Source of the DNA: Oscillospiraceae bacterium
GTDB lineage: Bacteria; Bacillota; Clostridia; Oscillospirales; Oscillospiraceae
Reading direction: 5' to 3'
DNA length: 64,000 nt
Assembly (NCBI GenBank): GCA_009787625.1
Contig: WQSX01000009.1
Coordinates: 1-64,000 of the forward strand
Part shown: positions 1 to 64,000 of the stretch, one piece after another
Layout: each line of letters begins with the position of its first letter
Position numbering within the stretch: position 1 is the stretch's first letter
Translations under genes and position numbers: made by a program
Notes under the pieces: model-generated
What the model saw: only the letters and a program-made list of their open reading frames with translations
Database searches by the model: none
What the model was told of the DNA's origin: nothing

Positions 1-2
1 AT

Positions 3-293
3 ATTTACCTAAATTTTATCGGGAATTTTGTAGTGCCTTATGGCGCAATTGAAGAAGAACCCGAAGTTATGCCCATACGCACGAGCAAGAAAAAACTTAG
101 AAAAGATATGTCACCACAAGAATTAGAACGTGAGCGTGAGCGTGACCGCATTCGTTATGCCAAGAAAACGTCAGCGAAATTAGCAGATGAAGAAAAGCGC
201 AGGGCAGAATTGTTATCGGAAACTTCATACTCTGAATTATTGCAAAAACCCGATAATGCAGACACCGATTATCAGAATCTCAAATCTGCATAG
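3..293 (+). CDS. C-terminal part of an unidentified charged protein (5' end outside window)
   Basis: The reading frame is open from the first bases of the window to a TAG at 291-293, so this is probably the 3' end of a longer gene. An internal GTG at 33 could be a start but has no convincing ribosome site. The visible part is very rich in Arg, Lys and Glu, with a likely helical stretch (ERERERDRIRYAKK) and an acidic tail. No family is recognised. It lies directly upstream of DUF3847 and relaxase remnants, so it probably belongs to the same mobilisable element. Confidence 0.5.
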   Translation: MYLNFIGNFVVPYGAIEEEPEVMPIRTSKKKLRKDMSPQELERERERDRIRYAKKTSAKLADEEKRRAELLSETSYSELLQKPDNADTDYQNLKSA

Positions 294-392
294 AAGAAAA
301 CAAAATAGTGGATTACGCCGCCGAAAATGCAAAAACTGCAAATCGGCGGCTTTAGTTTACCCAAATCCAAAAAATGAAAGGAATTAACCACC

Positions 393-661
393 ATGTCAAC
401 AAACAAAACAAGAGCAGAGAGAATCACCGCAAAACGTAAGCAAATCACTGAAATGGAAAACGATGTTAAACGTCTCGTCAATGAGGAGAAAGAGTTTCAG
501 CGCAAGGCACGGACAAGGCGGCTCTGTAAACGTGCAGGGCTTTTAGAGAGCCTTTTACCCGACACAATCACACTCAGCGATGACCGCTTTGAAACTTCCA
601 CAATCTCAGCATACTGCAAATGCCAACGACACCGAGGGCAACGAGCAGAGCTAAACAATAG
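393..661 (+). pseudogene. DUF3847-family mobilisation-associated protein, frameshifted near its 3' end
   Basis: The start ATG follows AAAGGAATTAACCACC. Residues 1-67 match what I know of DUF3847, small helical proteins encoded just before MobA/MobL relaxases in Firmicutes elements: a basic coiled N-terminus, then RKARTRRLCKRAGLLESL and LPDTITLSDDRF. After residue 67 (about 595) family similarity is lost in this frame. Shifting one base restores FHNLSILQ and a stop (TAG) at 659-661, just before the hairpin cluster. I infer a one-base deletion in the run AAACTTCC. The continued opening of the original frame to 1181 is accidental and should not be read as one protein. Confidence 0.6.
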
Positions 662-663
662 GC

Positions 664-835
664 GGGGCGCAGGTCTAACAGCTTGCGCCCCAACACTCAT
701 TTTTAATGAGTGCGCGCTTATATACCACAACGGCTACGCCATTGTGGTATGCGCTAGAACCTGTTGCAATTACTGGCTTTCGCCAGTATTGCAACGGTTG
801 TATTGCAGACTGCGTTTTTGCCCTGTCGGGCAAAA
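664..835 (+). other. Cluster of five hairpins, candidate origin of transfer (oriT)
   Basis: Five consecutive inverted repeats fill the gap between the DUF3847 remnant and the relaxase remnant. They are 664-671/684-691 (8 bp, GC-rich), 694-701/705-712 (8 bp), 722-730/742-750 (9 bp), 763-770/788-795 with inner 772-777/782-787 (8 plus 6 bp, one bulge, TTTC loop), and 816-823/828-835 (8 bp, TGTC loop). Relaxases of the MobA/MobL group nick an oriT that usually lies next to their own gene, so the position fits. No nick site is identified from sequence. Confidence 0.5.
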
Positions 836-857
836 GTTGAAACTTCACAGAAAGGTG

Positions 858-1066
858 GTGCCGCAATTGGCTATCTATCATTTAAGTATTAAAGTATTCA
901 GCAGGGGCAAAGGACGTTCAGCAGTTGCCGCCGCCGCTTACCGCTCCGCTGATATAATCAAAAACGAATATGACGGTCGTATTCACGATTACACACGCAA
1001 AGGTGGCGTTGCGCATACAGAGATAATGCTCCCTGCAAATACGCCTGATGAATACATGAATCGCTC
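858..1066 (+). pseudogene. MobA/MobL-family relaxase, N-terminal fragment
   Basis: From a GTG at 858 (TTG at 867 is the alternative; AAAGG at 850-854 is the likely ribosome site) the protein reads LAIYHLSIKVFSRGKGRSAV, then AAAAYRSAD, NEYDGRIHDYTRKGGVAHTE and LPANTPDEYMNRS. This is the conserved start of MobA/MobL relaxases, which nick plasmid or ICE DNA at oriT. Family members run several hundred residues and carry their HUH metal-binding histidines further on. Here similarity stops after about 70 residues and unrelated sequence with a repeated leader follows. It cannot be an active nickase. Confidence 0.75.
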
Positions 1067-1072
1067 AACGCT

Positions 1073-1117
1073 AAAAGGACAAAAATTCTTGCAAGGATGC
1101 GTAGCAAGGAGAATTTG
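1073..1117 (+). repeat. Leader repeat, copy 1
   Basis: About 45 bp containing AAAAGGACAAAAATTCTTGC and ending in a purine-rich ribosome site, immediately before the ATG at 1120. A near-identical segment lies at 2844-2886 before the ATG at 2891, with only a few differences by eye. The junction with the truncated relaxase falls just upstream. Confidence 0.7.
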
Positions 1118-1119
1118 CT

Positions 1120-1797
1120 ATGTTTATACACCAAAGCACTGCGCCCAATATGCCGGTTGGTATAACCGATGCGAAACTTGAGCAACTGGCGGCGACTATC
1201 AAATACCGCAGTGAGAACCCGCCACAGATTTTTACGTTTGAAGAACTGATGAAGAAAGAAATCGAATTGAGACCTAGCCAAGCAGACCCCACCGCCATGC
1301 TAAAGAGTTTAAGTGCGAGCTTGGGAGTAACTGTCGCAGTCAGGTCGATGGATTACAATGGTTATTACGAAAAACCTGTTCCTGCGGACGGAGATTTCCG
1401 CACTGTAGAAATATGTATCAGATTACTAAATCGTATGGCAAGTGATGAGAACTTATTCAAGTCAGTCAAGGAGCGTATTCAATACTGACTTGAGGATGTT
1501 GCCGAGTTCAAAGAAGAGCATGAGGGTGGTATTGCTCAAATTGGCATATCGCTCAGTGAGAGAGGTACTGTCTATTGGGTAAAACCCGATGAGTATGCGA
1601 CCGAAGAAGAAATGTCGTATCTAAATGATGCATGGTCTTTTCACAACCCTTTCATATCAAGAGCGCAAGAGAATGGTATGCCGTGTATGTTTGAGAAGTT
1701 AGACGAGTATTCGATAGAGATACTCAATGAGCTTTTGGCACAGTGGCGCAGTATGATAATCCCGCCGCTAAACGGAGGTGATGCAAGTGGATATTAA
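1120..1797 (+). pseudogene. Unknown protein interrupted by an in-frame TGA
   Basis: The first part (1120-1488, 122 residues, beginning MFIHQSTAPNMPVGIT) ends at TGA 1486-1488. Reading straight through in the same frame continues without a further stop to TAA 1795-1797, giving LEDVAEFKEEHEGG and later WSFHNPFISRAQENGMPC. Coding-like composition continues on both sides, so the simplest reading is one gene of about 225 residues with a nonsense mutation. Other genes here end in TGA and use TGG for Trp, which argues against recoding. No family is recognised. The gene overlaps the start of the next one by 11 bp, suggesting co-transcription. Confidence 0.55.
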
Positions 1798-2821
1798 CAG
1801 TATTTTACTGAGTAATTCACGTAGCTCGCCATTTTCTCAAGCACCTATGTGGCAGTCGAACCTAGGTGCTGTCGGCACTGACAGTTTTCGGAGCAAACTT
1901 GCAGAGCTTACTTCAAACTTTACGCTGAGCGCAGGAATGGACAGAAGCGCAATACATGCCGCAGTGAGCAACGCCCTCGCAGGAGAAAATAACATACATG
2001 GCATTTCAAGTGCGGGTTCACGCTTTGTACAACCTGCAATGGCGCATGTCGTACAGTCAAGAGTGGCAGAGCCGTTCAACATACGTGACTACTACCCACC
2101 GCTTACTATGAGGGAAATACGTGATAAATTGTTGTATGCGCAGTGGAAGTTTTTGGGAAATACAGATTTTAGTGGAATGTCAGATATAGAGATCTACGAT
2201 ACAATTGAAAACTGGTTCATACAGGAGTTTGGGGAAAATTTTAACAAAGCATATAAATTAGACTATCGAACCTCTGAGTTTTTAGCACATGGCAGTAGCG
2301 CTACCCAGCAGGGAATACGTGACTTTTTTCACATAGGATCTAAGTTTAATTGGATTGTCGGAGGCAAGCTTGGTGGTAGAATTGAAATGGAGAATGTAAA
2401 TAGTGAAAGGTTGTTTGGGGATAAAAGTGATGAAGAAATTAAGCAAACAATTATGGATAGATATCCTCCGCCACTGACGTACCGCAATTTAGCTCTGATG
2501 CATGGTGAGATGAGGGCAGTAGGGTTGTTTAATCGCGAGTTTGGAACTAATTGGTTGCCGCAAGGTACGAATGGGCATGGTTCAACATTCTTAATCGGCA
2601 CCATAGCCGGAAACTACGGTAGAGAAAAATGGCAGGCATCGCTCAACCAACCCGTAAACTGGCAAACTGTAATAGACTGTCAGAATCTGTGGCTAAATCT
2701 CGGCGACAGAGTACCGAGCAGGGAGTTCATAAACCTTTTTGAAGAACTTATACCAAGATTCGCCAACACAAGCGGTCAAGGCAACTTCGACTCATGGCTG
2801 TCGTGGGTTCGGACGATTTAG
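1787..2821 (+). CDS. Hypothetical protein, 344 residues
   Basis: I choose the GTG at 1787 because GGAGG at 1774-1778 sits eight bases before it; the ATG at 1781 is too close. The protein starts MDINSILLSNSRSSPFSQ, has no signal peptide or membrane segment, and a Ser/Ala-rich first 90 residues. Two Tyr-Pro-Pro segments followed by helices (YYPPLTMREIRDKLLYAQW near residue 100 and RYPPPLTYRNLALMHGEM near 225) suggest an internal duplication. Function is unknown. It follows an overlapping gene and precedes another unknown gene with a repeated leader, so the three may form one cassette in the mobile island. Confidence 0.65.
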   Translation: MDINSILLSNSRSSPFSQAPMWQSNLGAVGTDSFRSKLAELTSNFTLSAGMDRSAIHAAVSNALAGENNIHGISSAGSRFVQPAMAHVVQSRVAEPFNIRDYYPPLTMREIRDKLLYAQWKFLGNTDFSGMSDIEIYDTIENWFIQEFGENFNKAYKLDYRTSEFLAHGSSATQQGIRDFFHIGSKFNWIVGGKLGGRIEMENVNSERLFGDKSDEEIKQTIMDRYPPPLTYRNLALMHGEMRAVGLFNREFGTNWLPQGTNGHGSTFLIGTIAGNYGREKWQASLNQPVNWQTVIDCQNLWLNLGDRVPSREFINLFEELIPRFANTSGQGNFDSWLSWVRTI

Positions 2822-2843
2822 GACTAAAAATAATTAGCATACA

Positions 2844-2886
2844 AAAAGGACAAAATTCTTGCAAGGATGCGGAGCGAGGAGAACTT
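2844..2886 (+). repeat. Leader repeat, copy 2
   Basis: Second copy of the segment at 1073-1117 (AAAAGGACAAAATTCTTGCA...), again ending in a GAGGAGAA ribosome site directly before a start codon (ATG 2891). The two downstream proteins are not obviously related, so the leader rather than the gene is what is shared. Confidence 0.7.
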
Positions 2887-2890
2887 GACA

Positions 2891-3451
2891 ATGATTGGTA
2901 GCATAAACTTTAACCATAGCTCACACCATGTAAGCAAGCTTGGTCACACGGCAATCAATGCGCATAATGCAACTTTCCCTGCACATGAACTTACAGCACC
3001 ATCGCAAATCCCTCAAAACGCAATAGCAGGTGGTTTGCTCGGCGGTGGAATGTCTGCTTTTATTTTCAAACCCGACGACTTTTCTTCGGAAAACCCGATA
3101 TTGATTGCAAGAGGGTTTGATGCACAGGGTGAGCCGTTTGAGAAGGAAATAAGCATACGAGATATAGATAAGCGAAATGCTTCCACTGTAGAACTTTTTG
3201 CGCTCGAAGGTTACTTTGGTCTGAGCGGAGGCCCCACAGGAATGACCAGGGCGGCAATAGTATCTATGGCGGAGCAAAATCAACTCGGCATAAATGATAT
3301 TTTCAAAAAGTTTGACTTCCTGTCAGCTTTGGAAGATATAATGGATTCACAGCGTTTCCACGGCAACTTAAACGGACTGCTGAGGAACAGGACGCTTTTT
3401 GAGTTTCTTTTGGATTTCCCAAATACGCAAGGAACTTCATGGGCGAAGTAA
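2891..3451 (+). CDS. Hypothetical protein, 186 residues
   Basis: The ATG at 2891 follows GAGGAGAA at 2876-2883. The protein begins MIGSINFNHSSHHVSKLG, has no signal peptide, one Gly-rich segment (NAIAGGLLGGGMSAF, residues about 43-57), then a mixed alpha/beta stretch (FKPDDFSSENPILIARGFD) and helices. I do not recognise the family. The low-complexity His/Asn/Ser start resembles that of the preceding gene in character. It is the last gene before a new promoter at 3533. Confidence 0.65.
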   Translation: MIGSINFNHSSHHVSKLGHTAINAHNATFPAHELTAPSQIPQNAIAGGLLGGGMSAFIFKPDDFSSENPILIARGFDAQGEPFEKEISIRDIDKRNASTVELFALEGYFGLSGGPTGMTRAAIVSMAEQNQLGINDIFKKFDFLSALEDIMDSQRFHGNLNGLLRNRTLFEFLLDFPNTQGTSWAK

Positions 3452-3532
3452 GGACAGGTGGGCGGCACTTTGGAGTGGATTATTGCGGTCGAGTGTTTAT
3501 AAAGCCGAGTTAATTCATTTCAAATTATCTTA

Positions 3533-3560
3533 TTGACATTTCAAAGATTTAGAGTATACT
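3533..3560 (+). promoter_or_regulatory. Sigma-A promoter of the DUF3800 RNA/gene locus
   Basis: TTGACA (3533-3538), 16-bp spacer, TATACT (3555-3560). Transcription should begin near 3567, about 95 nt before the DUF3800 start codon, so the structured segment at 3569-3634 is transcribed. Confidence 0.75.
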
Positions 3561-3566
3561 TATGTT

Positions 3567-3645
3567 AATGTGATTTATCACACTGGGCTGGTCGAAAGAC
3601 CCTGGTCCACCGCAGGCGGGGGGTTCTCCCCGCCATTTTCTTTTC
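3567..3645 (+). ncRNA. Structured RNA upstream of DUF3800 (DUF3800-motif-like), ending in a terminator-like hairpin
   Basis: The transcript begins with a 5-bp hairpin (3569-3573/3578-3582), followed by a GNRA-capped stem GGTCGAAAGACC (3590-3601). A second GGTC (3604-3607) could pair with the same GACC, allowing a switch or pseudoknot. A strong stem follows (GGCGGGG 3615-3621 with CCCCGCC 3628-3634) and then ATTTTCTTTTCTTT, which looks like an intrinsic terminator placed before the gene. Candidate RNA motifs named DUF3800-I and so on have been described upstream of DUF3800 genes; I cannot assign this one to a class by eye. Promoter, RNA, terminator and gene in this order is also the layout of type III toxin-antitoxin loci. 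Confidence 0.6.
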
Positions 3646-3660
3646 TTTGAGGAACGCAAA

Positions 3661-4341
3661 ATGAAACGCATCTTGAATCTTACGGTAGATGAGTCGGGTG
3701 ATTTTGGCAGTTATGAAAAACATTCACCATACTACCTTATTGCAATGGTTTTTCACGATACTAAAAATGACATTGATACTGCGGTGCAATTATTGGATAC
3801 CCAAGTTGCCAACTTAGGGTTTAAAGCTCACGCTATACATACCGGACCGCTTATCCGACGCGAGGGAGTTTATAAGAATCTCAGTATAGATGAGAGAAAG
3901 AAATTGTTAAATGCACTTGTACATTTTAACCGCCGTGCTGATGTGTCGTATGCGGTTATAGGTGCTGAAAAGAATAAACTAAATGATGTTATAGACCTAA
4001 CAAGTAAATTATCAAAACAAATTAAAATCTTTACCCAAAAGCACATCTCATTTTTTCAGCAATATGACGAAATAAATGTTTACTACGATAATGGGCAAAT
4101 TGAGTTAACGAAACTGCTTACATCTACCTTGAGCGTGTTACTGCCTAATATATCTTTTCATCGTGCGATGCCGTCCGATAACAAGCTATTTCAGTTAGTA
4201 GATATGTATTGCTCGCTAGAACTCGTGGCGATTAAATTCGATGCGAAAATATCTTCAAACTCTGAGTTGGAATTTTTCCATAACTATCGCACATTTAAGA
4301 AAGATTATCTTAAAAAAATACGGTATAAGCGGATTTTATAA
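3661..4341 (+). CDS. DUF3800 domain protein
   Basis: The 226-residue protein opens with LNLTVDESGDFG, the DExG-type acidic motif typical of DUF3800, and has LFQLVDMYCSLELVAIK near residue 182, matching the conserved Q-x-x-D region of the family. DUF3800 proteins are predicted to have an RNase H-like fold; their biochemical activity is not firmly established and they often occur in mobile and defence regions. The ATG at 3661 has a weak GAGG site at 3649-3652. It has its own promoter and leader RNA and no co-oriented partner, followed by a 470-bp gap and a toxin-antitoxin pair. Confidence 0.8.
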   Translation: MKRILNLTVDESGDFGSYEKHSPYYLIAMVFHDTKNDIDTAVQLLDTQVANLGFKAHAIHTGPLIRREGVYKNLSIDERKKLLNALVHFNRRADVSYAVIGAEKNKLNDVIDLTSKLSKQIKIFTQKHISFFQQYDEINVYYDNGQIELTKLLTSTLSVLLPNISFHRAMPSDNKLFQLVDMYCSLELVAIKFDAKISSNSELEFFHNYRTFKKDYLKKIRYKRIL

Positions 4342-4806
4342 CGGTTAAAATCTCTTTGAACGGATTGCTCGTCAGTAAAAGTAATCAAGACATTAAGGCA
4401 AAATGTGCTGTAGTACGAGATTTTATAGCGAGTGCAATTGCCTTAATATCTTTTCCCATTATACTTGTTGTGCTATTGTCAAGAGTAGTATTTTTTCTTG
4501 TCTGAACTGGCGGAGTCTTCGGGCGGGAGCGAATTTTCCGACAACAAAAAATCTCCACTCGTGACAAGGTGGGTGCAGTGGAAGTCGGAAGTCGTGAGAA
4601 TTTTAAGCCGTTATGCCGAGCGTGGCGAATTGAATAGCCTTTAGTCAATAATCCCCATAAGCAGGGCATTTGAAGTGCCGAAACTTATGGGGATTGTTTG
4701 TGTTTTTCCTGTTTTTGAAAAGTTCCTCTTGACAAAAACCCAAAGTGATTATAACACATCATGAGCCTATGGGGCAATGTTTTTAAGCCTCGCATTAAGT
4801 ATTCTG
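4342..4806. other. Gap without a supportable gene
   Basis: No frame here has coding character, a ribosome site or recognisable similarity. The only clear structure is the hairpin at 4650-4695. The left half probably holds decayed mobile-element sequence. Confidence 0.5.
4650..4695 (+). terminator. Long hairpin, possible terminator
   Basis: A perfect 12-bp stem (AATCCCCATAAG 4650-4661 with CTTATGGGGATT 4684-4695) encloses a second small stem (GGCA/TGCC) and is followed by GTTTGTGTTTTT. It could terminate transcription arriving from the DUF3800 gene, or be the remnant of a mobile-element end. Confidence 0.5.
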
Positions 4807-4835
4807 TTGAAATTATACTATAATTATAGTATAAT
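4807..4835 (+). promoter_or_regulatory. Toxin-antitoxin promoter with built-in 24-bp palindromic operator
   Basis: TTGAAA (4807-4812), 17-bp spacer, TATAAT (4830-4835). The spacer and -10 box together form a perfect 24-bp palindrome (4812-4835, half-site ATTATACTATAA). Antitoxins of the Phd/YefM group repress their own promoters through palindromes of this kind, so this is very probably the autoregulatory operator. Confidence 0.8.
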
Positions 4836-4868
4836 AATTGCAGAATAAGCAAATGAGAGGTAAGTGCA

Positions 4869-5144
4869 GTGATTATTAAGTCTTCAACTTCTTTGAGAAA
4901 CGATTATGGAAACATATCGGCACTGGCGCACGAAGTAGGTGAGCCAATTTATATCACCAAAAATGGTGAAGGGGATATTGTAGTCATGAGTATCGAAGCT
5001 TTTGAAAAACGCGAACAATTAATGATGCTAAAAAGCAGACTCGCAATGTCAGAATACTCTTTAGCAAACAACGAGCCAACCGTCTCCTTGGAAGAAGCTC
5101 GCAAGCGGTTGGAGGCAAAATACAATGCAAAAATACAAAGTTGA
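4869..5144 (+). CDS. Antitoxin, Phd/YefM family (pair 1)
   Basis: The 91-residue protein starts at GTG 4869 after GAGAGG. The N-terminal half (SLRNDYGNISALAHEVGEPI, then TKNGEGDIVVMSIEAFEK) is the Phd/YefM DNA-binding fold; the C-terminal half (SLEEARKRLEAKYNAK) is the helix expected to wrap the toxin. It neutralises the overlapping downstream toxin and represses its own promoter, which carries a perfect palindrome. The gene overlaps the toxin start by 20 bp, so translation is coupled. Confidence 0.85.
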   Translation: MIIKSSTSLRNDYGNISALAHEVGEPIYITKNGEGDIVVMSIEAFEKREQLMMLKSRLAMSEYSLANNEPTVSLEEARKRLEAKYNAKIQS

Positions 5145-5448
5145 ACTGCTTGCTCCCGCATGGAATGACCTTGACGCAATCTCTGATTTTCACATGGAAA
5201 CAGTGGGGCCAAAATCCGCAAAAAATATCACAGATAAAATATTAACAGCCCTAACTAGGCTGGAGCTGTTTCCTCTTTCCTGCCCACTCGCACCATACCA
5301 AAACCTTGCAGATCAAGGCTATCGCATTTTAGTGTACGGTAGCTACTTGTGTATCTACAAATTGCTGGGAAACGCAGTTTTTGTATACCATATCGCGGCA
5401 GGCGCATCAAATTACCCCGCCCTTTTCGAAACCAGCGAAGAAAATTGA
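5125..5448 (+). CDS. Toxin, RelE/ParE superfamily (pair 1)
   Basis: The 107-residue protein (MQKYKVELLAPAWNDLDAIS at the N-terminus, later LADQGYRILVYGSYLCIYKL) shows the plasmid-stabilisation RelE/ParE layout: two helices, then a sheet around an Arg (YRIL). RelE members cut mRNA on the ribosome and ParE members poison gyrase; the sequence alone does not decide which. It starts inside the antitoxin gene. Length and motifs are intact, so the pair is probably functional. Confidence 0.85.
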   Translation: MQKYKVELLAPAWNDLDAISDFHMETVGPKSAKNITDKILTALTRLELFPLSCPLAPYQNLADQGYRILVYGSYLCIYKLLGNAVFVYHIAAGASNYPALFETSEEN

Positions 5449-5474
5449 CATTTCAGCCGCTATAGTATACTATA
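5445..5474 (+). promoter_or_regulatory. birA promoter with palindrome; probable leaderless start
   Basis: TTGACA (5445-5450, overlapping the toxin stop), 17-bp spacer, TACTAT (5468-5473). The predicted start near 5480 coincides with the birA ATG at 5481, and there is no ribosome site, so the mRNA may be leaderless. A 14-bp perfect palindrome TATAGTATACTATA (5461-5474) covers the -10 box and shares the half-site TATACTATA with the toxin-antitoxin operator. Confidence 0.6.
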
Positions 5475-5480
5475 ATCCAC

Positions 5481-6311
5481 ATGAAAAACACAGACAACAC
5501 ACTATCATCGCAGGGCATCGAATCTCACTTGCAAAACAAAGAATTTTCAGATAAAATAATAGTATACGAAACTCTCGGCTCTACCAATAATGCCGCTAAA
5601 AACCTTATTAAGGCAAAAGGTGAGTCGGAGGGTGTAGCTTTGCATGGCACCGTGATAATCGCAGACAGCCAGAGCGCAGGCAAGGGAAGACTCAGCAGGA
5701 GTTTTCACTCACCGCCGGGGCACGGAATATATATGAGCATTATTCTGCGAGACAAAGAACTCGGCGATATTCCGATATCACTGATAACTCCCCTCGCCGC
5801 AGTAGTATTGTGCGAAGCAATCGAAAGCTTAACAGACAAAAACCCACAGATAAAATGGGTCAACGACATACTCATCGGGCAAAAGAAAATCTGCGGAATA
5901 CTCACCGAAGGTGTGGCGGAAAATGAGCAAATTAAGTGGGTTATCATAGGCATCGGCATAAATTTCACAACAGCCCCAACCGATTTTCCTGAAAAACTCC
6001 GAGATATAGCAGGTTCACTTTTTGAAAACGAGCCACCGCAAACAACAAGAAACAGGCTCATTGCAGAGATTTTGAATAGGCTCACGGAAAAGGGCGCTAT
6101 GTTTGAAAAACATGAAGTTTTAATGCAGTACAAAAAGCGCCTAATGATTTTAAATAGACGCATCACCGTTTCAGGACATGGAAACGAAGCTCCGTATGAA
6201 GGCACGGCAATAGATATAGATGATTCAGGTCACTTAATAATAAAAAAAGACAGCGGAGAAATCTCCACCCTAATCGCAGGGGATGTCAGTACCGGCGTGT
6301 TGGAAAATTGA
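5481..6311 (+). CDS. birA: Biotin-[acetyl-CoA-carboxylase] ligase
   Basis: BirA activates biotin with ATP and attaches it to the biotin-carrier lysine of carboxylases. The 276-residue protein has the biotinyl-AMP loop as GKGRLSR (residues 67-73), KWVNDIL (125-131) in place of the usual KWPND, GILTEG near 141, and a C-terminal SH3-like domain. It lacks the N-terminal winged-helix of repressor-type BirA, so it is a ligase only. bioY follows after 15 bp, making a biotin uptake and use operon. There is no ribosome site before the ATG; see the promoter entry. Confidence 0.9.
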   Translation: MKNTDNTLSSQGIESHLQNKEFSDKIIVYETLGSTNNAAKNLIKAKGESEGVALHGTVIIADSQSAGKGRLSRSFHSPPGHGIYMSIILRDKELGDIPISLITPLAAVVLCEAIESLTDKNPQIKWVNDILIGQKKICGILTEGVAENEQIKWVIIGIGINFTTAPTDFPEKLRDIAGSLFENEPPQTTRNRLIAEILNRLTEKGAMFEKHEVLMQYKKRLMILNRRITVSGHGNEAPYEGTAIDIDDSGHLIIKKDSGEISTLIAGDVSTGVLEN

Positions 6312-6326
6312 AAGGATAGCAGGAAC

Positions 6327-6908
6327 ATGCAGAAGCAGGGCAAAATTACAGCGCGCGAGCTGTGTTTCATCGGAGTTTTTGCCATTATCATAGCGGCATT
6401 TGCACAAATTGCTATCCCTCAGCCCGGCGGCGTGCCATTCACACTGCAGGTTTGGGCGGTTTCACTTGCAGGAATTATTTTGGGTACCAAAAACAGCGTG
6501 GTTGCAACGATTGTATACATACTGCTCGGCGCAGTAGGAGCTCCGGTTTTTTCAAGATTCAGTGGTGGGTTTGGTGTGATTTTAGGCCCGGTAGGCGGAT
6601 TTATACTAAGTTTCCCAATCTTAGCCGTATTCGCGGCAATAGGTCAAACATATTCAGAAAGACATACAAACAAGCTCACCGAAAAGCCCGCAATGCTTCC
6701 GTTAATACTGGGGCTCACAGTAGGCAACATCATAAATTTAGGCACAGGGCTGATATGGTTCAGTGTAGTGACAGGAAACACGCTTTTAGCATCATTCGGC
6801 ATGGCAGTTTTGCCATTTATCCCCGTGACGGTGCTACAAATAGCATTAGTACCGCTCATGGGCAGGTCGATAAAAACAGCACTCAGAAAAGCTAGGCTCA
6901 TTATATAA
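6327..6908 (+). CDS. bioY: Biotin transporter BioY (ECF S component)
   Basis: This 193-residue, six-helix membrane protein binds biotin and imports it, alone or with the shared ECF energising module (no A or T component is in this window). Typical BioY features are [19 protein letters not shown] (residues about 27-45), [20 protein letters not shown], then [12 protein letters not shown] and the last helix pair. It lies 15 bp after birA with AAAGGATAGCAGGAAC before the ATG. There is no second operon gene for biotin synthesis, suggesting the cell relies on uptake. Confidence 0.92.
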
Positions 6909-6945
6909 GTATAAAATGAAAAACAACCACGAAAGGAATTATCAT

Positions 6946-9174
6946 ATGAAAAAACAATGGACGGGATTTAGAAGCGGAAATTGGGAACGCGAGATTGATG
7001 TCAGGGAGTTTATTCAGCTCAACTACGTACCATACTCAGGAGATGAAAGTTTTTTGACAGGTCCAACAGAGGACACAGAGAAACTTTGGAAAGACATCTT
7101 AGAACTCACAAAAATCGAAACAGAAAAAATCGTGCTCGACGTAGAGACAAAAACGCCCTCGACGATTACAACATACGGTCCCGGCTACATAGATAAACGC
7201 AGGGAAAAAATAGTAGGCGTTCAAACAGATAAGCCGCTCAAAAGAGCAATAATGCCGTTTGGTGGGTTAAATGTGGTGAAATCCGCACTCAGCTCATACG
7301 GCTACGAGTTGGACAAAGAAACTGAAAAAGTTTTTGACACATACAGAAAAACCCACAACGAAGGAGTTTTTGACGTTTACACGGAAGAAATGCTAAGAGC
7401 ACGCAAAAGTGGTGTCATAACAGGCTTGCCCGATGCTTACGGGCGCGGCAGAATCATCGGCGACTACAGGCGCGTTGCACTTTATGGCACAGATTTTCTG
7501 ATAGAACAAAAACAAGCCGAGAAAAAAGCACTCGACTTTTCGCAGATGGACGAGGCGACAATTCGTCTGCGTGAGAACATCAGCGACCAAATAAAATCAC
7601 TCCATGAACTTGCAGAAATGGCAAAATCATACGGCTTCGACATCTCTCAGCCTGCCGCAACTGCACAAGAGGCGATACAGTGGACATATTTCGGATTTCT
7701 GGCGGCAATAAAGCAGCAAGACGGTGCGGCAATGAGCCTCGGCAGAGTGTCAACATTCCTCGACATCTATGTTGAGCGGGACCTCGCAAACGGCACGGTC
7801 ACAGAGTCGCAGGTACAAGAACTATTTGACCACTTCGTCATGAAGCTACGCATGGTGAGATTCCTGCGAACACCCGACTATAACGCACTGTTCTCAGGTG
7901 ACCCGACATGGGTGACAGAAGTTTTGGGCGGCATGAGCGAGGACGGTCGCACACTCGTCACAAAGAGTTCATTTCGTGTCCTGCATACACTGTACAACTT
8001 AGGACCTGCACCCGAACCAAACCTTACGGTGCTATGGAGTGTAAATCTCCCAAGGGCATTTAAAGATTATTGCGCAAAAGTTTCAATAGACACAAGCTCA
8101 ATCCAATACGAAAGCGACGACCTGATGCGCGGATTCTGGGGCGATGATTACGGCATAGCCTGCTGTGTGTCGGCGATGCGTTTAGGCAAGCAAATGCAGT
8201 TTTTCGGTGCAAGGGCAAATCTTGCAAAGGCGTTGCTCTATGCAATAAATGGCGGCAAAGACGAAAAAACAGGTACGCAAGTCGGACCTGAGTTTGCCCC
8301 AATTACAAGCGAATATTTAGACTACGATGAGGTTGTGAGACGCTTCGACCAAGTGATGGAGTGGCTCGCAGGTCTATACATCAGCACATTAAATGTAATC
8401 CACTACATGCACGACAAATATAACTACGAGAGCCTACAGCTCGCCCTGCATGACAAAGACGTACTGCGAACTCAGGCGACAGGCGTTGCAGGACTAAGTG
8501 TTGTCGTAGACTCGCTCGCGGCGATAAAATATGCAAAAGTAAAGGCAATCCGCAACGAAGAGGGCCTGGCAATCGACTACGAGGTGGAGGGAGAGTACCC
8601 CGCATTCGGAAACAACGACCCCGAAATCAACAAAATGGCGTCAGACTTAGTAAAGAACTTCATGACCCGTCTGAAAAAGCACAGTACCTACAGAGATGCC
8701 ATGACCACAACGTCTATTCTCACAATAACATCAAACGTGGTTTACGGTCAAAAAACAGGTGCAACTCCCGACGGCAGAAATGACGGCGAGCCTTTCGCAC
8801 CCGGCGCAAATCCAATGCACGGCAGAGATAAAAAGGGCGCAATCGCTTCTCTCGCCTCGGTGTCTAAGCTCCCATACAACTACGCACTGGACGGCATTTC
8901 CTATACATTCTCAATTATTCCAACTGCACTGGGCAGGGCAGTAGAGGACAGGATAAACAACTTAGTCGGCATTATGGACGGCTACTTCGCAGACGGCGGT
9001 CACCACATAAATGTAAACGTGTTCGACCGTGAAACACTACTCGACGCAATGGAAAAACCCGAACTCTACCCACAACTGACAATCCGAGTTTCAGGCTACG
9101 CAGTAAATTTCGTAAAACTGACAAGAGAGCAGCAGTTGGATGTTATTCACCGCACTTTCCACGAACGAGTGTAG
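6946..9174 (+). CDS. pflB: Formate C-acetyltransferase (pyruvate formate-lyase)
   Basis: PFL converts pyruvate plus CoA to acetyl-CoA plus formate using a glycyl radical, in the cytoplasm of anaerobes. I place the start at ATG 6946 because GAAAGGAA (6931-6938) precedes it; an in-frame ATG at 6916 would put that site inside the gene. The 742-residue protein has the catalytic Cys pair in GIACCVSAM (Cys406-Cys407) and the radical Gly in RVSGYAVNF (Gly717). All key residues are present and the length is normal. It follows bioY by 37 bp and its activase lies 200 bp downstream. Confidence 0.97.
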
Positions 9175-9294
9175 CTCTGAAAATAGCACGCACATTGCGT
9201 CGTTGACTGCGCTCGCAAAATCGGTCACGTATCTATATACGCTCCCTCTTTTGCTTCACTTGTCGCCTAGCACTGCACGCACTCTTTTCAGAGC
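9174..9294. repeat. Palindromic element with 10-bp terminal inverted repeats (MITE-like)
   Basis: GCTCTGAAAA (9174-9183, overlapping the last base of pflB) pairs with TTTTCAGAGC (9285-9294). The inner part contains CGGTCACGTATCTATATACG and GC-rich inverted motifs but no gene. It separates pflB from pflA. Confidence 0.55.
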
Positions 9295-9310
9295 CGGATG
9301 GAAAGCTCTT

Positions 9311-9338
9311 GTCATTCTGCGACTACGCGCAGAATGAC
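9311..9338. repeat. REP-like palindrome, type 1
   Basis: Perfect 11-bp arms (GTCATTCTGCG 9311-9321, CGCAGAATGAC 9328-9338) around ACTACG. The same unit recurs at 11567, 22005, 53888, 53981 and 60651. Confidence 0.85.
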
Positions 9339-9375
9339 GTAAGGGTACTGACCGCCTATTTTGCAAAGGAATTAA

Positions 9376-10128
9376 ATGGATATCAACTTAAACCAAACAG
9401 GTAAAATTCATTCCATAGAAACCTGCGGTACCGTGGACGGGCCGGGGATTCGTTATGTAGTGTTTGCACAAGGGTGCAATCTGCGTTGCGTCTACTGCCA
9501 CAACCCAGATACATGGTCGCTCAGTGGTAAAAACGCCACGGAAAAATCTGTCGGTGAGCTTCTGAGCGACATTTTGCGCTACAAATCTTACTTTACATTC
9601 TCAGGTGGTGGTATAACTCTAACGGGCGGCGACCCTCTGATGCAAAAAGAGTTTGCTCTGGAGCTTTTTCGTGCATGCAAAGAGGAAAACATACACATAA
9701 CCCTAGACACAGCAGGGCATACAGACCTAGACGACATAACAAAAGAAATCCTATCTCTCACAGACTTGGTTCTACTTGACATAAAAAGCATAAACCCCGC
9801 CACCTACCAAAAGGTGACAAGGTTCCCAATAGATAAACTTTTAAATTTCACGCAGTATCTCAGTGAAAATATGGTCAGAACATGGCACCGTTTTGTACTG
9901 GTGCCGGGGCTTACAGATGACGAAAACGAAATATTAGATTTAATTGAGTACATAAAAACCTTGAAAAATAAAGAAAAAATAGGGATTCTCCCATTTCACC
10001 AAATGGGTGCCTACAAGTGGGACGACTTAAAAATGAAGTACAAGCTAAGGGATACACCGGTTCCAACAGCAGAAGAAACCGAGCAGGTGCGGGAGCTGTT
10101 CAGAAGTCATGGATTTGTAGTGACTTGA
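9376..10128 (+). CDS. pflA: Pyruvate formate-lyase activating enzyme (radical SAM)
   Basis: PflA uses a [4Fe-4S] cluster and S-adenosylmethionine to place the glycyl radical on PFL. The 250-residue protein carries CNLRCVYC (Cys34, Cys38, Cys41), GPGIRYVVF just before it, and FSGGGITLTGGDPLMQ, the SAM-contacting glycine-rich motif of activases. AAAGGAATTAA precedes the ATG at 9376. It lies downstream of pflB in the same direction but is separated by two palindromic elements, so the two genes may be expressed at different levels. Confidence 0.95.
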   Translation: MDINLNQTGKIHSIETCGTVDGPGIRYVVFAQGCNLRCVYCHNPDTWSLSGKNATEKSVGELLSDILRYKSYFTFSGGGITLTGGDPLMQKEFALELFRACKEENIHITLDTAGHTDLDDITKEILSLTDLVLLDIKSINPATYQKVTRFPIDKLLNFTQYLSENMVRTWHRFVLVPGLTDDENEILDLIEYIKTLKNKEKIGILPFHQMGAYKWDDLKMKYKLRDTPVPTAEETEQVRELFRSHGFVVT

Positions 10129-10245
10129 GTAATAAAGTATTGCTACAGTTTATTTTGTGAGTCCATCATGCCCATTCAACCCCTACCTCTTACCGATAAA
10201 ATCCAACCTCTTGCCCCTATAAGCTCACCTATTAACCCAAATCCA

Positions 10246-10274
10246 TTGCGCTATTGCCTCAGCTTTGCTATACT
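10246..10274 (+). promoter_or_regulatory. Sigma-A promoter for the MFS gene
   Basis: TTGCGC (10246-10251), 17-bp spacer, TATACT (10269-10274), 39 bp before the GTG start of the MFS gene. Confidence 0.6.
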
Positions 10275-10312
10275 CTCGTAAGACTAAATCAAACAAAAAG
10301 AGGTAAACTAAA

Positions 10313-11560
10313 GTGGAAATGGCACTAACCAAACTCTGGAACAGAGACTTCTCGCTCGTATTATTCGGGCAAATAATATCAATTTTCGGCAACATGATTC
10401 TCAGTTTCGCGCTACCGCTGTATGTACTCGACGTGACAGGTTCAGCCGCTCAATATGGACTGGTACTCGGATTACCATTCATTTCACTGCTTATATTGAC
10501 CCCTATCGGCGGAATAATGGCGGACAGATTACGAAAACAACGTATTATGTTCTGGCTTGACGCCGGCACTACTGTGCTCATTATAGGGTTCATGATATTA
10601 AACGGTATGCTGACAACTGTTCTGCCAATAGTCTTGGTGAAACTGCTGGCACTCAACGCAATTCAAGGCATATATATGCCCGCTGTTCAAGCGAGTGTGC
10701 CTGCACTGTGCAGTGAAAAAAATCTTGCATCCGGAAATGCCGCTGTTGGTGTGGTGAACTCGCTTTCAACAATGGTTGGACTTGCCGCCGCAGGCTTGCT
10801 ATATGGCAGGTTCGGGCTCACGCCAATTCTTGCGGTCAGCGCAGTTTGCTTTGCGGCAACAGCAGTTATGGACTGGTTTATCCGTATGCCATACAAAAAG
10901 CAGCCCCCCGCAGAGAACATGATTAAGCTAATAAAAGGCGACATGTCGCAAGCTATAAAATTCGCAGTAAGAGAAAAACCAATTTTAGCAAAACTGGCAC
11001 TTATGTTCTTTTTATTTAATATGTTTATGACATCAATGCTATTCGTCGGAATGCCTGTCCTAATCACACAAAATCTAGGGCTTGATATGGAACTCGTGGG
11101 AATCAACCAGAGCATTATGATGCTCGGCGGACTTATAGGCGGATTGGTTGCCGGAGCGCTCGGAACAAAGCTCACCATACCAAAGTCACTTATTTATGTA
11201 ATAATAGGCTCTGTACTGGCAAGCCCCATGGGGATCGTTTTTCTAATAAGCGTAACCCCAATGACTGCATACGTAGTGATGACAATATCTGCGGCACTGA
11301 TAGCCTTTGCCATGTTCATGTGCCAGATAGCGGTGCTGACATTCATTCAAAGTGAAACTCCATCAGAGCTAATCGGCAAGGTGATGTCTGTAATAATGAT
11401 TATGCCAATGCTGGCAAACGCATTGGGGCAACTGCTCTTCGGCGTACTATTTGAATCAATGCCGAACCTACCCTCAGCAATAATTTTCGCAACAATAGCG
11501 ATGACAATAATGGTAATAGCCTATGCCCGCAGAGTGACGAGGGGGATTAAAGCGAAGTAG
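10313..11560 (+). CDS. Major facilitator superfamily transporter (probable efflux)
   Basis: GTG 10313 is preferred over ATG 10319 because GAGGT at 10299-10303 is at the right distance. The 415-residue protein has about 12 hydrophobic helices and the MFS loop 2-3 signature as GGIMADRLRKQRIMF (residues about 64-78). Its overall character (FGQIISIFGNMILSFALPLYV at the N-terminus) resembles the MdtG/EntS-like drug and siderophore exporters of Firmicutes. The substrate cannot be told from sequence. It stands alone, followed by a REP palindrome and a convergent gene. Confidence 0.85.
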   Translation: MEMALTKLWNRDFSLVLFGQIISIFGNMILSFALPLYVLDVTGSAAQYGLVLGLPFISLLILTPIGGIMADRLRKQRIMFWLDAGTTVLIIGFMILNGMLTTVLPIVLVKLLALNAIQGIYMPAVQASVPALCSEKNLASGNAAVGVVNSLSTMVGLAAAGLLYGRFGLTPILAVSAVCFAATAVMDWFIRMPYKKQPPAENMIKLIKGDMSQAIKFAVREKPILAKLALMFFLFNMFMTSMLFVGMPVLITQNLGLDMELVGINQSIMMLGGLIGGLVAGALGTKLTIPKSLIYVIIGSVLASPMGIVFLISVTPMTAYVVMTISAALIAFAMFMCQIAVLTFIQSETPSELIGKVMSVIMIMPMLANALGQLLFGVLFESMPNLPSAIIFATIAMTIMVIAYARRVTRGIKAK

Positions 11561-11566
11561 TTTCAC

Positions 11567-11595
11567 GTCATTCTGCGCGTAAGTCGCAGAATGAC
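11567..11595. repeat. REP-like palindrome, type 1
   Basis: GTCATTCTGCG (11567-11577) and CGCAGAATGAC (11585-11595) around CGTAAGT. It lies between the convergent MFS and GNAT genes, where it may also act as a bidirectional transcription stop. Confidence 0.85.
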
Positions 11596-11606
11596 AATAA
11601 TTACAA

Positions 11607-12773
11607 TTACCAAAAGAAAATCAGGTAGACAGACCCTAAAAGCATAACTACATACAAAGCTTTATTCCAAGAGAAAACTCTTGACGAACCGAAGCTGGCA
11701 TGTAGAGATGGTATGCAGCGAAAAATGAGTAGCAAAACCGCAAGCGCGCTTGTATAAGCCCAAAGATAGTCAAGTAGTACCGGGAGCCTATCAGCAAAAA
11801 GCCCCAGACCCACAACCAGAGCTATGATATAGAGCCACGACAAAAGTGCGGGTATGCCCATGTCTCGGCGAAATTTAGCCGTGTTCTCATATTTATCGGG
11901 GTACAAGTTACCACCAAGCGGAAAGAAAAAACCGATAATGCTGATAACTAAGCACAGCGTAAATCCACCGGTGGGAACCCTAAATCGCCACTTGCGCCCC
12001 GAAAATAAAGTGCCGAGATAGGTGAACAGAGTAGTCCCACCAAACACGATAAAAGTTGCAGAGGCAAGAGTTGGAAAAAGCCCTGTAAAAAAATCAACAA
12101 AAGGATAATTCCATCTTAGAAACCCGTTTCCAATTATAGTTGAGATTAGCACAAAAAGCAGGTTAACGAGCAGAAGCATTGCAAATTGTCCAAATCCTGT
12201 CTTTTTTCTAAAACCCGAAGGCAGAGTTTCGTTGTCGGAATGTGCCTGAAGTGACCGCATATCGTCATTTTCAGCGTCAATGCTTTCAGGGCGAGGTGCA
12301 AAATGGAGGTCACATGCCGAGCTGAAAAAATACCAGTGCTTAAAGTAGACCTGCAAGAATCCAAGAAAGCCCATAGCACGGGCAACCTTTGGTAAATCAG
12401 CGTTTACAAAACCATTTTTTTTAAAAGCCGCCCACGAGCCAACGTTGTCATCTCTGACAACAGCTGCCAAATAATCATATCCCTCTGACCAAAGATAGTT
12501 GATTCCCTCTCTACAGAGGTCACGCCCAATACCGCGCCCCGCATACGCGGGGTCAACAAAGAAAAAATCAATAAATCCAAGTTTTTTATCACCAAAATTG
12601 TCGGTAGTGTAAATCAAACCACCGACAATTTTATCGCCCAAAGCAGCAACTTTAGCCGTACTCGGCTTAGAAACATAAAAGCTTTCCATGGAGCGAATAA
12701 AAGTTTTCACCCCAAGTGCCTGAATAGTCTTAGCCTCGCCGGGTTCCATTTCACGGATTAAAATCTGAGCCAC
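11607..12773 (-). CDS. GNAT acetyltransferase fused to a multi-helix membrane domain
   Basis: The 388-residue protein starts at a GTG with AAGGGGG upstream. Residues 1-150 are a GNAT fold with the acetyl-CoA motif FVDPAYAGRGIGRDL (about residues 72-86) and AAFKKNGF. After a charged linker (about 165-190), five or six hydrophobic segments follow to the C-terminus. No metalloprotease HExxH or other catalytic motif is visible in the membrane half. GNAT enzymes transfer acetyl groups to small molecules or proteins; the membrane half suggests action at the cytoplasmic face. The substrate is unknown. It is 34 bp downstream of, and co-oriented with, the ROK-like gene. Confidence 0.75.
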   Translation of the reverse strand: MAQILIREMEPGEAKTIQALGVKTFIRSMESFYVSKPSTAKVAALGDKIVGGLIYTTDNFGDKKLGFIDFFFVDPAYAGRGIGRDLCREGINYLWSEGYDYLAAVVRDDNVGSWAAFKKNGFVNADLPKVARAMGFLGFLQVYFKHWYFFSSACDLHFAPRPESIDAENDDMRSLQAHSDNETLPSGFRKKTGFGQFAMLLLVNLLFVLISTIIGNGFLRWNYPFVDFFTGLFPTLASATFIVFGGTTLFTYLGTLFSGRKWRFRVPTGGFTLCLVISIIGFFFPLGGNLYPDKYENTAKFRRDMGIPALLSWLYIIALVVGLGLFADRLPVLLDYLWAYTSALAVLLLIFRCIPSLHASFGSSRVFSWNKALYVVMLLGSVYLIFFW

Positions 12774-12807
12774 AAAAAGCCCCCTTGCTGTTTTTAATTA
12801 TTATACC

Positions 12808-14187
12808 CTACTTCGTAATCTGAGGCAAGCTTCCTGCTACAACTGACTGACCAAGCCTTCTTGTTTGCTCGTCGGGTAATAAAAGTTCGACGGAAACATC
12901 GGGGTACTCGTCCGCCAAAACAGCGTTAGCTGTCTCTAAGACAATATCGCCGCCCTTACCGCTCATCACTCGTCCGAGTAGTAAAATACTGCTTGCTCCG
13001 TCAAATAAATTGTTGTACAAAACAGCCGAATGTCCAAGATAGGCACCGATTGAGCGAAACACCGCCGCCGCGCCATCATGACCATCGGCAAGCAAGTTCT
13101 GCACGGCTTTGAGCTTCTTGGCGGGAGTGTCGTACTCTTCAAGCGAAATGCCCGCGGCGGGAGCGAGCTTGATCACAGCCTCTTGGCAAAAATAGGAGAC
13201 ACCAACGCCGATATCCTTTGTCCAAGCGTCCATTTGAGCGTTAGGCGATGCATCAAGCGGCATAAAAGCAAGCTCACTGAGCCAATTAGAGACATAACCA
13301 TCTTTATCTACAAATCCGCCTGCAACACTCGTACCCATGGCAATGCCAAGCATATTTTTCTTTTTCATATTAATTGAACCGGCGAGCGCAGTAATATCAC
13401 CGTCATTTAACACAGCAAACGGCACGTCGCCGCAAACTTCCTTAACAGCACGGCTCCAAATATCCCGCACCTCAGCTTTAAAGCGGTCTGTGGGTACCAT
13501 TTGATAAAGCTGAGCATACAGCACACGGTTGTTGCCAACAAGACCCGCAGAAGAAATCCCCACAGCATCAACTCTTGGGAGCTGCTTTTTAGCCTCTTTA
13601 AAAGCAGAGGTAATGCCGTTGTAATGATAGCTCGGGTCGGCATTCATCTTGGGATTCCAAACAGTCTCGTTACTGTAGACGACTTCACCGTCAATAAGTG
13701 CTGAAACCTTGTAATCACTGCCGCCAAAATCTGCACCAATGCGGCAACCGTCAAAATGCCCACCCACAGGCGCACGAAACTCATTTTGCTCAGGCAAGTT
13801 ATCGCATTTGACGACTTCAAAATTCTCGTCATAGAGCATACCGAAAAACTCAGCATCGAAAGCACGAGAACCGCTCTCGGAATATGCCTCTATAAGCCAA
13901 TTGCAAAGGTCGTCATCACCTTTGACATAAATTTTGTAACCACCCTTTTGCCACAGGGTAAACTTTAAAAGGCGGTCGATATAATATCTGTCTGCATCTC
14001 GGTGAATATCATCGCCGTGGATAAAAGTAGAAATAACACTGACTTGATTGTTGTCTTTTTCTATGGCAACGGAAAATTCAGCTTTAGCAGTCTTTAAGAA
14101 TGCCTCATTAAACTTAAAAAGCGGGATAAACCCAGGGTCAAGCTCCGGCTTGTTTTTTAGCTCAATATCAATACCAAAGTGTTTCAT
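12808..14187 (-). CDS. ROK-like sugar kinase family protein
   Basis: The ATG at 14187 is chosen because GAAAGGAA lies just upstream; an in-frame TTG further up would place that site inside the gene. The protein has 459 residues. A roughly 140-residue N-terminal extension precedes the ATPase core, which shows the phosphate-1 motif IGADFGGSDYKVSALIDG, AVLNDGDITALAGS and GIAMGTSVAGGFVD, typical of ROK/hexokinase-like (ASKHA) kinases. The cysteine-rich zinc motif of classic ROK glucokinases and NagC is absent. The likely role is phosphorylation of a sugar, but the substrate is unknown. Confidence 0.75.
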   Translation of the reverse strand: MKHFGIDIELKNKPELDPGFIPLFKFNEAFLKTAKAEFSVAIEKDNNQVSVISTFIHGDDIHRDADRYYIDRLLKFTLWQKGGYKIYVKGDDDLCNWLIEAYSESGSRAFDAEFFGMLYDENFEVVKCDNLPEQNEFRAPVGGHFDGCRIGADFGGSDYKVSALIDGEVVYSNETVWNPKMNADPSYHYNGITSAFKEAKKQLPRVDAVGISSAGLVGNNRVLYAQLYQMVPTDRFKAEVRDIWSRAVKEVCGDVPFAVLNDGDITALAGSINMKKKNMLGIAMGTSVAGGFVDKDGYVSNWLSELAFMPLDASPNAQMDAWTKDIGVGVSYFCQEAVIKLAPAAGISLEEYDTPAKKLKAVQNLLADGHDGAAAVFRSIGAYLGHSAVLYNNLFDGASSILLLGRVMSGKGGDIVLETANAVLADEYPDVSVELLLPDEQTRRLGQSVVAGSLPQITK

Positions 14188-14238
14188 TAAATGACTATTC
14201 CTTTCCAATGTGAAACGAGTTACCGTGTGTTATACTTA

Positions 14239-14268
14239 AATATACTCTGTTTACACACCGCTAGTCAA
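14239..14268 (-). promoter_or_regulatory. Promoter of the ROK-like gene
   Basis: On the minus strand TTGACT (14268-14263), 18-bp spacer, TATATT (14244-14239), about 50 bp upstream of the ATG. Confidence 0.5.
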
Positions 14269-14376
14269 GGGGTAATAACGATATTTTCGACTTTCTATTT
14301 TAACTGATTTTATGGAGTGATTGTGCGATAGTAATAACCGCTGATAAAATCGCTCCAATTTGCAAATCCGAATAGA

Positions 14377-14405
14377 AAAAGAACCTCAACTTGTGAGGTT
14401 CTTTT
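14377..14405 (-). terminator. Rho-independent terminator
   Basis: A perfect 12-bp stem AAAAGAACCTCA (14377-14388) with TGAGGTTCTTTT (14394-14405) and a 5-nt loop. Read leftwards it ends the gene at 14456-15085, with the T-run supplied by the complement of the stem base. Confidence 0.8.
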
Positions 14406-14455
14406 CCCGGATAATTTTTTATTAGGGCATATAGAAAGTTAAGAAATTGGTAAAG

Positions 14456-15085
14456 TTATTGGGTATTTGTTGCGCCACCTGCTGATGCCGCCCAGTCGTC
14501 AAATTGTGACATTATGGCAGCATGTGTGTCTCTGCTGACTTGTGGGAGATTGTCGAAACCGCCGAACATTCTGGAGACATCGTCAAAACCTCTTTGAACA
14601 GCTGCACGCATTTCTTCAATTTGCTCAGGGCTTGCATTTTCGCCGACCATAGCGCGAGCGAAATCCATGATGCGGTCAGTTGTTTGACTCACACCGAAGA
14701 AACCATCTTCAGCAACTAAAGCCTGAGCTTCTGCTCTTTCTGTAGCATTTAATTGCAGATTATCTGCTCTTTGAGCCCAAAACCCTTGACCTGTTGGCTC
14801 TGTTCTGCCTAGAGCGGAACTGATAAGCCTTCTGACTGCATCAACTTGATGATTAGTGCTACTGATTAAGTTTCTAATAGCTGTTGGGTCAGCCGGACGT
14901 CCTCTGACAGCTGAGTTGTTTGCAGAGCTTGCCGCGGCAGGAGACGAAGGTGTATAGGTGTCTACAGGGTTTGCTTGAGAATTATTAGATGCAGTGTCTG
15001 CCGGTGGTTGTGCCGCCGGCGGTGTTGTTTGTGTCTGATAGGTGTTGTAATTGGTTGTTGTTGGTCCAATGCCGGATGTACTCAT
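14456..15085 (-). CDS. Hypothetical protein with SigD-like promoter (possible flagellum-linked family)
   Basis: The start is ATG 15085 after GGAGGGA; an in-frame TTG upstream overlaps that site. The 209-residue protein has a Thr/Pro/Ser/Asn-rich low-complexity first 70 residues and then a helical domain ending in VSRDTHAAIMSQFDDWA. Motifs such as DGFFGVSQTTDRIMDFARAM and VQRGFDDVSRMFGG remind me of DUF5610-type proteins, but this is from memory and weak. There is no signal peptide. The upstream sequence fits a sigma-28/SigD promoter, which points to the motility regulon. Confidence 0.6.
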   Translation of the reverse strand: MSTSGIGPTTTNYNTYQTQTTPPAAQPPADTASNNSQANPVDTYTPSSPAAASSANNSAVRGRPADPTAIRNLISSTNHQVDAVRRLISSALGRTEPTGQGFWAQRADNLQLNATERAEAQALVAEDGFFGVSQTTDRIMDFARAMVGENASPEQIEEMRAAVQRGFDDVSRMFGGFDNLPQVSRDTHAAIMSQFDDWAASAGGATNTQ

Positions 15086-15175
15086 AATGGTTCCCTCCAA
15101 ATTTTTAGTTTAAGACGTTGACCTCATTGTCCCTCTGAACCCTCAAAATTGCTCAAAGTTCGTCCTACTCACTTT

Positions 15176-15203
15176 ATATCGGAACAAATGGGGGCAAACT
15201 TTA
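15176..15203 (-). promoter_or_regulatory. Sigma-28/SigD-like promoter
   Basis: On the minus strand TAAA (15203-15200), 16-bp spacer, TCCGATAT (15183-15176). The SigD consensus in Bacillus is TAAA-N15-GCCGATAT, so the match is one base short and one base longer in spacing. The start would be near 15168, giving an 82-nt leader. Confidence 0.6.
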
Positions 15204-15317
15204 GCGTTTTGATAAAATATTTTTAAAAATATTTTTTTGAGTGCAAATTTCGGCAGCGAGTGCCAAAATAGCTGACTTCCCAATTATAAATCAAACATCG
15301 AGAGAGGTCAAGGTGTA

Positions 15318-15338
15318 TTTTCTAAAAATGTTAGAAAA
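15318..15338 (+). promoter_or_regulatory. Palindromic operator candidate
   Basis: Perfect 8-bp arms TTTTCTAA (15318-15325) and TTAGAAAA (15331-15338) with a 5-bp centre, six bases upstream of the -35 box at 15344. A plausible binding site for the XRE-S24 regulator encoded downstream or another repressor. Confidence 0.5.
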
Positions 15339-15343
15339 TGTGC

Positions 15344-15372
15344 TTGCGCTTTTATTTTTTATGGCGTATAAT
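15344..15372 (+). promoter_or_regulatory. Promoter of the XRE-S24 regulator
   Basis: TTGCGC (15344-15349), 17-bp spacer, TATAAT (15367-15372). Transcription should start about 15379, exactly where the leader repeated at 55698 begins. Confidence 0.7.
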
Positions 15373-15379
15373 CTTATTT

Positions 15380-15430
15380 ATGGTCGTTTTGCGCCTGAAG
15401 AATCTCGAAAGGAATGGTCATTTTTATGAA
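15380..15430 (+). repeat. Shared leader, copy 1
   Basis: A 51-bp leader starting ATGGTCGTTTTG and ending at the start codon region (ATGGTCATTTTTATG). It aligns without gaps to 55698-55748, with about nine differences by eye. It includes the GAAAGG ribosome site. Confidence 0.75.
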
Positions 15431-16133
15431 TTACGGAGCTATTTTGGCAAAGCTGCGAAAAGAGAAAGGTTTAACCCAACCCGAAGTGGCGGAGTATATT
15501 AATAAATACTCCGAGAAATCATATTCAAACAAAACAGTTTCACACTGGGAAAAAGGTGTTGTCGCACCACCTGTTGAGCAGTTTTTGCTATTATGTGAGC
15601 TATACTCCATCACAGACATTCAAGCGGCATTTCGTAACAAATCCACTGAGTACAGCACATTTTCAAGGCTCAATGAGCTGGGAAAACAAAAAGTCGAAGA
15701 ATTCATAGAAGTGTTGTCGGGCAATCCAATTTATTCTGAACCGAATTCCGAGATAAAAAATTATCACCACAAAAAAGGCGGCACCCGAATGATACGACTC
15801 TATGACCTGCCCGCATCTGCAGGGCACGGATTCCACCTTGATAGTGATAACTACGAAGAAATCGAGCTGGACGACGCAATGCCGTCAGTTGCTGATTATG
15901 CTATCCATATCGGCGGTGACAGTATGCTCCCGCGTTTTGTAAACGGGCAGATGGTTTTTATCAAGGAGCAGAGGACTTTAGATACCGGCGAGATAGGCAT
16001 TTTTGCACTCAACGGCGAGAGCTTTATCAAAAAGCTGGGCAGGGGAGAGCTTCTATCGCTCAACCCTAAGTACAAACCAATCCCCATAAACGAGTTCGAT
16101 TCATTTTATATTTTGGGCAAAGTGCTGGGGTGA
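15426..16133 (+). CDS. XRE-type regulator with S24 (LexA/CI-like) peptidase domain
   Basis: I use ATG 15426, as the in-frame ATG at 15414 abuts the ribosome site. Residues 1-60 form an XRE helix-turn-helix (LAKLRKEKGLTQPEVAEYI, TVSHWEKG). After a linker, residues 125-235 form an S24 peptidase fold with the self-cleavage Ala-Gly pair in LPASAGHGF (132-133), catalytic Ser166 in GGDSMLPRF, and a Lys in SFIKKLGR (202 or 203). Such proteins repress stress or prophage genes and inactivate themselves by cleavage, usually stimulated by RecA filaments. No prophage is visible, so the target may be its own promoter or distant genes. Confidence 0.85.
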   Translation: MNYGAILAKLRKEKGLTQPEVAEYINKYSEKSYSNKTVSHWEKGVVAPPVEQFLLLCELYSITDIQAAFRNKSTEYSTFSRLNELGKQKVEEFIEVLSGNPIYSEPNSEIKNYHHKKGGTRMIRLYDLPASAGHGFHLDSDNYEEIELDDAMPSVADYAIHIGGDSMLPRFVNGQMVFIKEQRTLDTGEIGIFALNGESFIKKLGRGELLSLNPKYKPIPINEFDSFYILGKVLG

Positions 16134-16145
16134 TTGAAAAATGGT

Positions 16146-16194
16146 CTATCCCTGCCGTTAGACCGGTGATCCGTCCGTCATACAGCAGGGATAG
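16146..16194 (+). terminator. Hairpin with 10-bp stem downstream of the S24 gene
   Basis: CTATCCCTGC (16146-16155) pairs with GCAGGGATAG (16185-16194) around a 29-nt loop that itself contains CGGTGATCCG. It is not followed by a strong T-run, so it may be a 3'-end structure rather than a classic terminator. Confidence 0.45.
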
Positions 16195-16380
16195 TAAATT
16201 TCCATATCAGGGATTCTGACTATAATATAGCACAATCAAAAGCAGAGTGTGTGTACAATAATTGAATTTACTTTTACGACAATCATAAGTTGTGTTAAGA
16301 ATGTATTACGTGAATGTTGCACAATAAATTATGCATTGCAATTGCAAGATATATGCACTATATCCAAAAAAAGCTCCAAA
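16195..16380. other. AT-rich spacer between convergent genes
   Basis: I see no gene or clear signal between the S24 gene hairpin and the stop of the phosphatase-like gene. Confidence 0.5.
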
Positions 16381-17064
16381 TTATTCACTTGTCAATTTCA
16401 AGATGAGTGCATCAATCTCACTTTGGCTCAGTAGCCTGCCGGGGTCATCTCCCCCACCTGCGGGAGCGTCGGGCAGAGCCACTACGGGCTGATAATCTTT
16501 AATTGATTGTGGGATATCATCGGTATCAAACTCAAACATTGCACAGTTGCCGGCTTCGATACTTGCCTCTTTGCCGTGTTCGGGCAGACCTTTAAAAAAC
16601 CAAAAGAGAATCTTAGATACATGTTCAGGCACAACGAGCAGCATGGTTTTTGTTCTAAAAATCTTAACCATGTTGTTCATATATGCAATAATGCGGTTTA
16701 CCGCATCTTTTACAGTTTCGCCGCCGGGAGTTTCGGCGTTATGAAACCAACTGCTGAGTGCAAACATATCTACCTCAGAGGCGGGTTTGCCTTCTATATC
16801 GCCAAACCGGCGCTCAGTGAGCTTCATGCCCTTGGTTATTTTTGCGTTATCAAGCCCCAGTCCCTCTGCTATGATTTCAGAAGTCTCCATAGTGCGGAGA
16901 TGCGGCGAAGAGAGAATCATGTCAATACCTTTGCCTTCCAGAGATTTTACAACATCTCCGGCTTGCACTTTACCTGCCTCATTGAGTGGTGGATCATTTG
17001 CGCCGATTATTATTCCCTGTACATCAAGGTCTGTTTGACCGTTAAGGACAACAAATGCTTTCAT
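16381..17064 (-). CDS. Histidine-phosphatase-like protein with altered active site and FliM-like C-terminal motif
   Basis: The 227-residue protein starts at ATG 17064 after AAGGGGGG. It follows the phosphoglycerate mutase/histidine phosphatase fold: VVLNGQTDLD at the N-terminus, ANDPPLNEAGKVQAGDV, ILSSPHLRTMETSEI and ERRFGDIEGK. The catalytic RHG signature is replaced by LNG (Asn8 where the phosphorylated His should be), and the second catalytic His region reads VVPEHVSK instead of VSHGG. I infer a pseudoenzyme or altered enzyme. After a Gly/Asp-rich linker the protein ends with LLSQSEIDALILKL (211-224), nearly identical to the FliM N-terminal peptide that binds phospho-CheY. Confidence 0.75.
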   Translation of the reverse strand: MKAFVVLNGQTDLDVQGIIIGANDPPLNEAGKVQAGDVVKSLEGKGIDMILSSPHLRTMETSEIIAEGLGLDNAKITKGMKLTERRFGDIEGKPASEVDMFALSSWFHNAETPGGETVKDAVNRIIAYMNNMVKIFRTKTMLLVVPEHVSKILFWFFKGLPEHGKEASIEAGNCAMFEFDTDDIPQSIKDYQPVVALPDAPAGGGDDPGRLLSQSEIDALILKLTSE

Positions 17065-17169
17065 CAGTACCCCCCTTGAGAAATTTGCCGATTAAGTCAA
17101 TTAATTTTTAATATTATACACAATATATGGACTAAAAACAACTAAATTGTTTATTATTTGCAAAATAGC

Positions 17170-17198
17170 TTGACATACTTTTTGTAGCATGTGATACT
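17170..17198 (+). promoter_or_regulatory. dut promoter, probable leaderless mRNA
   Basis: TTGACA (17170-17175), 17-bp spacer, GATACT (17193-17198). The predicted start falls on or next to the dut ATG at 17205, and no ribosome site exists between them. Confidence 0.65.
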
Positions 17199-17204
17199 AA
17201 TCGC

Positions 17205-17648
17205 ATGAATAAATTATCAGTTATGAAGCTCAGACATGCGGCAAATCTCCCGGAGCGCCAAACTTCGGGCAGTGTTGGCTATGATATTGTCGCATGTATT
17301 GACAAAGAGGTAATGATAGCACCCGGAGAAACTCAAAAAATCGGCTCAGGCATAGCGATTGCACTGGATGATGGATATGCGGCGTTCATCTATGCCCGAA
17401 GCGGCTTGGGGATCAATAAAGGCATAATTCCGGCAAATTGTGTAGGGATAATAGATTCAGACTATCGTGGGGAAATCATTGTTGGGCTTAAAAATAGCTC
17501 AAATGAACCATTTAAAGTAAATAATGGCGACCGCATAGCGCAGATGGTTATAACAAAATGCGAGACTCCTGAATTGGTTCTCTGCGAAACCCTTGAAGAA
17601 ACAAGCCGTAACACAGGCGGCTTTGGCTCCACAGGCTGGGGAAGCTAA
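17205..17648 (+). CDS. dut: dUTP diphosphatase
   Basis: dUTPase hydrolyses dUTP to dUMP and pyrophosphate, keeping uracil out of DNA. The 147-residue protein has all five trimeric dUTPase motifs: SVGYDIVA, ARSGLGINKG, GIIDSDYRGEI, GDRIAQMVI and the C-terminal RNTGGFGSTG arm. It is complete and of usual length. It is a single gene, apparently translated from a leaderless transcript, with a terminator 50 bp downstream. Confidence 0.93.
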   Translation: MNKLSVMKLRHAANLPERQTSGSVGYDIVACIDKEVMIAPGETQKIGSGIAIALDDGYAAFIYARSGLGINKGIIPANCVGIIDSDYRGEIIVGLKNSSNEPFKVNNGDRIAQMVITKCETPELVLCETLEETSRNTGGFGSTGWGS

Positions 17649-17699
17649 GTTTGTAACATAAAGCAATTATTGAGCCGCAGAATCCGGCTATACAAATAA

Positions 17700-17734
17700 A
17701 CGCAGTAATACAAGTAATGTTGCTGTGTTTTTTT
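17700..17734 (+). terminator. Rho-independent terminator after dut
   Basis: A 9-bp stem with two G-U pairs (17700-17708 with 17720-17728), an 11-nt loop and a run of six further T residues. Confidence 0.65.
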
Positions 17735-17874
17735 GTGCAGAAAAATATCGGTAACACTCAATCTTATAAATAGCTAATAAACGAACAGCGACGCTTAAAT
17801 TGTGGTGAATTTGTGTAAAATGTGACGCGAACAAATAGTAAATATTTAATTATTGCATTTTTCTATAAAAAGTG

Positions 17875-17904
17875 TTGAAAAAATATGTATGTTTGTGCTA
17901 ATAT
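17875..17904 (+). promoter_or_regulatory. Promoter of the PTS operon
   Basis: TTGAAA (17875-17880), 18-bp spacer, TAATAT (17899-17904), 41 bp upstream of the crr start codon. I see no anti-terminator hairpin of the LicT/GlcT type in the leader. Between the dut terminator and this promoter nothing else is recognised. Confidence 0.55.
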
Positions 17905-17945
17905 GTGGAATATGAATAGACAATTATATTCTCAGGGGGCACATT

Positions 17946-18428
17946 ATGTTATTTGGTAGAAAAAGGCGCACAGCAATATTTTCTCCCACAGCCGGCAAAC
18001 TGATACCAATGAGCCGAGTTAATGACCCGACCTTCAGCGAAGAAATACTCGGAAAAGGCTTTGCGATTTGTCCCTCTGAGGGGAAAATTGTTTCGCCGGT
18101 CAATGGCATTATTGAGCAGGTTTTTAGGACGTGTCACGCAATATCTCTGGTCTCCGATGACGGAGCGGAGATATTAATACACGTGGGGCTAAATACAATA
18201 GAGTTAAAAGGGGAGTTCTTCAAGCCGCATTGCAGTGAAGGTGATATTGTCTTGCCCGGAGATTTAATTTTGGAGTTTGACCTAAAAAGTATCTCCGATG
18301 CCGGATACGACATTACCACACCCGTTGTTATATGCAACAGCAACGAGTTTGAGGGTTTTACCGAGCAAATTGAGCGAACTGTTTCAATCGGCGACGAAAT
18401 CTTGTCTTTAAAGAGGAATACGCGTTGA
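17946..18428 (+). CDS. crr: PTS glucose-family EIIA component
   Basis: EIIA-Glc receives phosphate from HPr and passes it to the EIIB domain of the transporter. The 160-residue protein has the expected SPTAGKLIPMSRVNDPTF start, CHAISLVSDDGAEILIHVGL with His64 and the phosphorylated His79, and the IELKGEFF motif. AGGGGGCACATT precedes ATG 17946. As the EIICB protein encoded downstream lacks an A domain, this stand-alone EIIA probably serves it. It is the first gene of a run with ptsI, ptsH, EIICB and nagA. Confidence 0.92.
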   Translation: MLFGRKRRTAIFSPTAGKLIPMSRVNDPTFSEEILGKGFAICPSEGKIVSPVNGIIEQVFRTCHAISLVSDDGAEILIHVGLNTIELKGEFFKPHCSEGDIVLPGDLILEFDLKSISDAGYDITTPVVICNSNEFEGFTEQIERTVSIGDEILSLKRNTR

Positions 18429-18485
18429 CAAAACATCCGACCCTGTGGGTGTTTTGAAAAGTGGAGAAAACAGGAGGGCGGCGAA

Positions 18486-20102
18486 GTGACGAGATATCAT
18501 GGTAAATGCGTTTTCTCCGGAGTTGCAAAGGGGCAAATTAAAGTCATCGAAAATGCGATGGCATCGGCGATGCAGGTTCGTGCGGAAAATGCAAAAGCCG
18601 AGTGGCAACTCTTGATAAATGCAAAAGCTGAAGCAGACAAACAGCTCAGGGAACTTTTTGCGAAAACCAAACAGGAGGTGGGTGAAGAGCTTGCAAACAT
18701 AATAGATGTGCAACGTCTTATGCTCATTGATGGAGATTTAAACGACTGCATAGAGGCACTTATTAAAGATGAATCTCTCACAGCGACGGAAGCGGTGAGA
18801 AGAGCGGGAAAAGAGTTTTCGGAAATTTTTACAGCACTCGGCGACCCATACATGAAAGCGCGCTCTGCTGACGTGATTGATGTCACCAATAGACTTCTGG
18901 CACAGCTCTCGGGTATTGGCGATTTACATGAGCTTTTCAGTAACACAATAATTGTCGCAGAGGATTTAATGCCAAGTCAGACGCTCACACTCGACAGAGC
19001 AAAGATTTCCGCATTTGTTCTGCGCAAAGGCTCATCAAATTCACACACAGCCATTTTGGCGAGAAGTTTGGGCATTCCCTGCTTGGCACATTCGGACATA
19101 CCTATAGACAAAGCCCTTGAAGGCAAAGCCGCGATAGTCGACAGCGAAGAAGGCATTTTATACGTGGAGCCGGACGAAATCAGCTCTTTTGAAGCGGATA
19201 AAAAAATAGAGCGGATAAACTTAGAAAAAAAGTCGCTCGAAGAAATGTGCGACAAGGAGACTATCACAAAGAGCGGCAAAAAAATTGCACTTTATGCAAA
19301 CATCGGTGAAGCTGATGATATCCCGGCAGTTTTGAGAAATGGCGCAGAGGGGATAGGACTTTTTCGCAGTGAGTTTTTATATCTCTGTAAAAACAATTAC
19401 CCCACAGAAAATGAACTTTTTAGAGCCTATCGCAAAGCTTTAGAAGCTATGGATGGCAAGCATGTCATAGCCAGAACACTGGATATCGGCGCAGACAAAA
19501 CAGCAAATTATTTTAACCTTGAAAGCGAAGAAAATCCCGCACTGGGTCTGCGCGGAATCAGAGTATGTATAGAAAACGAGCAAGTTTTTCGTACACAACT
19601 CAGAGCGATTTACAGAGCCTCCGCCTATGGAAACATAGCCATAATGTTCCCGATGATTAGCTCAGTGTGGGAAGTTGAGTATTGCAAAGAGCAGGTGGCA
19701 AAAGTTCAAGCTGAGCTTAAAAATGAGGGCATAGAAGCAGGCGAGGTGAAACTCGGAATTATGATTGAAACTCCCGCCGCCGCGATGATTTCAGACAGTC
19801 TTGCAAAGGAAGTGGACTTTTTCAGCGTCGGTACTAACGATTTAACACAGTACACACTCGCGGTAGACAGGCAAAGCAGCAAAATTGACCGATTTTACGA
19901 CCCGCACCACCCCGCAATACTAAAAATGTTAGCGATTATAGCTGAAAACGCAAGTAGAAACGGCATATGGGCGGGCATATGCGGCGAACTTGCCGCAGAC
20001 CCAAAACTCACAAAAACATTCATAGACATGGGCTACAAAGAGTTGTCAGTGTCACCAAGCTATATCCCCGGACTAAGGAAACTAATTCGAGAAATGGCGT
20101 AG
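18486..20102 (+). CDS. ptsI: Phosphoenolpyruvate-protein phosphotransferase (PTS enzyme I)
   Basis: Enzyme I takes phosphate from PEP and gives it to HPr. GTG 18486 follows AGGAGGGCGGCGAA. The 538-residue protein has the phosphorylated His in GSSNSHTAILARSLGIP (His187), GAEGIGLFRSEFLY, ALGLRGIRVC, MIETPAAAMIS and the PEP-site SVGTNDLTQYTLAVDR. It is slightly shorter than the usual 570-575 residues, with the loss spread over the N-terminal domain and the C-terminus, and no key motif is missing. ptsH follows after 9 bp. Confidence 0.95.
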   Translation: MTRYHGKCVFSGVAKGQIKVIENAMASAMQVRAENAKAEWQLLINAKAEADKQLRELFAKTKQEVGEELANIIDVQRLMLIDGDLNDCIEALIKDESLTATEAVRRAGKEFSEIFTALGDPYMKARSADVIDVTNRLLAQLSGIGDLHELFSNTIIVAEDLMPSQTLTLDRAKISAFVLRKGSSNSHTAILARSLGIPCLAHSDIPIDKALEGKAAIVDSEEGILYVEPDEISSFEADKKIERINLEKKSLEEMCDKETITKSGKKIALYANIGEADDIPAVLRNGAEGIGLFRSEFLYLCKNNYPTENELFRAYRKALEAMDGKHVIARTLDIGADKTANYFNLESEENPALGLRGIRVCIENEQVFRTQLRAIYRASAYGNIAIMFPMISSVWEVEYCKEQVAKVQAELKNEGIEAGEVKLGIMIETPAAAMISDSLAKEVDFFSVGTNDLTQYTLAVDRQSSKIDRFYDPHHPAILKMLAIIAENASRNGIWAGICGELAADPKLTKTFIDMGYKELSVSPSYIPGLRKLIREMA

Positions 20103-20111
20103 GAGAACACC

Positions 20112-20369
20112 ATGACAACAATCAAACACATAATAGCAGACGAACTCGGCATACATGCTCGGCCGGCGGGACAACTCGTCAAGGCGGCAGGTGCGTTTAA
20201 GTGCGAAATTAAGCTTGGAACACCGGAGAAGATGGTGGATGCAAAACGCATTATGGGGGTAATGCGTCTTGCTCTAAAGCAGGGAGACACGCTAACTATG
20301 ACATTTGACGGTGAGGACGAAAAAGAAGCGGCAGACGAACTGGAAAGATTTTTAAAAGAAAACCTTTAG
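20112..20369 (+). CDS. ptsH: Phosphocarrier HPr-like protein lacking the regulatory serine
   Basis: HPr shuttles phosphate from enzyme I to EIIA proteins. The 85-residue protein has the active His15 in LGIHARPAGQ. In Firmicutes HPr the region NAKSIMGVM carries Ser46, the target of HPr kinase; here it reads DAKRIMGVM with Arg45 at that position. Transport function should be intact, but the Ser-phosphorylated form that works with CcpA in catabolite repression cannot form on this protein. A second, conventional HPr may exist elsewhere. It lies between ptsI and the EIICB gene. Confidence 0.92.
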   Translation: MTTIKHIIADELGIHARPAGQLVKAAGAFKCEIKLGTPEKMVDAKRIMGVMRLALKQGDTLTMTFDGEDEKEAADELERFLKENL

Positions 20370-20404
20370 CGGTCGTGTATACCTACATTGTTTCGGAAAC
20401 GACA

Positions 20405-20431
20405 CGTCACACAAACTGCCACAGTGTGATG
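20405..20431 (+). other. Intercistronic hairpin between ptsH and EIICB
   Basis: CGTCACAC (20405-20412) pairs with GTGTGATG (20424-20431) with one G-U pair and an 11-nt loop. No T-run follows, so it is more likely an RNA processing or stability structure than a terminator. Confidence 0.4.
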
Positions 20432-20489
20432 TGCTAATTATAGACGAAGTCAAAATGAAGAAACAAAAATGAAGGGAGATACAAATATT

Positions 20490-21938
20490 ATGATGAAATC
20501 ATTGCAAAGACTCGGCAGGTCCCTCATGTTGCCTGTTGCAGTTATGCCTGCAGCCGCAATCCTTATGGGCATCGGGTATGCTATTGACCATCAAGGTTGG
20601 GGCGGAGAAAATGCGTTTGCAGCGTTCCTTATCACGGCGGGTGCCGCAATAATTGACAATATTCCATTATTATTTGCGGTAGGCATAGCCTTTGGTCTGA
20701 GTAAAGACCAAAACGGAGCTGCAGGCCTTGCAGGTCTTGTGGCATTTCTCACAGTGACCAGTTTGCTCAGCCCCGGCGCAGTTGCAAACATCGGATTTCT
20801 CGGAGAACTATCTGATATTCAAAGAGCTGCATTTGGCAGGGTCAACAACGCGTTCATTGGCATATTGTCCGGTGTTATAGCTTCCTACGTGTACAATAGG
20901 TTTCATAAGACTGAGCTGCCAAGCTTTCTCGCTTTCTTCAGTGGCAGACGCTCCGTACCTATAATAGTATCAGGTATTATGTGTGCGGTTGCAATTGTTC
21001 TCATGTTCATATGGCCGCTACTCTTCGGAGGACTTGTTGCATTTGGTGAATTCATTGCGGGACTTGGCGCATTTGGCGCAGGACTCTACGGGTTCTTTAA
21101 CCGTCTGCTGATTCCAATTGGACTTCATCACGCACTAAACGCTGTTTTCTGGTTTGACCTTGTAGGTATCAATGACTTGGGCAACTGGTTTGGTGCGGGA
21201 GAAGGTGTAGTAGGCACAACAGGAATGTATATGGCGGGATTTTTCCCCGTAATGATGTTCGGACTTCCCGGTGCATGTCTTGCGATGTGGAGAATGGCAA
21301 AAGACAAAAACAAAAAAATCGTTTTAGGACTTATGATGGCAGCCGCCTTTACATCATTTTTCACAGGAGTAACCGAACCTGTTGAATTTGCATTCATGTT
21401 CGTAGCTCCTCTGCTCTACGTTGTGCACGCCGTCCTCACAGGTATTTCAATGATTATTACGGCATCTTTTTCATGGTTTGCAGGATTCGGATTCAGTGCA
21501 GGTGCTATCGACTTTATCCTGAGTATCTTTAATCCTCACTCAATGAACTGGTGGATGCTACTTTTACTGGGTGTCGCCTACTTCTTTGTATACTTCTTCG
21601 TTTTCACAGGTCTCATCAAAGTGTTTGACCTCAAAACCCCCGGCCGTGAAGAAGACACGGAAGAAGCAGATGCGGACGCAGTACTCGAAACCGGCGACTA
21701 CGGAGCTGTGGCTAAGACCGTAATCGAAGGCCTCGGCGGCAAAAGCAACGTAGTTTCACACGAATACTGTGCAACTCGTATAAGGGCAGAGGTCAAAGAT
21801 TACTTGCTCGTCGATGAAAAGGTAATCAAATCAGCGGGCATAGCAGGAGTTGTACGCCCAAGCAAAACATCTGTTCAAGTCATCGTTGGCACAAAAGTAC
21901 AGTTTGTAGCCGACGCAATGGACGAACAGCTGAAGTAA
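20490..21938 (+). CDS. nagE: PTS EIICB transporter, glucose/N-acetylglucosamine type
   Basis: This membrane permease imports and phosphorylates a hexose or amino sugar. ATG 20490 is preferred: AAGGGA lies upstream and family members start MMKxLQRLGRSLMLPVAV. The 483-residue protein has about ten hydrophobic helices, the EIIC sugar-site region RLLIPIGLHHALNAVFWF, FFTGVTEPVEFAFMF, and a C-terminal EIIB domain with the phosphorylated Cys427 in HEYCATRIR. No EIIA is fused. nagA downstream makes N-acetylglucosamine the likely substrate; glucose cannot be excluded from sequence. Confidence 0.88.
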   Translation: MMKSLQRLGRSLMLPVAVMPAAAILMGIGYAIDHQGWGGENAFAAFLITAGAAIIDNIPLLFAVGIAFGLSKDQNGAAGLAGLVAFLTVTSLLSPGAVANIGFLGELSDIQRAAFGRVNNAFIGILSGVIASYVYNRFHKTELPSFLAFFSGRRSVPIIVSGIMCAVAIVLMFIWPLLFGGLVAFGEFIAGLGAFGAGLYGFFNRLLIPIGLHHALNAVFWFDLVGINDLGNWFGAGEGVVGTTGMYMAGFFPVMMFGLPGACLAMWRMAKDKNKKIVLGLMMAAAFTSFFTGVTEPVEFAFMFVAPLLYVVHAVLTGISMIITASFSWFAGFGFSAGAIDFILSIFNPHSMNWWMLLLLGVAYFFVYFFVFTGLIKVFDLKTPGREEDTEEADADAVLETGDYGAVAKTVIEGLGGKSNVVSHEYCATRIRAEVKDYLLVDEKVIKSAGIAGVVRPSKTSVQVIVGTKVQFVADAMDEQLK

Positions 21939-21961
21939 GTTATTTTTGCAAAACTAAAAAG

Positions 21962-21994
21962 CAGGGCGAATTGAGGCAGCAATTCGCCCTGTTT
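21962..21994 (+). terminator. Terminator-like hairpin after EIICB
   Basis: Perfect 11-bp stem CAGGGCGAATT (21962-21972) with AATTCGCCCTG (21981-21991), preceded by an A-run and followed by TTTG. It is weak as a terminator because of the short T-tract. Confidence 0.6.
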
Positions 21995-22004
21995 GAAACC
22001 CCAC

Positions 22005-22132
22005 GTCATTCTGCGCGAAGTCGCAGAATCCGGTATATAAGCACTTAAACGCTCGTCATTGCGGGCTCGACCCGCAATCCCCCACAAATATGCTCATTAT
22101 CCATGGGATTGCGGCTCAGAGGCCGCAATGAC
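22005..22132. repeat. Composite REP element (three palindromes), copy 1
   Basis: Three hairpins in fixed order: type 1 at 22005-22031 (GTCATTCTGCGCG...), type 2 at 22055-22080 (GTCATTGCGGGC...), and an inverted type 2 at 22106-22132. The linker before the last contains ATGCTCATTAT. The same three-part layout and linker occur at 53888-54007, so this is a mobile or amplified intergenic element of about 120-130 bp. Confidence 0.8.
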
Positions 22133-22181
22133 GCGGTATATGTGAACAGTGCAGAATATATTATGCTAGCTAAAAAAAGTT

Positions 22182-22209
22182 TTGCAAACGGCAGATTATC
22201 TGATAAACT
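22182..22209 (+). promoter_or_regulatory. Possible promoter of nagA
   Basis: TTGCAA (22182-22187), 16-bp spacer, TAAACT (22204-22209), 40 bp before ATG 22250. It would give nagA, the GT2 gene and cca their own transcript. Confidence 0.4.
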
Positions 22210-22249
22210 ATAGGGAGATAAGTAAGTGAAAAAGTCGGGAGGCAACAAT

Positions 22250-23383
22250 ATGATAATAAGAAATGCAAACATTTTTACAGAAAATTGTACATTTCAAAAA
22301 GGTGATATAACAATTGAGGGCGAATTTATCACAGAAAACTCCGCCAATAGCGCAGGTGACGGCGAGCAAGTCATCGACGCCGAGGGGTTAATTGCAATCC
22401 CGGGGCTTGTAGATGTCCATTTGCATGGTTGCATGGGTTTTGATTTTTCTGATGCAGACGAAGAAGGACTTAAAGAAATGCTGCGCTTTGAGGCGTTAAA
22501 CGGCATAACTTCAGTTTGTGCGACAACGCTCACGCTTCCTGAGAAGCAGCTTTCGGCGGCGTGTAAAAGAATTTCAGAATTTTCGGATGAAAAAGGTGCC
22601 GCAGTTGTGGGCATACACCTCGAAGGCCCGTTTTTGTCATACAACAAAAGGGGCGCGCAAAATCCTGACTATTTGCGTTTACCCGAAGTGGAGATGATTG
22701 AAAGGCTTCAAAAAGATGCAAACGGGCTTGTAAAACTAATAGCAATAGCACCGGAGCTTGACGGGGCATTAGACGTTATAGCCAAGCTGAGCGGAAAGGG
22801 AATCAGAGTCTCGCTTGCACACACCGAAGCGAACTACGACCTTGCTACAAAAGCATTTGAAAGCGGAGCGAGGCAAGTAACACACCTATACAACGGAATG
22901 CCGCCGTTTCAGCACAGAGAACCGGGAGTTATTGGCGCGGCAAGAGATTTTGATGAATGCACTCCTGAGTTAATATGCGATAATGTCCATCTCCACGCAA
23001 GTGTCGTGAGGGCGAGCTTTGCGATGTTCGGAGATGATAGAATAATCATGGTGAGCGATACCATGATGGCAACGGGCAAAGCAGACGGCATATGGGATCT
23101 CGGTGGGCTTAAAGTTGAAGTCAAAGGAAGTCTGGCAACTTTAGTTGACGGGAATTCAATCGCAGGTTCGGCTACGCACCTCATGGGATGCCTTAAAACT
23201 GCTGTGAAGCAAATGAACATACCACTCGAAAGTGCTATAAAATGCTGTACGAAAAATCCCGCAAAGGCGATAGGCGTATTCGACAAGTGGGGGAGTATAA
23301 CACCCGGGAAATATGCAGACGTAGTTCTACTTGATAGCGACCTTAACATCAAAAAAGTAGTTTTGAGAGGAAAAATGCTGTGA
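22250..23383 (+). CDS. nagA: N-acetylglucosamine-6-phosphate deacetylase
   Basis: NagA converts GlcNAc-6-phosphate to glucosamine-6-phosphate plus acetate. ATG 22250 is chosen because GGGAGG lies at 22237-22242; an in-frame GTG upstream would bury it. The 377-residue amidohydrolase has GLVDVHLHGCMGFDF (metal-site HxH), GIHLEGPFLS, SLAHTEANY, VTHLYNGMPPFQHREPG, DNVHLH and VSDTMMATG with the catalytic Asp. It links the upstream PTS to amino-sugar use; no glucosamine-6-phosphate deaminase (nagB) is in the window. The next gene overlaps its stop by 4 bp. Confidence 0.94.
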   Translation: MIIRNANIFTENCTFQKGDITIEGEFITENSANSAGDGEQVIDAEGLIAIPGLVDVHLHGCMGFDFSDADEEGLKEMLRFEALNGITSVCATTLTLPEKQLSAACKRISEFSDEKGAAVVGIHLEGPFLSYNKRGAQNPDYLRLPEVEMIERLQKDANGLVKLIAIAPELDGALDVIAKLSGKGIRVSLAHTEANYDLATKAFESGARQVTHLYNGMPPFQHREPGVIGAARDFDECTPELICDNVHLHASVVRASFAMFGDDRIIMVSDTMMATGKADGIWDLGGLKVEVKGSLATLVDGNSIAGSATHLMGCLKTAVKQMNIPLESAIKCCTKNPAKAIGVFDKWGSITPGKYADVVLLDSDLNIKKVVLRGKML

Positions 23384-24366
23384 AAACAAGACTCGCCCCG
23401 ACATATTCCGTAGTAGTTCCCGCTTTTAATGAGCAGGAAGTAATAGCCGAGACCTACAAAAGACTCACTAAAGTTATGACCGATATGGCAGAGCCATACG
23501 AGATCATATTTGTAAACGACGGCAGCCGCGACAACACGGCACAGCTAATTGCCGAGTTTTGCAGTAGTGACTCTTCTGTCAGGCTCATAAATTTTTCTCG
23601 GAACTTCGGGCATATGGCGGCCATTTCGGCAGGCATGGAGCATTCGCGCGGTTTGGCTATCTTTGTAATTGATGCAGACTTGCAAGACCCGCCTGAACTA
23701 TTTCCTAAGCTCGCGGAAAAGTGGCGTGAGGGCTATCATGTGGCATACGGAAAGCGCACAAAACGCAAAGGAGAATCAATCTTTAAGCGCCTGAGTGCGA
23801 GGTTTTTCTATAGATTTATAAGAAGTATGACATCGGTGGATTTGCCGCCCGACACGGGCGAATTCAGGCTCATAGACAGAAAAGTGTGCGATGCGATAAA
23901 CAAGCTCCCCGAAAAGAGCAGGTATATCAGAGGTCTCGTAAGTTGGGTTGGGTTTAAGCAGGTGGCAGTTGAATACGTGCGTGAAGAGCGCTTTGCGGGA
24001 GTGACTAAGTATCCGCTACGAAAAATGATAAGTTTTGCAATGGACGCCATAACATCATTTTCGCACAAGCCGCTAAAACTAGCAACACTGGTTGGATTTC
24101 TCATATCCGTGCTAAGTTTTGTGTATATGTTGTACGTATTTTACCAAGTGTTTTTCACAGACCAAACCATCACAGGCTGGGCATCAACAGTGGCAATTAT
24201 CCTGTTCACCCAAGGCATAGTGCTTATGCTACTTGGGCTAATGGGAGAGTACATAGGCAGAATATACACAGAACTACAAAACCGCCCACTTTACATAGTT
24301 CAAGAGATTATAGAAAAAGAAGAAAACGAGCAGGCGGATGATAGAAACAATAAACCTACCAAATAA
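23380..24366 (+). CDS. GT2 glycosyltransferase with two C-terminal membrane helices (GtrB/CsbB/DPM-like)
   Basis: Such enzymes transfer a sugar from a nucleotide sugar to polyprenyl phosphate at the membrane. GTG 23380 overlaps the nagA stop as GTGA. The 328-residue protein begins SVVVPAFNEQEVI, has IIFVNDGSRDNT, the DxD-type metal site VIDADLQDPPEL, and FAGVTKYPLRKM, which all fit the polyprenyl-phosphate sugar transferase group. Two helices lie near residues 235-257 and 268-290. The start of cca lies inside its 3' end. The donor sugar is unknown. Confidence 0.88.
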   Translation: MKTRLAPTYSVVVPAFNEQEVIAETYKRLTKVMTDMAEPYEIIFVNDGSRDNTAQLIAEFCSSDSSVRLINFSRNFGHMAAISAGMEHSRGLAIFVIDADLQDPPELFPKLAEKWREGYHVAYGKRTKRKGESIFKRLSARFFYRFIRSMTSVDLPPDTGEFRLIDRKVCDAINKLPEKSRYIRGLVSWVGFKQVAVEYVREERFAGVTKYPLRKMISFAMDAITSFSHKPLKLATLVGFLISVLSFVYMLYVFYQVFFTDQTITGWASTVAIILFTQGIVLMLLGLMGEYIGRIYTELQNRPLYIVQEIIEKEENEQADDRNNKPTK

Positions 24367-25693
24367 AGTAAAATACATCATTAAAACGCTTGAAGCGAGT
24401 GGATTTAAAGCGTATGCGGTCGGGGGGTGCATACGTGATTCCGTCATGGGCAAAAAGCCCAAGGACTGGGACATCTGTACATCTGCGCTGCCTGAAAAGA
24501 CCATGGAAATCTTCAAAAGTGAGACAGTTATTCCAACCGGGCTTCACCATGGCACGGTTTCCCTGCTCCTAAGCGGGAAACTCTACGAAATCACAACATT
24601 TCGCACTGATGGAGTGTATTCGGACAACAGGCGTCCCGACACTGTGAGCTTTGTGACAGACCTAAAAGCCGACCTGAGCCGTCGGGATTTTACCATAAAT
24701 GCACTTGCCTATAACCCTAGCGAGGGGCTGATTGACCCATTTTCGGGCATAAAGGATATTGAGCGAAAGATGATTCGCTGTGTGGGAGATGCAGATAAAC
24801 GCTTTACGGAAGATGCACTGCGAATAATGAGGGCGCTTAGATTTTCCTCGAAACTGAGCTTTGAGATTGAACCCATCACACAAGAGGCGATAAAACGAAA
24901 CCGCAAACTGCTGCAAAACATAGCGGTTGAGCGGATTGCAGTTGAGCTTGACGGCTTGCTTATCGGGGGAAATGTAGCTGAAATCCTCACTGGCTATAGC
25001 GAGGTGCTTGAGGTTTTAATTCCCGAAATAACCCCAATGATTGGCTTTGAGCAAAATAACAGCTACCACCATCTGGACGTGTGGAAACACACAGTCAAAG
25101 CAGTGGAAAGCGTACCACCCGACAGAATTCTCAGGCTAACAATGCTGTTCCATGATATAGCAAAACCACAGTGTTACAGCGAGACAAACGGAGGAGGTCA
25201 CTTCTATGGGCACCCAAAAGTAAGCTCGGAAATGGCGAGAAAAATATTACGCCGCCTGAAATATGACACTCGGACAATAAAAACAGTCACAGAGCTTATC
25301 TATTATCATGATACAGATATCGCTTTGAGTGAAAAGTCAGTTAAAAGATGGCTGAGAAAACTCGGCGAAAAAAATCTTAGAATGTTATGTTCAGCTAAGC
25401 GGGCTGACGCTCTGGCAAAGTCAAAAGAACGCCTAAATTCACAAATCGAAGAAATAGAGACCATAGAGAAATTGATAGATAAAATAATAGTAGAAGAGAG
25501 TTGTTTTTCTCTGAAAGATCTCGCGATAACCGGCAAGGACCTAATCGACCACGGAATCCCTGAGGGCGGCTTGATAGGCGAGGTGCTAAATGAGCTGCTG
25601 GAGATGGTTATTGATGAGAAATCGGAAAATACCAGGGAAGAATTACTGAAAAATGTCACAAAATTACTGAAAAATGAACAAAAATTGAAATAG
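24338..25693 (+). CDS. cca: CCA tRNA nucleotidyltransferase with HD domain
   Basis: This enzyme adds or repairs the 3' CCA of tRNAs without a template. The 451-residue protein has the class II signature GGCIRD (29-34) and DWDICTSA with metal-binding Asp residues, FRTDG, SRRDFTINALAY, RFTEDALRIMRALRFSSK and the family's C-terminal helical body, followed by an HD phosphohydrolase segment (LTMLFHDIAKP, YYHD). The ATG lies 29 bp inside the GT2 gene, indicating translational coupling. Confidence 0.93.
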   Translation: MIETINLPNKVKYIIKTLEASGFKAYAVGGCIRDSVMGKKPKDWDICTSALPEKTMEIFKSETVIPTGLHHGTVSLLLSGKLYEITTFRTDGVYSDNRRPDTVSFVTDLKADLSRRDFTINALAYNPSEGLIDPFSGIKDIERKMIRCVGDADKRFTEDALRIMRALRFSSKLSFEIEPITQEAIKRNRKLLQNIAVERIAVELDGLLIGGNVAEILTGYSEVLEVLIPEITPMIGFEQNNSYHHLDVWKHTVKAVESVPPDRILRLTMLFHDIAKPQCYSETNGGGHFYGHPKVSSEMARKILRRLKYDTRTIKTVTELIYYHDTDIALSEKSVKRWLRKLGEKNLRMLCSAKRADALAKSKERLNSQIEEIETIEKLIDKIIVEESCFSLKDLAITGKDLIDHGIPEGGLIGEVLNELLEMVIDEKSENTREELLKNVTKLLKNEQKLK

Positions 25694-25843
25694 GGTGACA
25701 AAAATTTGGCGATTTGTGACGATAATGCTAATGAAAGTGAGGTGAAAAGCAGAAAAAACACTGTAACCACTAAGGATTGTCGCAATGTGTCAAAATAGAC
25801 AGCAAACTATTGGCACATCGTGACTGTAAAACAGCTAAAGATG

Positions 25844-25872
25844 TTGAAAAATATGCTACTTTATGTTATAGT
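25844..25872 (+). promoter_or_regulatory. Promoter of the giant surface-protein gene
   Basis: TTGAAA (25844-25849), 17-bp spacer, TATAGT (25867-25872). The start near 25879 gives a leader of about 94 nt to ATG 25973, and excludes the earlier in-frame GTG at 25820 as translation start from this promoter. I recognise no riboswitch in the leader. Confidence 0.65.
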
Positions 25873-25972
25873 GGGGTGGGTTACTGTAGCATTTTTAAGA
25901 GTGATCTCGGTCCGGCAGATAGTATTAGCAGACGAAATATTATCGCATCCCCATGGAGGCAACGAAAGTACA

Positions 25973-28900
25973 ATGAATCGCAATTCTTATATTTCACGAA
26001 TTATTTCAACAATCTTAGCTATTATGATTTTTGCATCAACACCGATGCAAGCTACTTTGGCGGGCGGAGTTTATGGTGCTCTGCTTGAGTATGAAGTTAT
26101 ATACGATAGCTACAATCAACAGCCACCGGAACAAGACGATTTACCCGAAAACGAAACTAATAATGAGGAGCCGCCACCGTCGGATGAAGTGAGTGAACCC
26201 GGCGATGGTGCTTATGAAACACCGCCGGGAGACATGCCCGGCGATGGGTCTGAGCCTGCCAATGCTGACCCACCATTTCCTGATGCTAACCCACCATTCC
26301 CTGAAAATAACAACAATATTTTCAATGGAGGAGCCATGCTCGTAGACACAGATAATGTGTACACGATTGTGGGTTTTCGTTCATTATTGGGAGAATACGA
26401 TCTCCCAATTGGGGTGCAATTCGGCAGAGATATTGATAGCATATCGGAGGAAGAGGGCTTACTGCCTGTATTACATCCCCTGATATGGAACTCATACAAT
26501 CAGTTGAGCTCCATCTTTTTACCCTCCCAAAACAACGAACCGTTCGAATTCCCGCTTGAATGGGAACTCGTGAACCCATCAGAGGGTCTGATGCCCGGTG
26601 AGCGTCAACTCCAAATTCGGCAAACAAACGGTAGCATTCAACAAACAATGAGCAGCATAGTTGATGCTATGATTTTAGAACTCTTTCTTCAGACGGGAAA
26701 CTATTTTGAGCTTAGCGAATATAAAGAAGCTTGGCTCGGTCTGCCGACCACTTATAATTTCTTTGGCGGAATCGACAACATTTTCGCACCGGGAAATAAC
26801 TTCGCTCAATTCGGCCAAAATATGTTTGATCCGTTTGGGTTGAATAACCAGAGTGTAAGAGATTCAATCCACGATTATCTGCCAATCACCCTCGAAGTAT
26901 TGACCCCTGTCAGAAATATCACCGGTTTTGTACCGCAAAATCATGAGCTCACCGCAGACGATTTCCTTGCGTATGCCAATTTTGTAGCGTTTCTCGATGT
27001 GCTAAACTCAGAGTTTGAGTATGTCACAGCGGTCATTGATGTGCAAAATGTGTATAGCACACACCCGTTTGCCGCCCGTTATGTCGAGTTTGCCGTGGAC
27101 GGGTGGGAGCTATGCTTAGAAGTTGACCCTGAGCTCGACGGTGCTGATAGCGTGTTTAGGTTTGTCGCAGAGCCTATAATCCCGAACGATGAGTTTTTCT
27201 ATATCGACACCGACATAGTAGAAAACCCTGCCCTTTACGTAACAATCACAGGTCTCGACATTGATGTGGGGGACGTTACACCGGAGTGGCTTGATAGTTT
27301 TGAAGATCTTCTGGAAGACTTATACGACGGTGTAGGTTATGGTAAACTCTTCTCTAACTTGGGATTGCCCGGTTCCGTCACCTTTGAAGTGGCACCACCT
27401 GAAATAGACAATATACTTGGACTATTCTTTGGAGACGATGACCCGGATAACAACATACGTAATTTCGACATAACATGGGCACATAACGGAACTCCGGTCC
27501 CCGACGCATATAGGCTCCGAGTCCTTAGCGACGACTATTATGTTTTCGTTCCCACTATAGTCATACCTGCCGGGTACACCATAGACCAGACTGTGCTTGA
27601 CGATTTAGAGTACAGCTTGCGAGTCACGGTGAGCGTAAATGCGCCCGATGTCACATTCATAAGAAATATAACGCTGACAGGCTTCACACCTCCCGGCTTT
27701 GACTCGAACTACCCCGGTGTGTTTCCCTATGGCATAACATATAGTTTCTTGGAAACTCTTATTGAAGATTTTCCGAGTGCGGTTGAGCTCGAAATAGAAG
27801 CAGCAGTCAGAGCCCCCGACGGTGCATACCTTGATGTGGCGATTTACGAGTTGCCACCCGGAGCTGTAATCAAATGGGTGCACAACACTCCGTCGCTCTT
27901 AGCCTTTTTACTTGCAAATTTCTCAGACAACAGAGTACGACCGGGTACACATACATTCACAGTTGATGCCTATGCTTTAGCTGAGTCTCTTATATCAACC
28001 GGATTTGCTTTAGCAGCAGATGTAATGCCGAGCATTATACTGGAAATTAGCCCTGCGACAGTAGTCGAAGGACCATACCTGCCTTATGACGTATCGACCC
28101 AAATACCTGTTCCGTTCGGTACATCTTGGGAAAGTCTCCATTTCGGGTTCCCGGCAGACCCCCTGCAAGGCTTGTACGAGCCGACTCCTCCAATTTTGCC
28201 AACCTACTTACGCGCAACAATCCGCGTATTCGATGAAGATGCGGCAGAACCTGAGTACAGTTTTGTAGAAGAAGAAATTCCAGTACCCGTGACATGGACA
28301 CTGCATACTGATTCTCTTGAATTTGTCGACGATAACTGGCCCGGCGAATTTGTTTTCGTGCCGGACATAGATTGGGGCGGCCATGATCCGGTCGAAGTAG
28401 AACCTATTGAATTGACAATAACCGTCATAGTTGAGGAACCGACATTCACGATTACAGAGTGGATGGGGCTTGTCTATTATGACGCGCCGGCATCATTTGA
28501 AGACCTATCATATTTGACCCTGCTCTACGGTGAATACGTTGGCAATAAAAGATTACCGACACATATCCGGGCAAGAGCCAACCTCTATGGTGTGCATGGC
28601 TCACTGGTGCGCTACGAAATAATATACATTGCGATAGATGCAGACGAGTGGACCGCCCAAAAGTTCAATGCCGACAATAACGAGTGGCAAACCATAGACA
28701 TAGGCGAGTTCAGCACCCGCAATTACGGCGAATATGAGTTCATACCGGAACTCATATTATACCACCACGCCGATGAACAACGCGACATCTACATACCAAT
28801 CGGAGTAGGCACACCCGACCCGTTTGAAGTCATAGTCGAAGAACCTGTGTTTGTAATCACCGAGCTACAGCTCCGAGCTGTTGATGATGAAGACAGAACC

Positions 28901-31900
28901 GCACCATACGGTGCATTGCGTTTTCAGATTATCAACAGAGAGTTACCAAATATAATTGAAGCTACAGCGGGAGTGCCCGACCCGCAAAATCCAGGCAGCT
29001 TTATAACCGACCACAATACGGTGTTAAATCTAACAGTCCCGCAAAACAGTTGGGGTGACAACAGCGCCGCCGGTGACTGGAGCAATTATTTTGACATAAA
29101 CTACGACTTGGTTGGCCGCAGAATCCGCATGGTCGGTGAGCTTGAATTTTACTTGGATTTACCGCAGACACCGGGCGACCTCCCCGCAGGCATTACAGGG
29201 GAGGCAACTTTCCTCGCAGGAAGTATCACAGATACAAACTACCGTGTAGTTCTTCCCGACAATGTAAGGGATGACTTTACTGCCCCCGTGGAAATTGAAA
29301 ACCCAACATTCACCATAGTTTCCTTTGAATATCTGGGTGGGAGCTATTTTGACGGACGCCTGTCTATGCCTTTCGGCACAACACTTCAGTATATAATGAA
29401 CATGCTGAATAATAACGTCACAGTAACTGCAAATGTCGCTGTTTACGGCGGTTATGATGATAATAGAGTGCCATTATACGATTTTATTTTCCCAATCGGC
29501 ATTGCAAGTGACGACTCCGCCGTGGGAAGATACTGGTTTGACAGCACACTGATTTGGATCGAAAACCCTGTTTGGGACGGAGACCCTGCGTTCATCTTTA
29601 CAGAGGTCGACGACTACACATTTGTGAGCAGAGTAGACCTCGCTTCTCCACCTGCAAATACAGGAAACTCCGTCATTACAGGCGAAGCTGTGTTTCACGC
29701 AGACTTAACAGGCGACCCGACACAAAACTACTCCTCGCCGAACTTCATAATTTCAATTGACGAAGCCACCTATACAATAGTAGACTTTGTGGACGTGGAA
29801 GATATAACCGTTCTATGGGGAACACCCTTTGACAATATACCATTCCCACAAGAGCTTGAAGCAATAGTACATGTATACGGACCTGAATATAATGGCGAAA
29901 AGCCGTTGTTGAGACAGTTCCGTATGCCTTTAAGCAATGGGAACAACGGCAATAACGGCGATGAACCCTATGGTCCCCCCATGGCGTTTCCATTTATATA
30001 TCTTGAGTGGGAATGGTACCCGGTTGATTACGACTATGAAATACCCGGAACATATGTAAGACGTGCCCATGCCGTGACATCAGAGTTTTTTGACTATAGC
30101 AACTGGAGCCTATACCATCACGAAGATGGCTATGTGGATATGCCGAGAATAAACGTCCGTGTCCTGCCTGTAATAATAACAGGCTTTGAAGACGATGAGC
30201 CGTTCTATGAGCAATCTCTGCCATACGGCGCTTATGTATACGAAGTAATTTTACCCGATGAAATTCTTGTAAATGTAATACGCTGGAATCCAAGCGAAGG
30301 TCACACAGCCATCGACAACATAACAAACGGCATACCCGGTGTGCCATTTGACTGGTCAGACCTTGATAACTGGAATCAAGACCCGGACTTTGTCGGCACT
30401 GCACCACGCCCGCTTGCGCCGTGGGGTCCTGAGCGTTATGTGTTCAGTCCGATATTACCGCTATGGTCAGACGATGCAACAAACCTGAGCGACAGCGTGT
30501 TTGTGCTGTTCGACCCTGTTTTCTATGATTATCTGGCAGAATTCGTAGACAGCGAGACTCTACCCGAAGACGCACTCGAAGTATCAACCTATAACATAGA
30601 AATAGAAGTAGAAGTCCGCCACATACCGGTGCTCGACTATGTTTTGCCATTCGATGTAGAGCGCACATTCAACTACGGTGTGGACGAGAGCTATCTGCTA
30701 ATTCCGACTGAGCTCAATTTCACAGTCCGTGACTACGAACTCCCCGATGCCCCAACTCCGCCCGTGTGTGACAATTATCCGGATTACAACTACTGCTATG
30801 ACGCAAATTGCCCCACATACGATAACGACCCAACACCGCCGATTGCCGAAAGAACCGGCAGGTTAGTCAACCGCTTCCTACCCGTAACCTGGACTGTAAA
30901 CCGTTACAGCATAGATGGCACTACACTTTTAAATGAAAACACCACATTTAACAGGAATACACCCGGCAGATATGTATTTACAGCATCAATAACTCCGACA
31001 AGATACAGTCTTATAGACGTAGTAAAAGATGATGAAATCGACCCACCTTACTTCGTGGTATATATCCAACCACGTGACTATGTAATACAGCATTTCTATA
31101 CGCTGCCCGCCAATTTTGCCGACAGAACAGGTATCGCTGCGGGGCATCGTGACGGAGCAGTGTACCCCTATAGAGGCGTACCATACGGCACAACTCGCAC
31201 TGCCCTTGACAGTCTTGACAATCAAAACACTCTACCCGGCATGTGGGCATGGGTGTATCTCCGTGACCATCTGGGCGAGGTCTACAGAAGCTTCTTTATC
31301 CCAATTGCATCAACAGCCAATCCCGGCTGGGAAAGAAACCCCACATGGTTCCCTGCAACTACCCCCGACGGTACACCATTCGTCCTTGCTGACCACGCAG
31401 TTATTCCTGCGCTCGGAACCGTTTACGGCACAGTTCAGTGGAACGACGGCACCAGACAAAGCACCTTTAATCGTGCAAACGACGGCGGCACATGGGATGA
31501 CCCATGGGAAGATAACCCGCTGGTAACATACTATAATATACAAAACTTCCCGGCGAGCGGCAACCGCCCCGGCATATACCGCTTTGGAGTAGAGACAGTC
31601 AATCTACTCGCGCCACAAGATGAAATGAGTTCAGGCGTCACTTTCCAAGTACCACCGGACAGCGCAGAAACAGGCTTGCCCGAAACAGGCGGCCCGCTTG
31701 ACACACTCAGCACAGTGACAATAGAAGTTGAGCGACCAGTGTTCGATGGCAATCTAAGACTTGGCGGAGCAAATTCACGAGTGAATTTGCCGACAAGCGG
31801 CAGTGATACACTCGACGAGTTGATGACTGAGGCTATGTACCGCCACTTTGCATGGCGTGATGAAGTCCACACGCTAACACTAAGCGGTGGAGCAGGACCG

Positions 31901-34900
31901 GGTGGTGGAGCAGGGTTTACCATTGCGGCACATAACGGCTACTTACATAACAACCCCGCAGACCCCGAAACAGCGTGGCCGTATCTCGACACGCTCAACT
32001 TGCATCACTTTACGGGAACTTTAGGCGCAGGCGCATTTGCAAACAACGACATAATACGTTATGTCTCACTTCCGAATAATGCCGCCTTACCAAATGATGC
32101 GTTCAGAAATAACACAGCACTCACGACTGTGGGCGTATGTCCTACAGCAATGAGTCCTATTCCGAACCGCAACAGAACGTTTCCCGCCGGTTGGACACCA
32201 AGCTGGAACATAGCAGAGCTAAACTCACGTCTGCGGCCCGGTCTTGTTGACCTCTACGACGTGCGGGCACTCGGCACATGGGTGTTTGCGGCATCCACAG
32301 CCATTGAGGCGGTGCGTCTGCCAAGAGCTGTTCCCGCCTTAGGGCCCGGCGTATTCAGCCATGCAACAAATCTGCAACTCGTAATACTCTCAACACAAGA
32401 ATACCAAACAGGCGCGGAAGGCACAACATTTGCAGGTATCCCACGCTTTATGCTGATTCGTGACTATAGAGGCACAATCGGAGAAAATCACCAAATGCAA
32501 TATGCCGGCGGCGGCGTACCCGGCGGCTTTGGTCATGCACGTTATGCCCATGTCCTCAATATGTTTGCAGTCATGGGTCAAGATTACAGAATAACTGCAT
32601 ATCCACGGATGGAATATAGCGTAATAGAAGAGTTTTTAGAGATTACTTGGCAGTTTGGAAGTGTGAACGATGATGGTGTGTTCACTCCACAAGGAAATTT
32701 GCCGGGTCATATATCACAAGGTTTACCCTATGATTTAAACTCACTGCGTGTTACAGTAAATACCGATAATCTCGCATACTGGCGTGCGCGAGTGGAGTTT
32801 GCTGACCCAACAATCTTCGGCACCACCACAGTCCACTACACACTACCAATGCGCTTTGCAAATCAGGAGACAGACCTGCGATTCACAACCCCTGACAGCC
32901 GTAATCCGAATTTGCCGGGTTCAGGCTACAGATGTGCTGGTTATCCTTCCTGTGGCGGCCCAAATACCATGCCGGTGGGAGGCCCCGACAATGCGGCTAT
33001 GGGTGGCGGCGCCCCTGTACACATCTATCCCATTCTTTGCCAAAACTGCTACCCAATGAATCCTATGCGCGACACTGATGGTTTCTTATCCCACAACTTT
33101 GGCAGATTCGCTGCAGGGCAAGTGCCGCACCATATCGACGACAGAGCTGAGTTTAGAATATTTAACTTGGGACATCCTACCGATGGAACAGGTATTGCAC
33201 TCACGGATATTGGCTTTAGGTTTGCCCGCGGAAATGATTCGCCATTCCACCAATTCCAAGGGTTAGTTGAGCACGGCACAAGTATGACCACAAGTAATGT
33301 CCATCCCGGACTCGCAGGTAACACACAGATATTGCCGCAAGACAGGCAATTCCCCGGCAGACACACAGATTATCTGATAATAACAACAGCAGAGGGAATA
33401 GAAGAGGAAATCCGCCTCATAATCGAAGTTGAGCCTCACAATCTGCATGTTGAGACAACTGCGATCACATACCCTGACCCGAATGTACCGTGGAACTGGG
33501 AACATGGATGTGACCTGGGTTGCCCCGCCGATTGCAATGAATCGCACGATCATAGACCGGGTTGCCCTTCAAACTGCGAAGTGAACCACAACTTATGGGT
33601 TTTCCCCTCACGCACAGCGGGCTACTTGGTAACAAACACAGTAAACCACCCGTATGGCTCGCCCGTGGGAACAACCTTGAGCGGATATCAAACCCGCGGC
33701 ATGATAGGCTTTACACAGTTTGACATATGGAACTATGCAGGCGTCGAAATGATGGGACTCACCGACATCACCTTTGTGCGAGATTTGGACGAAGACGACG
33801 AATCTCCGTTTGAGCTCCAAACAAGACCGGGCGGCAGGCTCTTCACAGGCGTAGATCAAGGTGCAGGCGGAAACTTTACAACAAGAATTCCCGCAATGCC
33901 CGAAACAGGGGAGACTTCGCCGACAGGTGCAGGACATCTCCGAGGCAACAATGCGGCAAACATAAGAGTACGCCCAAGGGCGGATCTCTTACCCGGCCCG
34001 CATGAAGATACTCTACGCATCCGCGGTCTCGCAGGTGCTGAGATTGTAATAACTCTTCGCTTCTATGTGTATGCGCCACAGTTTGACATAACTGTAGGGC
34101 TACCCCTTGAAGCAATTGACGAAAATGTAATTACAATCCTTAACTATGCAATCCCCGCGAGCGAACCACACAGATTTGAAGGCATGGAGATCATATTCCC
34201 CGAAAGAGGCGTGGGCTATATTCCGACACTCAACGATGCACGCCCAAGCGTAACATTAGGCTCACGCCAAATCGACCTCATAAACAACCACACGGGTAGT
34301 GACACTGAAACAGACAGCACACCACTGACTAACATCCGATGGTTCTTCCTCTGTTGTGAGGATGGAGATTGCGAACGTACCGAGCATTACTTTGAGATGT
34401 TCAATTACGGCTTTGATGACAATCAGCAGCGAGGACTCAGAGTAGGCACTGATATCGGTGCGAACATAGCACTCAGCACTGCTTCAGGTTACGCTCCAAG
34501 GCTTGACCCACCGACACTTTTGGCGTTGCCGATGAATCAACCCACAAGAAGTGCAAACCTGCGCATAGCTCCTGTTGACGGACTGGATATCCCTGATGGT
34601 GCGTCATACGCATACTTTGAAGAAGTGCTCGTAATTGAAGCAGACCACGGATTCAGGCTTGAAATCCCTGTTTCAATCCGCATCATACCCCCGTATTTTA
34701 ATGTAATAGCAACACATCAGCGCGGACTGCCGAGTTCAGTTACGCCAATGCGCACAGTAGGCTTCACATACACAGGTGCAAATCCGCCCGCAACCGACCC
34801 GGACGACCCCACTTTTGACCCGACAAGAGTTGTTCAGCCCGTGCGGTTCACACCACGCCAAGTTGGCTACAACGGCTTCGTTACCTATCGTGTTCACGAC

Positions 34901-37900
34901 ATAACTAATAATGACCGTCCCTACAGGCACACAGGTCCGAGACAAATAAACCTTGAAAACCTGGGAACCTTGCCCGTTGAAAGCTTAACATGGCGTTGGG
35001 CGAGCACAATAAACCCCGATGATGACCTCTATGATCCGAGATATGCACAAGCCTCGGATGCTTTAAGGCGAACACCGTTTAATGTTGAAGGCGGTTGGGG
35101 AATGCGTATAGGTTGGGATAACTCTCAGCATGGCGGAAATGCCCCTCCAACTACAAGGCTCACACCCGCAGGAACTTTCGACGGCAACTTCATTTTGCCG
35201 CCTTTCCCCGCCCCGGATGAAATAGAAAGCAGTAGAGCGAGCATAAGGGTGCGTCCGTATGCCGGCTTGGAGGTTGGACTGCACAGAGATTACCTTGTCA
35301 TTACCGGTGCGCACGGCTTCATAATGCGAATCCGCGTTGAGTTTGAAGTTGAGCCTCCTGTGTTTGCTGCATCTGTCAGGACTGTTTCAAACATAATAAA
35401 TGACCCCGCAACGCAAAATATTGCAATGGCTGATTCACCTACGGATTATATGCTTGCCAATGCAGTTCCGCTTTTGTTCCCGGACAGGCAAGTCGGTTAC
35501 GCTGAGTTTATCGGCGGAAATGTTTTTGCATCTGTAAATATGCCAAACGGCCACAGACAGATAGTTATAACAAATCTTGGTCACGCAAGAATGTTGGGAA
35601 TAACCCATTCATGGCTCAGTGACGAACTGGATCCGGCAACTTTAGCTCCGGGGGATCTGTATTATGGGAGATTGCGGGGCAGACCGGATTTCCAAGTTAC
35701 AAGACCACTAATGCTCAGGCAGAGCACAGCGTATCTGCCGAGCACCAGAAACTATATACAAATGGCTAACAGCGGGCTTGTTAATGTCGGTCAGATTTGG
35801 GTGCGTCCGCAAGTCGGAATGCCTGTCGGAGTTCACCGTGACTATCTGATTTTAAGAGGCTTGCATGGCTTTGAACTCAGAGTACCCGTCCAGTTCACGG
35901 TTACGCCTGATGATTACTATTTGAGCGTTAGCCCGCGAGAATGGACTTTCACATCAAGAGACGAAGGTTATAGAATTACGCACGGAATAGATGCGCAGGC
36001 AATTTACCTCACAGGCTTTGCACAGTTTAATTTCAGTAACTTCGGAACAGCTCCCGTTGAAGGCTTAGATTGGAACAGAACCATTGCCGGCACCGGCGGA
36101 ATAGCGAATTGGGACGGCCCTGGTAATGTGCTGGCTCAAAACGTCGAAATGCGCGGTGCCGGCCCATGCAATAATTCATGCAATGTACCATGTGGTGACC
36201 CGTGCGATAGTTCATGTGGTGACCCATGCGATGATTCATGTGATGAATTGTGCAATCATCCATGCGGCGGAGCAGGCAGTGTTACAACAGGAGAGACACA
36301 AATATTCTTCGCACCATCTCGCAATGCACCTGAAGGTCAGTGGCAAGCAAATGGCAATCACTTCATGGTCTACAGAGGCATGACCGCAGGCAACCACCTG
36401 CCCGGAGCCGGTGGTACAGAGCCGTTTGCACAAGGCACAGGGACTATCCCCGGAGCAACCCTGCGTTATGGAACAGGCACTACAGCACTTCCTGACCGCA
36501 GTAATGTATATCCGGGACAAGCTAATATCAGAGTCATTCCGCGTTTCGGACTGACTGCAACAAATGCAACTACACCCAGAACATACACAGAATACCTCGT
36601 TATCCGCAGAATAAGAGAAGCTCCGGCGGAACCCCAAGTTTTCTTCTTCCCGCTGAGCTTCACCGTACACCCCCGTGTGGGATTACAACTGCGTGACGGC
36701 ATACGCCCTGAAGGGATTGCGGCTGGTCAAGCTTGGCCTGCCGAGCGCCCGAACTGGTCAGCTGCAAGAACGGCTTGGGGCGTGGGCGTGGACGACACAC
36801 CACTCTGGTCATTTGCCCCCGTATTTGAAGGCTATGGAGTAGTGCAAACTTCAAATGCAAACGGAGCAAGAAATAACGCAACTTGGGCGATGTCTGAGCG
36901 AGGCGGCGCACTGATAACAGCGCCGAGTGACAGACTCTCTACTGCGATGTTTGAAATAGTAAATATCGGGCGCGACCGTGTACATGAAGTGACAGCAACA
37001 TTCCAAAGTGAGATAGCAGAAAACACTAACCGTGTATACATACCCGGAGAGGGTCTTGTATCGCCGTTCTATATACAACGAGGACTGAACTCAAATCAAA
37101 CCCTATATCAGAGCATACTTGCAGCAGCAGGACCCGGTAACCGTGGTGGACAGGGAACCGGTAGGGAAAACAGAAATGCAATATTCCCGTCAGCATATGT
37201 CACCCGCTATGCAGAGGGTGAGGCTCCCGGAGATGATGAGTCTGATGAAATATGCTGTGCGGCTTGCATCAGACACCCGGCAAATCGGATATGCTTTGAA
37301 TGCGGCCCGGCTCCGCATACCTGTTATGTTAATTACGGCGTAGACTGCGTATTCATGCCATGCGCTTGCCCAAGCGATGAAGAATGCTGTTGTCTGCCTA
37401 CGGCCGGAAACGGCGAAGGCGGCGAAAACGGCGAAGGCGGTGAAAACGGCGGAGGCACAGAGAACGGCGGAGAAGGCGGCACAGGAGAGAGTGCAGAACC
37501 TACATCTCAAGAAACATTTACGACACCTGTCACTTTCGATGTGAACATTCCCGACTTTGACCCAATCTCAGGCACAGTGGAAGAACTTCTTGCTGCACTG
37601 GATGCACGCTCAGGTCCGGCGATAACCGAGCGCATATCATCAAGAATTGACCACTACCGTGTGAGACCAAGGCACAACCTCCCTGTCGGGGTATATAGAG
37701 ATGTCTTTGTTGTAACAACAGAACATGGCGTAGAAATTGAAATAGCTCTGCATTTTGAAGTGTTGCCGCTCAACTTAGAAGTGGGAACAGGTGCAGTTAC
37801 AAGAGTGGGCGATTATTATGTACCCGTACAGCCGACACCGTTTCTCGCAACAAGAAATCACCATCTTGCTCCTGCATATGATTTCGGAACAAGACAGCTC

Positions 37901-40900
37901 GGATTCGTTTCAAGCGGATATGACTACGTCAACATCGATCCTTATTTTGGCCCCGTTCGCTTTGACTTAGAAAACATCGCAACACCGGGAAGTGTCAATG
38001 CCGGAAACCCACACAGGCGCCATCCGGGCGTTGACGGCGCCAGCAATCACCCGACACTGCGTATCGAGCGCATTGAGTGGGAGTTTGCAAGCGTTCTTGA
38101 CCCAACGAACTTCAACCAAACACCGGGAGACTCTGCGGCACAGCAAGCAGCACATCAGGCGAGACTTGATGCACTGGAAGCTCATATGAATGCATGGCAA
38201 GGTGTCGGAGATGACGACAAAGAAGCAGAGCGAGCACGCTTTGTCCGTGCAAACAGTCCGTTCAGCATATATAGGGAATTTCAAACCGCAGGTGGTCTGG
38301 AACTTATCCCTGAACACCCGCGCGGACGTGCAGACACAGATTGGACAAATGGTATATGGGCAAATGTGCCTGCGGCACAGCGAGTTGTCCCCGGTATTTT
38401 TGAGACGCATAACCTGACTCATGACCCTGTTTCAAACATTATAATAGAGCCGAGAAACCTGCTTGGTTTCAGAGAAGGTGCATACGGCAGCTCTATTCAA
38501 GCGCGGACACACTTCCATGATTACCTCGTAATATGGAATCCTATGACCAGCTCCGCAGAGCCACTGGTCAGAATCCCACTCAGAGTAAGCATCGAGCCGT
38601 TTGAACTTGGCGTGAGCACCGATGTAAGCGATCGCGACCGTCCCGGAAACACTATATGGAATGTGCGAGATGAATTGGATTGGAATGACATTCCCTATCA
38701 CGGTCTGGCATGGGATTTCGGTCAATTCAATCCGGGTTATGAAGTGTTCTATTGGCTTGCCGGTGAAATACGAAATGTTGAAGGAGTGCTGCAACAAGGT
38801 CATGCACAGCGATTTGTAATTACAAATCATGGTGAATTCCCGATAACAGGCATAGATCCGCTCCTCGGCATGATTACATTTGCTTCGAGTGAGGGTGGCT
38901 GGAGAATCACGGAAGAGGCGCCATATGAAGCTGCAAACGAGCAAAATTTCCGTCTTTCGTGGACGAGATGTCCGGATGTGTTGCCATCAATTGAGCCTTT
39001 CATACTGGAGCAAAGCCACCTGTTTGAAACTGCCACAGATAATGCAAACACCACTACAACAATAGACCACGGAACAAACAACAACCAAGTCAACCTACGT
39101 GTATTCCCGACATACAATCTACCACCCGGCAGACACAACGATGTCCTGTTCATTCGAAACGCAGGCGGATTTGAAATTGCAATACCGTTTACCATACTGA
39201 TTACTGAGTTCGAAACACGTCTTGATGCGGTCGAGTTTGACCCTCGCGCCCAAGGCCTGCCTATTGACCTAGGTTTGGACACGCGCATAATACGTGTGAC
39301 AAACGTGAGCGACTTCCCCGTGCTCACACCGGAGCTGCAGATGATGAGAATTCCGAGTGCGTTTAGGTCTGTAGACCCTGACAACCCCGGACTCTACCGC
39401 TATGGTGTCGGCTACAGAACTGCACCGCACGGCGCTGATAATCTCAGAGATAATCTCATCTACAATCTCTATCCGGCATCTGCACCAACCATGGGTGACT
39501 ACTTCATAGTAGTCGGGAATATCATATGGGATAACTGGAACATGAATATGAACAGGCCGGGTGGAGGATTCTATCTCAGACCCATGTTGGACGGAGATAA
39601 CAATCAGATATATGTGCCTGAGTTAGATGAAAACGACAACCCCGTAATGGTACCCGACCCAAACAATCCGGGCAGTTATATACAAAATATGATACCCGGC
39701 TTTGAGCGTGTGCCTGATGCTAATGACCCAACAGGATTTAGGCGCGTAGCACCTATGACTCCAAATATAACAATGCTCCAGCCCAATCAGAGCTTCTACA
39801 TCGAAGTGCGTATGCTTCCAAACTTGGGGCAAGGACACTTCAGAGAATACATTCGCCTCACAAACAGAAACCACTTTATAGATTTTGTGCCGATAGACTA
39901 CACCGTTATCCACAACATGTTTGCCATGGATGTCCGCCAGCCAACCGATGACGACACACTCGGTGCATCAATGTTCTATCTCGATTTTGGTATAATATAC
40001 TTCGGTGAAGATCTTCCGGACGTTGCAACAATCAGGCTTCACAACACAGGTAACTCAGTTCTCACGAGATACCTGCAACAACTGCTAACACTCAACAATG
40101 TCAACTGGGCAGGACCGACAAACCCATTCGCAGTCCAGCATCCGATCCATATCCCCGGACTTCCGCAGGGTATGATTCCGATTGGTCGTTTTGCAGATAT
40201 TCAAATAAGAATACAGCCCGGTGCTCAGTTTAGGCTCGGCACTCTGGAATCACTTCTCAACATAGAAAGTGAAGATCCCGATCAACCTGTAATACAGATC
40301 CCCGTAAGACTCACAGTGCTTCCGCCGAGAGGCTTTAGCCCTGATGATACAATAACATTCCCACGCGCACCTGTAGGCTATGATCCGGATGCAACAACGC
40401 CGGGTGGCATAGTGATTTTAGAACGTGCAGCAACTGTTATAAACCATCAGCAAAATGCTGAGGGTGAGACAGTTGGTGGTCTCGCAGGTGTCATATACGA
40501 ACATGGTGCTTGGAATGAGGATTTGCAAGGAACTCCTTTCCCGTTTAGAGTTGACAGAACTGTCGGAATAGTAAACGAATATGTCAATGACGAACGTGTC
40601 GGAACCAATGTTGTAAGAGACCGCGGTAGCTTTATGGTCCGCCCGATTGAAGGCTTGCCGCCCGGCACACATACTGCGTGGATATACATTGAGTTTGACC
40701 ATGCAGAGGCGCCGCTGCGAGTAGACCTGAGTTTCACAGTCGACCCGCTTGTGGGGCAGCTCAGCCCGTCAGAACTCGTCTGGGATGCAAGACCTGTGGG
40801 CTACACAGCACTTGGTGTACCACCACAGAGGATCTATGTCGAAAACATAACCCAAACTTTACTGCCTTGGCTTGACTGGGGATTTGATGTAAGCGAAATA

Positions 40901-43900
40901 GCTGTCACAGCTGATAATGATGCATTCCAAATAAGATTGCCCGGTCAGGTCAATTGGAGAGACTCAATCAGCGCAGAAGATCTTCTCGCGGCATTTGCGG
41001 AAATTGCTCCAAACGGCTCTGCACCGATTGAAGTGCGCCCGATAATAGGTCTCCCGCAAGGCTCACACACGGGAACGGTCAGCTTTGTAATAGGCAGAGA
41101 TGCAGATGCCTTGCAGGGCACTTTTACCGCTCCCGAACTTGTTGCAAATCTAAGCTTCACAGTTGCGCTTCCGGGCTACATGGTGATGGTCTCACCCGAG
41201 ACAAGAACATGGACACCGCAGGGTTATCGCTATGGCGAACAACCACAGATGTGGTTTGATATAATCAATGTCGGCGACCAACCCATAACAAATATCATAG
41301 CAAACTTCAACGCAAACTACTTTGAAGTAGTGCAAGTCCGTGATGAAGGCGACAATCTTGTGCCAAGAATCATAGATCCTGCGGCAACAGCAATTGCAAA
41401 TGAAGATGTATTGGTCACACCGGATACAGTTATTGTACCCCTTTCCATGCACGGCGACCCGGGAGTAAACCCGGACGGTGACTTACCGCACACAGTGCGT
41501 GTGTTTGTACGCCCCGTTCGCGGTCATGCGCCGAACGGACTTCAACCGAGAGAGTTTGCAGCAAATCTTAACGTCCGTGCAGACAGTGCGCGCCAAGATA
41601 TTTCAAACGTGGTTCACGGAGTAGGGCAGACTCGCTTTACAGTCTTACCTGCGAGCACAGATGTAGTATGGCCCGACCCGCAATATGAGCCGGGTGCCGA
41701 AATAAGCGTCGGTGAATACGAAGACGGAATATACGTCGCACGTTGGGAGCCCACAGATGCAGGATTCTCACTCAGACCAACAATAGAATTTACTCTGCAT
41801 AACCTGGGGCCGAGTGCAACCTATGGCGGTGAGCTATACAATGTGACAGCCAGACTAACAAATAACGCATTTGAGTTTGTAAACCTCGGAAACAATAACC
41901 GAATAGTGCCGGAGGGCGGCTCAACCTCATGGCTCGTCCGTCCACGAACAGGGCTTGTGCCGTTTGAATACGAGGCATACCTCGTGATTACAGCGGCAAA
42001 CGGAGTAGAGCATAGAATACCGCTCCGCTTTGAAGTAAACCCCGCAAGAGCTCTTGTATCTCCGAACATTCACGATTGGGGACAAATAACAGCAGGGTAT
42101 ACTTTGGGTATGCTTGAAACAATCTGGGTGCGCATTACAAATACAGGCGCACAACCACTCCCACCGCTGGATATCAGCATGGATATGGGCGATAACTCGC
42201 CGATATACCTCATAGATGAGACACTCGTAAATGCCGCAGGCGCAGAAGTTCCTATCCTCGGACCGGGCGCAACCGCATTTATACGAGTACGCCCACAGCT
42301 CGGAAGACCGTTGGGAAGCTACACAGACCACCTGTTTATCCGCGGCGAATATCTCGGCTTTGATCCAAATGACCCAATAGACCCCGATTTAATAGACTTC
42401 GGTAACGCCCCATATGTGCGCGTACCGCTGAGCTTCACAGTTGTACCACCTGTAGCGACAGCAAACCCGACAGGGCTCAACTTCTCTGCAGGCGTAGGTT
42501 ATGTACTTACAAACCCCGCCTTGACTCAAACAGTAAGCATTCTCAGAAGCCTCGACCAATACATGATTTATGACGTTACAGCCTCATGGCAAAACGGCAG
42601 TGTATTCAGTGTTATTGATGGTTTTGAAATGGTGCCGACACTGCTGCCACCCGCAGTGAGAGCAGATGATTTGACCATAGCTCCGAGCTTTAGCCTAAAT
42701 ATCCGACCCGTACACGGGCTTCCTGCGGGAATCCACAGTGATGTGCTTGTATTTACGGGAAGACATGACTTTAGGCTCGAAGTACCCGTGACATTTGCGG
42801 TAAGTACGGTTGAAGTTACATTCAACCCCGACCCTGTTGTGTTTATTCCGAGAATTTTGGGTTACACAAACCCCGAATGGAAAACTGTGTCAGTCAGAAT
42901 TTCAGACAATGTACCTGCCAATGTGACCGAGGTGACGGGCATACAAACGGTAAGGCTTGCAAGCGGTGCAAACTTCACGGTACGTCCATATACAGATCCG
43001 CTGCTAGACTACCACGCGGAGATAATTACAAGAAATCCCGATGACTTCAGATTCATAGTATTCCCACGAGAAGGACTGCCCCTCGGCAGACACACCGACA
43101 CAGTTCTAATTGAGGGTGAAGGCGGATTCTTCGCAAGTGTCAGTGTCATATTTGATGTAGTTGAGTCCGAATTTTCGGCAAGAATCGACCCCGCAGGAAA
43201 AACATGGGCGCAAGCACGCATAGGCTACAGACTGGAGCCAAATCCCACCCCCGGCCATATCTACGAGCATACATTCACAATAACAAACACAGGCACAGGC
43301 CCGCTCACAGGTCTACGTGCGTTTATGCGCTATGGCAACGGCTTTATGATTTCATCGCCCATAACTCCGACTTCATTTGCAGTTGACGGCTTTGTGCCTG
43401 ACGGCCTGAGGGAAACAGCGACAATCGGGGTCCGCCCACATCTGAGTATGCCTGCAGGCATCTATCAAGATGTGCTTGTAATAGTGGACGCACACGGGCG
43501 TATAATGCTTGAAGCACCTCTGATGTTCTCAGTAGCTGAGTTTCGTGTCGGCGTAGAACCGGCTCCGGTGGCAAACTGGAGAGTAGTCCACGGCTACACA
43601 GAGAACGATTTTGAAATATATCCAAATGTCGGAGTGGGAACTTTCACACTTACAAATCTCGAATCATTCAGGCTCGAAGGCATTACAGCCACAGTTACAG
43701 GAACGATTCTGGGCGAGACAATCCCGACATTCTTAGATGCCGAGCTATCGCACACATACATGAATGCGAGATACGGATTACGCGACACAATGACAGTGAC
43801 AGTGCGTCCGCGCACAGGACTTCCCGTAGGCACACACACAGGTATTCTGGAAATCAGAGGCAGAGACACAGCACATTCAGGTCACTTCATAATACCGGTT

Positions 43901-46900
43901 GAGCTTACGATAGTTGTAACTCCACCACCGTTTACGTTTACTATAGATGATGTAAACTTTACACCGGTTAATCCTTTTGGTGTCAGCTATGCGGGAATAC
44001 TACAAGATCACATTAATGTCGGTGGGTCTTTAGCACCGAGGCGTATTACAGTTGTAAACACAAGTATTCTGACTATAACAAATCTCGCCGCAGCACTTTC
44101 ACGCACAGACTTTGAAATTGTGGGCTCGCTTTCATCTTACACATTGGAGCCATTTGGATCATTTGCAGATGATGGCACAACAAGAACGGACATGATACAT
44201 CTCTATGTCAGGCCGAGACTAGGCTTAACAGGCGGGGGAGAATTTGCTCAAACCAGAACGTACACAGATATCTTGACAATATCAGGACTATCTTTCGTCA
44301 CGGTTACAAATCCGGACGGGGTGGAGCAGCTGGAACCGACAGGCAATTCAGTGACAATGAGCTCAAACATTGAAATGAGACTGGATGGCCCCGCACCGAC
44401 ATTCCGTTTGGAAAAAACACTCGAAGGTCCTACAAATGTGGCAGGTTACATTGATGAGTCTCAAAATGAGTACCATAGAACAATACGATTGAGAAATGTG
44501 GGCACAGGACTCTTGCGCTTTAGCAATATGAATTTAGAGCTACCAAGCGGTTTTGAAATTGTTCCGGGATATGAGTTGCCAACAGGCAACCCACTTGCAG
44601 GGCTGGCAGGGTCAAATCAATATGGCGTCGGTGGCGGATACATCGACATAAGAATACGCCCAACCACAGCGACCATGAGCCAAGTAGGCACTCACGGGGG
44701 CGGTTTGGTGCTACGCCATAACGCAGTTCAAGTCGGACACATTGCGCCGAATGCTCCTGCCGGCACACCACCTACAGCACTTGAGGTGACAATGACAGTC
44801 AGACCACGCTCATTCATAGTGTCACCCGGAGCGAGATCATTTGAACTGTACCTGGGTGAAAACCCAACGATACTCTCTGAGCACACAGAGACACTGACCA
44901 TAACAAACAACGCAGGAGTAGCGCTAAACCTCGGAAGGCTCGAAAACGGTGCCCTGGTAGACAGCGACCTCACATTTGAGTTTATGCCAAACTGGTTCGA
45001 AATCGTCCCCGGAACATGGGATGATGACAGAGAGCTTGCTCAAGGAACGAGCGCAACATTTAACGTGAGACCACGCTACGGCTTTACAAATCTACGCGGA
45101 CAGTTCCCGATAGCACTACAGTTCACACATCGTAGCGGAATGCTCCACACCCGTGCAGTCGGAGCGTCAACAGACGATGCCCCCGTAGCACTGACCCTAA
45201 TCATCGCCCCACCGCAATTCACAGTTGACATATCAGGAGATGCCGAAGCAATACCGGGAGCCAACCCCGAAGCAAATCGTTATGTGTTTAACTACTACAT
45301 TGACGAACCCGCAAATGCTCACCCGCGCACCGTCACGATAACAAACACAAGCCGTGTGCCTCTCTGCCTCAACACACTCATGATGGTTCAGCTCTCAGGA
45401 GGAACTAACAGTAACTTTGCAATACCTGCCATATCCACATGGCAATACTACTCGATAGACACCGAGACCGGCTACAGATACATTGCACCGGAGGGCGGAA
45501 GCGTGACATTCGTCCTGCACCCGACAGAAGATGCACTCAGAGCCAACATGGTTCAATCTCGCGGACTTGAACGTGATGAAGTATTGAGCATTTGGCACAG
45601 ATACCAAGACACAGCAGCTCACGAAAACAGAAATATCAGGCTGGTAATCGAAACACCAAGCTTTGATATCATAACTGATGCGCCAATAGATACAATAGAG
45701 CTTGACGTGGGCGAAAACCGCACACTGGTAGGAAACGTGCGAGACATTACAATCGAAAACACAGGCAGAGGACCGATTTTCCTGGATCCGGACCTAGCTA
45801 CTGAACTGGCGAGCAACAACTTTATAAGCGGAAGCGTTATAAACGATGTTTTTGAAAACGGAGAGCTCGTACTGGGTGATCTCGTAATCTCGATGAACCA
45901 TGCAGATTTTGAGTTTGCACTAATTGCCGCTGAGCATTATAACAATTGGCTGCAGCCGGGGCAGACGTTAACTGTGAGAGTACGGGCGACTTTAGCGGCG
46001 AGCACAACTCCGAACGCAACAGGCGCAGAAAGAACGGGAGTTCTAAACTTTGAGCACATAATCAGGCAGACAAACGGAAACCCAACACTGAGTGTTCCGG
46101 GTGCAACAGGCAGCAGAGACATCGTACTAAACGTGACAGAACTGAGCACAGAGCTCACTTTAGACCCGGAATACCGCACATTCAACTATGAGCTCAGAGA
46201 ACCACGGAGAACAGGCGCAAGTGACCGTATCCATGTGACAATACGAAACACCTCAGCCACAGAGGGCATACCATTTGATCGCATGAACTTTGAGCTTATC
46301 GACACACTTGAGGACACCCACCCACTCTATAGCGGTTTGTTTGATCTGGAACTACCTGGCAGCGCATATGTTTTACCTGCAGGGGAGAGTAGGGAGTTAT
46401 GGCTGATACCAACCCAAGCCGCAATAGACCACGGCATTGCAAGCTACAACGTGATTTTGAGAATGACACTCACATCTCCAAGCGGAGCGACTATTCCACA
46501 AGAAATAGACCTCGTGCTGAATGTCACTCCAATAGGCACCACAGTGACACTTGAATCTCTCAGCTATAACATATATGTCAGCGAAGTGCCGAACGGTGCT
46601 GCAATTGATGCGCACACCGGCAGGATAAGGCTGACAAACACAGGTCAAGGTGCGATACACATTGACAACGAACTAGCCATAACATTCGGAGCGACAGGAA
46701 CGCTCGGAGCGCGTTTCTTCGGTGGACAAATTGTATTCATAGACCCGCCAACGAACAGATTGCTCGAAGCAGGCGAGTTCATAGACATTGACGTGCGGAT
46801 AAATCCTGCAGTGAGAGCAACTCTCGCAGAAGTCGACACCCACGAAATCACAATGTCAGTATTAATCACACCAACAAACGCCGCAGAGGCAGATATCACA

Positions 46901-49900
46901 ACCCACACAAGAACCATGACTCTCGAAGTGCGGCCCGTAAACTTCACAGCAACATGGACACCTGTGGCAAATCCGCAAGATGTTGAGATGGGCTGGGGTG
47001 AAGACCCGAACAACCACATCAGATTCCTATACCTGAGAAATCAGTCCACCAGAGAAGTGATAAATCTCGGAAACATAACTCCGCGAAGCTTCATAAACGA
47101 TGTATTTGAGTTTGGCACCGTTGAAAACGGAACCTTCACACAAGGTTGGCCGACTACAGCGGAGCTCGCTGTGGCAAGTTCGACGGCGGTACCCGGCGAC
47201 CCGGTTGTGATAGCGGTGAGAGCAATCCCCGAAGCAACCCCGTTACACGCAATGCTGGGAAGAGTAACCAATGCCCCCGGCACACACCCCGATGCCTTAC
47301 ACTTGACATATGCCCGCAGCACAAGCACGCTTATTGATGATGTCGCAGTATCACACAACATACCTACAAATCTGATAATAGCTCAGCCGACATTCGAAGT
47401 AATCACTCCCGCAGACTCCGGTCCTGTAAACTTCAGCCTGTACGTGGGCGAAATCCCAACGAACCCCCACGGCATACAGAATGTGAGAATTAGAAACACA
47501 GGTTATGGTAACATAAACCTCGATACTATACAGCTTAACTTAGAATACACGGGTGTGACATTCTTTGCCTACACCCAACCTACAGGAGTGCTTTTACCGA
47601 ATGCCTACAGAGACATTCAAGTCAGAGTGGTAAGTGCACCGGCATTTGCAAACGTCGGAAACCACACAGCAACACTATCCATAGAACTTCAGCCGGGAAC
47701 AGCGTCAGCAGAGGTAACGCTGAACCTTGAAGTCTTGCCCGTAAACTTCACAGCAACATGGGCACCTGCGGCAAGTCTGCAAAATGTCACAATGGGCTGG
47801 GGTGAAGACCCGAACAACCATATCAGATTCCTATATCTGAGAAATCAATCCACCAGAGAAGTGATAGACCTCGCAAACATAATTCTGCATGACTTCGAAA
47901 ACAGCATATTTGAGTACGGAACTTATGCAGGCGGAACCTTCACACAAGGTTGGCCGACTTCTGAACAACTAGCTGTGGCGAGCTCGCCGACAGTAGCCGG
48001 CAACCCGGTCGTGATAGCGGTGAGAGCAGTCCCCGAAGCAACAGCGTCTCACGCAATGTTCGGAAGAGTTACTAATGCCCCCGGCACGCATCTGGACTTC
48101 CTGCGCCTCACATATGCCCGCAGTACGAGCACGCTTATTGACGATGTCACGTTATCACATAATCTACCGACAAATCTGATAATAAATGAGCCGACATTCA
48201 CCGTAACTACACCAATACCACCCGCCCCTGTAAACTTCAGCCTATACGTGGGCGAGGCTCCAACAGTGGCGAATAACGGCATACAAAATGTGAGAATCAC
48301 AAACACAGGCACAGGTAACATAAACCTAAACACAGTAAATCTAAACATCACAGGTGCAACGTTCTTTAGTTACACCCAGCCTACAGGAACTCTTGCTCCC
48401 GGTGCTTACAGAGACATTCAAGTAAGAGTTATAAGCGCACCGACATTTGCAAACGTCGGAAACCACACAGCAACACTATCCATAACATTACAGCCCGGAA
48501 CAGCGTCAGCAAATGTAACGCTAAATCTCACAGTTCTTCCCGTAAACTTCACAGCAACATGGGAACCTGCGGCAAGTCTGCAAAATGTCCAAATGGGCTG
48601 GGGCGAAGACCCGAATGCCCACATAAGATTCCTATATCTGAGAAATCAGTCCACCAGACAGACGATTAATCTCGCAGCAATTGAGCGAAGCTTCGTAGTA
48701 GCCGGCATATTTGAGTACGGAACTATTGTAGACGGAACCTTCACACCGGGATGGCCTTCAGGGCAGCTCGCAGTAGCAAGCTCCCCGACGGTAGCCGGCG
48801 ACCCGGTTGTGATTGCACTCAGAGCAATCTCCGAAGCAACAGCGTCTCACGCAATGCTCGGAAGAGTAACCCATGCCCCCGGTCCACATCCTGACTTCCT
48901 AAGCTTGGTGTATGCCCGCAGCAACAACGGCTTTGCAAATGTAGGCGCAACGGTCACTGCACCTCGCGATATACCGGTAACGCTGACAATCACTCAGCCG
49001 ACATTTACAGTAACCAGCCCCGCAGCGTCCGCCCCTGTAAACTACAGCCTATACGTGGGCGAGGCTCCGACAGTGGCAAATAACGGCATACAGTATGTGA
49101 GAATCACAAACACAGGCGCAGGTAACATAAACCTAAACACAGTAACCCTAAACATCACAGGTGCGGCGTTCTTCACCTTCACCCAACCTACAGGTTTGCT
49201 CGCTCCCGGTGCCTACAGAGACATTCAAGTCAGGGTGATAAGCGCACCGGCATTTGAAAACGTCGGAACCCACACAGCAACACTGTCCATCGCACTTCAG
49301 CCCGGAACAGCGTCAGCAACTGTACCGCTTAGTCTTACAGTTCTGCCCGTGAACTTCGCTGTAGAACGCCCGGCACCTTGGAATATCTCTGTATTCTGGG
49401 GCGAAGAGGCAAACAACCACCAACGCACCTTTACGCTCAGAAATCTCTCAACGAGAGAATCCATAAACCTTGCGGACATAACACTTGGCTCAGATATCTT
49501 CGTGGATCAAGATTTACTCGAAATCATAGCGATAAACGGTGTGGCAGTAACAGGCTGGCCGACTGTCAGGACGACAGCTCCGGTAATAGCTCCAAACGGC
49601 GCAGTTACAGTTACACTCAGAGCAGTAGCAGACCCGACATTCGGCGGGCGCGTGAGCATAGACCCGGGTGTGTACAATACCCACATTCGCCTGACATACG
49701 CCCGAAGCAACAACACGCTCCAAGGCGCAACTGCACCGCAGACGCGTGATGTACCAATCACGCTGACAGTGAACAAAGCCACGCCGAACTTCTCAATAAC
49801 AACACCATCACCCCTGGCGTTTAATGTCTACGTAGGTGAAGTTCCCGTCGCAGGTCACGGCGTAATAAATGTGCGGATTCATAATCTTTCGCCGGCCGCA

Positions 49901-52900
49901 CCGATAGACCTATACAACATGCAAATAGCCTTTACAGGTGGTACATACGCATTCTTTGGATACACACAAGTGGCCCCGGATCAAAGAATGCTCCTGCCGA
50001 ATACCCACAGGGATGTAAGCGTTCACGTTTTACCGCCTCCGCCATACACAACCTTCGCCATGGCACATGTTGGCAACCACACTCGTACCATGACGATTAC
50101 ACTGGCGGGTAATTCCTATACAAATGGCGTGCAAGGCTCCTTCACAGAGCTACGCTCAATCGGGCTCACACTGGATGTCCGCCCTGTAAACTTTGATGTG
50201 ACACTAATCCCTGCGACATCAGGCACTGCTTGGGGCGATCTCGAAATGAACCGTCTGGTAAACCCAAATGACCACATACGCCTCTTCACGTTGCAAAACC
50301 GCTCGACCAGACAAGAAATCAGCCTTGCCGACATTGACATAGATTTTCTTGGAAGAAATCTTGCAGGAACCTCGCTGCCACTACCAAATATTGCACAGCC
50401 GAATGTGATGTTTGAGTACGGCAGGATGGTCGGCACTACGTTTTCACCGTTCCCTGCGGGAGCAAATCTCACAGTCGCACCATCGACAGCTCAAGCCGGA
50501 GCGACGTTTGAAGTGGCAATAAGAGTAATCGGCACCCCGCTGGTGACATGGCCTCACGGATTATATAGCGGCACAATGGAAATCAGATACGATCGGAGTA
50601 CGCATGTTTCCGCAAACCATGTGCATTCAATAAATCTGGATATAGTCCACGCAACTCTTTCAGTGGAAGGTGCGGGCGGCATCGCGTTCGACCTCTATGT
50701 AGGCGAGTATCCGCTGACGGACACAGTAGCACACAATGGCAGACAACGAATTTCTTTCAGTAACATGAGTGAAGGACCGATTGTGTTTGCTGATATGGAC
50801 ATACAGTTCTCAAACGAAGGAGGAAGATTCTTCCAAGGAACTCATGCTACTTTGGCTCGCTCATACGAAATAGTAGGTACAGGAACGCAGTTGGCACCAT
50901 CACAAAGTGCAGATCTGAGCTTCTGGGTTTCCGCTCCACCACTCCCTACTGACATAGGCAGACATGCGGTTGACATGGAAATTCGCACAGTGTACACTGC
51001 GGATCCGCTGGTAATAAGGTTCTACATAGAAATTCACCCTGTCGACTTTACAGTACAGTGGTTACCCGTACCGCCCCTACCGCAACCCGATACAGCAAAT
51101 CCACGAAATCTGGAAATGTACTGGGGCGAAAACGCCGACGACCACTTACGCACAATACGTCTGCGCAACCTCTCCACAAGAGAAGAGATTAACCTCGCAG
51201 ACATCGTATGGAACTTACTTCCGAATGTCGCCGAATTCTTTGAAGTTGTGGAAATAGAAGTGTATGACGACGGAAACATGGAGCAGGTGTGGATGCCATC
51301 ACCGGGTAACTACTGGCCGACTACCGCAGACATGATAATTCTGCCGAAGAGAGAAACACGCGATGACCCAAGAGGTGGCGAGGCGATTTACATTACAATA
51401 AGGGTCGTGCCGAATCAGCCCACAGGTTCAAACCTACCCGGCAGAGTGGTCCGAGCTCCGGGCACCCATACGGGTAACATGCAATTCACCTACAGCCGCA
51501 GCACATATATTGAGACTACGGGCATACGCGGGCATCAAGACCCTGTTTCGCTCAGAGTTATTGCACCTAGCTTTTCAGTACTCGCTCCGGCACCACCGGC
51601 TCTAATGCGTTTTAGTCTGTACGTGGGAGAAACCCCGACAGCACCGCACGGAGTACAGCAAGTGAGAATCAGAAACACAGGCGCAGGGGTCATAGACCTC
51701 GACAGGGTGGAGCTTTACATCGGCGGCGCAGATGCGACACTATTTAACTTTGTTCAGCCAACGGGCGTACTCCTGCCCGGTGCCGAAACATACATTGAAA
51801 TCTATGTAATTGCTGCGCCTGCTGTGGAATACATCGGAACCCACACCGCAAACGTGACAGTTACACTCAACCCCGGCGGAGCTGCTGCAACAGTGAACAT
51901 TGAGTACACCGTGTTGCCCGTCAACGTTGATGTAACATTACCTTCGGTATTTGATGTGGCAATCAATCAAGATGAATATGTAGATGAGCAAGCTCACTTG
52001 CGTGTTGTGAGATTACGCAACCTCTCCACAAGAGAATCCATCGGCATATCAGACATCTTATATGACTTCGATGAGGAACTCTTTGAAATCGTGGAAGATT
52101 GGCCCGATTCAGGTGATGGCGAATACCTCTCGCCCGGTCAAGTATTTACGTTCACACTGAGGGCAAAAGCGGATAACTACCATGCATCTGCCACATATGG
52201 CATGGTTGACCGAACCCTCGACCCCGGCATACATTCTGACATCTTATGGCTCACTTATGCACGTAGCGAAAACACATACTACCGCGGCAGTGTGGTGTAT
52301 GCTTCGCACGAACTGCCGATAAATCTCACAGTAAATCCTTACGTCATCTTTGTCTGGAACTTTATTAACCGCGACGGACACAGTGTAACTGTTTCGGATG
52401 AATACGGAAACCCATTAGATGATTACGTAAGACTAAACATAGCATACGGAGAGCGATTCGGTTCGCAGAACTTCCCGCTCCCGGTTGTACCAAGAAGAGA
52501 TGGCTATGCTCCAACCGGTTGGTTCGAAACCCAAGCGTATGCAATATTCGTTGACCATGCCGATATAGCCGGAGTACCAAATCTTCCGGGATTCATCCGC
52601 TTTGACCAAAGACCGATAACCGCGAACAGCAGATTTTACTCGGGCTGGGCAGACGGCGGAACTATAGAAGTTGTGGTTGACGTTGAAGTCGGTGTTGAGG
52701 CGGGAATGAATGGCATAAGCGCCGAATCCGTAACGGTAGTGATAAACGGAGTTCCCGTTCCCATCGAAGATCTTCGCCACGGAGTAGCTGTTCCGGTAGG
52801 TCACAGAATTCAACTTTCAGCGGCTACATGTGACTACTTCAGACTAAACAGATGGGTTGCAGAAGGCTGGCCCTCAGGTCTCGCACTACCACACGGTGTT

Positions 52901-53851
52901 GTTCCGAATCCAAACCAACCGGGAAGCTGGCCGAACAATCAACGTGACACAGTTTTCTACATGCCAAATGCAGATATCAGCTTGTTAGTAACAGAGTACG
53001 ATTGGGAAGGCAGAGCATTCTACCAAGACGGCATGGGGGACAATGACAGACAAAGACTGGGCGACTGGATACTTCCCGGCAGTCGAGTAACTCTCCCCGA
53101 ACTCACAAGAGAGGGACACACCTTAACAGATTGGGAAGCAATCTTACCGGAAAATCTGGAAATACTGCAAGAAAATCCGTACCATTTCCAAATGCCCGCA
53201 GGAATATCACCGATAGTTGTAGAGGCGATTTGGGAAGAGGGTGAGCATGGCGGCGACTCAGATAGTGATTCAAGCACACCGTTCCCACCCTCAGACGGAG
53301 ATTTCGGACAGGGCAATGCACCGGGGCATGGTGGTGCAGACACCCCGATATACCCACCAACTAACGTAGCGCAGAACGGTCATGAAATTTCGGAAACCAT
53401 CGTCTATGAAGAGTACCCAAGCGATGAGCCGAAAGAAATCATAACCATACAAGAACCACCCATCCCGGAAGCTGACATAGAGGACACAACGTATGACGAC
53501 GAAATAAGCACTGAGCCAACCGAAGCCGTCGTAGCCGAACCCCAAACCCTACTCTGCCTGCTATGGCTACTCCTGCTGATACCGATAGCATTAATCCTGT
53601 GGCTACTGCTCAGACGCAAGAAAATAGAGTTTATATTCTGCATAGACGAAGAAAACTCAGAAACAGCAGTAGTAAAAGTCAGATTTAAGCTGACAGAAGA
53701 AATGATACCGGAGCCGGAGACAAAGCAAGCAGGAAACGTCCCAACAAGCTGGCACAAAACAGAGCAAGACGCAAAAGACGGCAAAGAAAAAATAGACTTC
53801 CCACTACGAGTAATAATAAAATCCCGCAAGCTATACGGAATGTGGAAGTAA
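25973..53851 (+). CDS. Giant repeat-rich exported surface protein, about 9,292 residues
   Basis: The frame is uninterrupted for 27.9 kb (an upstream in-frame GTG at 25820 exists; I prefer ATG 25973 with GGAGGC upstream). Order: signal peptide (1-32, NRNSYISRIIS then ILAIMIFASTP); Pro/Glu/Asp linker (43-120); 9 or 10 Ig-like units of about 135-155 residues with PYGT-type and PGTYVF-type motifs; BspA-like leucine-rich patch (about 2000-2180); about 27 ASH/HYDIN-like units with ITNTG and VRPRxGLPxGxHxD motifs (to about 6980); tandem units of 268-293 residues (about 6990-8780); InlB/Flg_new-like repeats; acidic linker; one membrane helix (9193-9213, then RRKK) and a roughly 79-residue presumed cytoplasmic tail. 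There is no LPXTG. I infer a surface adhesin or matrix fibre; partner and substrate are unknown. Confidence 0.85.
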   Translation: MNRNSYISRIISTILAIMIFASTPMQATLAGGVYGALLEYEVIYDSYNQQPPEQDDLPENETNNEEPPPSDEVSEPGDGAYETPPGDMPGDGSEPANADPPFPDANPPFPENNNNIFNGGAMLVDTDNVYTIVGFRSLLGEYDLPIGVQFGRDIDSISEEEGLLPVLHPLIWNSYNQLSSIFLPSQNNEPFEFPLEWELVNPSEGLMPGERQLQIRQTNGSIQQTMSSIVDAMILELFLQTGNYFELSEYKEAWLGLPTTYNFFGGIDNIFAPGNNFAQFGQNMFDPFGLNNQSVRDSIHDYLPITLEVLTPVRNITGFVPQNHELTADDFLAYANFVAFLDVLNSEFEYVTAVIDVQNVYSTHPFAARYVEFAVDGWELCLEVDPELDGADSVFRFVAEPIIPNDEFFYIDTDIVENPALYVTITGLDIDVGDVTPEWLDSFEDLLEDLYDGVGYGKLFSNLGLPGSVTFEVAPPEIDNILGLFFGDDDPDNNIRNFDITWAHNGTPVPDAYRLRVLSDDYYVFVPTIVIPAGYTIDQTVLDDLEYSLRVTVSVNAPDVTFIRNITLTGFTPPGFDSNYPGVFPYGITYSFLETLIEDFPSAVELEIEAAVRAPDGAYLDVAIYELPPGAVIKWVHNTPSLLAFLLANFSDNRVRPGTHTFTVDAYALAESLISTGFALAADVMPSIILEISPATVVEGPYLPYDVSTQIPVPFGTSWESLHFGFPADPLQGLYEPTPPILPTYLRATIRVFDEDAAEPEYSFVEEEIPVPVTWTLHTDSLEFVDDNWPGEFVFVPDIDWGGHDPVEVEPIELTITVIVEEPTFTITEWMGLVYYDAPASFEDLSYLTLLYGEYVGNKRLPTHIRARANLYGVHGSLVRYEIIYIAIDADEWTAQKFNADNNEWQTIDIGEFSTRNYGEYEFIPELILYHHADEQRDIYIPIGVGTPDPFEVIVEEPVFVITELQLRAVDDEDRTAPYGALRFQIINRELPNIIEATAGVPDPQNPGSFITDHNTVLNLTVPQNSWGDNSAAGDWSNYFDINYDLVGRRIRMVGELEFYLDLPQTPGDLPAGITGEATFLAGSITDTNYRVVLPDNVRDDFTAPVEIENPTFTIVSFEYLGGSYFDGRLSMPFGTTLQYIMNMLNNNVTVTANVAVYGGYDDNRVPLYDFIFPIGIASDDSAVGRYWFDSTLIWIENPVWDGDPAFIFTEVDDYTFVSRVDLASPPANTGNSVITGEAVFHADLTGDPTQNYSSPNFIISIDEATYTIVDFVDVEDITVLWGTPFDNIPFPQELEAIVHVYGPEYNGEKPLLRQFRMPLSNGNNGNNGDEPYGPPMAFPFIYLEWEWYPVDYDYEIPGTYVRRAHAVTSEFFDYSNWSLYHHEDGYVDMPRINVRVLPVIITGFEDDEPFYEQSLPYGAYVYEVILPDEILVNVIRWNPSEGHTAIDNITNGIPGVPFDWSDLDNWNQDPDFVGTAPRPLAPWGPERYVFSPILPLWSDDATNLSDSVFVLFDPVFYDYLAEFVDSETLPEDALEVSTYNIEIEVEVRHIPVLDYVLPFDVERTFNYGVDESYLLIPTELNFTVRDYELPDAPTPPVCDNYPDYNYCYDANCPTYDNDPTPPIAERTGRLVNRFLPVTWTVNRYSIDGTTLLNENTTFNRNTPGRYVFTASITPTRYSLIDVVKDDEIDPPYFVVYIQPRDYVIQHFYTLPANFADRTGIAAGHRDGAVYPYRGVPYGTTRTALDSLDNQNTLPGMWAWVYLRDHLGEVYRSFFIPIASTANPGWERNPTWFPATTPDGTPFVLADHAVIPALGTVYGTVQWNDGTRQSTFNRANDGGTWDDPWEDNPLVTYYNIQNFPASGNRPGIYRFGVETVNLLAPQDEMSSGVTFQVPPDSAETGLPETGGPLDTLSTVTIEVERPVFDGNLRLGGANSRVNLPTSGSDTLDELMTEAMYRHFAWRDEVHTLTLSGGAGPGGGAGFTIAAHNGYLHNNPADPETAWPYLDTLNLHHFTGTLGAGAFANNDIIRYVSLPNNAALPNDAFRNNTALTTVGVCPTAMSPIPNRNRTFPAGWTPSWNIAELNSRLRPGLVDLYDVRALGTWVFAASTAIEAVRLPRAVPALGPGVFSHATNLQLVILSTQEYQTGAEGTTFAGIPRFMLIRDYRGTIGENHQMQYAGGGVPGGFGHARYAHVLNMFAVMGQDYRITAYPRMEYSVIEEFLEITWQFGSVNDDGVFTPQGNLPGHISQGLPYDLNSLRVTVNTDNLAYWRARVEFADPTIFGTTTVHYTLPMRFANQETDLRFTTPDSRNPNLPGSGYRCAGYPSCGGPNTMPVGGPDNAAMGGGAPVHIYPILCQNCYPMNPMRDTDGFLSHNFGRFAAGQVPHHIDDRAEFRIFNLGHPTDGTGIALTDIGFRFARGNDSPFHQFQGLVEHGTSMTTSNVHPGLAGNTQILPQDRQFPGRHTDYLIITTAEGIEEEIRLIIEVEPHNLHVETTAITYPDPNVPWNWEHGCDLGCPADCNESHDHRPGCPSNCEVNHNLWVFPSRTAGYLVTNTVNHPYGSPVGTTLSGYQTRGMIGFTQFDIWNYAGVEMMGLTDITFVRDLDEDDESPFELQTRPGGRLFTGVDQGAGGNFTTRIPAMPETGETSPTGAGHLRGNNAANIRVRPRADLLPGPHEDTLRIRGLAGAEIVITLRFYVYAPQFDITVGLPLEAIDENVITILNYAIPASEPHRFEGMEIIFPERGVGYIPTLNDARPSVTLGSRQIDLINNHTGSDTETDSTPLTNIRWFFLCCEDGDCERTEHYFEMFNYGFDDNQQRGLRVGTDIGANIALSTASGYAPRLDPPTLLALPMNQPTRSANLRIAPVDGLDIPDGASYAYFEEVLVIEADHGFRLEIPVSIRIIPPYFNVIATHQRGLPSSVTPMRTVGFTYTGANPPATDPDDPTFDPTRVVQPVRFTPRQVGYNGFVTYRVHDITNNDRPYRHTGPRQINLENLGTLPVESLTWRWASTINPDDDLYDPRYAQASDALRRTPFNVEGGWGMRIGWDNSQHGGNAPPTTRLTPAGTFDGNFILPPFPAPDEIESSRASIRVRPYAGLEVGLHRDYLVITGAHGFIMRIRVEFEVEPPVFAASVRTVSNIINDPATQNIAMADSPTDYMLANAVPLLFPDRQVGYAEFIGGNVFASVNMPNGHRQIVITNLGHARMLGITHSWLSDELDPATLAPGDLYYGRLRGRPDFQVTRPLMLRQSTAYLPSTRNYIQMANSGLVNVGQIWVRPQVGMPVGVHRDYLILRGLHGFELRVPVQFTVTPDDYYLSVSPREWTFTSRDEGYRITHGIDAQAIYLTGFAQFNFSNFGTAPVEGLDWNRTIAGTGGIANWDGPGNVLAQNVEMRGAGPCNNSCNVPCGDPCDSSCGDPCDDSCDELCNHPCGGAGSVTTGETQIFFAPSRNAPEGQWQANGNHFMVYRGMTAGNHLPGAGGTEPFAQGTGTIPGATLRYGTGTTALPDRSNVYPGQANIRVIPRFGLTATNATTPRTYTEYLVIRRIREAPAEPQVFFFPLSFTVHPRVGLQLRDGIRPEGIAAGQAWPAERPNWSAARTAWGVGVDDTPLWSFAPVFEGYGVVQTSNANGARNNATWAMSERGGALITAPSDRLSTAMFEIVNIGRDRVHEVTATFQSEIAENTNRVYIPGEGLVSPFYIQRGLNSNQTLYQSILAAAGPGNRGGQGTGRENRNAIFPSAYVTRYAEGEAPGDDESDEICCAACIRHPANRICFECGPAPHTCYVNYGVDCVFMPCACPSDEECCCLPTAGNGEGGENGEGGENGGGTENGGEGGTGESAEPTSQETFTTPVTFDVNIPDFDPISGTVEELLAALDARSGPAITERISSRIDHYRVRPRHNLPVGVYRDVFVVTTEHGVEIEIALHFEVLPLNLEVGTGAVTRVGDYYVPVQPTPFLATRNHHLAPAYDFGTRQLGFVSSGYDYVNIDPYFGPVRFDLENIATPGSVNAGNPHRRHPGVDGASNHPTLRIERIEWEFASVLDPTNFNQTPGDSAAQQAAHQARLDALEAHMNAWQGVGDDDKEAERARFVRANSPFSIYREFQTAGGLELIPEHPRGRADTDWTNGIWANVPAAQRVVPGIFETHNLTHDPVSNIIIEPRNLLGFREGAYGSSIQARTHFHDYLVIWNPMTSSAEPLVRIPLRVSIEPFELGVSTDVSDRDRPGNTIWNVRDELDWNDIPYHGLAWDFGQFNPGYEVFYWLAGEIRNVEGVLQQGHAQRFVITNHGEFPITGIDPLLGMITFASSEGGWRITEEAPYEAANEQNFRLSWTRCPDVLPSIEPFILEQSHLFETATDNANTTTTIDHGTNNNQVNLRVFPTYNLPPGRHNDVLFIRNAGGFEIAIPFTILITEFETRLDAVEFDPRAQGLPIDLGLDTRIIRVTNVSDFPVLTPELQMMRIPSAFRSVDPDNPGLYRYGVGYRTAPHGADNLRDNLIYNLYPASAPTMGDYFIVVGNIIWDNWNMNMNRPGGGFYLRPMLDGDNNQIYVPELDENDNPVMVPDPNNPGSYIQNMIPGFERVPDANDPTGFRRVAPMTPNITMLQPNQSFYIEVRMLPNLGQGHFREYIRLTNRNHFIDFVPIDYTVIHNMFAMDVRQPTDDDTLGASMFYLDFGIIYFGEDLPDVATIRLHNTGNSVLTRYLQQLLTLNNVNWAGPTNPFAVQHPIHIPGLPQGMIPIGRFADIQIRIQPGAQFRLGTLESLLNIESEDPDQPVIQIPVRLTVLPPRGFSPDDTITFPRAPVGYDPDATTPGGIVILERAATVINHQQNAEGETVGGLAGVIYEHGAWNEDLQGTPFPFRVDRTVGIVNEYVNDERVGTNVVRDRGSFMVRPIEGLPPGTHTAWIYIEFDHAEAPLRVDLSFTVDPLVGQLSPSELVWDARPVGYTALGVPPQRIYVENITQTLLPWLDWGFDVSEIAVTADNDAFQIRLPGQVNWRDSISAEDLLAAFAEIAPNGSAPIEVRPIIGLPQGSHTGTVSFVIGRDADALQGTFTAPELVANLSFTVALPGYMVMVSPETRTWTPQGYRYGEQPQMWFDIINVGDQPITNIIANFNANYFEVVQVRDEGDNLVPRIIDPAATAIANEDVLVTPDTVIVPLSMHGDPGVNPDGDLPHTVRVFVRPVRGHAPNGLQPREFAANLNVRADSARQDISNVVHGVGQTRFTVLPASTDVVWPDPQYEPGAEISVGEYEDGIYVARWEPTDAGFSLRPTIEFTLHNLGPSATYGGELYNVTARLTNNAFEFVNLGNNNRIVPEGGSTSWLVRPRTGLVPFEYEAYLVITAANGVEHRIPLRFEVNPARALVSPNIHDWGQITAGYTLGMLETIWVRITNTGAQPLPPLDISMDMGDNSPIYLIDETLVNAAGAEVPILGPGATAFIRVRPQLGRPLGSYTDHLFIRGEYLGFDPNDPIDPDLIDFGNAPYVRVPLSFTVVPPVATANPTGLNFSAGVGYVLTNPALTQTVSILRSLDQYMIYDVTASWQNGSVFSVIDGFEMVPTLLPPAVRADDLTIAPSFSLNIRPVHGLPAGIHSDVLVFTGRHDFRLEVPVTFAVSTVEVTFNPDPVVFIPRILGYTNPEWKTVSVRISDNVPANVTEVTGIQTVRLASGANFTVRPYTDPLLDYHAEIITRNPDDFRFIVFPREGLPLGRHTDTVLIEGEGGFFASVSVIFDVVESEFSARIDPAGKTWAQARIGYRLEPNPTPGHIYEHTFTITNTGTGPLTGLRAFMRYGNGFMISSPITPTSFAVDGFVPDGLRETATIGVRPHLSMPAGIYQDVLVIVDAHGRIMLEAPLMFSVAEFRVGVEPAPVANWRVVHGYTENDFEIYPNVGVGTFTLTNLESFRLEGITATVTGTILGETIPTFLDAELSHTYMNARYGLRDTMTVTVRPRTGLPVGTHTGILEIRGRDTAHSGHFIIPVELTIVVTPPPFTFTIDDVNFTPVNPFGVSYAGILQDHINVGGSLAPRRITVVNTSILTITNLAAALSRTDFEIVGSLSSYTLEPFGSFADDGTTRTDMIHLYVRPRLGLTGGGEFAQTRTYTDILTISGLSFVTVTNPDGVEQLEPTGNSVTMSSNIEMRLDGPAPTFRLEKTLEGPTNVAGYIDESQNEYHRTIRLRNVGTGLLRFSNMNLELPSGFEIVPGYELPTGNPLAGLAGSNQYGVGGGYIDIRIRPTTATMSQVGTHGGGLVLRHNAVQVGHIAPNAPAGTPPTALEVTMTVRPRSFIVSPGARSFELYLGENPTILSEHTETLTITNNAGVALNLGRLENGALVDSDLTFEFMPNWFEIVPGTWDDDRELAQGTSATFNVRPRYGFTNLRGQFPIALQFTHRSGMLHTRAVGASTDDAPVALTLIIAPPQFTVDISGDAEAIPGANPEANRYVFNYYIDEPANAHPRTVTITNTSRVPLCLNTLMMVQLSGGTNSNFAIPAISTWQYYSIDTETGYRYIAPEGGSVTFVLHPTEDALRANMVQSRGLERDEVLSIWHRYQDTAAHENRNIRLVIETPSFDIITDAPIDTIELDVGENRTLVGNVRDITIENTGRGPIFLDPDLATELASNNFISGSVINDVFENGELVLGDLVISMNHADFEFALIAAEHYNNWLQPGQTLTVRVRATLAASTTPNATGAERTGVLNFEHIIRQTNGNPTLSVPGATGSRDIVLNVTELSTELTLDPEYRTFNYELREPRRTGASDRIHVTIRNTSATEGIPFDRMNFELIDTLEDTHPLYSGLFDLELPGSAYVLPAGESRELWLIPTQAAIDHGIASYNVILRMTLTSPSGATIPQEIDLVLNVTPIGTTVTLESLSYNIYVSEVPNGAAIDAHTGRIRLTNTGQGAIHIDNELAITFGATGTLGARFFGGQIVFIDPPTNRLLEAGEFIDIDVRINPAVRATLAEVDTHEITMSVLITPTNAAEADITTHTRTMTLEVRPVNFTATWTPVANPQDVEMGWGEDPNNHIRFLYLRNQSTREVINLGNITPRSFINDVFEFGTVENGTFTQGWPTTAELAVASSTAVPGDPVVIAVRAIPEATPLHAMLGRVTNAPGTHPDALHLTYARSTSTLIDDVAVSHNIPTNLIIAQPTFEVITPADSGPVNFSLYVGEIPTNPHGIQNVRIRNTGYGNINLDTIQLNLEYTGVTFFAYTQPTGVLLPNAYRDIQVRVVSAPAFANVGNHTATLSIELQPGTASAEVTLNLEVLPVNFTATWAPAASLQNVTMGWGEDPNNHIRFLYLRNQSTREVIDLANIILHDFENSIFEYGTYAGGTFTQGWPTSEQLAVASSPTVAGNPVVIAVRAVPEATASHAMFGRVTNAPGTHLDFLRLTYARSTSTLIDDVTLSHNLPTNLIINEPTFTVTTPIPPAPVNFSLYVGEAPTVANNGIQNVRITNTGTGNINLNTVNLNITGATFFSYTQPTGTLAPGAYRDIQVRVISAPTFANVGNHTATLSITLQPGTASANVTLNLTVLPVNFTATWEPAASLQNVQMGWGEDPNAHIRFLYLRNQSTRQTINLAAIERSFVVAGIFEYGTIVDGTFTPGWPSGQLAVASSPTVAGDPVVIALRAISEATASHAMLGRVTHAPGPHPDFLSLVYARSNNGFANVGATVTAPRDIPVTLTITQPTFTVTSPAASAPVNYSLYVGEAPTVANNGIQYVRITNTGAGNINLNTVTLNITGAAFFTFTQPTGLLAPGAYRDIQVRVISAPAFENVGTHTATLSIALQPGTASATVPLSLTVLPVNFAVERPAPWNISVFWGEEANNHQRTFTLRNLSTRESINLADITLGSDIFVDQDLLEIIAINGVAVTGWPTVRTTAPVIAPNGAVTVTLRAVADPTFGGRVSIDPGVYNTHIRLTYARSNNTLQGATAPQTRDVPITLTVNKATPNFSITTPSPLAFNVYVGEVPVAGHGVINVRIHNLSPAAPIDLYNMQIAFTGGTYAFFGYTQVAPDQRMLLPNTHRDVSVHVLPPPPYTTFAMAHVGNHTRTMTITLAGNSYTNGVQGSFTELRSIGLTLDVRPVNFDVTLIPATSGTAWGDLEMNRLVNPNDHIRLFTLQNRSTRQEISLADIDIDFLGRNLAGTSLPLPNIAQPNVMFEYGRMVGTTFSPFPAGANLTVAPSTAQAGATFEVAIRVIGTPLVTWPHGLYSGTMEIRYDRSTHVSANHVHSINLDIVHATLSVEGAGGIAFDLYVGEYPLTDTVAHNGRQRISFSNMSEGPIVFADMDIQFSNEGGRFFQGTHATLARSYEIVGTGTQLAPSQSADLSFWVSAPPLPTDIGRHAVDMEIRTVYTADPLVIRFYIEIHPVDFTVQWLPVPPLPQPDTANPRNLEMYWGENADDHLRTIRLRNLSTREEINLADIVWNLLPNVAEFFEVVEIEVYDDGNMEQVWMPSPGNYWPTTADMIILPKRETRDDPRGGEAIYITIRVVPNQPTGSNLPGRVVRAPGTHTGNMQFTYSRSTYIETTGIRGHQDPVSLRVIAPSFSVLAPAPPALMRFSLYVGETPTAPHGVQQVRIRNTGAGVIDLDRVELYIGGADATLFNFVQPTGVLLPGAETYIEIYVIAAPAVEYIGTHTANVTVTLNPGGAAATVNIEYTVLPVNVDVTLPSVFDVAINQDEYVDEQAHLRVVRLRNLSTRESIGISDILYDFDEELFEIVEDWPDSGDGEYLSPGQVFTFTLRAKADNYHASATYGMVDRTLDPGIHSDILWLTYARSENTYYRGSVVYASHELPINLTVNPYVIFVWNFINRDGHSVTVSDEYGNPLDDYVRLNIAYGERFGSQNFPLPVVPRRDGYAPTGWFETQAYAIFVDHADIAGVPNLPGFIRFDQRPITANSRFYSGWADGGTIEVVVDVEVGVEAGMNGISAESVTVVINGVPVPIEDLRHGVAVPVGHRIQLSAATCDYFRLNRWVAEGWPSGLALPHGVVPNPNQPGSWPNNQRDTVFYMPNADISLLVTEYDWEGRAFYQDGMGDNDRQRLGDWILPGSRVTLPELTREGHTLTDWEAILPENLEILQENPYHFQMPAGISPIVVEAIWEEGEHGGDSDSDSSTPFPPSDGDFGQGNAPGHGGADTPIYPPTNVAQNGHEISETIVYEEYPSDEPKEIITIQEPPIPEADIEDTTYDDEISTEPTEAVVAEPQTLLCLLWLLLLIPIALILWLLLRRKKIEFIFCIDEENSETAVVKVRFKLTEEMIPEPETKQAGNVPTSWHKTEQDAKDGKEKIDFPLRVIIKSRKLYGMWK
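26340..31700 (+). repeat. N-terminal Ig-like repeat block of the giant protein
   Basis: Encoded units begin with a short beta motif such as EPTFTITEW (near 28437), EPVFVITEL (28845), NPTFTIVSF (29304), EATYTIVDF (29763) and VIITGF (30172), with 400-460 nt between them. Each carries a PYG or PFG turn and a late strand ending in YVF or YEF. This layout is close to bacterial Ig-like group 4-type domains; the assignment is by motif only. Confidence 0.55.
31960..32500 (+). repeat. BspA-type leucine-rich repeat patch in the giant protein
   Basis: Motifs LGAGAFANNDIIRYVSLPNN, LPNDAFRNNTALTTV, LGTWVFAASTAIEAVRLP and LGPGVFSHATNLQLVIL are the typical LRR_5/BspA units, known from host- and matrix-binding proteins. 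Only about four units are present, flanked by unrelated sequence. Confidence 0.7.
32560..46936 (+). repeat. Block of about 27 ASH/HYDIN-like units in the giant protein
   Basis: Each unit ends with a motif like VRPRTGLPVGTHTGILEI and a strand such as IPVELTIV, and begins with a strand and a NTG turn (for example FTITNTGTGPLTGL). Good examples end near 35,360, 35,920, 41,930, 42,300, 42,700, 43,060, 43,430 and 43,800. Unit length varies from about 120 to 260 residues, because of inserts in the earlier units. The domain name is inferred from motifs. Confidence 0.6.
36170..36265 (+). repeat. 24-bp minisatellite encoding a Cys-every-fourth-residue patch
   Basis: Four 24-nt units encode NNSCNVPC, GDPCDSSC, GDPCDDSC and DELCNHPC. 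The two central units differ at only two nucleotides. It lies within a giant protein that otherwise has very few cysteines. Confidence 0.85.
46937..52330 (+). repeat. Long tandem repeats (about 0.80-0.88 kb) in the giant gene
   Basis: Unit starts (PVNFTATW or variants) lie at 46937, 47741, 48542, 49349, 50186, 51041 and 51920, giving periods of 804, 801, 807, 837, 855 and 879 nt. The first three are nearly identical over long stretches, for example MGWGEDPNNHIRFLYLRNQS. Each unit holds two beta domains, one with the LRNxSTRE motif and one with FSLYVGE and VRIRNTG. The last unit is half length. Confidence 0.9.
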
Positions 53852-53887
53852 GCACTAAAAAAGTTAATGCGCACCGGCAAACGTTTT

Positions 53888-54007
53888 GTCATTCTGCGCG
53901 TAAGTCGCAGAATCCATACTTAAAGGCTCGTCATTGCGGCCTTCGAGCCGTAATCCCCACGGTTATGCTCATTATTCAGTGGATTCTGCGACTACGCGCA
54001 GAATGAC
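53888..54007. repeat. Composite REP element (three palindromes), copy 2
   Basis: Type 1 hairpin 53888-53915, type 2 hairpin 53930-53956, linker with ATGCTCATTAT, then inverted type 1 hairpin 53981-54007. The order and linkers match 22005-22132, but the last hairpin is type 1 rather than type 2. Confidence 0.8.
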
Positions 54008-54065
54008 AGTTAGTTTAGACTTTTTCAGTGCTCTCGGACGGTTCCTGTGTCTTATCATGTTTGTA

Positions 54066-54094
54066 TTGCACATCTTTAGTAGTTATGATAGAAT
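54066..54094 (+). promoter_or_regulatory. Promoter of the HPt/receiver-like gene
   Basis: TTGCAC (54066-54071), 17-bp spacer, TAGAAT (54089-54094). The leader to GTG 54188 is about 87 nt, with GAGGGA at 54171-54176. Confidence 0.5.
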
Positions 54095-54187
54095 ATTGCC
54101 TACAGTTCGTTTTGTAGAAATATTAGTCGTGAAAACAGATGTGGGGGATATCTGAATTACGCTGCGGTTTATGAGGGATAAATAAAC

Positions 54188-55450
54188 GTGATAAAAGACA
54201 CTTCAAAAGTGATTGAAAAACTAAAGACAATTTCAGAAATTGACACAGGTGCAGTCAACTCCATGAATGAAGAGCAGTCAGCGTCATTTATAGATGCTCT
54301 TTATGTAGCTGTGTCCGCTTTTCCGCTGCAAAAGAAGGACCTTATGGTAGCGCTTGAGAAAAAAGAATATGCAGATGTTTTCAAAGTACTGAGCACAATA
54401 ATTGCCGGACTCTCGCAAATCCATGCACTTGATCTTGCACAAAAATGTGAAAAGCAAGTAGAGTCTAATGCAGACCTTTCAGAAGTACGGCACGAAAAAC
54501 TAAAGACATTTCTTGATTACATAATACCCACCATAGAGATGTTTTATAGTGATGTCAGTGAAGTTATTGAGAAGGCGGATGTAGAAAAAGTTGCCCCAAA
54601 AGAAGAATCCCCGAAAAGAAAAAAGCGTACAATAACACCTGAGATAGTGAGAGAAAAACTGCTGGCAGTTAAAGAACTTGACTCAGAAATAATACGTGGG
54701 CTATCAGACGAAGGCTTATCAGACTATTTGCAAGTTCTGGACTTGTACCACAGCGAGTATCAGTCCCAAAAAACAGGACTCACGGGCGCATTAAAAATCA
54801 AGCACTATGTGTTCGTATTTCAATGGCTAAACACTATTGAAGAATCGCTGGTAAAGCTCCATGCCACTGAACTTGCGGCAGGCTGCAGGGAGCAAATAGA
54901 TGCAAATAAAGATTTAACAGGCATTCGGCCTTCGAGAGTGACAGTGTATGTTAACTATCTTTTGTCGTCGCTTTCAATTCTAACCACAGACATATTAGCT
55001 CTCGGACTGCCAAAGAAGCTCGAAATAGACAGCAAAGAGAAAGCTTCAAAAAAAGCAGAATATGAAATTTTGGCGGCGGGCGATTCAGAAGAAAGCAAGA
55101 AAATTCTTGTTGTCAATAAGATGAAGATGTTTAAAAACAGCCTTAAAAATGCACTTGGCAGCAGAGGTTTTACTATTATTGGCATAAGTTCTGCTGAGGA
55201 CGCTGCAAATTACATACAAACCGAAAACCCGGATTTATTTATTGTCGACGAAGACCTGCAAGGCACAGACGGGCTTTTATTTATTAAAATAATAAGAGCA
55301 TCCGGTCAAATGGCTCCGATAATATTCACAACCAGTAAAATCACAAAAGATAAGATGGTGAGATTTATGGCAGCAGGTGCAGCCGACTTTATAATGAAGC
55401 CCATCTCTCCGGCAGATGTGCAGAAAAAAGTATTTAAGCATTTAGCTTAA
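54188..55450 (+). CDS. Protein with two HPt-like halves and a degenerate receiver domain
   Basis: The 420-residue protein has two similar helical halves (about 5-130 and 155-275), each with the pattern LSxxHAxxLAxxC (SQIHALDLAQKC; VKLHATELAAGC) that resembles the C-terminal part of histidine phosphotransfer domains. Where the phosphorylated His of AHTLKG should lie, these have Ser69 (VLSTIIAG) and an Asn (WLNTIEES). A receiver domain follows (about 304-420) with Asp354 in IVDEDLQGTDGL, Thr in FTTS and the Lys in IMKPIS, but the acidic pair is changed to NK in ILVVNK. I infer a signalling scaffold or pseudo-receiver. No partner kinase is adjacent. Confidence 0.7.
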   Translation: MIKDTSKVIEKLKTISEIDTGAVNSMNEEQSASFIDALYVAVSAFPLQKKDLMVALEKKEYADVFKVLSTIIAGLSQIHALDLAQKCEKQVESNADLSEVRHEKLKTFLDYIIPTIEMFYSDVSEVIEKADVEKVAPKEESPKRKKRTITPEIVREKLLAVKELDSEIIRGLSDEGLSDYLQVLDLYHSEYQSQKTGLTGALKIKHYVFVFQWLNTIEESLVKLHATELAAGCREQIDANKDLTGIRPSRVTVYVNYLLSSLSILTTDILALGLPKKLEIDSKEKASKKAEYEILAAGDSEESKKILVVNKMKMFKNSLKNALGSRGFTIIGISSAEDAANYIQTENPDLFIVDEDLQGTDGLLFIKIIRASGQMAPIIFTTSKITKDKMVRFMAAGAADFIMKPISPADVQKKVFKHLA

Positions 55451-55481
55451 TAGAGCAGCGGCAATCATATAAAAATCCAAC

Positions 55482-55511
55482 GAGGTTGAGCCCAAAGCGG
55501 GATTCAACCTC
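55482..55511 (+). terminator. Terminator-like hairpin
   Basis: GAGGTTGA (55482-55489) pairs with TCAACCTC (55504-55511), with an inner CCC/GGG pairing, following the receiver-like gene. The T-run is poor. Confidence 0.5.
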
Positions 55512-55552
55512 TCTATATGCCCGGACAAAGGTGTTGAATTACCAAAATACTA

Positions 55553-55587
55553 TAGACAACACCTTGAATATGAGGTATAATTATACC
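55553..55587 (+). promoter_or_regulatory. Promoter and operator of toxin-antitoxin pair 2
   Basis: TAGACA (55553-55558), 17-bp spacer, TATAAT (55576-55581). A perfect 14-bp palindrome GGTATAATTATACC (55574-55587) covers the -10 box, as in pair 1, and is a probable autoregulatory site. Confidence 0.65.
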
Positions 55588-55604
55588 ATGTAATTAAGGA
55601 GTAA

Positions 55605-55681
55605 TTAGTTTGAAAGTATTCAAACTACCGGGGGAATGTGCGATTTGCTCCCCTACGGGGAACCGCAAATGATGCACGTTA
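55605..55681 (+). repeat. Two-hairpin repeat, copy A
   Basis: A 77-bp segment with an 8-bp hairpin (AGTTTGAA/TTCAAACT, 4-nt loop) and a second hairpin (ATTTGC...CCCC/GGGG...GCAAAT). A closely similar 77-bp copy is at 61109-61185 in a gene-free region. Confidence 0.8.
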
Positions 55682-55740
55682 ATGACCATTCCTTTTCATG
55701 GTCGTTTTGTGCCTCAAGAAAAAAGAAAGGTATGGTCATT
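55681..55740 (+). promoter_or_regulatory. Hairpin covering the antitoxin-2 ribosome site
   Basis: 55681-55695 (AATGACCATTCCTTT) pairs with 55726-55740 (AAAGGTATGGTCATT) at 14 of 15 positions. The right arm includes the AAAGG ribosome site, so folding would block antitoxin translation. The loop and right arm belong to the leader shared with 15380-15430. Confidence 0.6.
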
Positions 55741-55748
55741 CATATGAA
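55698..55748 (+). repeat. Shared leader, copy 2
   Basis: Gap-free match to 15380-15430 by eye, ending at the same point relative to the start codon, although the genes downstream (antitoxin here, XRE-S24 regulator there) are unrelated. Confidence 0.75.
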
Positions 55749-56013
55749 CATTCGTCCTGTTTCAAAATGTCAGAATAATTTTAATGAAATTGCAGAGCTT
55801 TGCCGAAACGAGCGAGAACCTGTTTTTATCACCAAAAACGGATATGAAGATTTGGTGTTAATCAGAGCTCAAGACTTCGCTCGCCTTACTGCACGGATTG
55901 AGCTATACGACAAGCTGGCAGTTGCACAAAAGCAGGTTGATGAAAATATGCCCGTTATTTCACACGATGAGCTGTTTTCCGAACTAAAAACGAGGTTACA
56001 TGCCCGTGGATAA
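55744..56013 (+). CDS. Antitoxin, Phd/YefM family (pair 2)
   Basis: ATG 55744 is used, giving 89 residues; upstream in-frame codons lie in the leader hairpins. The protein reads MNIRPVSKCQNNFNEIAELC, then TKNGYEDLVLIRAQDFARL, the Phd/YefM DNA-binding fold, and ends with a charged toxin-binding tail. It overlaps the toxin gene by 14 bp. Its promoter has a palindrome at the -10 box, and its ribosome site can be folded into a hairpin, so control may be both transcriptional and translational. It is only distantly similar to the pair 1 antitoxin. Confidence 0.85.
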   Translation: MNIRPVSKCQNNFNEIAELCRNEREPVFITKNGYEDLVLIRAQDFARLTARIELYDKLAVAQKQVDENMPVISHDELFSELKTRLHARG

Positions 56014-56329
56014 TGAAACCTTCGCACTCAACTATACGCAAGTAGCACGCGAAGATATGCTTGACATACTTATGTACATATCAGATGAACTGCAATCGCC
56101 ACAAGCCGCAGAGCGTATCCTTGAAAAAATTGAAAAAGACTTAGAGCGTCTGCGTGAGCACCCTTACAGCGCCCCGATAGCCAGAGATACTTACCTGTCG
56201 TCTCAGGGTTTCCGAATGCTTGTGGCAGGCAAGTATTTGGTGTTTTATAAGATTAATGAAAGCTTTAGCGAGGTATTGATTTATCGCATTGTCTACGGAA
56301 AGCGAAACATAGAGTGGCTTATGCCGTAG
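56000..56329 (+). CDS. Toxin, RelE/ParE superfamily (pair 2)
   Basis: The 109-residue protein (YTQVAREDMLDILMYIS near the N-terminus, then AAERILEKIEKDLERL, FRMLVAGKYLVFYKI and IYRIVYGKRNIEWL) has the complete RelE/ParE layout with the C-terminal R-x-x-x-x-x-R type motif (YRIVYGKR). It may be an mRNA interferase or gyrase poison. The start lies inside the antitoxin gene. A strong terminator follows within 25 bp. Confidence 0.87.
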   Translation: MPVDNETFALNYTQVAREDMLDILMYISDELQSPQAAERILEKIEKDLERLREHPYSAPIARDTYLSSQGFRMLVAGKYLVFYKINESFSEVLIYRIVYGKRNIEWLMP

Positions 56330-56351
56330 ACGAAAGTAAAAACAAAATCAT

Positions 56352-56392
56352 GTAGGCGGTCACTCACAGGCTGAGTGACCGCCTACACTTTT
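56352..56392. terminator. Strong bidirectional terminator
   Basis: A perfect 15-bp stem (56352-56366 with 56372-56386) with loop CAGGC, followed by ACTTTTG. It separates toxin-antitoxin pair 2 from the convergent iron-transport operon. Confidence 0.9.
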
Positions 56393-56429
56393 GTTGAACT
56401 TACATTCTATCGTGCATATTTAAAAGGTT

Positions 56430-57611
56430 TTACTCTGCATTCCTAAAACTCTCAACAAAACGCATCATATCTGCAACCATTTGTCTGGCTGAAGCGAAGC
56501 CGCCTACCACTGTGTACCATTCTTGTGGATAGAGAGCATAGATGTGACCGCCGAGATAAGCACTTGTGCGCTGAATAATTGGGTCGCTGAGTAGCGCTGT
56601 GAATCCTGCGGACTCAGGTATGTTGTCATTCATTTGATTGCGGTCGAGCAGGAAAATGACATCGGGATCAAGTGCCAGAACAAACTCGGCACGAGCTTCA
56701 AAGCCGTGTTGGTCTGTAAAGTCACCTAAATCTTCAGGAGGGATAACAGGGGTGAAGCCAAATTCTTCATACACCATGTCCATACGGCTGTTTGCGAGAA
56801 ACAGCGAGAAGTTATCAGGTGTTGTCATCATGAGAAATACGGCACGGAATCCTGATTCTTCAGCAACTGCGGCGACATACTTCATGCCTTCGCGGATACT
56901 GTCGATTTCATACATGAGGTCGTCCGCAATATGCGGCCAAATCTGAGCCATAACTTCAGCGTTTGCAGTCATGTCATTCAATAGATCAGAGTCGCGGGCG
57001 TTGATTGTAAGGCGGACAAAAGATGTTTCGGCATAACGCTCCTCGGTTGTGGCACGAAACTCAGCAACATCATCAGGGTCAAGGCGGTCGCCTGCGGCAT
57101 TCATTCCGAATGAGCGTGCACCGAGAATGATAAGCTCAGGCGGAACAAGGTCAAGCACATCCCAATTCACATAAAACAGTGTTCCACCGTCAAGAACCCG
57201 TAAGTCCGGAATATCATTTATACCTTGCAAAACAGATGGCAACCCATTTGGGTTAGGCACGATAAGAGTTTCAATACCGAAACGGTCAAAACCAATGGTA
57301 TACATGATGTCAAGTATTCCCTGGTCATAGACAGCAACGATACTTGGGTTTTGGCGAACTTCTGCTACATTACCGTCAAAATCGGTAATTGTAACCAGTT
57401 CACGAGGACGCTCCTCATATTCGTAAGCTCCATAATCATAGGTTGTTTCTTCGTAGTCGGCATCGTCTTCGGCGGGTTCAGGTACAGGTTCGGGGATAGG
57501 CTCAGGCGTAGGTGCCGGTACAGCAGGTGTAACAGGTGCAGTACCTCCGGCGCAAGCGGTAAGTGCAACAGTAAGCGTAAGCACCACCATAAGTAATATA
57601 ATCTTCTTCAT
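56430..57611 (-). CDS. Siderophore ABC transporter substrate-binding lipoprotein (YclQ/FepB-like)
   Basis: This protein captures ferric siderophore outside the membrane and delivers it to the permeases encoded upstream. The 393-residue protein has a lipoprotein signal (VALTAC, Cys20), a Pro/Glu linker and Asp/Glu/Tyr-rich spacer to about residue 70, then a class III binding fold (SIVAVYDQGILDIMYTIG, PPELIILGARS, ALDPDVIFLLDR). AGGAG precedes the ATG. It is the last of four operon genes, set apart by a 175-bp gap with a large hairpin, which may uncouple its mRNA level from the rest. Confidence 0.88.
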   Translation of the reverse strand: MKKIILLMVVLTLTVALTACAGGTAPVTPAVPAPTPEPIPEPVPEPAEDDADYEETTYDYGAYEYEERPRELVTITDFDGNVAEVRQNPSIVAVYDQGILDIMYTIGFDRFGIETLIVPNPNGLPSVLQGINDIPDLRVLDGGTLFYVNWDVLDLVPPELIILGARSFGMNAAGDRLDPDDVAEFRATTEERYAETSFVRLTINARDSDLLNDMTANAEVMAQIWPHIADDLMYEIDSIREGMKYVAAVAEESGFRAVFLMMTTPDNFSLFLANSRMDMVYEEFGFTPVIPPEDLGDFTDQHGFEARAEFVLALDPDVIFLLDRNQMNDNIPESAGFTALLSDPIIQRTSAYLGGHIYALYPQEWYTVVGGFASARQMVADMMRFVESFRNAE

Positions 57612-57680
57612 TGTTTGACTCCTTTTTTATTTTTTTATATAGTCGATTGTGAAATTCAACCGTTCTACAATAATGCTTCC

Positions 57681-57774
57681 GCAGGCGACAAGCTATTTGC
57701 GTAATTTTTTGCGAGCCATCGGGATCTACACCGCTGTTCTCGCAAAAAAATTACGCAAACAGCTCATCGCCTGC
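57681..57774. repeat. Large imperfect inverted repeat inside the iron operon
   Basis: Arms of about 35 bp (57681-57715 and 57739-57774) match at all but a few positions, around a loop of about 23 nt. Each arm contains TTGCGTAATTTTTTGCGAG or its complement. It lies between the ATPase and binding-protein genes, downstream of the former on the transcribed strand. Confidence 0.8.
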
Positions 57775-57785
57775 TACCTTTGTGG

Positions 57786-58565
57786 CTAATCATACGATTC
57801 GTCATAATAAAGGCAAACAGGCTTCTGGTCGTGCTTGACAATATGAAAATCGTGGTCAAACACGGGGTTCAGTACATCAGGTGTTATAACGTCAAGCGGC
57901 TCGCCCTCTCTGTAGACCTTGCCGTCTTTCATAGCTATAATATGCCCGGCATATGCGGCGGCAAAGTTTATGTCGTGGAGCACAACCACAATTGTTTTGC
58001 TAAGCTCCGAAACGAGTTTTCCGACAATTTTCATCATCTCAACAGAGTATTTGATATCTAGGTTGTTGAGAGGTTCATCGAGGAAAATATATGGCGTATC
58101 TTGCGCTAAAATCATTGCGATAAAAGCTCTCTGCCTTTGCCCACCGGATATTTCGTCGAGGTATTTATCTGTCAAATCTTCAAGATTCATGTAAGCAAGG
58201 GACTCCGCAACCTTCTCTTTATCAATATCTTTCAGCCGCCCACCGCAGTGGGGGAAACGGCCATACTCCACCAAATCTTGTACGGTGATACGAATGCTGA
58301 GTTGCTGAGTTTGTTTCAGAAATGCCACTTTCTTTGAAATCTCCGAAGTTTTTATTTTACGAACGTCCACACCGTCAAGCAGAACCTTTCCGCTTTTTGC
58401 AGGCAAAAGATTGGTCATAACACTGAGCAGAGTAGATTTACCCGCACCATTTGCCCCGACAAGAGCAGTGATAGCGTTTTCCTTCACGGTGATATTTATA
58501 TCACTGAGCGTTTCATTTTCGCTGTTGCGACTATATGACTGGCTGATATTTCTAACTTCAATCAC
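57786..58565 (-). CDS. Siderophore ABC transporter ATPase (YclP/FepC-like)
   Basis: The 259-residue protein powers uptake by ATP hydrolysis on the cytoplasmic face. It has Walker A GANGAGKS (37-44), Q-loop in AFLKQTQQ, signature EISGGQRQRAFIAM, Walker B YIFLDEPLNNLD and the H-loop VVVLHDINFAA. GTG 58565 overlaps the stop of the preceding permease gene by 4 bp (GTGA), so translation is coupled. Confidence 0.93.
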   Translation of the reverse strand: MIEVRNISQSYSRNSENETLSDINITVKENAITALVGANGAGKSTLLSVMTNLLPAKSGKVLLDGVDVRKIKTSEISKKVAFLKQTQQLSIRITVQDLVEYGRFPHCGGRLKDIDKEKVAESLAYMNLEDLTDKYLDEISGGQRQRAFIAMILAQDTPYIFLDEPLNNLDIKYSVEMMKIVGKLVSELSKTIVVVLHDINFAAAYAGHIIAMKDGKVYREGEPLDVITPDVLNPVFDHDFHIVKHDQKPVCLYYDESYD

Positions 58566-59614
58566 GTCTTATTCTCCTTTAGTATTAAATAAAATACATA
58601 CACACAGCCTACGAGATTGATGATGACAGTAACAGGTATAGCCCACTCGAAGAATACTCGCACGGCTTCACCCAATATGAGCGCAAGTGCCGCCATCATT
58701 GCTGATGCTATAAAAAGCGGGAGGTGCTTGTGTGTTTTCATAATCTCGCGAGCGGAGTTTACCGCCAGAAGCCCCAAAAATGTCAGTGAGCCGATAAGTG
58801 CAGTAGCCACGCTCATTCCAACAGCTATGATGATGAGATTTATCGTCATTTCCCGCTCATAGGGGATACCGAGGCTCTTTGCCTGAACGGGACCGAGACT
58901 CATAACATCGTATCGCCTGTGCCGCCACACCGTGGCACCTACGACCACAGCCATGATTGGAATAGCGATGCCGATGATGTCGGTGTTCATGTTGTTGATG
59001 TTTACGCTTGTCGCCGCCTGCACTTGGAAAAAGTCACTTTGATTCATGATAACTTGCAGGTAACGTGTGCCACTTCCGATAATCCCCGATAATACAAGCC
59101 CGAACATCAGCAAAAATATGATGTTGTTGCGACCGCTCCGCAGAATAAAACCAAACATCAGCATGGAGACTAAAATCATGATTCCTGCGTTTATAAAGTA
59201 GTTTATGTAAGGGTCGGCAAACAAAACAGAGCCTGCACCGAAGATAAACACGAGAGCCGTTTGTGTTCCCACAAATACCGAATCAAAACCAATCATGGAG
59301 GGAGTCAGAACTCTACTCTGTACAATCGTTTGAAACGAAAGGCTTATAACCGCCAAAACAACAGCGGAAGCACCCATGGCGTAGAGCGCAGGTAAGGTTC
59401 GAGCCATAATGCTTTCAATCGCCCCCGGCGGTATCATGTCGCGTGTCATATCTAGCCTGTACATTCGTAAGTAAGTGCGAGAGAAAATATATAACCAAAC
59501 AGAACCGGCAATAGCGATAGCGAGTATGACAAAAACTATAACCGCGCGTATGTTTCCGGGTTTTGAGAAAAAGGCTTTTATAGAACTCATAGGCTCGTTT
59601 ACTTTTAATATCAT
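58562..59614 (-). CDS. Siderophore ABC transporter permease 2 (YclO-like, FecCD family)
   Basis: ATG 59614 is chosen: GCAGGGTGA lies directly upstream and overlaps the stop of the first permease; a longer in-frame start would overlap that gene by 46 bp. The 350-residue protein has about nine or ten membrane helices and FecCD landmarks such as VQSRVLTPSMIGFDSVFVG (about 117-135) and GSLTFLGLLAVNSAR near the ATPase-contact loop. It pairs with permease 1 to form the membrane channel. Confidence 0.9.
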   Translation of the reverse strand: MILKVNEPMSSIKAFFSKPGNIRAVIVFVILAIAIAGSVWLYIFSRTYLRMYRLDMTRDMIPPGAIESIMARTLPALYAMGASAVVLAVISLSFQTIVQSRVLTPSMIGFDSVFVGTQTALVFIFGAGSVLFADPYINYFINAGIMILVSMLMFGFILRSGRNNIIFLLMFGLVLSGIIGSGTRYLQVIMNQSDFFQVQAATSVNINNMNTDIIGIAIPIMAVVVGATVWRHRRYDVMSLGPVQAKSLGIPYEREMTINLIIIAVGMSVATALIGSLTFLGLLAVNSAREIMKTHKHLPLFIASAMMAALALILGEAVRVFFEWAIPVTVIINLVGCVYVFYLILKENKT

Positions 59615-59618
59615 GCCG

Positions 59619-60623
59619 TCACCCTGCGTTTTTGGCAGAGGCTTTGCGAGCTTTTTTACCACCATACATCCCCCTTAAAAGATAAACCATAAAGATTATG
59701 CCCCCGACCACACTTATGGTCACGCTTATGTTCATTTCAAAGGGGAATATGATCAGGCGGCTGGCAATGTCGCAAAACAGGACAAAACATGCGCCGAACA
59801 GCATCAAATCAATAATAGAACGCTTGAGGTTATCGCCAAAAATCGAAGTGGTCATATTGGGGATAATAAGCCCGATAAACGGAAGCGGACCGACTGCAAC
59901 AAATGTAGATGCGCTGATGAGTGCGATGATGATAAGCCCCAAAGCCACAACACGGTTATAGTTGAGCCCCAAGTTTTTGGCAAAGTCTGCTCCCAGCCCA
60001 ATTATGCTGAATTTCGTGGCATAAATCACAGATATGATAAGAGGAATGACCACGATATAGACAAGTTCAAAATTGCCAAGCCGTGCAAAAGTTCCGAGAT
60101 TAAATTGGTTCAACACAGTTTGTGTTTCGGTCTGAAAGGATAGTGCCGTAGAAATTGCGCCAATAACTCCGCCGTACATAAGCCCAAGGAGTGGAATATA
60201 GACGACCTCACGTATTTTCAAGCGATTTATAACAGCAGTGAATAAAAGCGTTCCAAGCAGGGCAAAAACAAAGGAAAAAATCGCCTGAACATAACCGTTT
60301 GTGTGTCCTAAAAACACGAATGAAATGAGAAGTCCAAGCGCCGCAGCATCTGTAGTTCCCGCCGTAGTGGGTGACATGAACTTGTTGCGGCTGATAGATT
60401 GCATAATAAGCCCCGCAACAGAAAGCCCCGCCGCCGCAAGTATCACAGCCAAGGTGCGCGGCAACCTGCTATGTAGAAAAATAAATCTTGAGAGCTCATC
60501 ACCACGGAGAAATGTGCTGAGACTAACATCAGCCATAGAACCCACCTCAAGCGAGAGTAAGGTCAATATAACGAATGTAATTATAATTATAATACGTTTC
60601 CATTGTCTGCGAATAAGCGGCAT
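59619..60623 (-). CDS. Siderophore ABC transporter permease 1 (YclN-like, FecCD family)
   Basis: ATG 60623 follows AGGAGACTTTTAC; the longer in-frame start lies in a REP palindrome and is rejected. The 334-residue protein has FecCD motifs: RLPRTLAVILAAAGLSVAGL, MQSISRNKFMSPTTAGTTDAA and VGPLPFIGLIIPNM. It is the first gene of a four-gene operon in the order permease, permease, ATPase, binding protein, the same as yclNOPQ of Bacillus. The upstream region carries a strong promoter and three operator-like palindromes. Confidence 0.9.
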   Translation of the reverse strand: MPLIRRQWKRIIIIITFVILTLLSLEVGSMADVSLSTFLRGDELSRFIFLHSRLPRTLAVILAAAGLSVAGLIMQSISRNKFMSPTTAGTTDAAALGLLISFVFLGHTNGYVQAIFSFVFALLGTLLFTAVINRLKIREVVYIPLLGLMYGGVIGAISTALSFQTETQTVLNQFNLGTFARLGNFELVYIVVIPLIISVIYATKFSIIGLGADFAKNLGLNYNRVVALGLIIIALISASTFVAVGPLPFIGLIIPNMTTSIFGDNLKRSIIDLMLFGACFVLFCDIASRLIIFPFEMNISVTISVVGGIIFMVYLLRGMYGGKKARKASAKNAG

Positions 60624-60650
60624 ATGTAAAAGTCTCCTGTTGCTAATTCT

Positions 60651-60677
60651 GCCATTCTGCGCGAAGTCGCAGAATCC
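60651..60677. repeat. REP-like palindrome, type 1
   Basis: GCCATTCTGCG...CGCAGAATCC, the same unit as at 9311, with one arm mutated. It sits in the 5' leader of the iron operon, between the operators and the first start codon. Confidence 0.75.
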
Positions 60678-60722
60678 AGAGAGGGTACTCAATAGTTTTA
60701 TTCCCCTAAGAGGTATTCGTGT

Positions 60723-60806
60723 GTTAGCACAAGCTAACTAAGTTTGCAGAGAGGTAGTTAGTCGAAACTAACCCGAAGGTGGTAAAAATGGTTAGCTAAG
60801 ACTAAC
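60723..60806 (-). promoter_or_regulatory. Three DtxR-like operator palindromes at 34-bp spacing
   Basis: GTTAGC-N4-GCTAAC (60723-60738), GTTAGT-N4-ACTAAC (60757-60772) and GTTAGC-N4-ACTAAC (60791-60806). Their centres are exactly 34 bp apart. The pattern recalls DtxR/IdeR iron boxes (TTAGGTTAGSCTAACCTAA) rather than a Fur box. All lie just downstream of the predicted transcription start, where a bound repressor would block the polymerase. Confidence 0.7.
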
Positions 60807-60814
60807 TGAATATG

Positions 60815-60843
60815 ATTATAACGCTTCTAAAGAATGTTGTCAA
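60815..60843 (-). promoter_or_regulatory. Consensus promoter of the iron-uptake operon
   Basis: On the minus strand TTGACA (60843-60838), 17-bp spacer, TATAAT (60820-60815), a perfect consensus match. Transcription should start near 60808, two bases before the first operator, leaving a leader of about 185 nt. Confidence 0.85.
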
Positions 60844-60938
60844 CACTTTTTTGACACACTTTTTTTAAAAAAGTTACCTTCAAGCAGCATAGCAGTGTTT
60901 AATTTAAAGCTCAACAGCATTTTAACACGAACTCACTT

Positions 60939-61091
60939 CAGCGGAATCTATGTCAAAAACAAACATTCCGCCAATCTGAAAAACGTAAAAGTTGTTGATA
61001 TTTGTAAAAACCCGGTTATAATCAGAGTTACAGTGCAATGGTGGTTTTGCCGATATCAGCGGAATGTTGCATTTTTACCATAGATTCCGCC
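60939..61091. repeat. Pair of inverted hairpins (MITE-like)
   Basis: A 35-bp hairpin unit (GCGGAAT...ATTCCGC, 60941-60971) recurs in inverted orientation at 61059-61090 with about 80% match by eye. The two enclose an 87-bp AT-rich centre, as in a small non-autonomous element. Confidence 0.6.
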
Positions 61092-61108
61092 GAAGTTGCA
61101 GAGTGATG

Positions 61109-61185
61109 TTAGTTTGAACGTATTCAAACTAACAGGGAATGTGCGATTTGCTTCCCCTGCGGGGAACTGCAAATGATGAACGTTA
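61109..61185 (+). repeat. Two-hairpin repeat, copy B
   Basis: Copy of 55605-55681 with about ten differences by eye, several of which keep the stems (for example the loop of the first hairpin changes while both arms are identical). Unlike copy A it has no gene directly downstream. Confidence 0.8.
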
Positions 61186-61230
61186 GTTGGTGGCGCTAGC
61201 CCAGCGATTCCAGCAGATTTAGGGTTTTAG

Positions 61231-61344
61231 CAGCTTTTCACAGAAAAAGTTTTAAAAACGGAAAAAGAAAAGATAAACGATGAGGTCGAACCGCATTTGC
61301 TCCGTGTCGATAGAAACCATAGCGGATATCAAATGGAGCTATAA
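61231..61344 (+). pseudogene. Short coding remnant of unknown origin
   Basis: The frame reads QLFTEKVLKTEKEKIND, then VEPHLLRVDRNHSGYQMEL and a TAA at 61342. It has protein-like composition but no start codon and a stop just upstream. It may be the C-terminal end of a transposase or other decayed gene; I cannot name the family. Confidence 0.3.
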
Positions 61345-61567
61345 GCCCCGCCCCATATATAGGGATAATAAAACATAAAAAGAAGTGATTGTATAGGGAA
61401 AAATGTATTGATAATAATACCGTGCCTATATAGGGTTTTAGGGGTATGGTGAGACCGCTTAATTTTCCTGATATCTAATTAATTTGACACTGTATCATAT
61501 ATCGCTGTAAATGAGTGAACTTTAAGTTGTGATATTATACAAAAATATGTCTATTTTATCTAATTAA

Positions 61568-61596
61568 TTGACTTTTCTGTCTATTTATGTTTTAAT
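61568..61596 (+). promoter_or_regulatory. Promoter of the small exported-protein genes
   Basis: TTGACT (61568-61573), 17-bp spacer, TTTAAT (61591-61596), about 72 bp before the predicted transcript reaches ATG 61675. Confidence 0.55.
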
Positions 61597-61674
61597 TTGG
61601 TGTAAGTTTAGTTAGCAAGTAAAACTAGTTTTATAACTTTACTAAAAAAATAAAATTAGAAGGAGCGAGTAACT

Positions 61675-62244
61675 ATGAAGAATTTGAAAAGAATATCGTC
61701 ATTTATTTTAGCAATTTTAATGTTCGTTGCAATGGCATTTCCTGTGCTGGCTGAAGCTTCCGCGGGGCTGTCTATGGACAATCAGGAAGAAAATGAAACT
61801 CACTGTTGCTTTGTTATGCCTAGCGGGCGGGACGGGCAGCGCAGAAGTAATTTAGAGCATGTGATAATAAATAGAGGTGAAATTGAACCTGACAGGTGGG
61901 GTGGACAGCAAAGAGGCAATATCGATAGTGTGATAATCTACAGAGGTGAGGGAGAACCTGAACCAGGTAGTATTCCTCTCTTACCCTCCATGGTGTCACC
62001 GCGACAAGGTCCTTGTGGATTTCGCCTACCTGACGGTAGCTTTTGTGGTTTACCAATAGGCCCAATCATTATAACTGCTGGACCAACTCAAAGAAATTCA
62101 CACTTATTTTTTATTTTACCGTGTACCTTTTATTGGAGACAGGAGACTTTTGTAATGGGTTGTCAAAGGCCAAATTCGTTTCATCATGGCACGGTATGGC
62201 ATACTAGAATTGTTGAGTGGGGTCACATGTTCTGTGGTGGGTGA
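61675..62244 (+). CDS. Small exported protein of unknown function
   Basis: ATG 61675 follows GAAGGAGCGAG. The 189-residue protein has a clear signal peptide (KNLKRISS, hydrophobic FILAILMFVAMAFP, cleavage near VLAEA). The mature part contains paired segments LEHVIINRGEIEPDR and IDSVIIYRGEGEPEP, which look like a short internal repeat, and seven Cys (CC, then singles), suggesting disulphides or metal binding. No family is recognised. It is probably co-transcribed with the next gene 6 bp downstream. Confidence 0.65.
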   Translation: MKNLKRISSFILAILMFVAMAFPVLAEASAGLSMDNQEENETHCCFVMPSGRDGQRRSNLEHVIINRGEIEPDRWGGQQRGNIDSVIIYRGEGEPEPGSIPLLPSMVSPRQGPCGFRLPDGSFCGLPIGPIIITAGPTQRNSHLFFILPCTFYWRQETFVMGCQRPNSFHHGTVWHTRIVEWGHMFCGG

Positions 62245-62250
62245 TAATAA

Positions 62251-62625
62251 ATGAGACTTATCAAAACCAAGACAATGATTATAATCGCTTTGTTAACTTG
62301 TGTGTGCCTTATGGGAGTTTACGTTTTTTTAGGTCAACTACAAAGTGGAGTACTCCCCCCTCCTCCTACGTACTCGGAAGTAGGTCCTGACGGGCGTATT
62401 TTAGCAATGGGGATATGTGGAACAGTGGGTTATATCTTCCTCGATGATTTTAGAGAAGGAACCACGTGGTTAGGGTGGACTCCGGAAAGTTCGGTAGATT
62501 TTGAAACGTGGTATTCACAGATATATGAAGAAATGGTTCGTTTAGGAGTAAGTCATATTTGGACAATACCGCTGTATGGAGAAGATGGCAAAACTGTTAT
62601 TGGAGAGTTTGCAATCACTCCGTAA
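62251..62625 (+). CDS. Small membrane-anchored or exported protein of unknown function
   Basis: The 124-residue protein has an N-terminal hydrophobic segment (MIIIALLTCVCLMGVYVFL, residues about 9-27) after RLIKTKT, either a signal anchor or a lipoprotein-like signal (LLTCVC). The rest is a small globular domain (ILAMGICGTVGYIFLDDF, WYSQIYEEMVRLGVSHIW). It begins 6 bp after the preceding gene with only a weak ribosome site, pointing to coupled translation. The function is unknown. Confidence 0.6.
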   Translation: MRLIKTKTMIIIALLTCVCLMGVYVFLGQLQSGVLPPPPTYSEVGPDGRILAMGICGTVGYIFLDDFREGTTWLGWTPESSVDFETWYSQIYEEMVRLGVSHIWTIPLYGEDGKTVIGEFAITP

Positions 62626-62701
62626 AAAGTATTTTGCCGACGAAAAAGCACCACGAGGTCAAGCAATATGTTCATAAGACACTGCTGCTGCGAAAACACA
62701 T

Positions 62702-62986
62702 ATGACCCTCGACGAAGTGCCTTGGATGTCCACAATGCACTCAGATTTTCTTGCGGGGCTTGATTATTTTTGGAATCGGTTTGCCTCATCTCGAACCGAT
62801 ATCTTGCTCATTGTGTGTGGTAGCGCGGCCTCTTGGATAACAGATAATATAATCAACGCAAAGGGCGGGTTGCACAACCGCCTCACTCGCCATGTCCGTG
62901 TAGAGCCATTCTCCCTAAAAGAGTGTGAGCAATATATCAAAGTTATTGAAACTCTCGCTCGAAAAGGCATCGAAATTTTATGTTAG
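62702..62986 (+). pseudogene. Fragment of a DUF234-type AAA ATPase
   Basis: The frame TLDEVPWMSTMHSDFLAGLD, then FWNRFASSRTDILLIVCGSA and GGLHNRLTRHVRVEPFSL matches the middle of a common prokaryotic ATPase family (Walker B as FxDEVPWM, then the sensor region VCGSAxSWI). The N-terminal Walker A part and the C-terminal domain are missing: upstream sequence is unrelated and the end degenerates after CEQYIK. It is therefore an internal fragment without function. Confidence 0.75.
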
Positions 62987-63118
62987 TGTAGTAGTCCAGT
63001 ATAACAGTTACTGATAAAGCACACGAAGTCCATTAAGATTTCATATTTCAAAACTCTTCTAAGTTAAGTTACAATTAGCTTTGCGCGTTTATCACAATAT
63101 TGGGAGAGTTATTAAGTA
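62987..63118. other. Spacer before the YedE-like gene
   Basis: I see no gene and no clear promoter in this AT-rich stretch, only a GGGAGAG ribosome site at its end. Confidence 0.4.
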
Positions 63119-64000
63119 ATGAAACAAAAATTAACTATCATCGCTGTTGGCGTGTTCGTCGGGCTGGTTGCCATTTTATTGGGGCATTTCGGCAATCCGG
63201 GAAACATGCAGTTTTGTGTTGCCTGTTTTGTCCGTGATACGGCAGGAGCACTTGGTATGCACCGCGCGGAAGCAGTGCAATACATAAGACCCGAAGTAAT
63301 AGGAATTGTATTGGGAGCATTTGTAATCTCGCTCGTAAAAAAAGACTTCGCACCGCAAGGCGGTTCGTCGCCAATTATTCGCTTTATCCTAGGTGTCTGC
63401 GTTATGGTTGGGGCCCTCATATTCTTGGGCTGCCCACTTCGTTTGGTTTTACGAATTGCCGGCGGTGATGTAAACGCCATGATTGGACTTGTGGGTTTTG
63501 TAGGCGGAATTTTAACAGGAATTGTATTTTTAAACAGCGGCTTCTCACTAAAACGCAGCTACACCCAGACGAAAATAGAGGGAGTCGGGATGCCTGTTAT
63601 CAATGTTACTCTATTGGTTCTACTGATTGCCGCTCCCGCATTTATCTTCTTCAGCGAAAGCGGTCCCGGATCCATGCGTGCACCGTGGTGGATGGCACTC
63701 GCCGGAGCCTCGCTCGTGGGAGTTGTGGCACATCGCTCTCGCCTATGCCTAATCGGTGGTGTGCGTGATGGCATTTTACTAAAAGACTTCCACATGCTGT
63801 TTCCGTTTGCCGCCATTTTAGTGACAGTACTGATAGGAAACTTGATTACAGGCAATTTTAGCTTTGGAACCGATGGACAGCCCGTTGCCCACAATGAGTG
63901 GATATGGAATATTGCAGGGCTGTATCTCGTAGGCTTTGGCTCAGTCCTGTTGGGTGGTTGCCCGCTCCGCCAGTTGGTCTTGACAGGCGGCGGAAACTCA
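63119..64000 (+). CDS. YedE-family membrane protein, selenium-linked type (3' end outside window)
   Basis: The ATG at 63119 follows GGGAGAG; 294 codons are visible with no stop. The protein starts with a hydrophobic helix and GHFGNPGNMQFCVACFVRD, then AGALGMHRAEAVQYIRPE, and contains twice the hallmark GCPLR motif (LGCPLRLVLRIAGGD and GGCPLRQLVLTGGG). These are the YeeE/YedE transporter fold signatures; the CxxC with RD-x-AGALG arrangement matches the subgroup found next to selenium-metabolism genes (selD, yedF). It probably moves a sulphur or selenium species across the membrane. The last part is cut by the window edge. Confidence 0.8.
   Translation, partial: MKQKLTIIAVGVFVGLVAILLGHFGNPGNMQFCVACFVRDTAGALGMHRAEAVQYIRPEVIGIVLGAFVISLVKKDFAPQGGSSPIIRFILGVCVMVGALIFLGCPLRLVLRIAGGDVNAMIGLVGFVGGILTGIVFLNSGFSLKRSYTQTKIEGVGMPVINVTLLVLLIAAPAFIFFSESGPGSMRAPWWMALAGASLVGVVAHRSRLCLIGGVRDGILLKDFHMLFPFAAILVTVLIGNLITGNFSFGTDGQPVAHNEWIWNIAGLYLVGFGSVLLGGCPLRQLVLTGGGNS

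Follow-up and report, generated by a model that had tools for sequence, protein, structure and literature searches.

The window analysed here is a stretch of 64,000 nucleotides (positions 1–64,000, forward strand) of contig WQSX01000009.1 in assembly GCA_009787625.1, from a gut Oscillospiraceae bacterium. Near its beginning, a gene for a DUF3800 protein is preceded by a promoter, a short structured RNA and a terminator-like hairpin. The following features were assigned:

3533..3560, + strand: promoter, with TTGACA at 3533–3538, a 16-nt spacer and TATACT at 3555–3560 (11 of 12 consensus matches)
3569..3582, + strand: P0, 5'-terminal hairpin of 5 bp with the loop UUUA, from the MFE fold; not part of the Rfam model
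3584..3609, + strand: P1, core stem with a GNRA (GAAA) tetraloop, the part common to the phage copies; from Rfam, fold and covariation
3584..3630, + strand: match to RF02975 (DUF3800-XI RNA), 64.3 bits against a gathering score of 37.8, E = 6.4e-12
3615..3648, + strand: P2 hairpin (3615–3634) with U-rich tail (3635–3648), terminator-like by its T-rich tail; from fold and covariation
3649..3654, + strand: ribosome-binding site GAGGAA, read by eye
3661..4341, + strand: DUF3800 protein of 226 aa, ATG at 3661, a predicted RNase H-type nuclease from PF12686 and a predicted model

The sigma-70-like promoter was the top-ranked of nine candidates in positions 3400–4700, a region for which shuffled sequences gave 4.0 (sd 2.0), and the transcript is expected to start near A3567/3568. 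The RNA 3567–3640 was folded into three hairpins (P0-P1-P2) at −33.3 kcal/mol (z = −3.32), and one of 200 shuffled sequences was equally stable. By fold and covariation, P2 with its tail can be read both as an intrinsic terminator ahead of the gene and as a conserved structural part of the RNA. A first-pass annotation of this DNA had described a strong promoter, a GNRA-capped stem and a hairpin with a U-rich tail directly before the ribosome site, all of which were borne out at the positions above. The two mutually exclusive GGTC/GACC pairings that it had also described were not: the first GGUC has GACC as its partner beneath the GAAA loop and the second belongs to the outer half of that stem, so that both fit one nested, covarying stem and the switch was rejected.

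The covariance-model comparison with the Rfam DUF3800 motifs that had been proposed for the leader identified it as RF02975. This was the sole match above a gathering score in an Rfam scan of the whole window, and one RF02975 match was present in the source genome. The RNA-gene pair of this locus is already catalogued, as Rfam DUF3800-XI; neither this membership nor the 5' hairpin P0 was in the first-pass annotation. There are eleven DUF3800 RNA classes, and DUF3800-XI RNA was reportedly described by Weinberg et al. in 2017. To our knowledge, no function has been proven for any of these classes, RF02975 included. Approximately 530 nt beyond the DUF3800 gene are genes for a Phd/YefM antitoxin and a ParE toxin (type II; window 4869–5448). 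On the other side, an ORF at 393–1181 matches a short N-terminal part of the MobA/MobL relaxase profile, which suggests a decayed mobile element upstream of the module.

Covarying stems in homologous leaders, the absence of which had been named as evidence against the RNA, were found. In alignment A3, comprising 46 diverse leaders, six of the ten P1 pairs and all seven P2 pairs changed on both sides, and for the whole structure all five covariation measures were above 500 of 500 shuffles. In alignment A2, comprising 95 leaders (that of the window and 94 of the 120 distinct copies found with the first search pattern), P2 showed 59 two-sided cells compared to 10.3 in shuffles. Since P1 is held constant by the first search pattern, its covariation is not judgeable on A2 and was assessed on A3 and, for the inner two pairs only, on the phage copies described below. 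Among the 26 copies outside A2 are L039, L107, L116 and L130, Lachnospiraceae leaders in which an additional hairpin separates P1 from the terminator hairpin. Another is L133, which has a P2 mismatch and no U-tract. These five are taken into the count of U-rich tails, which were present after P2 in 62 of the 66 gene-linked copies; both P2 and a U-rich tail were present in 26 of 32 gene-less bacterial copies. P0 was only partly conserved: by shuffling, a hairpin at its position was significant (p ≤ 0.05) in 37 of the 65 gene-linked leaders examined and in 10 of the 35 that lack the gene. No guide-like variable stretch was seen in the RNA: P1 is almost fixed, and variation in the linker and P2 mostly preserves pairing.

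The ORF at 3661–4341 matched PF12686 (DUF3800) with 32 bits (gathering score 21, E = 2.5e-7), and no other Pfam family was found in the protein at E ≤ 0.01. Sequence searches with the protein gave no match to solved structures at E ≤ 1 and none to PADLOC models at E ≤ 0.01. The AlphaFold2 model of the 226-aa protein had a pLDDT of 95.5 and a pTM of 0.91. RNase H-type chains headed the lists of the nearest solved folds, with RNase HII and PIWI among them; these lists were second looks, and a family missing from them (e.g. ToxN) is not thereby excluded. The protein is thus predicted, from a confident model, to have an RNase H-type fold. The acidic residues D10, E11, D143 and D181, candidates for a catalytic role, were invariant in 71 aligned sequences (A4). 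A4 comprised the window's protein and 70 others, namely 59 of the 65 listed proteins (L030, L046, L108, L134, L136 and L138 being left out) and 11 further sequences.

At loci found through the protein, the RNA was located just upstream on the gene's strand in all 23 cases (15 viral, 8 bacterial). The 15 viral loci represent 13 distinct leaders, and the bacterial loci came from 5 of 388 genomes in a sample of one order and 4 of 200 in a sample of one family, eight of them distinct. Model R1 had been trained on 16 of the 23 loci and its E-values are rough; by Rfam alone, the cut-off was exceeded at 12 of the 15 loci in viruses and at 6 of the 8 in bacteria.

When the RNA was used as the starting point, an exact-pattern scan returned at least 137 bacterial and viral copies, at least 133 of them distinct. 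Among the distinct copies the gene was intact in 66, partial or broken in 10 and missing from at least 850 nt of sequence in 35, while 5 had no gene in the less than 850 nt available and 17 were cut by a contig end. The bacterial copies, at least 118, are a sample, and counts hold among the matches listed: the gene was intact in 62, broken or partial in 10 and absent from at least 850 nt of available sequence in 27; a further 5 were without a gene in less than 850 nt, and 14 were cut by an end. Carriers that are in culture include Eubacterium oxidoreducens, Acetatifactor muris and Butyrivibrio sp. NC2007. Among these matches, 37 of the 99 decidable bacterial RNAs had no intact gene, compared to none of 23 genes without the RNA (Fisher p = 1e-4). 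The RNA therefore persists without the gene and the gene was not seen without the RNA, which is the pattern expected of an antitoxin.

In three overlapping genome samples, Rfam matches over the cut-off were found in 5 of 200, 2 of 398 and 5 of 394 genomes, nine of them distinct; two of these nine (G057 and G930) had no DUF3800 gene among the listed ORFs. The sub-cut-off hits L006, L007 and L009 were taken as chance, being G+C-rich and having no DUF3800 gene in their ORFs. One Pseudobutyrivibrio contig (L052) carries a full module as well as a solo RNA, which is on the opposite strand at a distance of about 1.4 kb. For the bacterial modules, 100 of 104 neighbouring proteins (at most two per intact locus; four of at least 900 aa were left out) were scanned, and no third partner common to the modules was found among them. 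Defence genes near the module were few, a count that has no control set. Around the bacterial solos, 77 of 95 listed neighbouring proteins were scanned, giving AAA_21 in six, HTH domains, and RelB in two, again with no control set; phage structural genes were not among the 25 families shown.

The viral copies were collected with a looser second pattern and filtered with model R1, and since R1 rewards pairing, this filter leans to paired stems. A set of candidates was dropped as chance before counting: L178, L179, L187, L188 and L192, which share one sequence (R1 15.8–18.9 bits), and L189, L191 and L204, for which no R1 match was listed and the inner stems were unpaired by eye. A third pattern gave 77 loci, of which two had an R1 match, both weak, and was not used. 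By our estimate, the number of hits expected by chance from the 19-base pattern in the viral set is well below one. The 32 distinct copies that were retained included 7 linked to a DUF3800 gene and 25 without one (solos). PF12686 was found in none of 32 whole virus records at E ≤ 0.001, duplicates being included and some records being fragments; record lengths ranged from 5 to 193 kb. The records are classed as viral by IMG/VR, and several have exonuclease, PhoH, terminase, portal, DnaB or RNA-ligase genes; L020, L180 and L199 may instead belong to other kinds of mobile element.

A same-strand tRNA gene was present within 1 kb of 16 of the 25 solos and of none of the 7 gene-linked viral copies (p = 0.007), although overall the contigs of the gene-linked copies are shorter, which may explain part of the contrast. 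In several cases, for example L021, L181 and L196, the tRNA gene directly abuts the solo RNA. An exonuclease gene (phrog_284) precedes the RNA in five phages. In L015, L027, L028 and L032 the RNA follows by 45–282 nt exonucleases that are mutually only 24–30% identical, and in L025, whose exonuclease is 91% identical to that of L032, it is 1125 nt away. RNA-ligase genes share the phage islands of L200 and L193; RNA ligases are known from tRNA-repair counter-defence. In L199, a solo XI RNA with a U-tract (8697–8758) is found just before DNA methylase and ResIII genes (type III restriction-like). Isolated phages gave no match to the two phage RNA stretches searched, and one relative of the protein was found in each of a plasmid collection and a phage record collection.

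The outer P1 stem of the phage copies is fixed by the search pattern and its constancy is not evidence; the inner two pairs changed jointly, with the combinations UC/GA, CU/GG, CU/AG, CC/GG, UA/UA, AC/GU and UU/GA. Alignment A8 comprised 24 phage copies, 21 of them distinct, and excluded L199, in which the inner stem is closed by a U-C pair; a separate listing of phage P1 held 23 copies, without L028 and L199. In A8 the inner pairs showed 14 two-sided cells compared to 4.5 in shuffles (0 of 500 as high). Paired cells, two-sided cells and the covariation score were each above 500 of 500 shuffles, the count of further pair types was equalled in 26 of 500, and the number of pairs with a change on both sides (two) was not significant (235 of 500 as high). 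P2 was present in all nine phage solos found with the first pattern, each hairpin beating its shuffles at p ≤ 0.056, and was followed by a U-rich tail in two of the nine as against 62 of the 66 gene-linked copies (p = 5e-6). Given this retention with the U-rich tail mostly missing, P2 is probably more than a terminator and belongs to the functional RNA. Judged by these substitutions, the phage RNAs are under structural selection.

Several orphan RNAs were found beside or overlapping P1. The 3' end of cow-rumen-3 RNA (RF03083) aligned to phage P1 in 7 of 20 stretches (E = 2.6e-14 to 0.005), with scores of 70.8 to 28.6 bits, all below the gathering score of 86.7. The matching stretches were L326, L321, L324, L316, L311, L325 and L303, around the solos L201, L195, L198, L183, L176, L200 and L015, respectively. 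By this alignment, the last stem of cow-rumen-3 corresponds to the P1 of DUF3800-XI. Drum RNA (RF02958) was over the cut-off in 4 of 25 records; it adjoins the XI RNA in L032 (3610–3719) and L022, which form one sequence group, and in L182 (3038–3134); in both of these phage groups the two run end to end as if they were one composite RNA. In L196 the drum RNA is about 16 kb from the XI RNA. In L182, L186, L193 and L197 (4 of 15 loci scanned), the tRNA island that holds the solo XI RNA also contains ROOL RNA. Since phage tRNA arrays hold ROOL, drum and cow-rumen-3 RNAs, P1 may serve a phage task unrelated to DUF3800. A literature search for cow-rumen-3 or RF03083 gave nothing relevant, and in the literature covered, which leaves out most subscription journals, no mention was found of the gene-less phage copies or of the cow-rumen-3 overlap. 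A weak match to abiF RNA was also seen in L028 (1616–1652; 26.4 bits against a cut-off of 37, E = 0.012 in 401 nt), ending 10 nt short of the solo XI RNA; it is possibly a second antitoxin mimic, or chance.

Class XI was specific among the 21 PF12686 places listed for the bacterial family: three belonged to it, and at the remaining 18, where R1 detected no class XI RNA at E ≤ 0.01, a class I, VII or IX RNA was present at seven. The second DUF3800 gene of the source genome (G000:C90:1935-2459) has a class IX RNA nearby. In contrast to the class I and XI leaders, the class VII/IX RNAs at L284, L285 and L299 are placed by the 3' end of the gene and, as Rfam orients them, on the strand opposite to it. 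A scan of 13 viral copies of class I RNA gave no solos: ten were with a gene, one had no gene match (the gene looks broken) and two were cut by a contig end. The phage finding may therefore be peculiar to class XI. In Collinsella aerofaciens (NZ_OY725717.1, L171), a distant homologue of DUF3800, with 28% identity and an annotation split over two ORFs, was noted near BREX brxL; it has a different promoter-hairpin-terminator leader, which scored 20.6 bits with R1 (E = 0.0014).

The suggestion of the first-pass annotation that the RNA is the partner or inhibitor of the DUF3800 protein has strong indirect support from the gene-less RNA copies, those in phage contigs among them, and from the gene not being found without the RNA in the samples searched. 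The reading we favour, and hold to be somewhat likelier true than false, is a type III toxin-antitoxin-like or abortive-infection-like module in which the RNA would inhibit a nuclease in trans and the phage RNAs would be its mimics. At the sequence level, it draws on the RNA family, its architecture and covariation, the one-way pattern by which the sampled genes always came with the RNA, the compensatory changes in gene-less phage copies and the predicted RNase H-type fold. The promoter would make an RNA of approximately 70–80 nt with the three hairpins P0-P1-P2. Most transcripts would stop at P2, giving an excess of RNA, and rare read-through would supply the DUF3800 protein. The RNA, chiefly P1 together with P2, would bind the predicted RNase H-fold nuclease in trans and keep it inactive. 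If the short RNA were depleted, for instance when a phage shuts down host transcription, the nuclease would be freed and presumably toxic. Large phages might answer by carrying P1, usually with P2, without the gene, thereby keeping the nuclease silent to their benefit. Within tRNA arrays the ends of the RNA could be released as adjacent tRNAs are processed, as its position suggests. The available text of a Legionella Tn-seq study (PMC7811196) lists a DUF3800 gene, of unstated RNA class, with the strain-specific essential genes, which would be a poor fit with a simple toxin.

An RNA that activates or aims the nuclease as an obligate cofactor, scaffold or guide, with the phage solos acting as decoys that form dead complexes, would make the module an RNP effector comparable to those that use CRISPR or OMEGA RNAs. 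The nearest folds include PIWI, and the gene was found only with the RNA; DUF3800 domains are also found with a Cas12a2 branch and in VI-F/V-A2 CRISPR loci, for which the available text of two reports suggests roles in interference or in crRNA biogenesis or degradation (PMC10910872, PMC12669027). However, no variable guide-like stretch was seen, 37 of the 99 decidable bacterial copies among the matches listed were without an intact gene, and the P2 and U-rich tail kept in 26 of 32 gene-less copies are something for which a cofactor has no obvious need. We consider this explanation unlikely, and an inhibitor fits above an activator because a phage would gain from carrying an inhibitor.

It is more doubtful that the leader acts in cis alone, either through the protein binding P1 of its own mRNA and favouring termination at P2 or through another ligand that sets read-through. 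P1 does abut the terminator before the gene, and the U-rich tail in 62 of 66 gene-linked copies would be expected; yet the 25 viral solos, the lack of a DUF3800 protein in the 32 records searched, the missing U-rich tail after P2 in 7 of the 9 phage solos examined and the 27 bacterial copies (among the matches listed) without a DUF3800 gene in the available sequence all speak against it. Slightly less probable again is an origin of P1 as a phage element that DUF3800 senses or cuts and that the bacterial leader mimics for self-regulation. Such an origin would suit a stem that ends cow-rumen-3 and is present in many phage tRNA arrays, but the target of an antiviral nuclease should drift so as to escape recognition, and phage P1 keeps the bacterial bases while its inner pairs compensate; the 27 bacterial solos among the matches listed would also be left without explanation.

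New in this analysis are the one-way dependence of gene on RNA, the phage solos and their tRNA association, the compensatory changes, the overlap with cow-rumen-3 and the RNase H-type model. The gene-less phage copies turn an RNA and a gene without assigned roles into a directly testable antitoxin and counter-defence hypothesis. More tentatively, at somewhat under an even chance, XI may be a further RNA-neutralised nuclease defence, with large phages of many lineages carrying antitoxin mimics in tRNA and RNA-repair islands and with orphan RNAs like cow-rumen-3, and the drum composites too, serving at least partly in counter-defence. If so, phage tRNA arrays would be places to seek RNA-based anti-defence elements, and the common P1 stem gives a first handle on cow-rumen-3 and like orphan RNAs.

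Among known systems, the closest is Rfam RF02975 itself, which is like the locus RNA in sequence, in the P1 stem and in position before a DUF3800 gene; the Rfam model differs from the locus RNA in lacking P0 and in showing P2 as unpaired. Cow-rumen-3 shares its last stem with XI P1 and differs by an extra 5' domain of about 105 nt, and its matches here were in viral-catalogue contigs. Type III toxin-antitoxin systems (ToxIN, CptIN, TenpIN, AbiQ), as outlined in the available part of one account (PMC5086642), consist of a promoter, an RNA, a Rho-independent terminator and a protein gene. The likeness to these that had been proposed for the locus held in part: at the sequence level the order is the same, whereas the leader RNA is a single copy with no tandem repeats (the type III hallmark) and no direct repeats, and the protein is a DUF3800 protein of RNase H type, by Pfam and predicted fold, instead of a ToxN-type endoribonuclease. 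With no repeats and a different protein, the module would be placed outside the ToxIN superfamily.

Another parallel is offered by AbiF/RCd22, the RNA of which (Rfam abiF RNA, RF03085) was later shown to be a type III antitoxin, according to the portion of the report available (PMC12373285). There too, an Rfam structured RNA with a promoter and a terminator is found ahead of a putative toxin gene; each AbiF leader contains two RNA motifs and the protein is Abi_2, compared to one motif and DUF3800 here. The trait shared with phage antitoxin mimics is an RNA without its protein gene (25 solos, PF12686 in 0 of 32 records, which may be fragments). Phage phiTE carries a gene-less RNA mimic of ToxI, pseudo-ToxI, as given in the accessible text (PMC3475682), whereas the XI copies in phages are many and often in tRNA arrays. 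Racrs are likewise described, in the part of the report at hand (PMC10651486), as solitary copies of defence RNAs in phages without the protein genes; they mimic CRISPR repeats, and in the XI phages the mimicked RNA would be an antitoxin.
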